Of a stretch of DNA of 37,134 bases, positions 1 to 37,134 are shown one piece after another. Within the stretch, counting starts at the first letter, position 1. Every line of letters starts with the position of its first letter. Made by a program: the position numbers and the translations under genes. Source of the stretch: a virus; IMG/VR virus record IMGVR_UViG_3300046004_001992, positions 1 to 37,134 of that record, one strand, 5' to 3'. Under the pieces are notes generated by a model. It was not told the DNA's origin. It saw nothing but the letters and a program-made list of their open reading frames with translations, and did not search any database.

Positions 1-5
1 GAGAG

Positions 6-18
6 AGCGCGGCTGTGT
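6..18. repeat. 13-bp terminal direct repeat, left copy
   Basis: AGCGCGGCTGTGT occurs here and again at 37116-37128, in the same orientation. It is much more GC-rich than its surroundings. The flanks differ: GAGAG before it here and AAAAA before the right copy; ATGTTG after it here and CTTCCT after the right copy. It could be a circular overlap with noisy ends, a cohesive end, or an attachment core. It lies downstream of the terminase gene, in the gap that would join the two ends. Confidence 0.7.
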
Positions 19-87
19 ATGTTGAAGAAAATCAGAATAAATTTCGTATTTTTCGGATATGTGCGCTGGTTGTTTTTGCTTGGTTTT

Positions 88-1626
88 TTATCTGATTTCG
101 GCATCTGGAATGAACGAATCACCCAGTTTGTTTTGGAACATTCCAACAATGATCACATCGGCTGCATCACTGAAATGAGTGGCGTGTGCTTGGTCAAATC
201 CTTTGCGCTTTTCACTTGATTTATCTTTGCGAATGGATGCGCGGTTGCCTTGAACTGCTGGTGCATTTTGCATTGAAATTAATAGCTCCCTGCAATTGTT
301 CGAGTTGAAACGCACGTTTGGATAGTCGGTATTATCCTCATTCATAATGTTATTCCAAAGCATATGCTTGATGTCGTGTTGCTCTTGCTTGTGCCAATAG
401 GTCATTGGTTGCACGCTCCAACCTTTCTTTTCCAACAACGCCATCACCTGGTCCGCATAGGTCATGGTTGAATTGGCTTGCGAGTTGTTACCACTTGGGT
501 CATAGAAGAAGAAGATATGTTTGTTCTGGTGCTGTTCGTAGTAGCGACAAAATTCATCAATCAAATCATCAATGATGCGCGGATGCTTAACAAAGATGTT
601 CTTCAGCATCCATAGTTCGTGACCGCGATCTTGTGCCACCACCATACAGTTGATGTGTGCGCCCCAGTCAATGCCAATGGTCAAGGCTTGCAATGGATTC
701 AAATCAGAATCACCAGCGCACGTTGGCTCTGAATCGGAAAGCAATTGTTGGTAATACAGGTTATCGAATGCCTTGTTGTAGCAGTGAATGTTTTCATCTA
801 ACTTAGGATAGAAACATGTTTCCACTTGCTTCATTCGTTCATTCAATACTTCAGCACGGAAAAGGAAATCAGGCATAATTGCTTTGGCGTTATCAAAGTA
901 TTGTTGCCCTAAGTTCTTTTTGTTCACATACGCATTAGCAGAAAGGAACAGCACCTTTTCAGGATTAAGCTTGGCTTGTTCTTCATACTTGAAAATCCAA
1001 TTTCCTTTCGCAGTAACTGGAGTTGATGTTGCCAAGGTGATTGAATGGTGCAATGAACAATCTTTGTAAAGCTTCCAAGTTCCATCCGGGTAGAATGCTT
1101 TCTTTTCTTCGCCACCGCGATTGGTCAACAATATATCTGTGTTGAATTGTTCTTCATCCAGCAATGCAGCTTCATCAGCAACTACCCAATCAACGTTCAT
1201 TCCACGCCCTGAAGCAGCACCGCCATCTTGTGAAACGAACACCATCACTGCGCCATTGTACCAAATCATACAGTTGGCATAATCCAATTGCGCTTCATAC
1301 GGTTCTGGCCATTTCCAAGATTTCGGTGGTTTTTTTCCTACGAAATAGTGAATATCTTTATAATAGCCCAATTGTTCCAAGCCAGCAATGGTTGATGGAA
1401 GTGTACGTGTTTTGATTTGTGCATAAGATTGCGCTGCCATTACTCCAGTTGAACGTGGCATTTGTTTCACACATTCAGAAATTGCGAGCGCAAGAATGGT
1501 TGATTTACCAGTACCTCGCCCCCAGCGAAGGAAGCGAATCTTAATAGATTGCAGGAAAAAAAGTGAATACATAAACAAAGCTTGCGCATCATTCAATTGC
1601 AATTCTTTATTCGATTTCATCTGCAT
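88..1626 (-). CDS. terL: Terminase large subunit (packaging ATPase/nuclease)
   Basis: This is the DNA-packaging motor that docks on the portal, pumps DNA into the prohead and cuts concatemers. Visible motifs (512-residue numbering) are Walker A GRGTGKST at 36-43, Walker B VVADEAA at 148-154, a coupling motif LATSTP at 198-203, and an RNase H-like nuclease domain starting near TIGIDWG at 316-322, with FFYDPSGNN further on. The length is usual for the family. It is the last gene of the 6535-88 capsid unit and overlaps the putative small subunit by 20 nt. A second Met two codons in (position 1620) is an equally good start. Only about 87 bp of non-coding DNA follows before the window edge. Confidence 0.93.
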   Translation of the reverse strand: MQMKSNKELQLNDAQALFMYSLFFLQSIKIRFLRWGRGTGKSTILALAISECVKQMPRSTGVMAAQSYAQIKTRTLPSTIAGLEQLGYYKDIHYFVGKKPPKSWKWPEPYEAQLDYANCMIWYNGAVMVFVSQDGGAASGRGMNVDWVVADEAALLDEEQFNTDILLTNRGGEEKKAFYPDGTWKLYKDCSLHHSITLATSTPVTAKGNWIFKYEEQAKLNPEKVLFLSANAYVNKKNLGQQYFDNAKAIMPDFLFRAEVLNERMKQVETCFYPKLDENIHCYNKAFDNLYYQQLLSDSEPTCAGDSDLNPLQALTIGIDWGAHINCMVVAQDRGHELWMLKNIFVKHPRIIDDLIDEFCRYYEQHQNKHIFFFYDPSGNNSQANSTMTYADQVMALLEKKGWSVQPMTYWHKQEQHDIKHMLWNNIMNEDNTDYPNVRFNSNNCRELLISMQNAPAVQGNRASIRKDKSSEKRKGFDQAHATHFSDAADVIIVGMFQNKLGDSFIPDAEIR

Positions 1627-2194
1627 CAGTGATTTCGTTCATATCAAATGCTCCTTGGCCAAGAATGCGCTGGAAGATTTTACTATTTTCAGAATTGATA
1701 TTCACATTTATCTGTGTCATTTCCACCTTTGAAAAGTCTGGCATATCAGGATCTGTTGAATCTAAGCCATTGGTTTTAATCAAGATTTCTTCATCTTTTT
1801 GAATGAGTTTGATCATCTTTTCATAATTCGTGAAATCATTATTCTCATAGGCTTGAATAGCTCGCTTGTGTTGCAGTTCCATTCGTGCCATAATTGATTC
1901 AGTCAAAGTCATTCGAATGAATTCTTTTGTGTGAACTGACATTGGCGCAAACATATTCACGGCATTTATGAAATCGCGAAACACATCATTATCAGATAGC
2001 ACATAACCGCGCTTCAACATCACTGCTTTATACTTCTTTTTGGCTACAACCTTGTTTTTTTGGGTGCGTAAAAGCGCAAAAGCAGTTTCCCAGCGTTCAC
2101 AAAATTCTTGATCTTTCTTGCTTAATTTACTTGCATTCTTATAGTAGCGTTCAATGTTCGCAAAGTGATCTTCATTTCTTTCTAAATCAGCCAT
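1607..2194 (-). CDS. Putative terminase small subunit
   Basis: A 195-residue, charged and largely helical protein encoded immediately upstream of the large terminase and overlapping it by 20 nt. The N-terminus holds a run of Lys/Arg-rich helices (QKNKVVAKKKYKAVMLKRGY, about residues 46-65) that could bind DNA; the C-terminus is acidic. The call rests on position and size, because small terminases are poorly conserved and no canonical HTH is obvious. It overlaps the upstream gene by 8 nt, so the genes are probably translationally coupled. It could instead be another head-associated protein. Confidence 0.55.
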   Translation of the reverse strand: MADLERNEDHFANIERYYKNASKLSKKDQEFCERWETAFALLRTQKNKVVAKKKYKAVMLKRGYVLSDNDVFRDFINAVNMFAPMSVHTKEFIRMTLTESIMARMELQHKRAIQAYENNDFTNYEKMIKLIQKDEEILIKTNGLDSTDPDMPDFSKVEMTQINVNINSENSKIFQRILGQGAFDMNEITDADEIE

Positions 2195-2900
2195 TGATTA
2201 TTTTTTGAAGTTTTGATTTATGTTTTTCGAGTAATTTTTCAACCTTTTCGCGCTCTTCAGCTGTTAACTGTTTTTTTAGTTTTCGTTCATAGTTACCTAT
2301 GTAGGATTTTAGGTTTTGGATTTGGATAAATTCTTCAGCCGTGCGCGATTGTTTGATGAATCTTTCAGGAATTTCACCAGCTTTCACTTTCTTTTTTTCA
2401 TCATTGATGCCGTCAATTTTGGCTTGAATTTTAATCAATTGCAATGCTACTTCGTGCCTTTTTTCATCACTTACAGCATTATACAAATCAACGTGAATTA
2501 TACCTCTTTGGCGGTACAGTGTGCGCCATTCAGTATCTAAGCTTTCAATTACAGAATCATCTGAAGGAAGATTGCTAACTGGAACAAAGCGATAATTATT
2601 TGGCCGTAAAATAGAATCTTCATCGCCTTCAGCATTGTTTCGTGAACTGGAATGATTTTGGTTAGCAGTTCGTAAGCGCGTGAATTCGCACTGGTCCAAT
2701 TGTTCTTGTTCTTCATAATATTCAATTAATTTATCGGTTAATAATTGTTTTTTTGCTTCTGTTTCCGCACCAAACAATTCAATCAAAACCGATTTATCCG
2801 AACAAACGCGCATAAACAAGGAAAGCCCAACATTGTAGTTGAGCTTTCCTTCAATATAAGCTTTGATTTCGTTAATCAGTGTGTTCGCTTGGCTTTGCAT
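2187..2900 (-). CDS. Hypothetical protein, coiled-coil rich, in capsid/terminase unit
   Basis: A 237-residue protein of unknown function. It has an acidic N-terminal helical region with a Glu/Gln-rich stretch (EYYEEQEQLDQ) around residues 67-77, a polar Asn/Ser linker, and a Lys/Glu heptad-like C-terminal third (from about residue 180) typical of a coiled coil. It overlaps both neighbours (29 nt upstream, 8 nt downstream). Its place between the tail tube candidate and the terminase genes suggests a virion or assembly role. In siphophages this slot often holds tail assembly chaperones, but I see no motif that would prove that. Confidence 0.7.
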   Translation of the reverse strand: MQSQANTLINEIKAYIEGKLNYNVGLSLFMRVCSDKSVLIELFGAETEAKKQLLTDKLIEYYEEQEQLDQCEFTRLRTANQNHSSSRNNAEGDEDSILRPNNYRFVPVSNLPSDDSVIESLDTEWRTLYRQRGIIHVDLYNAVSDEKRHEVALQLIKIQAKIDGINDEKKKVKAGEIPERFIKQSRTAEEFIQIQNLKSYIGNYERKLKKQLTAEEREKVEKLLEKHKSKLQKIING

Positions 2901-3108
2901 TTGATTTGGGTGCTATGAATTTAGCCCCTAAATTAACCAATCGTTCTGCCTGTGCTAAGGACAATGTTTTCAAATCTATCGTTCCATAATTACCGATGAC
3001 AAACTTTGAAATTAGCCTTGGATAATTCAACCTGATTTCAAATTTTTCTGCTACTTCTTTAGAAAGTAACGATGTGAAATCAGGTTTTGTTGGTTGTTTC
3101 TTAGCCAT
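2872..3108 (-). CDS. Small hypothetical protein following the tail tube gene
   Basis: A 78-residue basic protein of unknown function. It begins 4 bp after the tail tube candidate ends and overlaps the next gene by 29 nt, so it is firmly part of the capsid/tail unit. The N-terminus is Lys/Pro-rich (MAKKQPTKPDF), and the middle (residues about 35-65) contains a TIDLKTLSLAQAERLVNLGA segment that reads like a small helical domain with a leucine spacing. The position fits a short tail assembly factor; that is inference from order only. Confidence 0.6.
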   Translation of the reverse strand: MAKKQPTKPDFTSLLSKEVAEKFEIRLNYPRLISKFVIGNYGTIDLKTLSLAQAERLVNLGAKFIAPKSNAKPSEHTD

Positions 3109-3112
3109 CAGA

Positions 3113-3646
3113 CTAAGCTCCAGTCAAATCAATTGCTGCATCAGCTTCGTAGTATGGAGCTACGGAACCAGTGTTTGCAGTATAAGTGAACGCCCAGTTT
3201 TTCGCATCAGTCAACAACGCACCATTTGCGCCAACGGCTTGTGTTCTGATTGCTGGAACATCTTTTGAACCAATCAATCTTCTGTTGTTGTCTTTATCTT
3301 CTACTAAAAGAACAAGGCACGCATTTGGTGTTTTGTTAACCCATTCATCAGAAGCGATTGTTTTAGGGAATTTCAACTCATACATTGATTGGATAACTTG
3401 TGAACCAACTTCGCCAACTTCTGTTTCTGTTAATTTTCCTGTATCAACAATTGTTTCTAAAACTGCCCATTTTTTACCAGCTTTAAGCACGATGTCACCA
3501 TCTAAAGTGATTGAATCACCTACGCCAGTTGTTGTTTTGTATGCTGGCCACGTTTCGATGTCGCAAGCGCAAACAGCATATAATTTTACTTTGTGGCCTG
3601 AAATGGTCTTAATACCACACTGACCAGTTAAATCTAAAATATCCAT
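3113..3646 (-). CDS. Putative major tail tube protein
   Basis: A 177-residue protein rich in beta-prone segments, Gly and Thr, with acidic turns and a Gly/Ala/Thr-rich C-terminus. Length, composition and position after the capsid gene fit a siphovirus tail tube protein, which polymerises around the tape measure. No tail sheath gene is present nearby. It is preceded by a 37-bp gap and by TTAGAAAAAATGG at the start codon, the same leader found before the gene at 4055, suggesting matched translation rates. I cannot show the fold from sequence alone. A head-decoration or head-completion protein is the alternative. Confidence 0.5.
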   Translation of the reverse strand: MDILDLTGQCGIKTISGHKVKLYAVCACDIETWPAYKTTTGVGDSITLDGDIVLKAGKKWAVLETIVDTGKLTETEVGEVGSQVIQSMYELKFPKTIASDEWVNKTPNACLVLLVEDKDNNRRLIGSKDVPAIRTQAVGANGALLTDAKNWAFTYTANTGSVAPYYEADAAIDLTGA

Positions 3647-3683
3647 TTTTTCTAAGGATTAATTTTGTGAATAAACTAATTAA

Positions 3684-4055
3684 TTAATCGACGATTTCAA
3701 TAACCGATGCGCCAACTTCAATGAAGAAATCAAGCACTTTCGTATATTTTTCATCCTCATTTTTGATCACTTCAGCAGAATCAACCAATTTGCCATCGAT
3801 AGATGTTTTTAACATTCCATCTTTAAAGCGAATTTCTTTCTTATGCTTTTTTGATTTGTAAGTACCAGGAATTGCTTTTGCAACTTTAGCACCTTTTTCA
3901 GCCAATAATTTCAATTCAGCGTTTTCAGATTTCAATGTTTCGATTTCTTCCAATGCTTCTTGCAATTGTGCTGGAATAGTTGCCAATTCCGCTAATTGAC
4001 CTTTTAAAGCTGTGATTTCAGCTTTTGCTTCTTCTAATGTGATTTCTTTTGCCAT
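3684..4055 (-). CDS. Hypothetical coiled-coil protein downstream of major capsid
   Basis: A 123-residue protein in two parts. Residues 1-55 form a clear acidic coiled coil (repeated EEAKAE/LEEIETLKSENAEL pattern with Leu/Ile heptads). Residues 60-123 form a compact domain starting with a Lys-rich patch (KSKKHKKEIRFKDG). It sits after the capsid terminator at 4078-4110 and before the tail tube candidate. A trimeric or dimeric capsid-associated or head-completion protein is a reasonable guess; no family was recognised. Confidence 0.6.
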   Translation of the reverse strand: MAKEITLEEAKAEITALKGQLAELATIPAQLQEALEEIETLKSENAELKLLAEKGAKVAKAIPGTYKSKKHKKEIRFKDGMLKTSIDGKLVDSAEVIKNEDEKYTKVLDFFIEVGASVIEIVD

Positions 4056-4077
4056 TTTTTCTAAATGAATTTATTTG

Positions 4078-4110
4078 AAAAAACCGCCCAATCTTTCAAT
4101 CAGGCGGCAT
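4078..4110 (-). terminator. Intrinsic terminator after the major capsid gene
   Basis: On the minus strand a 9-bp stem (CCGCCTGAT with ATTGGGCGG, including two G-U pairs) closes a 6-nt loop and is followed by TTTTTT. It starts 8 bp after the capsid stop codon. No promoter is visible before the next gene, so it probably attenuates rather than stops transcription, making capsid message more abundant than downstream tail and terminase message. Confidence 0.75.
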
Positions 4111-4117
4111 TTAATTT

Positions 4118-5239
4118 TTATGCTTGATCGTTTACAAAGATTCCTTGCAATGATTGGAAACCAATTGCACAATGCCAATCAGCAAAAATCGCAACATTTC
4201 TCTTATCTTGCTGAACATTGAATCCAGAAGGCGAAACCAATTTATCATAAAGATGAATCAAGTTTCCTGGTTGCGAGAACACTAATCTTTGAGATGTACC
4301 AAAGCCATTGATTGGAACGATTTCAACATTGTATTCATCCATTTTCAAGTTGTTTTTTGCAGCTTGATCATTTGTTGCTCCAAACAATGTTCTGTAATGT
4401 TTTTTGTAGAAACGAGCAACAGTTGTTGAACAAAGAATTCTACCTCCTTTATTTGCAACTAATGGATCAATTCCATCCATAAATGTTTCAAATCTTGTTA
4501 CAGCATTTGAAGCTGAAATTGAACCAGTAACAATTGGAGTTAAAGCTGAATCTGCAATTTCATCAGCAACAATCGTTAACAATCCATTCATTGAATCAAT
4601 TGCGTTTCCTGCTGTTCCTGCTGTTGGCGCAACATAATTTCCTTTACACATCGCTGTGTTTAATTCTTCAGTTACTTTAGGAAGCAATTCCATTTCCATA
4701 ATGTACTTCACTAAAGGCCAATCTTTTCTTTCAACGTTTTCTTGTGAAAGGTAGAACAACCAAGAATCTGTAATTGCATCGATATTATCTAAGATAAAAT
4801 CCATTTTCAACTTAAATATTTCATTGTTGTAACCAACGAATGACGTTGTTCCTTTTGGCGTCCATCCTTGCTGAAATGCTTGTAATAATTCAGAAGTTGA
4901 CGAACTTACACCAACATAATTTCCTCGCTGATTTCCGATAGACTTAACATAAGGTGCTAATTCTAAACCGTTTCTTAATTGGCGGAAGAAATTCATCTGA
5001 TTAGATTCAATCGCCATATACTTTGATAAATCGGAAACAATATCAACTGGATTAACACCTGTAAGGGAAATACCATTTGCTAAAGCTCCCACTGGATTGT
5101 TTGCAATTAATGCTCCAGCCGTAAAAAGTGAACCGGTTAAAGTTCCATCGATTCCAAAAGCGTTACCCGCTGATGAACCTAAAGCAAACGCCAAAAATAA
5201 AAGGGTTATGCTTGTTGCTAATTTGAAGATTTTCTTCAT
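4118..5239 (-). CDS. Major capsid protein (putative) with signal-like N-terminus
   Basis: A 373-residue protein directly after the protease-scaffold gene and before a strong terminator, the usual place for a HK97-type major capsid protein. The central region (WTPKGTTSF, FLDNIDAITDSWLFYL-like, MELLPKVTEELNTAMCKGNY, then a Gly/Ala/Ser-rich loop and VTRFETFMDGIDPLV) resembles Bacteroidota phage capsid proteins. Oddly, residues 1-27 are a basic start followed by a hydrophobic run (KIFKLATSITLLFLAFALGS) and a small-residue stretch, like a signal peptide. In HK97-type phages the N-terminal delta domain is removed by the prohead protease, so this segment could be the cleaved part. An untested alternative is membrane-associated assembly. 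Confidence 0.75.
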   Translation of the reverse strand: MKKIFKLATSITLLFLAFALGSSAGNAFGIDGTLTGSLFTAGALIANNPVGALANGISLTGVNPVDIVSDLSKYMAIESNQMNFFRQLRNGLELAPYVKSIGNQRGNYVGVSSSTSELLQAFQQGWTPKGTTSFVGYNNEIFKLKMDFILDNIDAITDSWLFYLSQENVERKDWPLVKYIMEMELLPKVTEELNTAMCKGNYVAPTAGTAGNAIDSMNGLLTIVADEIADSALTPIVTGSISASNAVTRFETFMDGIDPLVANKGGRILCSTTVARFYKKHYRTLFGATNDQAAKNNLKMDEYNVEIVPINGFGTSQRLVFSQPGNLIHLYDKLVSPSGFNVQQDKRNVAIFADWHCAIGFQSLQGIFVNDQA

Positions 5240-5266
5240 TGTTTATATAAATTAAAAGGTTACTAA

Positions 5267-6535
5267 TTAATGATTTTGCGCAATCTTGTTATAAGAACGA
5301 TTAGGATCTTCCCAAGGTTTTTCCGCGAAATCTTCTGCATCGGCACTAACTGGAGCTGTTGTTGTTGCGCCTGCCGCTGGTTTGATTTCGAGCGTTTGTT
5401 CGATTGTTTCCAATCTTGAAGCAATTGGCGTAACGGCAGCAGTTACAGCAGCAGAAACAATGGATGCAATATCCGCAGTTGATGCTTGTTGTGTTGTTGC
5501 TGTTTCAGTTGCAGTTGTTTCTTCAACTTGTTCTTCAACAACTTCTTGTTCTTCGTTCGCTAAATGTTCTAATCCTTCGATGTGTGATTGCACTTTTTGC
5601 AAATCATCAACTGAAAGAACTTCGCCAACGTTCACATCTCTTCCCAAGATGCGGCTGTACAATTCATTTTTCATTTGTATCTGTTTTTTGTTTCTACTAA
5701 AGAGTCCCATAGGGTTTGAATTTACTTGGTTAATTTGTTCAGAAATATATTCAACAACAGCATCGAAAGATTTGATGCCGTCAATTAATCCTTGTTCAAT
5801 TGCATCTTGCGAATAATACATTTTACCAGTCAATGCCGTTTCTTTGATGCCTGTTCTACCTTCTTGCACATTCGAAAGGAAAACATTATTCATCGGGTCC
5901 AACGATTCTTTAATATATAAATCGTGATTTCCTTTCAATAATTCTTCGCCAGCTTTGTTTTTATCAACTGATTTCGAAGCATAAACATAGACTTGTATGT
6001 AGCGCGGTTTATCTTCGCTTTCAGGATTTACTTTGTTATAACCAACCATTGTTCCAATTGAACCAACGCGATCTGTTTTAACGGAAGTGAAAATTGCATC
6101 CGTATTTGATGCCAACCAATAACCAGCAGAAGCGCAAGAACCTGAAACATAAGAAACGATTGGTTTTGGATAAGAAGCGATTGTTTCAACAACGTTTTCA
6201 ATATATTCAGCTTGACCTCCTGGTGTATTGAAATCCAAAATAACACCACCGATTGATGGATTTTCAGCGTATTCTTTTAAAATTCTGTGAATGGTTTCTG
6301 TTCCCATATCACCACAATAATCTTCGCGCGTCAATACATCATAGATTGGAATAACAGCAATTGTTTTTCCTGTTGATCTGGAAGAAATCATTTGTGGTTC
6401 TGCTGCTGAAATCAAAGAAGTTAAATCAACAGTTTTTCCGCTGATTATTTGTTCAACAATTGGATTAACAGAGATTGCATAAGCTTCATCAACAGCCCAT
6501 ACACTTGAAATAACTGATCTTAATAACCGATTCAT
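5267..6535 (-). CDS. S49-family prohead protease fused to scaffold-like domain
   Basis: An SppA-like serine peptidase that should process capsid and scaffold proteins inside the prohead. Numbering from an upstream in-frame GTG (6550), the nucleophile is Ser141 in SGSCASAGYW and the probable base is Lys193 in ASKSVDK. The 52-residue spacing equals the Ser/Lys dyad of bacterial short SppA. The strand-loop LDFNTPGG (105-112) and VGSIGTMVG (162-170) are also family motifs. From about residue 290 the protein changes to a Glu-, Ala- and Thr-rich low-complexity tail with helical segments, a scaffold-like domain. I prefer the ATG at 6535 over the GTG at 6550 because the GTG lies inside the conserved late-promoter element at 6541-6575. 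First gene of the capsid unit. Confidence 0.85.
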   Translation of the reverse strand: MNRLLRSVISSVWAVDEAYAISVNPIVEQIISGKTVDLTSLISAAEPQMISSRSTGKTIAVIPIYDVLTREDYCGDMGTETIHRILKEYAENPSIGGVILDFNTPGGQAEYIENVVETIASYPKPIVSYVSGSCASAGYWLASNTDAIFTSVKTDRVGSIGTMVGYNKVNPESEDKPRYIQVYVYASKSVDKNKAGEELLKGNHDLYIKESLDPMNNVFLSNVQEGRTGIKETALTGKMYYSQDAIEQGLIDGIKSFDAVVEYISEQINQVNSNPMGLFSRNKKQIQMKNELYSRILGRDVNVGEVLSVDDLQKVQSHIEGLEHLANEEQEVVEEQVEETTATETATTQQASTADIASIVSAAVTAAVTPIASRLETIEQTLEIKPAAGATTTAPVSADAEDFAEKPWEDPNRSYNKIAQNH

Positions 6536-6540
6536 AAAGC

Positions 6541-6575
6541 CAAAATTCACTATTAATAAACAGCGAATAAAGGAC
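6541..6575 (-). promoter_or_regulatory. Candidate late promoter D (capsid unit)
   Basis: On the minus strand GTC (6575-6573), exactly 24 nt, then GAATTTTG (6548-6541), then 5 nt and the ATG of the protease-scaffold gene. The identical arrangement precedes the tail, tape-measure and portal units. The block GTCCTTT is shared with the tape-measure copy. GAATTTTG differs from the Bacteroidota -7 consensus TAnnTTTG only at its first base. Confidence 0.7.
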
Positions 6576-6613
6576 AGAATTAATTATCAACAAAATCTTA
6601 TGTGATTGTAATG

Positions 6614-6650
6614 TGATAAAACTGCGATTTTTTGAGGGAATATCGCACTT
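6614..6650 (-). terminator. Weak intrinsic terminator after the 6675 gene
   Basis: TGCGAT (6623-6628) pairs with ATCGCA (6642-6647) around a 13-nt loop. Reading the minus strand, the stem is followed by GTTTTATC. It lies between the stop of the upstream gene and late promoter D, where a terminator would insulate the capsid unit. The stem is short and the U-tract imperfect. Confidence 0.4.
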
Positions 6651-6674
6651 TTATTGACTTGTGTATGTGATTGA

Positions 6675-7187
6675 TTAAGATTCAAATAATTTCAACTGTG
6701 ATTCAATCACTTCTTTTTGCCTTTTTGCAGAAATTGAATGTTGCGGATACCTTGCACGATAATACATTTTTTGCGCTGTTTCAACTGAAAGATCATCTTC
6801 TGAAATTTCATAGAAGTCCAGAAACATTTCAATATTATCTTCAATGGTGGTTCCTCGCTTGTGGTTGATGCTGATAAAATCACACAAAGCTTGATCAAAC
6901 AATGATTTTAATCTAAAATCAATTGAATTCATTGCTTCAATGGAAATCCAAAATTTCTTTTCCTTTAATGTTTCCGTGTCAAAGGTGCAAATCAGTTCAT
7001 CATTCCAGCGAATCTTTTCAACTTCTGGTACCTTAACTTTTTCCTTTTGCAATGGCTCCAGAATGATTGCGGAAAAATGGCAACGTTTGTTTGAAACTTT
7101 GAACGGTTCCACATTGTTAGATCCAGCAATGAATTTTTTCAGATACGATCTAATGGGAATTTTTACTGTGATTGTGTATTCATTCAT
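6675..7187 (-). CDS. Hypothetical protein (170 aa)
   Basis: Unknown function. I start at the ATG at 7187 (MNEYTITVKIPIRSYLKKFI), which overlaps the upstream stop by 8 nt; a start further upstream would only extend into the previous gene. The N-terminal half has alternating beta-type segments and lysines, with VEPFKVSNKRCHFSAIILEP as a notable stretch. The C-terminal third is helical, with acidic FYEISEDDLSVETAQKMYYR followed by a basic tail, which could be a small helical DNA- or protein-binding module. It forms a two-gene unit with 7180-7515, just beyond the candidate origin. Confidence 0.7.
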   Translation of the reverse strand: MNEYTITVKIPIRSYLKKFIAGSNNVEPFKVSNKRCHFSAIILEPLQKEKVKVPEVEKIRWNDELICTFDTETLKEKKFWISIEAMNSIDFRLKSLFDQALCDFISINHKRGTTIEDNIEMFLDFYEISEDDLSVETAQKMYYRARYPQHSISAKRQKEVIESQLKLFES

Positions 7188-7515
7188 TTGGTGCGGTTTT
7201 GAATTCGTAAAGGTAAAAAGCAAAATCTTCAACTTGTTTATCAGGGTATTCCTTTAAAAGTTGAATGCGTAATGTTTCCGGATCGAGATTTCTTGCCATT
7301 TTAGAAAATAGGGAAGGAATCGCAATATTGAAGGGAACAAGTTCAATTAATTCTGCTGGATATTCTTTTCGAGATTCAAAATCACAAAGAATGACTTTTT
7401 TAGGTAAATGAGAATCCAAAATTGAACCTTTTTTGTAAGGTAATATTTTGGGATAAAAACCAAAATTGACGCATCGATCAACATTGGTATATTTTAGAAT
7501 TCGGGGTGCTTCCAT
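7180..7515 (-). CDS. Hypothetical protein (111 aa)
   Basis: No family recognised. The protein is rich in aromatic residues, Pro and Lys (CVNFGFYPKILPYKKGSI), with PKKVILCDFESRKEYPAE in the middle and a helical, acidic C-terminus. The start is an ATG only 4 nt after TACATTTG, a perfect -7 box, so its mRNA should be nearly leaderless. It is the first gene of a two-gene unit next to the repeat-rich, gene-free region 7528-8034, so a role in replication or control of that region is conceivable but unproven. Confidence 0.7.
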   Translation of the reverse strand: MEAPRILKYTNVDRCVNFGFYPKILPYKKGSILDSHLPKKVILCDFESRKEYPAELIELVPFNIAIPSLFSKMARNLDPETLRIQLLKEYPDKQVEDFAFYLYEFKTAPNE

Positions 7516-7519
7516 ACGC

Positions 7520-7557
7520 CAAATGTACTAAAAAGTTAATTCATTTTTGATTTAGAC
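7520..7557 (-). promoter_or_regulatory. Promoter for the 7515-6675 unit
   Basis: Minus-strand TACATTTG (7527-7520) matches the Bacteroidota -7 consensus TAnnTTTG exactly and ends 4 nt before the ATG. A GTC lies at 7557-7555, 27 nt upstream, similar in layout to the late element but 3 nt longer. No clear -33 TTTG is visible at the usual distance. Confidence 0.55.
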
Positions 7558-7599
7558 AGTTTTTTTTTCTGTAAAAAATCCATTTTGAAAGCTAAAAAG

Positions 7600-7860
7600 C
7601 AAAAAAAAACCGCTTTTCTGCCACCTTGCTGATTATCAATATTTTAAGTTTTTGCCCTAATTGGCATCAAAACCACGCCAGTATTGAAGGAGCGGAATTT
7701 TTTGACAGAAAAAAACATTTCCGCTTTTCCGCTTTTTTTGGAGCGGATTTTAAAAAAACCGCTCCCAAAAAAATAATGAGTTAACTAATTGATTTATATA
7801 TAATTATACAATATATATATAATAAAAAAGCGGAAAAGCGGAAAAGCGGAATTTTTACAC
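7600..7860. other. Candidate replication origin: AAAAGCGG iterons around an AT-only tract
   Basis: This is part of the 519-bp gene-free stretch 7516-8034. AAAAGCGG occurs three times in tandem at 7826-7849. Its complement CCGCTTTT occurs at 7610-7617 and twice in tandem at 7721-7736. GGAGCGGA occurs at 7689-7696 and 7740-7747, and the second copy pairs with CCGCTCC at 7759-7765 in a strong hairpin. Between the two iteron clusters, 7786-7829 is almost purely A and T with alternating TATATA, a plausible unwinding element. Iterons plus an AT-rich tract plus hairpins are the usual elements of plasmid and phage origins. A regulatory or packaging site is the alternative. Confidence 0.5.
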
Positions 7861-7896
7861 AACTTTCAGAAAATGGCAAAAAACGACAAAAAGTGG

Positions 7897-7947
7897 CTAT
7901 TTTTCGCAAGATTTAACTTTTTGTTCTCTATTTTCGCAAGATTCAAC
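7897..7947. repeat. Direct repeats with core TTTTCGCAAGATTyAAC
   Basis: Two copies, at 7897-7917 and 7928-7947, share CTA and TTTTCGCAAGATT(T/C)AAC and are spaced about three helical turns apart. A related sequence, TTTTCGCAATATTCAAT, lies at 15231-15246 by the TATATTTG promoter upstream of the tail unit. They sit between the candidate origin and the terminator of the endolysin unit. They look like binding sites for one protein. Confidence 0.55.
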
Positions 7948-7949
7948 AA

Positions 7950-7986
7950 TAAAAAAGCCGATTTCGTTAAAAATCGGCTTTTTTTA
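7950..7986. terminator. Strong bidirectional terminator after the endolysin gene
   Basis: AAAAAAGCCGATTT and AAATCGGCTTTTTTT form a long perfect stem around a small loop, with a T-run on the right and an A-run on the left. It works as an intrinsic terminator in either direction. It closes the tail-endolysin unit about 50 bp after the endolysin stop and separates it from the gene-free repeat region. Confidence 0.9.
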
Positions 7987-8034
7987 TAGGTTAATTAGTT
8001 CTAAATCAACTAATTAATTTTTTAAAAATTTCTT

Positions 8035-8550
8035 CTATTGTTCATTTTTTGAGATAACACCTTTTGCAGTTAGCTTCACTACTCGCACATTTGCTGGTTG
8101 CGCAATTTTCCACGCTGTTCTTCGTGCTTTATGCAAGCGCGTTTTTAAAATTCTAGTGACATTTACCTGGTTATTTTGGTTGCCTCCCAGAACGTGGAAA
8201 CAAGTATCGTCTTCGCCAACATAAATTCCTACGTGGCCACCACCATTTCTTTTAAAAGTCAAAATATCACCAAGCATTGGTACTTCTGCTTCAGTTCCAT
8301 ATTTTGCCCAGTTCAACGCCCAAAGTGGCGATTTTACCACTTCAACATTCGCTCGATGCGCACAAATTGCCACGAATAAACCGCACCAAGGAATTTCATC
8401 ATTGGTATAAACTTTTTCAAGGTCCAATTCTTTAGCCCATTCAAGAATAGTTGGATTGTGTTTTTTTCCAACAATTTCTTTTGTTCCAATCAATTTGATT
8501 GCTTCAAGAAGAATGCGCGGTGCTTTTTCGGTGGATAGGAAATCGTACAT
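8035..8550 (-). CDS. Endolysin, CHAP/NlpC-P60-like cysteine peptidase (TIGR02594 type)
   Basis: A 171-residue cell-wall amidase or peptidase that should open host peptidoglycan at lysis. Motifs of the TIGR02594/CHAP-like fold are visible: catalytic Cys56 in DEIPWCGLFVA, His106 in GGGHVGIYVGE and a polar third residue near Asn124 in LGGNQNNQVNV. PMLGDILTF (91-99) is also typical. There is no signal peptide, so export would depend on a holin. The holin-like gene (31200) is far away, so the lysis genes are split. It is the last gene of the tail unit, 11 bp after the fibre gene and followed by a strong terminator. Confidence 0.85.
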   Translation of the reverse strand: MYDFLSTEKAPRILLEAIKLIGTKEIVGKKHNPTILEWAKELDLEKVYTNDEIPWCGLFVAICAHRANVEVVKSPLWALNWAKYGTEAEVPMLGDILTFKRNGGGHVGIYVGEDDTCFHVLGGNQNNQVNVTRILKTRLHKARRTAWKIAQPANVRVVKLTAKGVISKNEQ

Positions 8551-8561
8551 GGTTTTAATTT

Positions 8562-9614
8562 TTATAATATTCCAATTGATTGACTTGCTACAAATGCACT
8601 CGATGTTGATGCATTGTTTATTACTTTTATTGAAATTGTATCGCCAGAGTTGTAAGCAACACTTGTAGTTGTTTCGCTATATACTCCTGCGGGTGATCCT
8701 GCGGGAATATTAATTATAATTCCTGTATCTGTTCCATTTTTTTGAATTGTAAAAACCAAAGAACCAGTTGCTGGTTGCGCTGAATTAGTTAATATAAAGA
8801 AATTTTTAATTGTTGAATTATCCACTAAAACAACGCTTCTAATTACTTCAACTGTATTTATGCTGTTATCAGAGAATCCGATATATCTAACTGCCCCAGA
8901 AGTTGTTGTTATTGTGCTTGAAATTTGACCACTAAGGGTGAAATATTTTTGAGCTGCTGGCGTAAATCCTAATGCTCCAGTTACATCACCACTTGTTAAA
9001 GTTATTGCCCCAGTTCTTCCATTGAAAGAAGCAATTGCATCCGTATTGTCAATTTTTTGCCATGAACTTCCGATGGAAACCAACCAATCGCCAACTTCAA
9101 ATGTTTTTCCAGCAAATGTGCCTCCAGTTGTTGCAATGTAATAAATACCTTCATTAGCAACATAACCAGTTATTGCAGTTGTATCATTTGTTAAAGTGAT
9201 GCTTGCAGAAGCAGTTCCAAGCTTTGATTTTGCACTATTCGTTAAAGTTGCAACAGCGGTTGTTGCATTTACAACACCACCATATAACAATTGGCCAACA
9301 ATTGAATCAGGAAAATAAGCTGTATCAATTTTTGTTGAAGCATTCAATGGAGCATAACCATTCGCTGCGCCTTTTTCCGCAACATCTTCTGGAGTATAAC
9401 CAAGCGAATCTTGTTTTCCTGCTAATTCAGAAGCCAAATCCAACTGATCCGCAATCGTTCCTTCAATATCGCCCCAATTGATAACGCCACCTGAATCAGC
9501 AATTAACTGAATTATTGCTTTTAAAACAAAATTCATTTCTTCGCCTGTGATTGCGTTTTTTCCGTTTTTTTTGATTGTTGAATTGATGCGATCAATTACT
9601 TCTGCTTCAGTCAT
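8562..9614 (-). CDS. Tail fibre / receptor-binding-type protein
   Basis: A 350-residue fibre-like protein. The N-terminus is helical (about 1-70). It is followed by motifs typical of phage fibres: SLGYTPEDVAEKGAANGYAPL, a pattern repeated as GALGFTPAAQ, and SFNGRTGAITLTSGDVTGAL. The rest is Thr/Ser/Gly/Asn-rich beta structure, including a domain around SKLGTASASITLTNDTTAITG that recurs in fibres of Bacteroidota phages. The C-terminus (about 225-350) is probably the receptor-binding or capping domain. It starts 2 bp after the upstream tail gene ends and precedes the endolysin. Confidence 0.8.
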   Translation of the reverse strand: MTEAEVIDRINSTIKKNGKNAITGEEMNFVLKAIIQLIADSGGVINWGDIEGTIADQLDLASELAGKQDSLGYTPEDVAEKGAANGYAPLNASTKIDTAYFPDSIVGQLLYGGVVNATTAVATLTNSAKSKLGTASASITLTNDTTAITGYVANEGIYYIATTGGTFAGKTFEVGDWLVSIGSSWQKIDNTDAIASFNGRTGAITLTSGDVTGALGFTPAAQKYFTLSGQISSTITTTSGAVRYIGFSDNSINTVEVIRSVVLVDNSTIKNFFILTNSAQPATGSLVFTIQKNGTDTGIIINIPAGSPAGVYSETTTSVAYNSGDTISIKVINNASTSSAFVASQSIGIL

Positions 9615-9616
9615 AG

Positions 9617-11758
9617 TTACAAATTGAAATCTACATTGTAATCAGCATTAAAATCGCCACCAGCTACTTTCTTATTCGATAAATAAGTGATAGTTGTTGG
9701 AGAAATGCTTGATTTTCCAAGTGTAAATTTCAACTCTTTTACTATGCCAACAAAGGACATATTGCGTTGCTGAATCGTGTGAATCGGTTGTTTCCATTTC
9801 ATTATTTCAAGAATGTTGTGAAATGGAAGTGCTAAGTTTTTTTCGATTGATTGATTATACAACTTAACCAAATTCATAAACTTCGCATAAATCGAAAGGT
9901 GCGAATCTTCATCATTGAAGTAAATAGAACAAGTGCCAAATTTGCCAGCGTAATTGATGAATTCACCATAATATTGCACATCGTTCGAAAGAATAGAATT
10001 TGAGTTATAACAAATCAAACGCTGTTCTGTAAATTCTGCTGGTGGATTGATGCCATCAGAACCAATGGTGAAATCAATTAAGAAATTGCCACGGAATAAA
10101 CCAACGTTCAACGTTTCAGAAGCTATCCAATCATTTTCATTGTAGGCTTTTGATTTTGCCAAGAAAGGAACGTGTAATGTTGTTGGTTTACCATTTTGTG
10201 AAATCATTGGCAAATAATTCACTTCTTGATCTGTTGCTTGCAATTGGCTGTTTCCAATCGTGGCATCTGTGAATTTATCGGCAGCAGCTCCATTGATGAA
10301 ATCTAAATATTTCCATCCTTCAGTTCCAAGCGCATACGAATAACGCAAGGAATTCACATCGATTTCTTCAATCTTAAAATCTGGAAGGCAAAATTTGGAA
10401 ACATCAAAAGTTTTGGCATTGATTTGAATGTTTTTCAGCACCAGTTTATTATTCACAAAATCGTAAGAAATACCAAACAGCGTGCGCAATGTTTTGAAAA
10501 TATCAATTGCCTTGTTTCGTGGCTTGAATTCGTTAAGGTTTAAATATTGACCATGAACATTGAATTGCTTACCATCTTCATCAATGCGTTCATCCAATGA
10601 TTTTCCACTGAAATACAGCAATTGATAGTATTCTGGTATTTCTTCAATTGCTGAAGAATCAACTTGTAAGTTAAGTTTTTTTGCTGTTTCCTTAAATAAG
10701 TGTGAAAACTTTAAAGCTGGAGAAACAGATGTTTGCCAATTGTTGGTAAAATCTTCAATCAATCCTGTTCCTTGCGTTGTGGTTGAAATGGACCACGCAC
10801 CAGGCAAAGTTCCAATTGCGGAATCATCCGAAAAACCGCCTTGGACATTTCTGATGTAAATTCCATTTGTTGGCGTTCCTATCAGTGTGAAAAATTCAAA
10901 ATCTTGTACTACATTCAAAATTTCACCAATCAGTTGTGAACGCACTTCTTCAGCTGTTGCCGTATAGGTCAATTGCACACGAATGCCAGTTCTTCCACTT
11001 ACCAAAGGATCTACTCCAATTGGCGTAAATCCAAAAATGCGCTGAAACCAAATATAATAGCGATTCACATTATTAGCAGAATTTATTGTGAAATATTCGC
11101 CACCTGAAAGCGAAGCAGAATCACCAACTTCTAAATAAGTCACTTCTTGAATTGGCAAAATAACACCTTCATTTTTCACATACAATCCAGTTGATAACTG
11201 ATAACGATTCACGCACCATTTATTCAAATCCATTCCTTTATTGATAGCTGAACCGTTTTCGCCTGAAATCTTCCATTCTTCGCGCGGATAAGCTTCAATT
11301 GGTGGAAATTTGAAACTGCCTTCGTTTACTGGTTCGTTTTCTGGCAACTTTGAATTCATCAAATCATTCCAAGCTTGGATTTTATCTTCTGGCGAATCTT
11401 CAGAATCATAAACTTGAATCGTTTCCAATTCAATATCATCAAATGAAAGTGTTTCCAGTTCTTGGCGTAAATCTAAACCATCATTTTTGATCATTACAGA
11501 AATGCCAGAAGAATCGCGTTTCATTTTCACTTTTCCACTACAAATGTTATGCGATTGAAAAGAAAGAGAAATGCGCGCATTTGAATTCACGTATTTATTG
11601 TAAATGCTGATATTCTTTGGAGTAGCTTGAAGCGAAAAGGAATAAGTGAAAATCTCATTGAATCCAGTATCTGAAACCAATGGATTTTGCGCAACGATTG
11701 GAACCTGAATATCATCAGGAATATCGAAGAAATCGGAATTGATACGGATTTGCAACAT
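9617..11758 (-). CDS. Tail tip / baseplate hub-like protein
   Basis: A 713-residue virion protein in the tail tip position, between the PKD-containing protein and the fibre. The N-terminal region (IRINSDFFDIPDDIQVPIVAQNP) and an early segment on initial conditions (TYSFSLQATPKNISIYNKY) resemble tail-associated proteins of Bacteroidota phages. The middle is beta-rich, and FKTLRTLFGISYDFVNNKLVLK (about residues 425-446) looks like a gp27/hub-type segment. No enzymatic motif was seen. The start codon overlaps the upstream stop as TGATG (one shared base). Assignment is by position, length and composition. Confidence 0.65.
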   Translation of the reverse strand: MLQIRINSDFFDIPDDIQVPIVAQNPLVSDTGFNEIFTYSFSLQATPKNISIYNKYVNSNARISLSFQSHNICSGKVKMKRDSSGISVMIKNDGLDLRQELETLSFDDIELETIQVYDSEDSPEDKIQAWNDLMNSKLPENEPVNEGSFKFPPIEAYPREEWKISGENGSAINKGMDLNKWCVNRYQLSTGLYVKNEGVILPIQEVTYLEVGDSASLSGGEYFTINSANNVNRYYIWFQRIFGFTPIGVDPLVSGRTGIRVQLTYTATAEEVRSQLIGEILNVVQDFEFFTLIGTPTNGIYIRNVQGGFSDDSAIGTLPGAWSISTTTQGTGLIEDFTNNWQTSVSPALKFSHLFKETAKKLNLQVDSSAIEEIPEYYQLLYFSGKSLDERIDEDGKQFNVHGQYLNLNEFKPRNKAIDIFKTLRTLFGISYDFVNNKLVLKNIQINAKTFDVSKFCLPDFKIEEIDVNSLRYSYALGTEGWKYLDFINGAAADKFTDATIGNSQLQATDQEVNYLPMISQNGKPTTLHVPFLAKSKAYNENDWIASETLNVGLFRGNFLIDFTIGSDGINPPAEFTEQRLICYNSNSILSNDVQYYGEFINYAGKFGTCSIYFNDEDSHLSIYAKFMNLVKLYNQSIEKNLALPFHNILEIMKWKQPIHTIQQRNMSFVGIVKELKFTLGKSSISPTTITYLSNKKVAGGDFNADYNVDFNL

Positions 11759-14556
11759 CAGCTAAAAGTTACAGTGATTGAATAATCTGTTAATCCATCG
11801 CCAGCATATACGCCTGTGCCATCCACAATTGACGTGGCAAATGCTGAAGGCGAATAACCTAAATCTGTAAAAGTTACCGCAATTGCATTTAAGTAACCTT
11901 TTCTAAAAGTCCACAATTCAAGCAACAGCGCATCCAACGTGTCAGAATCAATCACACATTCATCCAGCGTTAATACTTCCAAATTGCGCTGAAAACCAAG
12001 GTTTAAAAATTCAATTGTGCTGCGCTTGATTTCCACGTTTTCCAAATCCTTAATGCCGTTGAAATAGTATTTACCTGCGCTTCCAAATTCAAGGGTTAAA
12101 TCTGTTATTCCTGTGAATGCAGCGAAATCGAAATAATTGATTTTGTCAAAGAATTTTACATTGCGCAAATCAGAGAATGAAGGCTTAAACACACGAATGA
12201 AATATTTACCTTCTTCGCTGTAAGTGTGATTGTAATTCGTTACTGAATTAGTGATTTCCAAATCTTGGCTGGTACCATCGCCCCAATCAATTCTGAAAGG
12301 TTGATCCGCAAATGCGCCACGCAAATCCATTCGGAAAAGCAAATTATCTGGAGTAGCGTAAAACACCCAATCCATTTGCTCCCATTTGTAGTTGTATTGC
12401 TTGCGCACTATTGTTTCAACTCCATTCACTTCACAAGTCAACACGAAAGTGATAATCCCTTCCTGAATCAAAGGATCTGAAGCGATGTAGTATTTTTGCG
12501 TTGATTGATACGTGAATTCTTTGATTTCTGTTCCTTCATAGTAGGCTTTTATGCTTCCAAAATCAGTGATATTTAAACCGTTTCTTTTCAAATCAAGCCA
12601 TAAAATTCCACTTGAATAAGCTGGTTCAAAATCGGGCAATACCTCAAAATAACTCACTCGATCAGATTCATTGGCACGCACCAAATCCAGCTGAATTTTT
12701 TGCAAGAATGAATTTACCTTATAAATGGCTGTTGTTCCAGCGTTGATAATTACAGGAATAAAATTTCCTTTTTCCAGCAAGAAAGTAATGGTTGAATTTA
12801 CCAATGGCATCAATCTTTCTGCTTCTAAATTTGAAAGCATCATTGTTTCCGCTTGATAGGAAATCACATTCTTTGCATCGAAAATATAATTCTGTGGCAA
12901 CAAATTATTCAAAGCATAACTTTCTGTACGTGTTGCCAATTCTTGCGAAGTAGTGATGTTTTGCTGAAATTCTGCTGAAAGAATAAAACTTTCAGGAACT
13001 CCAAATGAGTTGAAGTAAACGATTTGCTTTGTTAAGCACGCTTTTTCAGGGTAGTAGGTAAATGATTCAAATTCTGAATAATCAATTAAAACATTTAAAA
13101 CTTGCGCTTCCAAAAAATAATCATTTTCAACAATAACAAATTCTCCTATTGGAAGCGCATCACTAATATCTAAATAACCAATTAAAACTTCTGGTGCGCC
13201 AAAATGAACATAATACAATTCCCATCTATTATTCCATCTTATAGTATATGTTGTAATTGTTCCTGCTACCCATTTTTTTCTTCCATTATAAGTTCCATTT
13301 GCATACCAACTTACAAGACCAATAGGAACGCCTGTTATTGGTTGAAAAATAGCATTTAGTGTATCAGTTGATCCATACTTTCTAATCTCCCATCTTTGTG
13401 CATAAAAACTTTCAATTTCGGGATTATCAATAAGAAATTGGTCAATTTGCTCTTTGAAATTAACATCAAAACCAGTGTTTACAATGTATGTTTCAAACGC
13501 TTGTAATTTAAAAAGTGTAGTTAAATTAGATGTAAATTCTTGTGTATAACTTTCACCTTCAAAAACAACAGAACCATATACAATTGCATCAATAGTAATA
13601 TAATCAATTTCCGCTCCATTCATCCAGCCCAACCAATCAGATTGTTCTTTCAAAATGCGTTTTCCGCTTGGCCACCAAGTAAGCCATTTTCCGCTTGTGT
13701 TTTGTGCTGCAATTGGTTCACTATTGTAAAAATCATCAGATGAAACACCGCCCCAATGCGCCAGCAATGTTTCTGATTTTGTTTCAAATGGTATTGAATT
13801 GTTGCTGTAATTCTCCGAAAACACAACATAATATCTTCGAAGATTTGGCGCAATGTAGCCCAATTCTTGTTCAAATGGCACAGGGTATTCATTCCAAGAA
13901 GCTTCAATTTCAGCATCAATATATTTACCAAAATCAACGTGCGCAACTGAATTTTCATCAAGCACTAAATCGATTGTGGTCACGAAATTAAATTTCCCAG
14001 AATTGTAATTACTTTCTAAAAAAAGCGAAGCATTCAGCGCATATCCATCTCGCACCCCTGGTTGATGATAGGCAACTGAATTAACTTCGCTTATGTAGGT
14101 TGATGCTTGATTGGTTGTGTAATCAATCACCAATTGAGAAATGGCTTGTTTTGCCGTTAATGTGAATTTTTTAACTGATCCTGGGAATTCAAGAATCGGA
14201 AGTTCGATGTTGTAAAATGCGTTAAGTGCTTTTCTTTGCCTTGATTTTTCGAACACAATAGTTCGTAAATCTGCCAATGAGCCAGAAAAGCCAGTGCCGG
14301 GTATCTGCCATAATTCTTTATAATTGTTTGCGTTTGTACCATCAACCGCCACAAAATCAATAGTTTCAGTTTTGCCACTTTCAGGGTTTGTAAAAGTCAA
14401 AACATAACTTGAACCAATCGCAGGAACATCCAAGAAACTAAGTTCCAAAGCTGGAAAAACGGTTGCAGTATCATACTGTAAATCAGTTGTTACAACAAAA
14501 TCAATTGAATTCTTTGATAAAGCGCAAAGATACGGCTGTTTTGTAATTGTAATCAT
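11758..14556 (-). CDS. Large tail protein with PKD-like and leucine-rich C-terminal domains
   Basis: A 932-residue structural protein. Most of it is beta-rich with repeated aromatic and Asn/Thr-rich segments. Near the C-terminus a PKD-type domain is recognisable: IDWGDGTSQDLEI around residues 756-768 and YNHTYSEEGKYFIRVF around 775-790. Next comes an irregular leucine-rich, BspA-like stretch (ITDLTLEFG, LENVEIKRSTIEFLNL, LEVLTLDEC; about 817-870). PKD and LRR modules bind sugars or proteins on cell surfaces, so a role in host recognition or as a tail-tip shaft is likely. It starts 3 bp after the upstream gene. Confidence 0.7.
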   Translation of the reverse strand: MITITKQPYLCALSKNSIDFVVTTDLQYDTATVFPALELSFLDVPAIGSSYVLTFTNPESGKTETIDFVAVDGTNANNYKELWQIPGTGFSGSLADLRTIVFEKSRQRKALNAFYNIELPILEFPGSVKKFTLTAKQAISQLVIDYTTNQASTYISEVNSVAYHQPGVRDGYALNASLFLESNYNSGKFNFVTTIDLVLDENSVAHVDFGKYIDAEIEASWNEYPVPFEQELGYIAPNLRRYYVVFSENYSNNSIPFETKSETLLAHWGGVSSDDFYNSEPIAAQNTSGKWLTWWPSGKRILKEQSDWLGWMNGAEIDYITIDAIVYGSVVFEGESYTQEFTSNLTTLFKLQAFETYIVNTGFDVNFKEQIDQFLIDNPEIESFYAQRWEIRKYGSTDTLNAIFQPITGVPIGLVSWYANGTYNGRKKWVAGTITTYTIRWNNRWELYYVHFGAPEVLIGYLDISDALPIGEFVIVENDYFLEAQVLNVLIDYSEFESFTYYPEKACLTKQIVYFNSFGVPESFILSAEFQQNITTSQELATRTESYALNNLLPQNYIFDAKNVISYQAETMMLSNLEAERLMPLVNSTITFLLEKGNFIPVIINAGTTAIYKVNSFLQKIQLDLVRANESDRVSYFEVLPDFEPAYSSGILWLDLKRNGLNITDFGSIKAYYEGTEIKEFTYQSTQKYYIASDPLIQEGIITFVLTCEVNGVETIVRKQYNYKWEQMDWVFYATPDNLLFRMDLRGAFADQPFRIDWGDGTSQDLEITNSVTNYNHTYSEEGKYFIRVFKPSFSDLRNVKFFDKINYFDFAAFTGITDLTLEFGSAGKYYFNGIKDLENVEIKRSTIEFLNLGFQRNLEVLTLDECVIDSDTLDALLLELWTFRKGYLNAIAVTFTDLGYSPSAFATSIVDGTGVYAGDGLTDYSITVTFS

Positions 14557-14559
14557 AGC

Positions 14560-15087
14560 TTACGGTTCAGGGGTTATCCATTTATCAGGGTCAATTGCTG
14601 TGCTAATTCGCTCATTCAAGAAAAATGAACATTGCCAGCCTGTGAAATAGCCAGTTGCATTTTTGATTTTGAAAGGAACAAATCGAACAGTTTCATAAGC
14701 AAAACCGCCAAACAAGAATTCATTTTCAGCGTATGTTTGCGAATCAAAATTGATTTTATTTACAAATTCAATAATCACTTGCTCGCACAAATCGGTTGCA
14801 TCTTCTTCCGCGTCAAAATCATCTTTGGCGTAGCCTTGCAAAATCATAAACATAAACTGTTTCTTTTGATTTACGCAGTCAATGCGATTGAAATCAGTGA
14901 TGTAATTGAAAAGCACCATAAATGGACCAGCATCAGGCGAAGGCAATTGCGCCACCGTTCCTGAATAAAATTCTTCCATATCAACACGAAAGAATTTCTT
15001 ATTTCCTTCAACGTCCGTATGCGCCACATCTACATTGGCAACAGCAAGCGATTTGAAATAAGCAACAGCATCTTTATAGTAACTCAT
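14560..15087 (-). CDS. Putative tail completion / tail terminator protein
   Basis: A 175-residue protein, first gene of the 15087-8035 tail unit, transcribed away from the tape-measure unit. Composition is mixed alpha/beta, with FMVLFNYITDFNRIDCVNQKKQ and a C-terminal FTGWQCSFFLNERI segment. Position, size and the pairing with a gp10-like gene on the other side suggest a tail completion or terminator protein; no diagnostic motif was found. The ATG follows the late element GATTTTTG by 4 nt, predicting a nearly leaderless message. Confidence 0.5.
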   Translation of the reverse strand: MSYYKDAVAYFKSLAVANVDVAHTDVEGNKKFFRVDMEEFYSGTVAQLPSPDAGPFMVLFNYITDFNRIDCVNQKKQFMFMILQGYAKDDFDAEEDATDLCEQVIIEFVNKINFDSQTYAENEFLFGGFAYETVRFVPFKIKNATGYFTGWQCSFFLNERISTAIDPDKWITPEP

Positions 15088-15091
15088 GATG

Positions 15092-15126
15092 CAAAAATCA
15101 ACACTTTCTCAAAGAAAAGTTAGGAC
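15092..15126 (-). promoter_or_regulatory. Candidate late promoter A (tail tip unit)
   Basis: Minus-strand GTC (15126-15124), 24 nt, GATTTTTG (15099-15092), 4 nt, then the ATG at 15087. The GTC lies just after the T-run of the terminator at 15130-15160. Spacing is identical to the three other copies. Confidence 0.7.
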
Positions 15127-15129
15127 AAC

Positions 15130-15160
15130 AAAAAAACTCCAAACTTACGAATGGAGCTTT
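15130..15160 (-). terminator. Intrinsic terminator just upstream of late promoter A
   Basis: CTCCA (15137-15141) pairs with TGGAG (15152-15156). On the minus strand the stem is followed by TTTTTT. It shares the flank AAGCAG(A/G)AAAAGC with the terminator upstream of late promoter B. It would end transcripts from the promoter at 15218 after about 85 nt and block antisense read-through from the tape-measure region. Confidence 0.65.
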
Positions 15161-15217
15161 TCTGCTTAAAAAAAAATCAATCATGAAAAAACAAGTGCTT
15201 GTCAAAACTACTTGTGG

Positions 15218-15245
15218 CAAATATACACCTTTTCGCAATATTCAA
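15218..15245 (-). promoter_or_regulatory. TATATTTG promoter upstream of the tail tip unit
   Basis: Minus-strand TATATTTG (15225-15218) with TTG at 15245-15243, a 17-nt spacer. It matches the Bacteroidota consensus. Its transcript would meet the terminator at 15130-15160 before reaching any gene. The -33 region overlaps a sequence related to the 7897-7947 repeats. Confidence 0.5.
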
Positions 15246-15268
15246 TACAATTTTTCCTTAATATCTAA

Positions 15269-15303
15269 GTCCTTTCACGCGTGTGATTAAATGTTGAATT
15301 TTG
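15269..15303 (+). promoter_or_regulatory. Candidate late promoter C (tape measure unit, plus strand)
   Basis: GTC (15269-15271), 24 nt, GAATTTTG (15296-15303), 5 nt, ATG at 15309. This is the same element as at the three minus-strand structural units, found in the opposite orientation exactly where the only plus-strand unit begins. This argues that it is functional and sets the start codon. Confidence 0.7.
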
Positions 15304-15308
15304 AAATT

Positions 15309-15806
15309 ATGATAGATTTCACAAAGTATGATTTAGAAAAAGCCAAATACATTGCCAGAAAAGGCGGTAAATCGGTGCTTGAATCAATGATTGAAAACGT
15401 TCAAAATTTAGATTTAGTCAACAAAGCGGAATTGATTAAGTCTATAAAAACAAGAGTTTCGACATCACAAGGAATTGTTGATAAGATTTCGATTTCTTAT
15501 GCTTGGTATGGCGTTTTCCACGAAATCGGAATTGCAGGAACACAAAACAAATTTCCTTCAGGTGGTGAATTCAAATCAAAGAATCCATCGCAAAAAATGA
15601 TTAAACAAATCGCTGAAAATTACAATGTTTCAGAAGATGAAGCTTTCTTAATAGCTCGCAAAATCATTCGAACTGGTATTGAAAAAACCGAATGGCGATC
15701 AAAAGCGATAAAAGATAATTTACCAGAAATTGATAAAGAATTTTCAGATTATTATGCGGAAATAATTTTGAAAGAAGTTACTGATTTTGATGATATAAAA
15801 ATGTAA
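15309..15806 (+). CDS. Putative head-tail joining / HK97 gp10-like protein
   Basis: A 165-residue protein immediately upstream of the tape measure. It is helical at the N-terminus, with a central WYGVFHEIGIAGTQNKFPSG segment that recalls the FHEFGT loop of HK97 gp10-like tail completion proteins, and an acidic C-terminus. I use the ATG at 15309, not the in-frame ATG at 15291, because the latter lies inside the late-promoter element. It is the first gene of the only plus-strand unit and is separated by 2 bp from the tape measure gene. Confidence 0.6.
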   Translation: MIDFTKYDLEKAKYIARKGGKSVLESMIENVQNLDLVNKAELIKSIKTRVSTSQGIVDKISISYAWYGVFHEIGIAGTQNKFPSGGEFKSKNPSQKMIKQIAENYNVSEDEAFLIARKIIRTGIEKTEWRSKAIKDNLPEIDKEFSDYYAEIILKEVTDFDDIKM

Positions 15807-15808
15807 AA

Positions 15809-18800
15809 ATGGCAAAAACTAACATCTACATAGACGGTGCGCAAGCTGGAAACAGTTTAAAACAACTGAAAAAAGAATACAATGAAGTAAATCGCGCAAT
15901 CAAGGAAATGAAACGTGATTCTGATGATTATCGTGAATCTGTTAAGAAATTGGGCGATTTAAAAGCCGCAATGAATAAGCATCAATCCGATATCAAGGCT
16001 GTTTCTCAATCCTATGAACAAGCTGGTAAAACGATGAAGGAAATGCCAGCCATTCAAAAACAAAATGCGAGCGGTTGGAAATCTATTGCATCCAATGCGC
16101 TTCCTTTCGTTGGCGTTGCTGGATTGATTTCTGTTGGCGTTCAAGGAATAACTGCTGCCATTGGTTCCTGGTACCGCAATAACAAGGAAATGGAAAAAAG
16201 CCTTTCTTCCTTAAAATCGCTTACTGGCGCATCGGCGTCTGATCTTGAATTTTACAAAGAAACGGCAAAAGAAATGGGAAGAACAACAACTCTTTCCGCA
16301 ATTCAAGCTGTTGAAGCTTTCAAATTGATTGGTTCGGCACGTCCTGATTTATTGAAAGATCGCGAGGCATTAGCACGAGTTACGCACGAAGCTGTAATTT
16401 TAGCTGAAGCGGCAAACATGGAACTTGCACCAGCGGCACAGGCTTTGGCTTCTTCCATGAATCAATTTAACCTTGGTGCGGATCAATCAAAACGAATCAT
16501 TAACACCTTGGCGGCTGGTTCGGTTGAAGGTGCTGCCGAAATTGAAGATTTGACCGCTTCTATTGATAGATTTGGAACGGTTGCAAGCGCAAACAACGTA
16601 ACAATTGAAGAATCTGTTGCGCTTACTGAATTGCTTTCTGAAAAAAATCTGAAAGGTGCTGAAGCTGGTACCCAATTAAGAAACGTATTGTTGGCAATGT
16701 CAACAGCAAGCGCATTGGATGATAAAGCTGTGAAAGAGTTGGAGAAATTTGGCGTAAACGTGGAAATGGTGATGGATAAAACAGTGCCATTCAATGAGCG
16801 CTTGCAAGAAATGAGTAAAATTTCAGGTGATCAAACAGCGTTGTTGCGTGTTTTTGGAAAGGAAAATATTGTTGTTGGCCAGACTCTTTTGCAAAATGTT
16901 GACCACTTTGAGAAATTAACAACAGCAGTAACAGGAACAAACACAGCCTACGTTCAAGCCAAAATAAACAATGATAACTTGGATGGCGATTTGAAGAAAT
17001 TATCTTCTGCTTGGGAAGGTTTGACACTTTCAACTTCAGCAGCGCAATCACCAATGAGAGGCGTTGTGCAAATTGGTACCGAAATGTTGAATTGGATTTC
17101 AGATGTTATTGGCTTATTGACTGAATGGGATGAATTGAAATTTGAAGAAGTGTTGCTGGATTTTGGAAAATATTTGACGTATATAAATCCGTTGATGTTT
17201 GTTTTCGGTGATTCCTTGCGCGAAGCCATTGACGAACAACAGCGAATGAACCGATTGACACAAGAAGTTGTGGATGGAATGAAAACCCAAGCGGATGAAG
17301 CGGCAACATTAACAATGGCTTTGGATGCGAACAATAAAGCCTTGAAGGATAAAAATCTAACAGATATTGAAGCGAAGAAAATTCAAGATGAAAACGCATT
17401 GATAATTGATAAGCTAAACACAAAATATCCTGAATTAACCAAAAATTATGATTTGCAAAACGCATCGGGGCAAACGCTTTCTAAGTTGCAAAAGGAAATC
17501 ACAGCGAATTTGTTGAATCAATCTATTGCAGCAGTTCAAGCAACAGAAGCGGAAAGGCTATTGGCTGAAATGGTGCAACAATCGATGGCAATTGCAGAAC
17601 AGCGCGCAACAGAACAAAACCGCTGGGGCTTAACCAATTTTGTAGCGGATGTGTTCACAGATGATGCGGCCGATTTGGAAGAACAATTGCAAAAATCACA
17701 AGCGCAATTGGAGAATTTACCAAACACAATGAAAGATGTTTCCGCACGCATCAAAGGTTTGAATTTGAATTTCGGGCAGGCATTTGCCACACAAACACAG
17801 CTGATGGAAGAATCGGTGCGCAAAATAAATAACTTAAAAGTGAATGCGCAATTGTTCAAAGGTTCGTGGATGGAAGATGTTTTCAAAGGGCAAATGAATT
17901 CTGAAGAACAGATTTTGAAGGTTTTGAAAGCCCAATCTGAAGAAGAAAAAAAGAAATATATTGAAAACAAGAAACAGGAAGAACAAAAAGCAGCAGCGGA
18001 AAAAGCGGCAGCCGATGCCACTGAAAAAGCCAAAGCAAAAGCGGAATCAGCACGCCAAGAATTTGAGAATCTGAAAAAAACATTGGATTCAATTATTGAA
18101 TCTTCTTCTAAATTCAAGATTGATTTTGCATTGGAAAAACGCTTGGCAGAATTTACGGATGAATTTGCCAAAGAAATGTTTGTTTTTGAAAATGGGATTA
18201 AATCCAAGTATCAAAAAGAAATTGATTCTGCGCGCGAATTATCCAAGCAAAAAGGGAAAATTGGCGAAGATGCTGCTAAGGAATTGGCATCGCTTGAAAC
18301 GTTGCAAGCTGAAGAATTAGAGTTTGGAAAAGATAACATTCGCAAAAAGTGGCGCGCAAAAGGTGAACAGGAAATGGCAGAATTCCAAGCCAACCAAACA
18401 GCCCAACAACTCGCACAAGCTGAAAGCTACGAACAAGCTTTGATGGATATTAAAGTGGCGCGAGCGTATGCAGCAGCACAAGCTGTAAAAGATGGCGACA
18501 TCAAGGCACAGCAAGAAGCGAATGAGCAATTGAACGCCATATTGATTGAACAGTTGGAATTTGAAGCTAAATTAAAAGCTGAAGCACTTAAAAAACAATT
18601 GAAAGATGGCGAAATCAATCAAGCGGAATTTGACGCAAGAAAATTGGAAAATGAAACTGTTTTAGCTGAACAGATTTCACAGATTCACACCAACACGCAA
18701 GAAGAGTTAATGCAAATGTTTGAAGATCGTTTTTCAGAAATTGCGAATAACATTTCGCGTGTGGTTGATACAATGGAACAAATCGCCAATGCTTATTTCA

Positions 18801-19531
18801 AGGTGCAATTAACAAACATTGAAAATGAAAAGAATCAAGCATTAAAAGCAGAACAAGAGCGATTGGATAAAGGCTTGATTTCGCGTGAACAATTTGAGTT
18901 TCGCAAGCAAGAACTGGAAGATGCCACCAATAAAAAGAAACTTGAAATTGAACGCCAACAGGCAGAACGCGCAAAAATGTTCGCAATGTTTGAAGCGGCA
19001 ATCAATACAGCTGTTTCCGCATCCAAGGTTTTGGCAAATCCGTTATTATTAGCTTTGACTTTGGCGGCTGGAGCTGCGCAACAATTAATGATTGCTTCAG
19101 AACCTTTGCCACAATTCATTGATGGTGGTTTTAGAAATATTGTTGGCGCAAACGATGGCAAAACTTACAATGCACAAAAAGTTTCGCCACTCAAAGGTGG
19201 AATGACACCAAACACACCATCTTATGCGCTGTTTTCAGAATCGGGTCCAGAATACTTTGTGCCAAACAATTTATTGAAAGATGTTCGCGTGGCAAATATG
19301 GTGAATGCAATTGAAGCTATCAGAACCAATCAGCAAGGCGCACCAGGAATGATAAATTCAATTGCATCTGGTGGAATGAGCGATGAAAGAATTATTGCGT
19401 TGTTAAATGCAAATTTGGTGGCAATTACAGCCTTGAATCAAAAGATTCCTAATATGGGCGTAAAAATTGGCGATAAACAGATTGATGATATTTCCACGCG
19501 AAGCAATGAATTGAATAGTTTCAAGGCATAA
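15809..19531 (+). CDS. Tail tape measure protein (TP901-type)
   Basis: A 1240-residue protein that sets tail length and is ejected with the DNA. Residues 1-70 form a charged helical start. Residues about 88-115 are hydrophobic (LPFVGVAGLISVGVQGITAAIG). Residues about 130-400 match the TP901 family core (LKSLTGASASDLEFYKETAKEMG, then LAEAANMELAPAAQALASSM-like and GTQLRNVLLAMST). Long Ala/Glu/Lys coiled coils follow (about 690-1060), then a hydrophobic patch (ALTLAAGAAQQLMIA) and a Gly-rich C-terminus. Length predicts a tail of about 185 nm if 0.15 nm per residue applies. It is transcribed against all neighbouring tail genes. Confidence 0.92.
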   Translation: MAKTNIYIDGAQAGNSLKQLKKEYNEVNRAIKEMKRDSDDYRESVKKLGDLKAAMNKHQSDIKAVSQSYEQAGKTMKEMPAIQKQNASGWKSIASNALPFVGVAGLISVGVQGITAAIGSWYRNNKEMEKSLSSLKSLTGASASDLEFYKETAKEMGRTTTLSAIQAVEAFKLIGSARPDLLKDREALARVTHEAVILAEAANMELAPAAQALASSMNQFNLGADQSKRIINTLAAGSVEGAAEIEDLTASIDRFGTVASANNVTIEESVALTELLSEKNLKGAEAGTQLRNVLLAMSTASALDDKAVKELEKFGVNVEMVMDKTVPFNERLQEMSKISGDQTALLRVFGKENIVVGQTLLQNVDHFEKLTTAVTGTNTAYVQAKINNDNLDGDLKKLSSAWEGLTLSTSAAQSPMRGVVQIGTEMLNWISDVIGLLTEWDELKFEEVLLDFGKYLTYINPLMFVFGDSLREAIDEQQRMNRLTQEVVDGMKTQADEAATLTMALDANNKALKDKNLTDIEAKKIQDENALIIDKLNTKYPELTKNYDLQNASGQTLSKLQKEITANLLNQSIAAVQATEAERLLAEMVQQSMAIAEQRATEQNRWGLTNFVADVFTDDAADLEEQLQKSQAQLENLPNTMKDVSARIKGLNLNFGQAFATQTQLMEESVRKINNLKVNAQLFKGSWMEDVFKGQMNSEEQILKVLKAQSEEEKKKYIENKKQEEQKAAAEKAAADATEKAKAKAESARQEFENLKKTLDSIIESSSKFKIDFALEKRLAEFTDEFAKEMFVFENGIKSKYQKEIDSARELSKQKGKIGEDAAKELASLETLQAEELEFGKDNIRKKWRAKGEQEMAEFQANQTAQQLAQAESYEQALMDIKVARAYAAAQAVKDGDIKAQQEANEQLNAILIEQLEFEAKLKAEALKKQLKDGEINQAEFDARKLENETVLAEQISQIHTNTQEELMQMFEDRFSEIANNISRVVDTMEQIANAYFKVQLTNIENEKNQALKAEQERLDKGLISREQFEFRKQELEDATNKKKLEIERQQAERAKMFAMFEAAINTAVSASKVLANPLLLALTLAAGAAQQLMIASEPLPQFIDGGFRNIVGANDGKTYNAQKVSPLKGGMTPNTPSYALFSESGPEYFVPNNLLKDVRVANMVNAIEAIRTNQQGAPGMINSIASGGMSDERIIALLNANLVAITALNQKIPNMGVKIGDKQIDDISTRSNELNSFKA

Positions 19532-19558
19532 AAAAAGCCACTTGTTAGGTGGCTTTTG
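19532..19558. terminator. Bidirectional terminator between convergent units
   Basis: AAAAGCCAC and GTGGCTTTT form a 9-bp stem around TTGTTAG, with A-run and T-run flanks. It overlaps the tape-measure stop codon region and lies 4 bp from the stop of the minus-strand gene at 19562, ending both converging units. Confidence 0.88.
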
Positions 19559-19561
19559 GGT

Positions 19562-19807
19562 TTATTCCAATTGCTTTTGCTGTGAAATATCCTTGAACAA
19601 TTCACTGTTTGAAGTCATTTGCCCAGTTGCTTTCAGAAAGTCACATTCAACTTTTGCTGAATTTACTAAAACCGCACCAATTGAAGCGATTTGTTTTGCT
19701 GTGATGCTTTCATTGTAGCGTTGTTCTGGAGTTAATGATTCATCATTTAATCTTTCCAATGCTACAAACATATGATCTCTTAAATCACTCATTTTGTTTC
19801 TTGCCAT
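19562..19807 (-). CDS. Small hypothetical protein at the end of the early unit
   Basis: An 81-residue protein whose pattern SDLRDHMFVALERLND followed by KQIASIGAVLVNSAKVECDFLKATG is familiar from small genes of Bacteroidota phages and prophages that sit beside HNH-like genes. The function is unknown. I start at MARNKMSDL (19807); MSDLRDH (19792) is also possible and would leave only an 8-nt overlap with the upstream gene. It is all helical with no clear DNA-binding motif. It is the last gene before the convergent terminator. Confidence 0.7.
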   Translation of the reverse strand: MARNKMSDLRDHMFVALERLNDESLTPEQRYNESITAKQIASIGAVLVNSAKVECDFLKATGQMTSNSELFKDISQQKQLE

Positions 19808-20525
19808 AATCTTTGATTTTTTTATTGATTTTGTTAATAATGCTTTGAACTTCGCGAATTTCATCAGGATAGCTCAAATTTTTCTGTTTGTTTTTGATAG
19901 CCAATTCGCCATCTGTTAATAATTCCAAGTTTTCAATCACACAATTCAAAGGATTTCCATCTTTATAACACACATTCATTCCTGGTGCGATTTCGCCATA
20001 AGTTGTGAGCCACAAATAACGATTCAAGAAAACAAATTCATTTCCTACTTTAATCACTTTGAAACTGCGATTGTTATTTGACCAAATCTTGATGGTTCCT
20101 TCGCCTGTTACTCCTGTTTTCAACCAGCGTTTTTCATTGCAAATCTTAAACATTCCAAGTGATGTATTTCTGATATTGATTTCCTTTTTTTCCGCATCTG
20201 TTCTTTTCAGAAACAAATATCTTCGTTTTTTTTCAACTTGTTTCTTGCTCCAGCCTTTTTTCTTGTAGTATTTCTCATTGAAATAGATAGCAATTTCAGT
20301 ATCGCCTTTTGATTTGTAATTTTTGCGCAAATACTGAATTTGTTCTTCGTTCCAATATTCCATTTCCATACGCTTTAAACCCAACTGAAACAATTCATTC
20401 CTAACGCGTGTCAACTTCATTCCTAAAGCTTCAGCCAATTGTGGATTCGTCAATTTTGAATAGTTTTCACGCAAAAATTGATGTTGTTCTTCAGTAAATG
20501 TGATTTTATTCCAAGCTGTTCTCAT
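19785..20525 (-). CDS. HNH-like protein with two N-terminal HTH units, catalytic His missing
   Basis: A 246-residue protein. Residues 9-52 and 58-108 are two related helix-turn-helix units (TEEQHQFLRENYSKLTNPQL and NEEQIQYLRKNYKSKGDTEI), likely DNA-binding. Residues 167-204 have the shape of an HNH_3 homing-endonuclease domain: LNRYLWLTTYGEIAPGMNV, then KDGNPLNCVIENLELLT. However, the expected histidines are replaced by Asn168 and Tyr187, so nuclease activity is doubtful. Similar His-less forms exist in phages of this host group. It may be a DNA-binding regulator or a selfish-element remnant. Its ATG overlaps the stop of the 34-codon membrane gene as ATGA. Confidence 0.75.
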   Translation of the reverse strand: MRTAWNKITFTEEQHQFLRENYSKLTNPQLAEALGMKLTRVRNELFQLGLKRMEMEYWNEEQIQYLRKNYKSKGDTEIAIYFNEKYYKKKGWSKKQVEKKRRYLFLKRTDAEKKEINIRNTSLGMFKICNEKRWLKTGVTGEGTIKIWSNNNRSFKVIKVGNEFVFLNRYLWLTTYGEIAPGMNVCYKDGNPLNCVIENLELLTDGELAIKNKQKNLSYPDEIREVQSIINKINKKIKDYGKKQNE

Positions 20526-20626
20526 TTCAATAAATTCTTCGCTATTTCAATCACTAAAATCAAAATCATTCCAATCATTGAAAAGAAAACGCATTTTGCG
20601 TGGAAATTATAGTTTTTTGCTTTCAT
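20522..20626 (-). CDS. Tiny membrane protein (34 aa)
   Basis: A short gene hidden between larger ones. The ATG at 20626 opens a 34-codon frame: a basic start (MKAKNYNFHAK), then one hydrophobic helix (CVFFSMIGMILILVIEIA) and a basic end. It overlaps the upstream stop by 20 nt, and its TGA overlaps the next ATG (ATGA), typical of coupled translation in this operon. Single-span phage mini-proteins often act on the host membrane; the function here is unknown. Confidence 0.5.
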   Translation of the reverse strand: MKAKNYNFHAKCVFFSMIGMILILVIEIAKNLLK

Positions 20627-20951
20627 CTTGAATGGAATTAGATTTCAATTTTTCATTTTCATCCTTCATTCTCAACTGCCAATCAATCAATTCTTCTTCA
20701 GAATAGCCGATGCCTTTGAACACATCTGAAACAACTTTAGTGACCAAAATTTGCAAGTTGGTTGAAAATTCAATTGCTTCTACATCAGCATTTTTTAGAA
20801 TGTCAACATCTTGTTTTCTGATTTCTTCAATCAATTGATTTGAAAGCATTTTCACGCGCTTAAATTTTGGCATATCTTCCAACATATCAGCGAGCAAAGG
20901 CAGAAGCGAAGTTGCCACCACTGCCTTTTGTTCTGGCGTTAATTTATTCAT
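20607..20951 (-). CDS. Hypothetical helical protein (114 aa)
   Basis: Unknown function. Almost entirely helical, with a hydrophobic first helix (QKAVVATSLLPLLADMLEDM), a basic FKRVKML segment and an acidic, Lys-rich C-terminus (RMKDENEKLKSN) after EEELIDWQL. It overlaps the DUF4406-like gene upstream by 8 nt and the tiny membrane gene downstream by 20 nt. No motif for a catalytic or metal site was found. A regulatory or adaptor role is possible. Confidence 0.65.
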   Translation of the reverse strand: MNKLTPEQKAVVATSLLPLLADMLEDMPKFKRVKMLSNQLIEEIRKQDVDILKNADVEAIEFSTNLQILVTKVVSDVFKGIGYSEEELIDWQLRMKDENEKLKSNSIQDESKKL

Positions 20952-21249
20952 CGTCAGAAATTAATTCGTAAATAATTTTGAAATCTAAGCTTTGCGCCAG
21001 TTCTTTTTCTATGAATGCGCCTTGGCTATTGGTCCAGCCTTCAATCATATAAATTCCTTGGCATTCCATTAATGCTTTTATATCCTCGCGCATAAAGGCA
21101 TTCCAAGATTTATCGTGTTCGTGTGGCAAATCCATTGGTGAAATAGGTTCGTAGCATTTGTTCATTTCAAGCAATGTTTGTTTTGCCTTTTCAAATTGCG
21201 CCTTGGCATTTGGGTTGTTGGTGATAGCACCGGAGATGTAGATTTTCAT
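20944..21249 (-). CDS. DUF4406-type nucleoside 2-deoxyribosyltransferase-like protein
   Basis: A 101-residue protein with the DUF4406 signature: MKIYISGAITNNPNAKAQF at the start, then YEPISPMDLPHEHDKSW, WNAFMREDIKALMECQGIYM and WTNSQGAFIEKELAQSL. These correspond to the Rossmann-like fold of nucleoside 2-deoxyribosyltransferases, with the Glu in GAFIEKELA at the place of the usual nucleophile. Such proteins are common in phages and are thought to act in nucleotide salvage or modification, but this short form has no proven activity. The leader contains a 26-bp repeat also found at 29036-29061. Confidence 0.8.
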   Translation of the reverse strand: MKIYISGAITNNPNAKAQFEKAKQTLLEMNKCYEPISPMDLPHEHDKSWNAFMREDIKALMECQGIYMIEGWTNSQGAFIEKELAQSLDFKIIYELISDDE

Positions 21250-21259
21250 TTTAATGTTG

Positions 21260-21285
21260 AATTTTTAATGGTTAATGATTAATTA
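21260..21285. repeat. 26-bp exact repeat, copy 1 (leader of the DUF4406 gene)
   Basis: Identical over 26 bp to 29036-29061. On the minus strand it begins at or next to the stop codon of the upstream gene (21279) and ends about 11 nt before the ATG at 21249. The other copy has the same arrangement, suggesting a duplicated translation leader or site. Confidence 0.8.
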
Positions 21286-21794
21286 GAAACCTGTTGAAAC
21301 TGTTTTCTTAAATGGTCTAAATTCACAACAATTGCACTTGAATTTTTATTCAATTTTGGTAAATGTTTATATGCTTCAGGAAACACTTCACTAACACGAT
21401 TGTATGTTTTTAAAGTGTTATATAATGCTACTTCTATTTCCTTTTTTAAGTCTTTAATCTCTTTTTTTAATGTTTCTATTTCATTAAATTCTTTCAATAA
21501 TGATTTAGCACCCATTTCTTCAGTTATTTGCAAACTATTATTTCCAGTATATGGAAATTCTTTTACCCAAACGGTATCATTATTAAATCCAACTCCGTAC
21601 AAATTAATATAGGTAGATCTATTAATATAGTTAGGATGTTTTTCAAATGTGTGCATTACTGCTTCTGGAATTGCTTTTATTTTAAGATTTCTAATCTTTT
21701 CTCCAAAAACATCTTTCATTTTTGTTAGTTGTAATTCTTTTTTTTCAGTCATTAATTTAGCTGTTCTTTCAGCTACATCTCTCGAAATTCTCAT
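21279..21794 (-). CDS. Hypothetical protein, possibly Nmad5-like
   Basis: A 171-residue protein. The N-terminus MRISRDVAERTAKLMTEKKE and the C-terminal RVSEVFPEAYKHLPKL recall phage proteins annotated as nucleotide-modification-associated domain 5, in which a similar PEA..LP motif occurs; I judge this match weak. The centre contains HPNYINRSTYINLYGVGFN, and the region about 100-125 is a coiled coil (ETLKKEIKDLKKEIE). It sits in the early unit between the DUF4406-like and DnaA-like genes, which fits a nucleotide or DNA-modification context. Confidence 0.55.
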   Translation of the reverse strand: MRISRDVAERTAKLMTEKKELQLTKMKDVFGEKIRNLKIKAIPEAVMHTFEKHPNYINRSTYINLYGVGFNNDTVWVKEFPYTGNNSLQITEEMGAKSLLKEFNEIETLKKEIKDLKKEIEVALYNTLKTYNRVSEVFPEAYKHLPKLNKNSSAIVVNLDHLRKQFQQVSN

Positions 21795-21817
21795 TTTATC
21801 TATTTTTTAGGGGTTAC

Positions 21818-22345
21818 TTAATTACAATCGTTTTCTGATAATTCAACAGGATAATATTTTGAGTATTTTTTTAATAAACTCAAATCATTCATAAAGCTGG
21901 CGCGAATTTTATGTTTTTCAATCGCTTTCCAAATCCTTTTGCGTGGATCAATGCGCTTTTTTCTTCTGGCAATGATTGTGGAAGGGCGCACAATGTATTT
22001 TGGTAATCGCTTTGGCTTGGTTCGTGAATGAGCTGCAACAATTCTAATATTTAGCATTAACATTTCACTCCAACCAATCATTGCTTGATCTACTTTTTCA
22101 AGAACATTTGCAACATTTGTGCGATCTCTTCCAAAGTATTCAGCAGCTTCGCCTTCTTTCTTTCCGCAAAGTAAGTTCCAAAGAATGCCAGTAAATCGCC
22201 ACATCACCACAAATGGCAATCTGTTTGGTTGTTTCAGTTCTACCAATGATAAAGGGCAAACCTCGTGGAAATCTTGAATGTCGTAGAAATCGCAATCAAT
22301 TTTTCGCTTGATTTTGTTTAGGGCAACTAAGTGTTTATTCTTCAT
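21818..22345 (-). CDS. DnaA domain IV-like DNA-binding protein
   Basis: A 175-residue protein. Residues 48-92 read like DnaA domain IV, the HTH that binds DnaA boxes: a basic helix (MWRFTGILWNLLCGKKEGEA), then AAEYFGRDRTNVANVLEKV, matching the usual pattern in which GRD-H/R-T-x-V precedes the recognition helix. There is no ATPase domain. Residues 105-150 are strongly basic (SRTKPKRLPK, RRKKRIDPRKR), suggesting further DNA contacts. I start at 22345 (MKNKHLVALN), 11 nt inside the upstream gene. A likely role is replication initiator, origin binding, or interference with host DnaA. Similar HTHs occur in phage replication and regulatory proteins. Confidence 0.65.
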   Translation of the reverse strand: MKNKHLVALNKIKRKIDCDFYDIQDFHEVCPLSLVELKQPNRLPFVVMWRFTGILWNLLCGKKEGEAAEYFGRDRTNVANVLEKVDQAMIGWSEMLMLNIRIVAAHSRTKPKRLPKYIVRPSTIIARRKKRIDPRKRIWKAIEKHKIRASFMNDLSLLKKYSKYYPVELSENDCN

Positions 22346-22793
22346 CCTGTAAACATTCAAACGTTGCCAAATATTCTTCAATTGCTGTGATGCTTTCAAT
22401 GCTTTTATTTTCAGCAACATCCATCAGCAATTGCGCTTGTTTTGTGAATGTTTTGAAATTTTCAGAAGTCAAATCTTTCAATTCTTTGATTAGATCTTCA
22501 TTTGTTATTGAAATGGCTGGTGCTTTGCCGTTGTACACTTCAATCAGTTCACGGATAGCGTTTCTTAATACTGAAAAGTTTTTAACTGTATTATTGAACA
22601 GTTCATCACTTTGTCGCTTATTTTCAAGCAATCTTAAATTATCCTCGCTTTTTACTTTCAAATACAGTTTTAGTGCTTCAATTTCAGATTTCAAAATTTC
22701 AACTTGGTGAAACTGATTTTTTTCTCCTTTTTTTTGCGCTTTTTCAATCGCTTCTTCCCAAGTCTTATGGGAAACAACTTTAAATCCTAACAT
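22335..22793 (-). CDS. Hypothetical coiled-coil protein (152 aa)
   Basis: Unknown function. The protein is helical throughout: a short start (MLGFKVVSHKTWEEAIEKAQ) and then long heptad-rich coiled coils (VEILKSEIEALKLYLKVKSE, and a second region about 100-150). It probably dimerises. It overlaps the DnaA-like gene by 11 nt, so the two may be co-translated and possibly act together. No catalytic motif was seen. Its leader AAAATTAAAACTATG is nearly the same as that of the endolysin gene. Confidence 0.65.
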   Translation of the reverse strand: MLGFKVVSHKTWEEAIEKAQKKGEKNQFHQVEILKSEIEALKLYLKVKSEDNLRLLENKRQSDELFNNTVKNFSVLRNAIRELIEVYNGKAPAISITNEDLIKELKDLTSENFKTFTKQAQLLMDVAENKSIESITAIEEYLATFECLQDEE

Positions 22794-22797
22794 AGTT

Positions 22798-22953
22798 TTA
22801 ATTTTTAAATGAGTACTCGTTTAATTCTTTGATTGCTTTGCGAATTTCAGGTTCTTTGTGTGCTGAAATATCAATGGTAATTCGCTTTTTATTTACCATA
22901 AATCTTTTGGGTCCTGAATTGGGGCGTTTGCCACCTCGGTTTTCAGTTTTCAT
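22798..22953 (-). CDS. Small basic GGKRPNSG protein (51 aa)
   Basis: A 51-codon gene between the ASCH-like gene and the coiled-coil gene. Its ATG overlaps the upstream TGA (ATGA) and its TAA lies 4 bp before the next ATG. The N-terminus RGGKRPNSGPKR is a form of the basic GGxRPGAGRP-type motif found at the start of many small phage DNA-binding proteins. The rest (VNKKRITIDISAHKEPEIRK) resembles a ribbon-helix-helix-like strand and helix. A small DNA-binding regulator is likely but unproven. Confidence 0.6.
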   Translation of the reverse strand: MKTENRGGKRPNSGPKRFMVNKKRITIDISAHKEPEIRKAIKELNEYSFKN

Positions 22954-23636
22954 ACTTCTGAAGGTTTTTCGATGCGCTCAAATTCAATTACCCATACCCA
23001 GGGGTTATCATCCCAAGAATTAATTCCATGAATACTTGACCACAATGATTGAAAAGAACTTACAGAAGAACGCCAATTATCTTTCACATTAGCATAATCT
23101 TTATATCTATATTCAGAAAACAAATCGCTCCACCAAAATTCAATTCCTTCTGAAATAGCATCACCTGAATCAATATCTTGCAATCTTTGAACTCTTACAT
23201 CTGTAATTTTCAACCAAATACGCGCTGCATCTTTTGGCATAAAAATAGAAGGCTTCCATTTTACAAAATCAGTATCAATAATTCTCATTTCAGTTGCAGC
23301 TTTGAAAACAAAAACTCCAGTATTTGGATTTTTAAAGAAAGTTTCACGAACCCAAAGCACATCGCCGTGTTTTCCATAAGGAGAATAAACACAATGTGAT
23401 TCTATTGGTTTTGTAGTAGTATTCACAAATTCATCTTGCCATTGTGCCCATTCAGCATAAAGAACAGGGTTTTCCATTGAACCTTTTTCAACGCCTCGGT
23501 CATAATCGAAACAAGGATCTTCATCAATGTTTTCAAGTGGTGGTTGTGGCTTCACAATCCTTCTTGTTTGCGTTTTTCTTCCTTCCAAAATAGCTTGAAC
23601 CATTGGAGTAGAAAATAATATTGGTCTGCTTTTCAT
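22950..23636 (-). CDS. ASCH/PUA-like domain protein
   Basis: A 228-residue member of a phage family recognisable from its start RPILFSTPMVQAILEGRKTQ followed by TRRIV, from CVYSPYGKHGDVLWVRETF in the middle, and from DAARIWLKITDVRVQRLQDI towards the end. These are hallmarks of ASCH-type (PUA superfamily) proteins, which bind RNA or modified nucleotides. Bacteriophage members lack a defined function. It is encoded in the early unit, with 4-nt and 2-bp junctions to its neighbours. The C-terminus (WDDNPWVWVIEFERIE) is the usual closing strand. Confidence 0.8.
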   Translation of the reverse strand: MKSRPILFSTPMVQAILEGRKTQTRRIVKPQPPLENIDEDPCFDYDRGVEKGSMENPVLYAEWAQWQDEFVNTTTKPIESHCVYSPYGKHGDVLWVRETFFKNPNTGVFVFKAATEMRIIDTDFVKWKPSIFMPKDAARIWLKITDVRVQRLQDIDSGDAISEGIEFWWSDLFSEYRYKDYANVKDNWRSSVSSFQSLWSSIHGINSWDDNPWVWVIEFERIEKPSEV

Positions 23637-23638
23637 AA

Positions 23639-23995
23639 TTAAAAATTTTCAAGTGGTTGATTTCCCCATTCTTCCAATAAAGCCTTGACTTCATTGATGG
23701 TTGTCGTTGCTTTTACTTTTTTGAGTTTTTCACTAATAGTACCAAGCAACGCATTTTGATAGTTCCAGCTTTCTTTCAATCTTGGATAAAGATCAATTAC
23801 TCCAGTATGCTTTGAAATTAATAGTTCCAATTTATGTTTTGCTTGCGGATTCCAAGTTGAATTATCAGCAGTTATTTCCGCTATTAAATTATACTTTTCT
23901 TTAGATGCTGTTTTAATCATATTAATTTCAAATTGATTTTGTGGAATTAAAATGATTTTCGTTTCATTTTCTTCGATTGTAACTTTAGATCTCAT
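23639..23995 (-). CDS. Hypothetical protein (118 aa)
   Basis: Unknown function. The N-terminal half is beta-prone (VTIEENETKIILIPQNQFEI), the middle has AEITADNSTWNPQAKHKLEL, and the C-terminal part is helical (SEKLKKVKATTTINEVKALL). It begins 11 nt inside the upstream gene and ends 2 bp before the ASCH-like gene, clearly part of the same early unit. No motif recognised. Confidence 0.65.
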   Translation of the reverse strand: MRSKVTIEENETKIILIPQNQFEINMIKTASKEKYNLIAEITADNSTWNPQAKHKLELLISKHTGVIDLYPRLKESWNYQNALLGTISEKLKKVKATTTINEVKALLEEWGNQPLENF

Positions 23996-24251
23996 CTGCT
24001 GGAGTATAAAAATAGATTAATAAATCAACGGCTTCTTGGATAGAATAACAGACTTCGAAATGACCAGACATTGTCAATTCAAACATTTTCTTTTCACAAT
24101 TTTCTGTTAGGTTCAAATCGTTTCCTTCAAAGCGATTTTCAACATTCATTACTGAATCATCAACCACTTGAAACACTTTGTTTTCTGATGCTTTTAGCTT
24201 CAAATTCGCCATTTCTGCAATGACTTCTAAATTGTTTAATTGTTTATTCAT
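23985..24251 (-). CDS. Hypothetical protein (88 aa)
   Basis: Unknown function. I start at the ATG at 24251 (MNKQLNNLEVIAEM), because starting further upstream would place the start inside the terminator hairpin at 24270-24328. The protein is acidic, with a helical N-terminus and VENRFEGNDLNLTENCEKKM before a hydrophobic C-terminus. It overlaps the next gene by 11 nt. The upstream hairpin suggests separate control of this gene. Confidence 0.6.
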   Translation of the reverse strand: MNKQLNNLEVIAEMANLKLKASENKVFQVVDDSVMNVENRFEGNDLNLTENCEKKMFELTMSGHFEVCYSIQEAVDLLIYFYTPADEI

Positions 24252-24269
24252 AGGTTTAAAATTTACGGA

Positions 24270-24328
24270 ATTTTTTAAAAAACCACTCCTTAGTGTATAT
24301 TTCAATACTTATTTAAAGGAGTGGTTGC
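24270..24328 (-). terminator. Intrinsic terminator between the 24331 and 24251 genes
   Basis: AACCACTCCTT (24281-24291) pairs perfectly with AAGGAGTGGTT (24316-24326). On the minus strand the stem is followed by TTTTTTAAAAAATT. It lies immediately after the stop codon of the 24331 gene. The 24-nt loop is longer than usual, leaving room for a regulatory loop. Confidence 0.75.
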
Positions 24329-24330
24329 TA

Positions 24331-24585
24331 TCAGTCTTCGACCACCAATTTTGTTTTTATAAATCCTTTTTCTTTAAGTTTTTCAACTTCATTTTCTTTC
24401 AAATTCCATCTTAATTTACTCAAATGTTTAATTTCAGTTTCTTCATTCCAAATCATTTGAATATCTAAAATCAATTGACATTCATAATTTCTTTTTCCTG
24501 CAACTTCTAAAATATTAATTGAAATTGATTCAACGGTAATTTTACCACCTATTTCAATCTTTCCTAATTTTAACTTTTCTTCCAT
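24331..24585 (-). CDS. Hypothetical protein (84 aa)
   Basis: Unknown function. A compact mixed alpha/beta protein, with strands in LGKIEIGGKITVESISINIL and a Trp-containing middle (LDIQMIWNEETEIKHL), ending in a Lys/Glu helix. It is flanked on both sides by long hairpins (24270-24328 and 24597-24660), which makes it a transcriptionally isolated single gene within the early region. Confidence 0.6.
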   Translation of the reverse strand: MEEKLKLGKIEIGGKITVESISINILEVAGKRNYECQLILDIQMIWNEETEIKHLSKLRWNLKENEVEKLKEKGFIKTKLVVED

Positions 24586-24596
24586 TGTTTATTTTT

Positions 24597-24660
24597 AAAA
24601 AACCTTCCCAATTGTGCGTGTCAATGAAATTCCTAAGTTTTTGATTTGATTGGGAAGGTT
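24597..24660 (-). terminator. Intrinsic terminator with 12-bp perfect stem
   Basis: AACCTTCCCAAT (24601-24612) pairs with ATTGGGAAGGTT (24649-24660). On the minus strand the stem is followed by TTTTTT. It is located in the 171-bp gap between genes 24757 and 24331 and leads directly into the start codon of the latter. Confidence 0.75.
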
Positions 24661-24693
24661 GGGTTTTCTCAGGTACCCGAATTAAGATTTTAA

Positions 24694-24736
24694 ATAACTC
24701 CCCAAGCACAATTGCCGATTTTGAACGTGGGGAATT
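24694..24736 (-). terminator. Possible weak hairpin terminator
   Basis: TCCCCA (24699-24704) pairs with TGGGGA (24728-24733), a 6-bp stem with a 23-nt loop. On the minus strand it is followed by GTTATTTAAAA. It resembles the two stronger hairpins nearby in starting with AAC plus a C-rich arm, but its U-tract is poor. Confidence 0.35.
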
Positions 24737-24756
24737 TTAGGTTTACCAGAGCCTAA

Positions 24757-25137
24757 TTAAGAAATTATGATTAAATCATTTTGAATGTTTGCCCAAAATG
24801 AACTTCCATTTATTGTTGCATTTACTGAACAATCAGCGCAAAGAGTTACAATACAAGTATTTTCTTTGTTTTTTTTGATGCACATATCACCAAGATATTT
24901 ATTCCAAAATTCAATTGGTGCAACTCCTGAATAAGAATGTGTTTTTCCTGTTGTTGAAACTTTATGAGCTAACTCCATTTCAAATCCATCAATTGTTAAT
25001 TTGATAGAATTTGGATTTTCTTGTAAAACTTGGCTGAACAATTGATTTCTTTTTTCATAATTAGTTCCACCATTTGTAGATTGATTTCCGATTGAAATTT
25101 TACTACCATTTACTACTGTGTTAATTTGAGTTTTCAT
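24757..25137 (-). CDS. Hypothetical protein (126 aa) under an operator-controlled promoter
   Basis: Unknown function. It is Asn- and Ser-rich at the N-terminus (NGSKISIGNQSTNGGTNYEK), followed by a region with beta strands and two Cys (CIVTLCADCSV) and a hydrophobic end. The CxxC-like pair could bind metal or form a disulphide. It is the only gene read directly from the consensus promoter with inverted-repeat operator at 25176-25219, and strong hairpins follow it, so it is probably expressed separately and regulated. Confidence 0.6.
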   Translation of the reverse strand: MKTQINTVVNGSKISIGNQSTNGGTNYEKRNQLFSQVLQENPNSIKLTIDGFEMELAHKVSTTGKTHSYSGVAPIEFWNKYLGDMCIKKNKENTCIVTLCADCSVNATINGSSFWANIQNDLIIIS

Positions 25138-25175
25138 AATCTGATTTTTTAAATTTTTACTTCGTTTTGACTTAA

Positions 25176-25219
25176 CAAAGGTAACTATATTTTTGAATAA
25201 AACAAGCGTTATTCAAAAA
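25176..25219 (-). promoter_or_regulatory. Consensus promoter with inverted-repeat operator
   Basis: Minus-strand TACCTTTG (25183-25176) and TTG (25205-25203) with a 19-nt spacer: an excellent match to the Bacteroidota promoter. TTTTTGAATAA (25190-25200) and TTATTCAAAAA (25209-25219) form a perfect 11-bp inverted repeat with an 8-bp spacer centred on the -33 box, the layout of a repressor operator. It drives the gene at 25137. Confidence 0.75.
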
Positions 25220-25244
25220 ATAATTAAAAAAAAGTGAAAAAAAA

Positions 25245-28200
25245 TCAGAAAGGATCATCATCTTCTTTGTTTGCGTTCATAATTGCAGGCGTGTAGGCAC
25301 TTTCTTGCACTGGAGTAAATGGACCAGTTACCACATCTTTCAAGCTTAAATTCAATTTATCAAAGTCAAATGCATAAGCAGAAGTTTTTCCATTATCAAA
25401 TTCAACTGTTTTGACGTTGCCAATAAATGATTTCTTATCCGATTTCATGTAAGACTTCAACGATGTTTCTGCGTGGCCATTTTCGCCTGTTTGCTTGCGG
25501 TGGTGTTCTGAATATTTAGGGAACACACGCTGGAACCTAACAAACAACACATTCTTATTCTGTGGAAATTCAATCACCACATCTTTATCATCTTTTCCGC
25601 GCACTTTCAAGCTGGAAACACACGCCACTTTGTAATCTTCATTGTTTTTCAAGATGCCATCGAAAGAAAGGAATTCAAGCATTTTCCAGAAGCTGTTTAA
25701 GATATTCGTATCTGACGCAATAGAAGATTGATTGATAATCCATTCCTTGCAAATTTCAAACACTTCTTCATAATCCATCGGAATGTCGATTTTTGAACCC
25801 ATAATCTTTAGAACAGTTACCAAAATTGAAAGTGATTGCAAGGTTCTTCCTTCATAACTGATGGCAGCCAATTCAATCTTCATTCTTCTGCTTACTTCAT
25901 CAAATTCTGTTTGCCACTGATCTTCAAAATAATCGCGCCAAGAAACAACTTCTAAAATCAAATTTGATAAGCCTTTTTTCTGCCAGCCGTTCAAAATGTT
26001 GTATTCATCCACTTCCGCTTGTGTGAATTCTTCTTGCTTTTTGGTGAATTCCAAAAGAACGGTGCGCAAAAGCAGTGAATTTTCATCGCGTGTTGGATAA
26101 TGTTGTCCGGAAATTCCAGCACCTGAATTGATTAAAACTTGCTTGGTTCTGTTATCATTCGACATAATTGCCTTTTCAGCTCCTACGCCATCAAATAAAG
26201 ATTTCAAAGCTTGGAAACGCTTATCATCTAAATCATTGGTGTATTCATCCAGCCAAACAAAAGAATTGCGCACCCTTGAAATTCTTCTTTGAAAACCATT
26301 TACAGTTCCTGAATTAAGGTTGAATTCTGGTTGATTGAAACAAAAAACACGGCTTAAAGAACGTGCACAAGTGGATTTTCCTGTTTGTGGCTGGCCTACG
26401 AAGAACAGCAAAGGGAAAACATTCGTGGATTGGTAAATAACATCGCGAAAACAGCACGCAATCATATACAGCGAAGTGATAATTCCATTGTTGCCATAAA
26501 CTTTTTGAATTTGTTGGCTCCATAGCTTATAATTTACTTCTTCATTGAAATTATACTTCAAATATCGATCCGCAACATAGTCGTCTTGATCATTCTTGAA
26601 AACAGTATTTATTTTTGAAAACGCTGGCAAAAAGTATTTTTCACCGTTTTTTTCGATCAATCCATAATCATCAATTCGTTTGAATGTTTTATCATAAGCA
26701 ATTCCATCAGCGAAGGCATAGAATTTGTTATCTGGTTGCCAGCCTAAAGTGGTTAATGGTTGGCAATACAGGAATTTCGACATATACTTGATGTAAAAAT
26801 TCTGATGTTGGAAAGCAGAACCTTTGAACCAAAAATTTCCGTGGTTGGCAACTGCTTCGCGAAATCCTTGTAAAGAAAGCCATTGCTTGTTTTTGATTTC
26901 AATAATCGTTTTTTTGTGTGGATTTTGAATTTCAATAATGCGATCTGAATCATCCTTAGAACCAACCTGAAACACTGGTTTAATAATGAAATTTGTAACG
27001 CGTTCAAAATCCTTGAATGAATTGCCTTTTGGGAAATAATAACCGATTTTTTTCGGATCTGTTTCTGAATAAAAACCAAATTCGCTAAAATCTTGAATTT
27101 CATCTTTGGATAAGTGGCGTGGCAATACAAAACCATCCACTTCTTCTGAATTCTGCGAGGCTTTGGCTGCTAAATTAATCTTTACCCTTTCTTCAACTGT
27201 TTTGCGGTCTAATTTGTATTCTTTGGCAAACAATTTCACATAGGAATTGCGCAATTGTGCATCTGTAATTACAGCAACAATTTCAGCAGCTTGAATTTCA
27301 GCATTTGTTTTTTCAATCGTTGTTTTTGCTTCTGAATAGATTTGTTTCACCAGGTATTCAACAGCATCCACTTTTCCTTCCAAAATTTCACTTTTCAAAG
27401 CTTTGTATTCTGAAGGTTGGCGCGATTTCACCAAATCATCTGGATCCATTCCTTGCGCTTCTGGAATATACAAGTAAACTTTCAATTCGTTCTCCAAACA
27501 CGCAATTGTATCTTTTTTGATGGATGCCAAGCCAGCTTTATCATTGTCAACAAAAAGCATCACTGTATCACAATACTTGCGAATCATTGCCATTTGCTCA
27601 TTGGTGAAAGCAGTTCCAAGCGGTGCAATAGTGTTGTTAAATCCGATTTCGTGCAAACTTGTTACATCAAAATTCCCTTCAACCTTAACGGCAAAACCCA
27701 TTTCACGCATTGAAAACTTTGCCAAATGAATTCCAAGCAAAGAATTTGATTTTGAATAAGCTTCTGTTTCGGCTGTGTTCAGAATCTTTGGAATTGTTTT
27801 TCCAGCTGGTGCTTCAATGATGTTTCTTCCTGAAAAACCAATTAACTTTCCTGAATCTGTGAAAATAGGAAACATTATTCTTCCGCGAAAGAAATCATAT
27901 ACTTTGCCGTTTTCTGATTTCTTCGCTAAGCCAGCTTTAATGATTTGATCTTGTGAAAATCCTTGCGCTTTCAAATATTTCTGCAACGCATCAAATGAAT
28001 CAGGCGCATAACCCAAGGCAAATTTTTGATAAGTTTCAGGTTTTGCTCGCATTTTATCAACAGGAATCAAGCGCAAATTTTCTTCTGAAGTAAAAAATTC
28101 AAGTGCTGCTTGATTGACTTCTGTTAATGTTTTGATGCGCTCTGATTTCTCCTGGTATTCTTTGGAGCGTGGCGAATCATCAAATTCAACCGCAATTCCG

Positions 28201-28472
28201 AAAGAAGATGCAATTTCTTTGATTGCTTCCGGATAACTCATGTGAAATTTTTCCATCACAAAAGCAATTCCATTGTTGCCACCTTTACCTGTGCTGAAAC
28301 ATTTCCAAAGGTTCTTGGAAGGTGATACGGTGAAAGATGCGCTTTTTTCTTCTGTGAATGGTGATTTGGCTTTGAAACTTGAACCCGATTTTTTCAATTC
28401 AGGAACAAATTTAGAAATCACTTGAACCAAATCTAAATCATTTACAGCATCAATGGTGGTTCTACTTAACAT
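25245..28472 (-). CDS. DnaG-type primase fused to helicase-like ATPase
   Basis: A 1075-residue protein that probably primes and unwinds DNA at the phage fork. I start at 28472 (MLSRTTIDAVNDLDLV), which matches Bacteroidota DnaG N-termini. Residues 37-65 are a CHC2 zinc-finger-like region with only Cys58 of four ligands. Residues 193-203 (DFFRGRIMFPI) and a TOPRIM set follow: VEGNFDV 264-270, FVDNDKAG 307-314 and GMDPDD 341-346. The C-terminal half has Walker A GQPQTGKST at 693-701 and Walker B VWLDEY at 739-744, a P-loop ATPase resembling DUF927/SF3-like phage helicases. It is the largest early gene and is followed by a new promoter. Confidence 0.88.
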   Translation of the reverse strand: MLSRTTIDAVNDLDLVQVISKFVPELKKSGSSFKAKSPFTEEKSASFTVSPSKNLWKCFSTGKGGNNGIAFVMEKFHMSYPEAIKEIASSFGIAVEFDDSPRSKEYQEKSERIKTLTEVNQAALEFFTSEENLRLIPVDKMRAKPETYQKFALGYAPDSFDALQKYLKAQGFSQDQIIKAGLAKKSENGKVYDFFRGRIMFPIFTDSGKLIGFSGRNIIEAPAGKTIPKILNTAETEAYSKSNSLLGIHLAKFSMREMGFAVKVEGNFDVTSLHEIGFNNTIAPLGTAFTNEQMAMIRKYCDTVMLFVDNDKAGLASIKKDTIACLENELKVYLYIPEAQGMDPDDLVKSRQPSEYKALKSEILEGKVDAVEYLVKQIYSEAKTTIEKTNAEIQAAEIVAVITDAQLRNSYVKLFAKEYKLDRKTVEERVKINLAAKASQNSEEVDGFVLPRHLSKDEIQDFSEFGFYSETDPKKIGYYFPKGNSFKDFERVTNFIIKPVFQVGSKDDSDRIIEIQNPHKKTIIEIKNKQWLSLQGFREAVANHGNFWFKGSAFQHQNFYIKYMSKFLYCQPLTTLGWQPDNKFYAFADGIAYDKTFKRIDDYGLIEKNGEKYFLPAFSKINTVFKNDQDDYVADRYLKYNFNEEVNYKLWSQQIQKVYGNNGIITSLYMIACCFRDVIYQSTNVFPLLFFVGQPQTGKSTCARSLSRVFCFNQPEFNLNSGTVNGFQRRISRVRNSFVWLDEYTNDLDDKRFQALKSLFDGVGAEKAIMSNDNRTKQVLINSGAGISGQHYPTRDENSLLLRTVLLEFTKKQEEFTQAEVDEYNILNGWQKKGLSNLILEVVSWRDYFEDQWQTEFDEVSRRMKIELAAISYEGRTLQSLSILVTVLKIMGSKIDIPMDYEEVFEICKEWIINQSSIASDTNILNSFWKMLEFLSFDGILKNNEDYKVACVSSLKVRGKDDKDVVIEFPQNKNVLFVRFQRVFPKYSEHHRKQTGENGHAETSLKSYMKSDKKSFIGNVKTVEFDNGKTSAYAFDFDKLNLSLKDVVTGPFTPVQESAYTPAIMNANKEDDDPF

Positions 28473-28728
28473 ATTCAGGAAGTTTAGAAAAGTGAATGAT
28501 TTCGCGGTTAAGAATGCGCGCCACAGTGAGCGAATGTTGAATTGCTGCTGAAGTTTCATTCGTACAGCTGACAACCAAATTGCATTCTAATAATTGCGCC
28601 ACATTCTCTTCCATATCTTCCTGATCGATTAGTGCGATGGATTTAACATTTTCTCCTTCAAATTGTGTAAGGTCAAGCGATTGTTTCTCATTGCTGACAA
28701 CAATGATGAATATTTTAAGATTTTTCAT
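28462..28728 (-). CDS. Hypothetical protein (88 aa) upstream of primase
   Basis: Unknown function. It starts with a beta strand (LKIFIIVVSNEKQSLD), continues with VKSIALIDQEDMEENVAQLL and ends with LNREIIHFSKLPEYVK. The pattern suggests a small Rossmann-like alpha/beta domain, perhaps a shortened nucleoside-deoxyribosyltransferase-like fold. The middle CNLVVSCTNETSAAIQHSL fits a strand-loop-helix. It overlaps the primase start by 11 nt, so the primase may be translated by coupling. Confidence 0.65.
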   Translation of the reverse strand: MKNLKIFIIVVSNEKQSLDLTQFEGENVKSIALIDQEDMEENVAQLLECNLVVSCTNETSAAIQHSLTVARILNREIIHFSKLPEYVK

Positions 28729-28782
28729 TTTGATTTTATTAGGGGTGGTAAAATTGAGATTTTTAAGAAAGCAATCAAATGA

Positions 28783-29022
28783 CTACTTTCTTTTGGCCAA
28801 GGTCAACGCTTTTGCCTTTCGTTCTTCCAAAGCTTCTTCTTTGAGTAGAATTGCTTCAGAAATCGTTTGTGTATCGGCATTTTTTAAAGATAAATGCCTG
28901 CGGATGCTGTTTGCTGTCAATCTTCTGTCGTGTTTTTCAAGCATTCGCACACGCAATTTTTCTGCATAACCCCAAGGAAGAGAGTTTCGGAGGCGCATAA
29001 GGGAATCTTCTGTGTAATCCAT
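28783..29022 (-). CDS. Putative small HTH-like protein (79 aa)
   Basis: The sequence LRNSLPWGYAEKLRVRMLEK and the following basic segment RLTANSIRRHLSLKN, then ISEAILLKEEALEERKAKAL, resembles short phage and Bacteroidota proteins with a helix-turn-helix (LPKGYAKxIAER pattern). It is very basic and helical. A DNA-binding regulator of the early region is likely. It is preceded by the 26-bp repeat shared with the DUF4406 leader, which may be its target or simply a shared leader. Confidence 0.6.
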   Translation of the reverse strand: MDYTEDSLMRLRNSLPWGYAEKLRVRMLEKHDRRLTANSIRRHLSLKNADTQTISEAILLKEEALEERKAKALTLAKRK

Positions 29023-29035
29023 TTTGAGATTTTTT

Positions 29036-29061
29036 AATTTTTAATGGTTAATGATTAATTA
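29036..29061. repeat. 26-bp exact repeat, copy 2 (leader of the HTH-like gene)
   Basis: Identical over 26 bp to 21260-21285. On the minus strand it starts with the TAA stop of gene 29059 and ends about 13 nt before the ATG at 29022. In both places it is the leader of a small early gene. It could be a translation-initiation element, a recombination relic, or an operator. Confidence 0.8.
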
Positions 29062-29274
29062 TTTTTTGATGATAATTTGTTGAATAAGATTTGATTCAGA
29101 TTCTTTATTTTCAATTTCAAACCCTTCACCAATAAAAGGAATCGAAAAAAATAGAATAATAACTCCAATAATTAATCCTTGTTCAAATTCAATAATTCTA
29201 TCGAAACAACTAATTATTAAAATGATTATAGAAATAGCTAATAAGATCAGCCCTAAGATTAAATTTATGTTCAT
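29059..29274 (-). CDS. Small membrane protein (71 aa)
   Basis: Two hydrophobic segments (INLILGLILLAISIIILIIS and LIIGVIILFFSIPFIG) separated by an acidic loop (DRIIEFEQG), then an acidic, Asn/Gln-rich C-terminus: a two-span inner membrane protein with unknown function. The ATG shares one base with the upstream stop (TAATG). An early membrane protein might act in superinfection exclusion or host-membrane remodelling, but nothing specific shows this. Confidence 0.65.
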   Translation of the reverse strand: MNINLILGLILLAISIIILIISCFDRIIEFEQGLIIGVIILFFSIPFIGEGFEIENKESESNLIQQIIIKK

Positions 29275-30083
29275 TATATGTGATTTTTAATTGATGAATA
29301 AGCGTAAATCTTTGATGTTTGCATTTCAATCAGTTCTTTTATTGAAAATGGACGGGTTTCATTTACCCCAGTTATTTGAGGATTATAAAGCCAAAATTCT
29401 ATGTTAGGATTGCCACAATGGCGAAAAATAAAACCTTTATTTGTTTTTTTATAATCATTATAGTAATATTCAGAAAAAATAAACTTTTGATCAAATAGCA
29501 TAAAATCTTTGATTGCCCAATCAGAATATCTAAGCCAGAAGCGTATATCTGTTTCTATAATTTCCTTATCGACTTCTGGATTGTTTGCAATTTCAATAAA
29601 AAAATCTTTGGTAAAAGAAATCTTTCCTTCAATATCACTACGTTTAAAAAATTTTCCGGGCGAATAGAAATAAAAATTTTCCTTTTTATAATCTTTAAAA
29701 CTTGTTACAAAATCAATTCCATCAATCAATTTTTTATTTGAAACATCAAACATTGAATTTAAAATTCCATTTCCAGTTATCATTCCACCTGAAGGAAAAG
29801 AAGGCCTTGTGATTTTTACAAACCTGTTGAAATTAAGCTCTTCAAATTGCTTTTTAGCTTCAATTAAACCATTAATTTGTGGAAATTCACATAAAGGAAA
29901 AGGATGGCTAAAACCTTTAAAAATATTATGTAATTCTTGATAACGGTTCTTTTTATAAACCATCACTTCATATTTTTCGCGCGCTAATTTCAAACATTCC
30001 AGCATTTGATCTGGTGTGAAATTGGCTTTTTGCATTTGGCGAATCCATTTATCCGCTAATTTTTCAGGGGTGCTGTTTTTCAT
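29274..30083 (-). CDS. Hypothetical protein (269 aa)
   Basis: Unknown function. I start at 30083 (MKNSTPEKLADKWIRQMQKA), 4 bp after the upstream stop; the longer reading from 30188 lies wholly within the previous gene. The N-terminal 60 residues are helical (TPDQMLECLKLAREKYEVMV). The rest is aromatic- and lysine-rich with beta segments (FYFYSPGKFFKRSDIEGK, DIRFWLRYSDWAIKDFML). High Phe/Tyr/Trp content suggests a compact ligand-binding domain. No family recognised. Confidence 0.65.
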   Translation of the reverse strand: MKNSTPEKLADKWIRQMQKANFTPDQMLECLKLAREKYEVMVYKKNRYQELHNIFKGFSHPFPLCEFPQINGLIEAKKQFEELNFNRFVKITRPSFPSGGMITGNGILNSMFDVSNKKLIDGIDFVTSFKDYKKENFYFYSPGKFFKRSDIEGKISFTKDFFIEIANNPEVDKEIIETDIRFWLRYSDWAIKDFMLFDQKFIFSEYYYNDYKKTNKGFIFRHCGNPNIEFWLYNPQITGVNETRPFSIKELIEMQTSKIYAYSSIKNHI

Positions 30084-30087
30084 TGTG

Positions 30088-30381
30088 TTATTTATTAATG
30101 GTGAATTTCGTTTTCTTTTTACCTTTTTTTGGTTCATATTGATTAAAGCGTAAACACAAATCCTGATGAATCGCTTGAATTTCTTCAAAGGATTTTCCTT
30201 TGTGTTTCATTATTTCAGTCCAGCATTCATTTATTTTAGCTTCATCATCTTTTTTGATTGCTAAATTGAATTTGAAAACTTTACCTTTTCCTCTTCCAAA
30301 TCTTACCATTGGCATAGAGTATTCATTGTCGAAATCATTTCCGAAAATGATAGTTTGCATTTTGACAGATGTTAAATTCAT
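30088..30381 (-). CDS. Hypothetical basic protein (97 aa)
   Basis: Unknown function. I start at 30381 (MNLTSVKMQTIIFG), 1 bp after the upstream stop. After a hydrophobic start there is a Gly/Lys-rich patch (MVRFGRGKGKVFKFNLAIKK), a helical middle and a very basic C-terminus (YEPKKGKKKTKFTINK). Nucleic acid binding is plausible from charge alone. Confidence 0.6.
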   Translation of the reverse strand: MNLTSVKMQTIIFGNDFDNEYSMPMVRFGRGKGKVFKFNLAIKKDDEAKINECWTEIMKHKGKSFEEIQAIHQDLCLRFNQYEPKKGKKKTKFTINK

Positions 30382-30382
30382 A

Positions 30383-30643
30383 TTATGATTTTTGATTAGT
30401 AGTTCCTTCAATTAATTTTTCCAAGCGATATAAATCGTGAATGGTTTTACAGCCATTAATTTTAATACGGCTACCAATCGATGAAAAATAATAAATCACA
30501 ATGAATTTATACCGAAAATTTATTTCAATCTTAAATTGTTGTTTTCTATAAATAGAATGATTTGAAATTTCAATGTGTTCTTGAAAGTGAAATCCATTCT
30601 TAACTAAATGGTGTTCCAGATTCTTGTGGAAGGTTAATTTCAT
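30383..30643 (-). CDS. Hypothetical protein (86 aa), first gene of the early unit
   Basis: Unknown function. His- and Ile-rich, basic (MKLTFHKNLEHHLVKNGFHF, YRKQQFKIEINFRYKFIVIY), with alternating beta-type residues and a short helical end. It is the first gene after the TATATTTGTC promoter with triple TTAATTCA repeats, 24 bp upstream of the ATG, and therefore probably among the first genes expressed after infection, a place where phages often encode host-takeover or anti-defence proteins. Confidence 0.6.
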   Translation of the reverse strand: MKLTFHKNLEHHLVKNGFHFQEHIEISNHSIYRKQQFKIEINFRYKFIVIYYFSSIGSRIKINGCKTIHDLYRLEKLIEGTTNQKS

Positions 30644-30667
30644 TGGGTGCGAGAATTAATTTTTTGA

Positions 30668-30711
30668 CAAATATAAATATTTTATTGAATTAAATGAATT
30701 AATTGAATTAA
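30668..30711 (-). promoter_or_regulatory. Early promoter P2 with three TTAATTCA repeats
   Basis: Minus-strand TATATTTG (30675-30668) followed by TCAAAAAA. Upstream, TTAATTCA occurs three times, on the + strand at 30686-30693, 30695-30702 and 30704-30711 as TGAATTAA, in 9-bp steps. No TTTG box is present at -33, so an activator or repressor may bind the repeats. The same architecture occurs at 36974-37020. Confidence 0.7.
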
Positions 30712-30724
30712 ATTTTGTATATTA

Positions 30725-30770
30725 AAAAAGGCTAATGAAATTAATCAAAAGCCTTTACTTTTTTTTTTAT
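30725..30770. terminator. Bidirectional terminator after the portal/holin unit
   Basis: AAAGGCT and AGCCTTT form a 7-bp stem around a 16-nt loop that can extend as TAAT/ATTA. T-runs lie on the right (T10) and, on the minus strand, on the left (T6). It lies 40 bp after the stop of the 30810 gene and just upstream of early promoter P2. Confidence 0.7.
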
Positions 30771-30809
30771 CCTGCACCTATTGATCAAGTCAATAAAGGC
30801 AGTTGGAAA

Positions 30810-30983
30810 TCAAGGTTTACCAAACAATAATTTCCCGATTTTTTTAATCTTTTGAATGAATGGAATCGGTTCAACTTTCACATTCAATTCACGATCACCA
30901 ACTTCATTTCTGTTGAAATCAACATCAACATTTGGTGTGTCAATGTTTACTTTAAGTGGTTTTTTTGGCTTGTCATCTTTCAT
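30810..30983 (-). CDS. Small protein (57 aa) at the end of the portal unit
   Basis: I start at 30983 (MKDDKPKKPLKVNIDTPNVD), which overlaps the previous gene by 11 nt. The N-terminus is Lys/Pro-rich, the middle has VDVDFNRNEVGDRELNVKVE and the end is basic and hydrophobic (FIQKIKKIGKLLFGKP), a pattern that could form an amphipathic membrane-binding helix. It follows the two membrane-protein genes and could be a third lysis accessory protein; function unproven. Confidence 0.6.
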   Translation of the reverse strand: MKDDKPKKPLKVNIDTPNVDVDFNRNEVGDRELNVKVEPIPFIQKIKKIGKLLFGKP

Positions 30984-31203
30984 CTTCTTTCGATTTTGGT
31001 TTATAAAAAATAAATAAAGCGGTGGCAATTGCGGCTAATACAATCGGAATTGCTTTGGCAACAATCAACCAAAAATCGCTGGAAGTGGTGATTTCCAAAA
31101 CAAGTGTTTTTTTACCTTCAATCCATTCTGTGCGCTTCAATGTATCCTGCGAAAAAGCGGAAAAGCATAAAAAAAGCGCAATTATTGTGGCTAAATTTTT
31201 CAT
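30973..31203 (-). CDS. Small protein with signal peptide and C-terminal membrane segment
   Basis: A 76-residue protein. It has a classic Bacteroidota signal peptide (MKNLATIIALFLCFSAFSQ) and, at about residues 45-66, a transmembrane helix (LIVAKAIPIVLAAIATALFI), leaving a short periplasmic loop of about 25 residues between. It overlaps the holin-like gene upstream (ATGA) and precedes a small basic gene. A spanin-like or lysis-regulating role is plausible in a cluster with a holin-like gene. Confidence 0.6.
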   Translation of the reverse strand: MKNLATIIALFLCFSAFSQDTLKRTEWIEGKKTLVLEITTSSDFWLIVAKAIPIVLAAIATALFIFYKPKSKEDER

Positions 31204-31514
31204 TTTATTTTAAAAATTGATTTGAGTTTGGTGATTAAAATATCATAGAAATCATTCACGAATGAATCTAATTTTGTGGTTAATTCGTTAGCCACCCAAC
31301 CAAAACTGAAGGAAGCCAACACAAGTATTTTTGGTGATAAATCTTTAAAAAATAGGCTCAAAATCGCAATTCCACCATAAGCGATCACGCCACCAACCAA
31401 CATTGAAAGAATGGTTGTTCTGCGTGGAAGTTTCAATTTCAAGGCCTTTATAAATGCGCCACCAATCCCTACGCCTGTTGAAATTAAATCAAGCCAAAAA
31501 TCTGAATTTTTCAT
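31200..31514 (-). CDS. Holin-like membrane protein (104 aa)
   Basis: Three hydrophobic stretches (about residues 9-25 LISTGVGIGGAFIKAL, 33-56 TILSMLVGGVIAYGGIAILS, 64-80 ILVLASFSFGWVANEL) and a basic C-terminus (LITKLKSIFKIK) give the layout of a class I-type holin, the protein that triggers lysis timing. Gly content is high, as in holins. The endolysin gene is far away (8035), so lysis genes are split. The start overlaps the upstream gene stop as ATGA. A holin assignment is by size and topology only. Confidence 0.5.
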   Translation of the reverse strand: MKNSDFWLDLISTGVGIGGAFIKALKLKLPRRTTILSMLVGGVIAYGGIAILSLFFKDLSPKILVLASFSFGWVANELTTKLDSFVNDFYDILITKLKSIFKIK

Positions 31515-32434
31515 GCAATGAATGTTTTTGCTGCAACAACTTCTGGAGCTGGCAGAATATCGTTAATAATTAAGTGATTTTGCGCCTTGGATAAGTACGA
31601 ATTTCCCATTGCTTCATAGTTTGAAATCTGTTGGTGAATTTTATCCGTGTTACCAGGAACATAAATTTGTTGATCAGTGTCTTTATCAGCTGTGTTTTCA
31701 ATCAAGCCTTGTGGCGTTAATTTAACCAGCGATTTCTTGAACGCATTGGCAACTGTGAAATTTACCAGCGCATTCTTTGTGAATTTCAAAGCAATTTCTT
31801 TGGCTGGCTTGTCGCCATCATCTGGAATGGTTCCAATGAATTCATTCACAATCGCATCCGTCAAAATTGCACGCAAATTGAAATCAATCGCTTCTTCTTG
31901 CTGTTGTGCCAATAAGGGAAACAACAAAAAAGGGCGTGCCATGTGCTGTAAAAGGTTGAATTCCTTGGTGGTTTTGATAATCAAGGAATTGCGCAACAAA
32001 AACGCTTGTTCCAATTCATAATCAGGAAATTCACTTGGATTGCTTTCAATGGTGCGAATCAATTCAGAAATGTAGATTTCACCCGATTCTATGTAAGAAT
32101 TATCAGCTTTTTTGACTTGCCCGGAATAAGCTGCTTTTGAATTTTCATTTTCAGTGCGCAAGATTCCTAAATCACTAACTTGGATTTCCCCTGTTTGTGA
32201 CCATTGAAACATTGAAAATGAAATAACAGCACCTTCAATGTGTTTTTTTGCGTTAACAATCACATCTTCTTCGCTGGTATTTGCTAAGATTGTTTCACAA
32301 AATTCTGTGGAAAAATACTTATTAATAAAGTTAGAAAACGCTTTGATTTCGTGTGGATTCAGCCTTGAAGCAGTAAAAGAATTAGCAACATTTTGGTAAC
32401 GTTGAATTTGAGCTGTTGAAGTAATTATTGCCAT
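31511..32434 (-). CDS. Putative head-tail connector / head completion protein
   Basis: A 307-residue helical protein directly after the portal gene, sharing one base with its stop (TAATG). It resembles in place and composition the head-completion genes (DUF6712-type) next to portals in Bacteroidota phages. The N-terminus is SSTAQIQRYQNVANSFTASR-like and helical. The middle has FSMFQWSQTGEIQVSDLGI, and the long C-terminal helices end in a hydrophobic motif. I did not identify a definite family. An alternative is a virion-internal protein. Confidence 0.5.
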   Translation of the reverse strand: MAIITSTAQIQRYQNVANSFTASRLNPHEIKAFSNFINKYFSTEFCETILANTSEEDVIVNAKKHIEGAVISFSMFQWSQTGEIQVSDLGILRTENENSKAAYSGQVKKADNSYIESGEIYISELIRTIESNPSEFPDYELEQAFLLRNSLIIKTTKEFNLLQHMARPFLLFPLLAQQQEEAIDFNLRAILTDAIVNEFIGTIPDDGDKPAKEIALKFTKNALVNFTVANAFKKSLVKLTPQGLIENTADKDTDQQIYVPGNTDKIHQQISNYEAMGNSYLSKAQNHLIINDILPAPEVVAAKTFIA

Positions 32435-33747
32435 TAGTTCACGATTTTAGTTCCTGATTTATCTTCATTCAAGGTAGTTGGCACAATGTGTTCGAAAGTC
32501 CATTTCACGTTGCTTGGCCATTGGTTCACAATTCCAACCGTTCGCAAAGGTTTCAACACAATCATTTGTTCGGCATAAGAAGCGGAAATGGTGTTATCCA
32601 TTCCAACACGCTTATCACTTCCAGAACCTGCGCCCATCGAATTTGATTGTGTGCTGATATTCGCCAAAGAAACATCCACGCCAATTGCACGCGCTGTTTG
32701 CATATCCGCTTCTTGCAACGAAGTTAGGAACTGATCTTTTTTGATTGGATCTTTTAGCTCGGTAATTTTCCAACCTGAAATTTCCTTTCCTGTTGCTTGA
32801 TGGATGCCAAAGTGCGAATAAAAATTTCTTCCAGCATTATCATTTCCTTGCAAGTAAGTATTCATTTCATCCATCTTGGCATCTTGCAATGTTTTCTTTT
32901 CGGCTGGTGTTTTCGTGTTCCAATCCTTGTAAATCTTTTCCCAGTAATCATAAGGAATTTCAATGTGGTAACGCAAATTGAATCCGTTGTTGTTGATTTT
33001 GTTCATCAAAATCGGAACAGAAAGCGAATAATCAAGCCATCCATTTGTTTCAAACAATCCAATGTGTTGTGGCACGGCATAAAGTGTGCGCCCTGGTGAT
33101 GGCAAATTATTGTGTGTGATAAATTTCTTTTTGAATTTCAAAACTTCTTCCCTGCGAATGGAATAATCATCCAAGAAATTAACTTCAGTAAAATCAGCCG
33201 CACGTTCTGACCAATTGGAATTGATACGCACGTTTTTAATGATGTTATTTTCAATCAATCCAAAGCGGCAAAATTCAGCTTCTTGATGCCAAATATTTAC
33301 GATTTTATCATTTTTGGTATTGAAAATAAATTCACAGAAAAGATTATTGTACATCTTCAAATCCATCCAGCGTTCAAGCATTATCAATTCCAAATCATTG
33401 TTCAAAATGAAATCTTCAATTGCTGGAATGGCTGAATAATCGCGTTCGATTCCTTTTGCTGTTCTGATTTCACGGTAATATTGTGGACCACGACCGAAAA
33501 GCGTTGTTGCCATTTTGATTAAAAGCGGATAGGCAGTTGTTGTTTTCTCCAGCTTTTGGCGTTGCTCGGTTGGTTTTAGGTTGTTAGCACCCCAATTTTG
33601 CATTGGTGTACCTTGAACGTAAGGAGTTGAAATTGATGTTGCTGGTTTTGTTGCGGCATCAGCTGCCAAAGAAACAACCGCGCCACCACCGTGCAGAATT
33701 GCAAAATGTTCGCCAACATATTCAACTGAATTATTTTCTGGATTCAT
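32434..33747 (-). CDS. Portal protein (putative)
   Basis: A 437-residue protein with portal-like features: a loop region (FGRGPQYYREIRTAKGIERD) in the first third, EFIFNTKNDKIVNIWHQEAEF in the middle, and a C-terminal GAGSGSDKRVGMDNTISA motif, close to the SGTDKRE-type segment of Bacteroidota phage portals. The portal forms the DNA gate, the packaging motor dock and the tail attachment site. The start overlaps the upstream stop as ATGA. It is separated from the terminase by the window edge or join, so in a circular map the small-gene operon lies between them. Confidence 0.75.
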   Translation of the reverse strand: MNPENNSVEYVGEHFAILHGGGAVVSLAADAATKPATSISTPYVQGTPMQNWGANNLKPTEQRQKLEKTTTAYPLLIKMATTLFGRGPQYYREIRTAKGIERDYSAIPAIEDFILNNDLELIMLERWMDLKMYNNLFCEFIFNTKNDKIVNIWHQEAEFCRFGLIENNIIKNVRINSNWSERAADFTEVNFLDDYSIRREEVLKFKKKFITHNNLPSPGRTLYAVPQHIGLFETNGWLDYSLSVPILMNKINNNGFNLRYHIEIPYDYWEKIYKDWNTKTPAEKKTLQDAKMDEMNTYLQGNDNAGRNFYSHFGIHQATGKEISGWKITELKDPIKKDQFLTSLQEADMQTARAIGVDVSLANISTQSNSMGAGSGSDKRVGMDNTISASYAEQMIVLKPLRTVGIVNQWPSNVKWTFEHIVPTTLNEDKSGTKIVN

Positions 33748-34058
33748 AGCATTACGCGTTTATCATTGAACATTAAAATCAAAGGCAAATGAACAGGCTT
33801 CAATGAAGAAGTAGGTCTATCACCCATATATAAAGTAAAAATTCGTGTGAAATTAGAATAGTGATTGCGCTTTTTGACTTTCAAATCTTGTACCGCTTCA
33901 GTTGAAGATCGTTCTGTTTTTTGCTTGGTAACTTTTCCAGTAATTGTTCGCAATTTTCCGCCAGTCTTGCGCATAATATCCAGCGAAACATATTGGATTT
34001 TCACCAATTCGCCAGCGTCAATTGCTTCCACTACTTTTTCAAATCGAATCACATTCAT
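33744..34058 (-). CDS. Hypothetical protein (104 aa), first gene of the portal unit
   Basis: Unknown function. I start at 34058 (MNVIRFEKVVEAIDAGELVK), 4 nt after the late element GATTTTTG; upstream starts would lie in the promoter and terminator. The protein is basic with beta strands (VKIQYVSLDIM) and a Lys-rich middle (LRTITGKVTKQKTERSST, DLKVKKRNHYSNF). The C-terminus LYMGDRPTSSLKPVHLPLIL has several prolines. It may bind DNA or act in head assembly. Confidence 0.6.
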   Translation of the reverse strand: MNVIRFEKVVEAIDAGELVKIQYVSLDIMRKTGGKLRTITGKVTKQKTERSSTEAVQDLKVKKRNHYSNFTRIFTLYMGDRPTSSLKPVHLPLILMFNDKRVML

Positions 34059-34062
34059 AGTA

Positions 34063-34097
34063 CAAAAATCAAAGATTTTGAGCGGAAATATAATGAC
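34063..34097 (-). promoter_or_regulatory. Candidate late promoter B (portal unit)
   Basis: Minus-strand GTC (34097-34095), 24 nt, GATTTTTG (34070-34063), 4 nt, ATG at 34058. It is directly downstream of the terminator at 34098-34128, whose T-run ends at the GTC. It has the same spacing as the other three copies. Confidence 0.7.
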
Positions 34098-34128
34098 AAA
34101 AAAAAGCCACCTTTTCAGATGGCTTTTC
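34098..34128 (-). terminator. Intrinsic terminator upstream of the portal unit
   Basis: AAAAGCCA (34102-34109) pairs with TGGCTTTT (34120-34127). The minus-strand stem is followed by eight T. It closes the 36956-34174 early operon and would terminate transcripts from the TATATTTG promoter at 34175 after about 72 nt. It shares AAGCAGGAAAAGC flank features with the terminator at 15130-15160. Confidence 0.85.
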
Positions 34129-34173
34129 CTGCTTTCCATTTTTACCTAAATTAAAGTATGACACTATTGGGAT

Positions 34174-34455
34174 TCAAATATACAAGTTTTTTGGTAAAAT
34201 CAAATAAATTGCGAAAACTGTTGCAACGAATAAAATCAGAAATCCAAGAATGAATAATAAGAAGGCGAAAATGTTTTCAATGTAGGTTTCTGAATCATTT
34301 TGTTTCAATCCGTTTTCAAGAAATTCAATTTCATCTTTGATTAGGATTGCAGATTCAGAATCGGGCGCAATATCGCCTTCAACTACTAAAAATTGATACG
34401 ACTTTCTTAATTTTTCAAGCCTTTGATTGATTGGATGGTTGGGTTTTAGGTTCAT
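34174..34455 (-). CDS. Membrane-anchored hypothetical protein (93 aa)
   Basis: An N-terminal helical, polar region (NHPINQRLEKLRKSYQFLVV, acidic middle) followed by a C-terminal hydrophobic helix (about residues 62-86, FAFLLFILGFLILFVATVFA). This is a tail-anchored inner membrane protein with most of the chain in the cytoplasm. Unknown function. It overlaps the 34415 gene by 41 nt, unusually long for this genome. A promoter (34175-34203) lies inside its 3' end. Confidence 0.55.
   Translation of the reverse strand: MNLKPNHPINQRLEKLRKSYQFLVVEGDIAPDSESAILIKDEIEFLENGLKQNDSETYIENIFAFLLFILGFLILFVATVFAIYLILPKNLYI
34175..34203 (-). promoter_or_regulatory. TATATTTG promoter upstream of terminator 34098-34128
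   Basis: Minus-strand TATATTTG (34182-34175) with TTTG (34204-34201) and an 18-nt spacer, an excellent match to the Bacteroidota consensus. It overlaps the 3' end of the 34174 gene. Its transcript would be about 72 nt before the terminator, so it may make a small RNA or be used with antitermination. Confidence 0.6.
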
Positions 34456-34609
34456 AATTTTGACATTTAAGGATTAATTTGGGGTATAAATCTAATTTTC
34501 TTCTGGCTTCCAATTCACTATCCGCATCAATGAAGCGATAAACAATTTTTTGTTTCAGTTTTCCGTCAACAGGAACAAAGTTTTTAACTGTGAATTTGAA
34601 GGTTGCCAT
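34415..34609 (-). CDS. Hypothetical small protein (64 aa)
   Basis: Unknown function. A short basic protein with a beta-type start (ATFKFTVKNFVPVDGKLKQK), then a helical RFIDADSELEARRKLDLYPK segment and a polar C-terminus. It follows the methyltransferase gene by 20 bp and overlaps the tail-anchored gene. Short ORF and long overlap lower confidence. Confidence 0.55.
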   Translation of the reverse strand: MATFKFTVKNFVPVDGKLKQKIVYRFIDADSELEARRKLDLYPKLILKCQNYEPKTQPSNQSKA

Positions 34610-34629
34610 TTTATTTTCTGAATTTGTTT

Positions 34630-35397
34630 TTAAATATTTTCGACAAATGGAATTTTTAAACTACTTGAGAAAAACTTAAATCTTATTTCTTGATTTTTAA
34701 AATGAGTTTCATTTTTTTCAATTCCATAGAAATCAAACCCTAAATCATAGCTTGCAATTCTATGAGATCCAGAACCTAAATGAGTATCTAAAATTTTCCA
34801 ATCTTTTTTACAATAACGATTTAAAAAGTACCGATACAATTTAATGGGCTTTTCTGTTGGATGAATTCGTTTTTGATTTAGTTTTTTATTTGCTTGCTGG
34901 ATCCATCCATTATTTTCTGAAACGCCTTGCATCATACCATTCCACATAAACTGATAAATATATGTAGGCTCATTAAATGATGACCAAGCTAATTCAAAAT
35001 CATTAAATGAATTGTCACCATTGCATTTATCCCAAATTATCCAACCAAAAGGATTATCAATTATAAATTGTTCAATTTCGTTTCTTCTTGGTGTTTTAAA
35101 AGGCTTAACATTTTTAAAAGTAAAATAATTAGCACCCCAAATAATTTGATTTTCTGAAACGCGAAACAACTCATTAAAATAATCTTCATTAGGTATTTCC
35201 CAAGTATCTGTTTTATCGTATTCCCTTCTTTTAATTTTTGTTGTGCTTATTTTCTTCCCATAAAAACCGCGCTTTTCTGGTCCCGAAAAATAAGGAGGAT
35301 CAACATTTGCCAAATTAAAAAAAGCGTTACTAAACTTCGGTAGTTCTTGTAAGCAATCACCAAAAATAGAAATTGAATCTGGTACCAGCTTTTTCAT
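34630..35397 (-). CDS. DNA methyltransferase (N6-adenine / N4-cytosine type, beta class)
   Basis: A 255-residue S-adenosylmethionine-dependent enzyme of the N6_N4_Mtase family. The catalytic DPPY motif is at VDPPYFSG (about 32-39). HPTEKPIKLYRYFL (about 180) and the cofactor-binding motif DTHLGSGSHRIASYDLGFD (about 203-221) follow in the usual beta-class order. No restriction endonuclease partner is encoded nearby, so it is an orphan, likely masking phage DNA from host restriction or controlling gene expression. It overlaps the upstream gene by 4 nt (ATGA). Confidence 0.88.
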   Translation of the reverse strand: MKKLVPDSISIFGDCLQELPKFSNAFFNLANVDPPYFSGPEKRGFYGKKISTTKIKRREYDKTDTWEIPNEDYFNELFRVSENQIIWGANYFTFKNVKPFKTPRRNEIEQFIIDNPFGWIIWDKCNGDNSFNDFELAWSSFNEPTYIYQFMWNGMMQGVSENNGWIQQANKKLNQKRIHPTEKPIKLYRYFLNRYCKKDWKILDTHLGSGSHRIASYDLGFDFYGIEKNETHFKNQEIRFKFFSSSLKIPFVENI

Positions 35398-36209
35398 TTT
35401 TCAGGATTTGATTTAATATTCTGTTCTGATAATCTATCCAGCTCAAACATCACCGTGAACCAGTTTTGTTTTGCTTGATCTTCGTAATTTCCGAAAACGC
35501 CAGTATGTGACAAATCCAACAAGGTACCAGCCCAACCGCGATCATCCATTTTGATTTTGCCGCTTGATTCTGCAAAAATATACTTCAGCATTTTGAATCG
35601 CTGTTCACGAACTGATTTGAAATAAATGAAATTTGCCACCAACAGATTCAACGGTAATTTCTTGAAATCTTCAATTCTTGATTTGCATCTTTCCGCATTG
35701 AATTCTTCGCGAATGTCGTTGTTCCATTTGGCTGATTTTCGGAAAGCTGTTAAATCTGTGCGCTCTGGTCGATACATATATGACATCATCACCGCTAATT
35801 GTTCTGCATCCTTTCCATTTGAAGCCTTTACAAATGCTGTTTCAATCAACGTGAATTCTTCAATGGTGCATTTTGACATTAAACCAACTGGACCATAAAA
35901 AGGCACTTTGCCAACCAATACTGAAGGCAACAATTGACCAATCAAAAGCGGTTCTTCCAAGAACACAAAATCCAAGTGTGGCAAAATATCAACCCATTCG
36001 CTGGCTGTGATTTTGTTGGTGTATCTGAAAGGCACATCGGAAAGGATTCTGAAAGCTGCAATTCGCAAAGCATTGTATTCTACGGCTGTGGCTTGCTTGT
36101 TTATGAATTGCGATAAGAGTTGGCAAACATTGATAAATTCAAGTTGCGTAAATTCTGAATAGGAAGATTTTAGGTGATATTCTTCGGAGTTGATTTTAAT
36201 TTTTTTCAT
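35394..36209 (-). CDS. Hypothetical protein (271 aa) upstream of methyltransferase
   Basis: Unknown function. I start at 36209 (MKKIKINSEEYHLKSSYSEF), which overlaps the upstream gene by 14 nt. The first part has LLSQFINKQATAVEYNALRI and a hydrophobic WVDILPHLDFVFLEEPLLIG. The second part has AVMMSYMYRPERTDLTAFRK and basic WNNDIREEFNAERCKSRIED. The C-terminus has repeated aromatic residues. It resembles phage genes of unknown role in Bacteroidota genomes; its place before the methyltransferase suggests a link, but nothing proves it. Confidence 0.65.
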   Translation of the reverse strand: MKKIKINSEEYHLKSSYSEFTQLEFINVCQLLSQFINKQATAVEYNALRIAAFRILSDVPFRYTNKITASEWVDILPHLDFVFLEEPLLIGQLLPSVLVGKVPFYGPVGLMSKCTIEEFTLIETAFVKASNGKDAEQLAVMMSYMYRPERTDLTAFRKSAKWNNDIREEFNAERCKSRIEDFKKLPLNLLVANFIYFKSVREQRFKMLKYIFAESSGKIKMDDRGWAGTLLDLSHTGVFGNYEDQAKQNWFTVMFELDRLSEQNIKSNPEK

Positions 36210-36630
36210 TGAATGATTTTTCAAGTTGTTTTAATTCTAATTCAAGTAGTTCAATTTTATCCAAGGCACGCTTATAATTAAAATCATCTTCAATTGGAAA
36301 TAAGCTTGACCAAGAATTTTCGAATTTAATAAGCTTATTTTTGAATTCTGTTATTTTAGATTTCTTGGAACGAATTTTTCCTTGAATAATTTCTTGCAAA
36401 GTTTTACCAGTTGCAGGCTCGTTTCCCCAAAATACTTGAACCTCAAATTTTGGATATTTAACTTGAAGTAATGCAGCTCGGTATTTAAAATACCAATCAT
36501 ATTTCAATCTCAAATCCCATTTTAAACCTGACCAAGAAAGAAACTCTATTGATTCTCTTTTTGAATTAATCACTTTAATGTTGAAAAAGTGAACAACATC
36601 TGAAACGCTGGAAATATTTGGGTTTTTCAT
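36196..36630 (-). CDS. Hypothetical protein (144 aa)
   Basis: Unknown function. The N-terminal half has aromatic-rich, strand-like segments (WSGLKWDLRLKYDWYFKYRA, KYPKFEVQVFWGNEPATGKT). Note that ATGKT superficially resembles a P-loop but lacks the full Walker A pattern. The C-terminal 45 residues form a Lys/Glu/Leu coiled coil (ALDKIELLELELKQLEKSF). It is followed closely by the next gene. It may pair with its neighbours in the early unit. Confidence 0.65.
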   Translation of the reverse strand: MKNPNISSVSDVVHFFNIKVINSKRESIEFLSWSGLKWDLRLKYDWYFKYRAALLQVKYPKFEVQVFWGNEPATGKTLQEIIQGKIRSKKSKITEFKNKLIKFENSWSSLFPIEDDFNYKRALDKIELLELELKQLEKSFNEKN

Positions 36631-36683
36631 TTTCGAATCGACATTAGTTAATATCCAGGTATTATTTAAATGATTTTTTTAGA

Positions 36684-36739
36684 TTGGATAACAAAGCCTA
36701 AGCGAGATTAAAACCATCGCTTAGCCAACTGTTATCCAA
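36684..36739. other. Nested double hairpin between the first two genes of the right-end operon
   Basis: TTGGATAACA (36684-36693) pairs with TGTTATCCAA (36730-36739), a perfect 10-bp outer stem. Inside it CTAAGCGA (36698-36705) pairs with TCGCTTAG (36717-36724), a perfect 8-bp inner stem. An asymmetric internal loop separates the two. The outer arm overlaps the stop codon (TAA at 36734-36732) of the 36956 gene. No T-run follows on either strand, so it is not an ordinary terminator. It may be an RNA-structure control element, a processing site or a recombination site. Confidence 0.7.
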
Positions 36740-36956
36740 CAATCCACCAAACCAAACCCCACACAATCACATTCACAATTGCCATTCCAAGAAACATCAA
36801 CAAAATACCAGCTTTTTTATAACCTGATTTCATTGTTCGGGATTCATAAGCAAAAGAATACACTGAATAGATTTTGCGCAAGCGGAAAATAAACAGAAAC
36901 ATTCCGAAGAAAAGCCAAATAATTAGCTTGAATAATTTTAAGATTTTCGTTTTCAT
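36732..36956 (-). CDS. Small membrane protein (74 aa), first gene of the right-end operon
   Basis: I start at 36956 (MKTKILKLFKLIIWLFFGMF) because the TATATTTG box lies at 36974-36981, so a start at 36989 would lie upstream of the transcript. The protein has two hydrophobic segments (LFKLIIWLFFGMFLFIFRL, then GILLMFLGMAIVNVIVWGLV) separated by a basic polar loop. Unknown function. As the first gene after an early promoter it may act on the host membrane, for instance in superinfection exclusion. Confidence 0.6.
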   Translation of the reverse strand: MKTKILKLFKLIIWLFFGMFLFIFRLRKIYSVYSFAYESRTMKSGYKKAGILLMFLGMAIVNVIVWGLVWWIVG

Positions 36957-36973
36957 AAATTGATTTTTTTCGA

Positions 36974-37020
36974 CAAATATAAAATACAAAAATGAATTAA
37001 ATGAATTAAAATTGAATTAA
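36974..37020 (-). promoter_or_regulatory. Early promoter P1 with three TTAATTCA repeats
   Basis: Minus-strand TATATTTG (36981-36974) followed by TCGAAAAAAA. Upstream, TTAATTCA (TGAATTAA on the + strand) occurs at 36993-37000, 37002-37009 and 37013-37020 in 9- and 11-bp steps. It matches P2 at 30668-30711 in box sequence, downstream flank and triple repeat. It drives the 36956-34174 operon. Confidence 0.7.
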
Positions 37021-37115
37021 TTTGTTTTTTGAAGTCATTTTTTTAGGTTAAAAAATTAACTATCACATTTTTAAGCACTTACAAAATAAATTTTTAAAAA
37101 TAAATCCAAGAAAAA

Positions 37116-37128
37116 AGCGCGGCTGTGT
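37116..37128. repeat. 13-bp terminal direct repeat, right copy
   Basis: Second copy of AGCGCGGCTGTGT, 37110 bp from the left copy (6-18) and followed by CTTCCT. If the two are the same site, a circle of 37110 bp results and the terminase gene would be followed directly by early promoter P1 after about 180 bp of non-coding DNA. Confidence 0.7.
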
Positions 37129-37134
37129 CTTCCT

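Follow-up and report, generated by a model that had tools for sequence, protein, structure and literature searches.

We propose that a non-coding gap in the genome of a 37-kb Bacteroidota-type phage is very probably a theta-type replication origin of the PICI/SaPI kind, driven by the phage's own primase-helicase. The genome is a virus record of IMG/VR, and its entire stretch of 37,134 nt (hereafter the window) was analysed. A preliminary description of the sequence had interpreted iterons and an unwinding element in this gap as an origin, and this interpretation was strongly supported both by the comparative anatomy of the locus and by the fold predicted for the linked replication protein.

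The window encodes terminase, portal, head protease and tail genes, and nearly all of its genes are carried by the minus strand. The named relatives of the terminase were mostly flavobacterial and other Bacteroidota phages. The terminase-to-portal order across the contig ends was matched by the contig L127 in a single alignment over the junction (80% identical), indicating a circularly permuted genome of which all or nearly all is present. We found one relative with the same locus, IMGVR_UViG_3300034198_014884 (G001, the same contig as L006 and L103 in our searches). A lysin search yielded 80 loci, of which only L006 had its neighbourhood in common with the window, and the exact 16-mer AAAAGCGGAAAAGCGG occurred in 30 viral stretches, with neighbouring genes in common only in L103 and one short primase match to the window in L109. 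Megablast of the first 20 kb of the window against the phage collection returned no close relatives, and bacterial genomes searched with the major capsid protein and with the primase gave no matches. GC skew across the whole window was uninformative about the origin because gene orientation dominates the skew. The tape-measure gene and its neighbour (15291–19531) are on the plus strand, and the same inversion was found in G001 and L126.

The gap is the only one in the window longer than 300 bp (the next longest is 203 bp), as previously described, and is flanked by a lysin-like gene at 8035–8550 and by the head-gene operon, which runs leftwards from 7515. The following features were annotated in it.

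7516–8034, no strand: non-coding gap holding the proposed origin, 519 bp, the longest gap of the window
7610–7617, minus strand: iteron C, a single outer exact copy of AAAAGCGG
7630–7639, minus strand: TTGATAATCA element, with similar strings beside the iteron blocks of several related phages
7689–7702, plus strand: variant iteron GGAGCGGAATTTTT, from repeat analysis
7721–7736, minus strand: iteron block B, two exact head-to-tail copies of AAAAGCGG
7740–7765, no strand: hairpin of two inverted iteron cores, GGAGCGG (7740–7746) and CCGCTCC (7759–7765)
7767–7825, no strand: AT-rich tract, ~92% AT, candidate unwinding element
7826–7849, plus strand: iteron block A, three exact head-to-tail copies of AAAAGCGG with an 8-bp period
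7901–7917 and 7931–7947, no strand: two 17-nt direct repeats, TTTTCGCAAGATTyAAC, next to the proposed origin, both kept in G001
7951–7984, no strand: perfect inverted repeat flanked by A and T runs, 91% conserved in G001

The six exact copies of AAAAGCGG in the gap start at 7610, 7721 and 7729 on the minus strand and at 7826, 7834 and 7842 on the plus strand. In the entire window the word occurs 11 times against 2.04 expected (maximum of 5 in 100 shuffles), and the other five copies are scattered elsewhere. The looser core AGCGG occurs nine times in the gap. The hairpin sits within a 19-nt near-perfect inverted repeat, and a perfect 21-nt inverted repeat pairs 7718–7738 with 7824–7844. The three direct and three inverted copies and the hairpin were thus as initially described; the nearly pure AT run was also recovered, but it is placed more precisely by the present analysis, with the hairpin on one side of it and the three direct copies on the other, and the element continues slightly further in both directions. 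In a scan for mixed-orientation clusters of 8-mers, this array ranked highest in the genome, with a score of 9.7, whereas none of 200 dinucleotide shuffles scored above 7.56. The inverted repeat at 7951–7984 is a probable bidirectional terminator between the lysin gene and the origin, and the core of the 17-nt direct repeats was found within the window only at 7901–7947.

Conservation of the locus was evaluated by comparison with the one relative, G001. The whole gap was 92.7% identical, while the adjacent coding sequence was 82–84% identical and its third codon positions 66–73%; a gap that changes more slowly than its neighbouring genes is very likely functional. All 68 nucleotides of the iteron blocks were identical, comprising the regions of block A (7826–7850, 25/25), block B (7719–7739, 21/21), iteron C (7606–7617, 12/12) and the variant iteron (7689–7698, 10/10). 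The hairpin region (7740–7772) was identical at 32 of 33 positions, the sole change falling between the two arms, and the AT tract (7773–7825) was 90.6% identical. At the level of sequence, this comparison shows the iterons to be under strong purifying selection.

We then considered which protein of the phage would recognise the iterons, for which the following genes and regions are relevant.

25245–28574, minus strand: primase-helicase and candidate initiator, with a Zn ribbon, TOPRIM and a Cch/SaPI-Rep-like helicase
25365–25535, minus strand: C-terminal winged-helix region, with AlphaFold2 elements H535–550, H557–566, E571–580 and E583–591 in fragment numbering
21818–22420: DnaA-like small protein, from a signature visible by eye that is also present in its homologue

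The 25245–28574 product contains a DnaG-type zinc ribbon, a primase core and TOPRIM. Its true start is probably the ATG at 28472, which gives a protein of 1075 aa, the length of the homologues in L124 and L126. For the helicase half, a sequence-profile search against the PDB yielded nothing significant, and fold comparison alone was successful. An AlphaFold2 model of the last 630 residues (pLDDT 85, pTM 0.73) was closest to SCCmec Cch (5dgk_A; Z 24.8 over 475 residues, rmsd 4.7) and SaPIbov1 Rep (8tch_A; Z 21.8 over 456 residues, rmsd 4.6), with alignments spanning model residues 13–15 to 605 and including the C-terminal winged helix. MCM helicases reached Z scores of at most 16.8, mostly over the helicase core only, and D5-type chains had lower Foldseek ranks. 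The DUF927 domain is present in Cch, a relative of SaPIbov1 Rep (PMC7581432), and 3 of 18 homologues of the primase matched this domain (best E 4e-6). By its predicted structure, the protein is a candidate initiator helicase of the Rep/Cch fold with a putative C-terminal DNA-binding domain.

The winged-helix region, which lies within the stretch aligned to 5dgk and 8tch, has no residue differences from G001, whose primase is 96% identical to that of the window, and on the model it is the probable iteron-binding domain. Across 17 loci, iteron distance was correlated with winged-helix distance (Mantel r 0.53, p 0.0002), also when controlling for the ATPase domain (partial r 0.40, p 0.0014) and weakly when controlling for the primase N-terminus (r 0.22, p 0.08); these correlations serve as supporting evidence only, since the iteron words were consensus sequences chosen by hand.

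Related phages were scanned for their strongest cluster of repeated 8-mers. In Leef_1, laban6-1 and a Porphyromonas phage the top cluster was an array of this kind, and the iteron words were AAAGATTACA in Leef_1, TTCTCAACA in laban6-1, AGTTCCAACA in Ingeline_1 and CGTCCTACAA in the Porphyromonas phage. Among 21 IMG/VR loci obtained by primase alignment, which by our own count represent ~14 lineages and are not all independent, the top cluster was an 8–10-bp iteron array near the related primase in 20, a few of them with only three exact copies. A prospective second sample of 15 further loci, collected with two other primases as queries and including some near-duplicates and a few modest scores, gave in 14 cases a top mixed-orientation array that is not within any large ORF and lies 87–5915 bp 3' of the primase. 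The array was directly 3' of the primase in laban6-1, L128, L132, L136, L137, L139, L143, L147 and others. The array of the window (7610–7850) is not immediately 3' of the primase gene, the two being ~16–17 kb apart, and such a distance between origin and initiator gene is unusual and speaks against the proposed reading. As read from the sequences, the common layout opens with an iteron block and closes with another block. Between these lie inverted iterons, which often form a hairpin and have an AT-rich stretch on either side, the second of these stretches often carrying a TTGATAATCA-like string; the letters of the iteron vary between lineages while the architecture is constant.

An array alone is not specific to origins, because high-scoring mixed arrays were also present in phages for which no such primase is known, and some control loci with only the lysin in common scored above 11. 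The Microcystis phage Mea-Yong924-1 has a mixed array of five TGTCCGAA copies, which was left out of the count because it lies mostly inside an annotated, possibly spurious gene, and the 8-mer cluster scan of Bacteroides phage BT-TP2 revealed no convincing array. Eight copies of ACTTTACA in both orientations were found in L059 (8642–8804) and in L075 (9268–9429), which have only the lysin in common with the window; these arrays are possibly other origins or control regions.

Among the other roles that the repeats could have, that of operator or activator sites for the promoter of the head-gene operon, with the origin elsewhere, would suit the position of the gap after a terminator and ahead of that operon, as well as the presence of a −7-like motif, TAnnTTTG, on the minus strand at 7527. 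No full −33/−7 promoter was found, however, many relatives have the array directly 3' of the primase gene instead, and iterons in both orientations around an AT-rich tract fit an initiator better than an operator, so that we consider this role quite unlikely. An attP in which the repeats serve as arm-type sites for a tyrosine recombinase is most improbable: Leef_1 and Ingeline_1 do have a tyrosine recombinase gene immediately upstream of their arrays, as such sites would suggest, but a PF00589 search of the window and G001 detected no tyrosine integrase, and the integrase genes of laban6-1 and the Porphyromonas phage lie a long way from the array. A structured non-coding RNA, which the preliminary description had named as an outcome that would speak against an origin, would account for the stable folding of the minus strand (z −8.07). 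The plus strand is equally stable (z −7.85), as expected of inverted DNA sites, there is no Rfam match and no compensatory change in G001, and what the more distant relatives have in common is the iteron layout rather than an evident fold, which makes such an RNA very improbable.

The array might also be an origin with a different initiator, for example the DnaA-like small protein or host DnaA, with the primase-helicase loading only later. The preliminary description had suggested a binder resembling DnaA domain IV (21818–22345), and apart from the signature that visual inspection shows in both the small protein and its homologue, the gap contains one match to TTWTNCACA, the DnaA-box-like TTTTACACA starting at 7853. 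That box is mismatched in G001, the gap holds no cluster of DnaA boxes as would be typical of a DnaA-dependent origin, and the iterons do not resemble DnaA boxes. A Pfam search with the small protein gave nothing even at E ≤ 5. Its homologue in G001 is only 33% identical despite identical iterons, and its gene is absent from L126, where the primase is 95.6% identical (the L126 contig does not include its own origin region); this divergence and absence make it an unlikely binder, and the suggestion was not supported. Given also that the fused primase-helicase has a predicted winged helix of its own, another initiator is unlikely, and the primase-helicase appears from the modelling to be the better candidate for binding the iterons. 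The gene of the small protein is among the fastest-changing genes, while several of its neighbours are conserved.

With the primase-helicase as initiator, we infer that it would bind the iterons via its C-terminal winged helix, form two hexamers facing in opposite directions at the two iteron sets, melt the AT-rich tract between them and load itself as the replicative helicase, and that its own DnaG-type primase domain would make the primers to be extended by a host polymerase. With such a self-loading and self-priming initiator, the origin would work like those of SaPIs/PICIs and phage P4, without host DnaA.

The alpha protein of phage P4 combines primase, helicase and a C-terminal winged-helix origin-binding domain in one protein, and the P4 origin (ori1/crr) has 8-bp iterons in both orientations and needs the second, distant site crr. 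The window resembles this system in joining primase, helicase and a predicted winged helix in one protein and in its 8-bp iterons in both orientations, but the alpha helicase is of the SF3 type whereas the helicase model of the window is closest to the MCM-like Cch and SaPIbov1 Rep.

In PICI origins an AT-rich region is invariably flanked by two sets of iterons, an organisation said to be unique to PICIs (PMC6092414), and in SaPIs the iterons are read by the C-terminal domain of Rep and the origin is just downstream of the rep gene (PMC7581432). The window likewise has two sets of short iterons flanking an AT-rich region and a helicase predicted to have the Cch/SaPIbov1-Rep fold with a C-terminal domain, and many of its relatives have the origin just 3' of the helicase gene. 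It differs in that its carrier is a full tailed phage with virion genes and not a satellite, in that its origin is far from the helicase gene, and in that the helicase is fused to a DnaG-type TOPRIM primase, while the primases of SaPIbov1 and SaPI5 are of the AEP family (PMC7581432). The Polaribacter phage Leef_1 (Helgolandviridae) has a comparable 521-bp gap after a terminator and upstream of the head genes, containing AAAGATTACA in both orientations and AT-rich DNA, but the iteron is another one and the primase is not detectably related by tblastn, with only a weak DUF5906 match.

These phages may form a broad, previously undescribed replicon class of tailed phages, mainly of the Bacteroidota type, in which a fusion of a DnaG-type primase and a Cch/SaPI-Rep-like helicase is paired with a PICI-style origin and the fast-diverging iteron words could act as replicon-compatibility types, a proposal that we regard as possible but not quite probable. 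If it is true, the PICI origin organisation would be common to ordinary phages and may have come from them, contradicting its reported restriction to PICIs (PMC6092414). From our reading of the searchable literature, mapped origins appear to be few among Bacteroidota phages, and the flavophage genome paper describing Leef and Ingeline mentions neither iterons nor a replication origin (PMC8776804). The present analysis provides a predictable origin for dozens of phages together with a candidate initiator whose reading domain is defined, and the natural pairs of winged helix and iteron are material for studying the evolution of initiator specificity.

Two further elements were observed beside the arrays of related phages. 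The C-rich motif CCCCC-nnA-CCCCC, which is rare in these mostly AT-rich genomes and absent from the window, accompanies the array at close range in 13 of 20 related phages, in most cases 45–80 bp before the first iteron (upstream of the array in L117, L119, L120, L121, L130, L134, L136–L139, L142, L144 and L146). The recombinase directly upstream of the array in Leef_1 and Ingeline_1 is a second, short tyrosine recombinase (L117 28136–28999 and L120 21703–22494), which is perhaps a dimer-resolution system.
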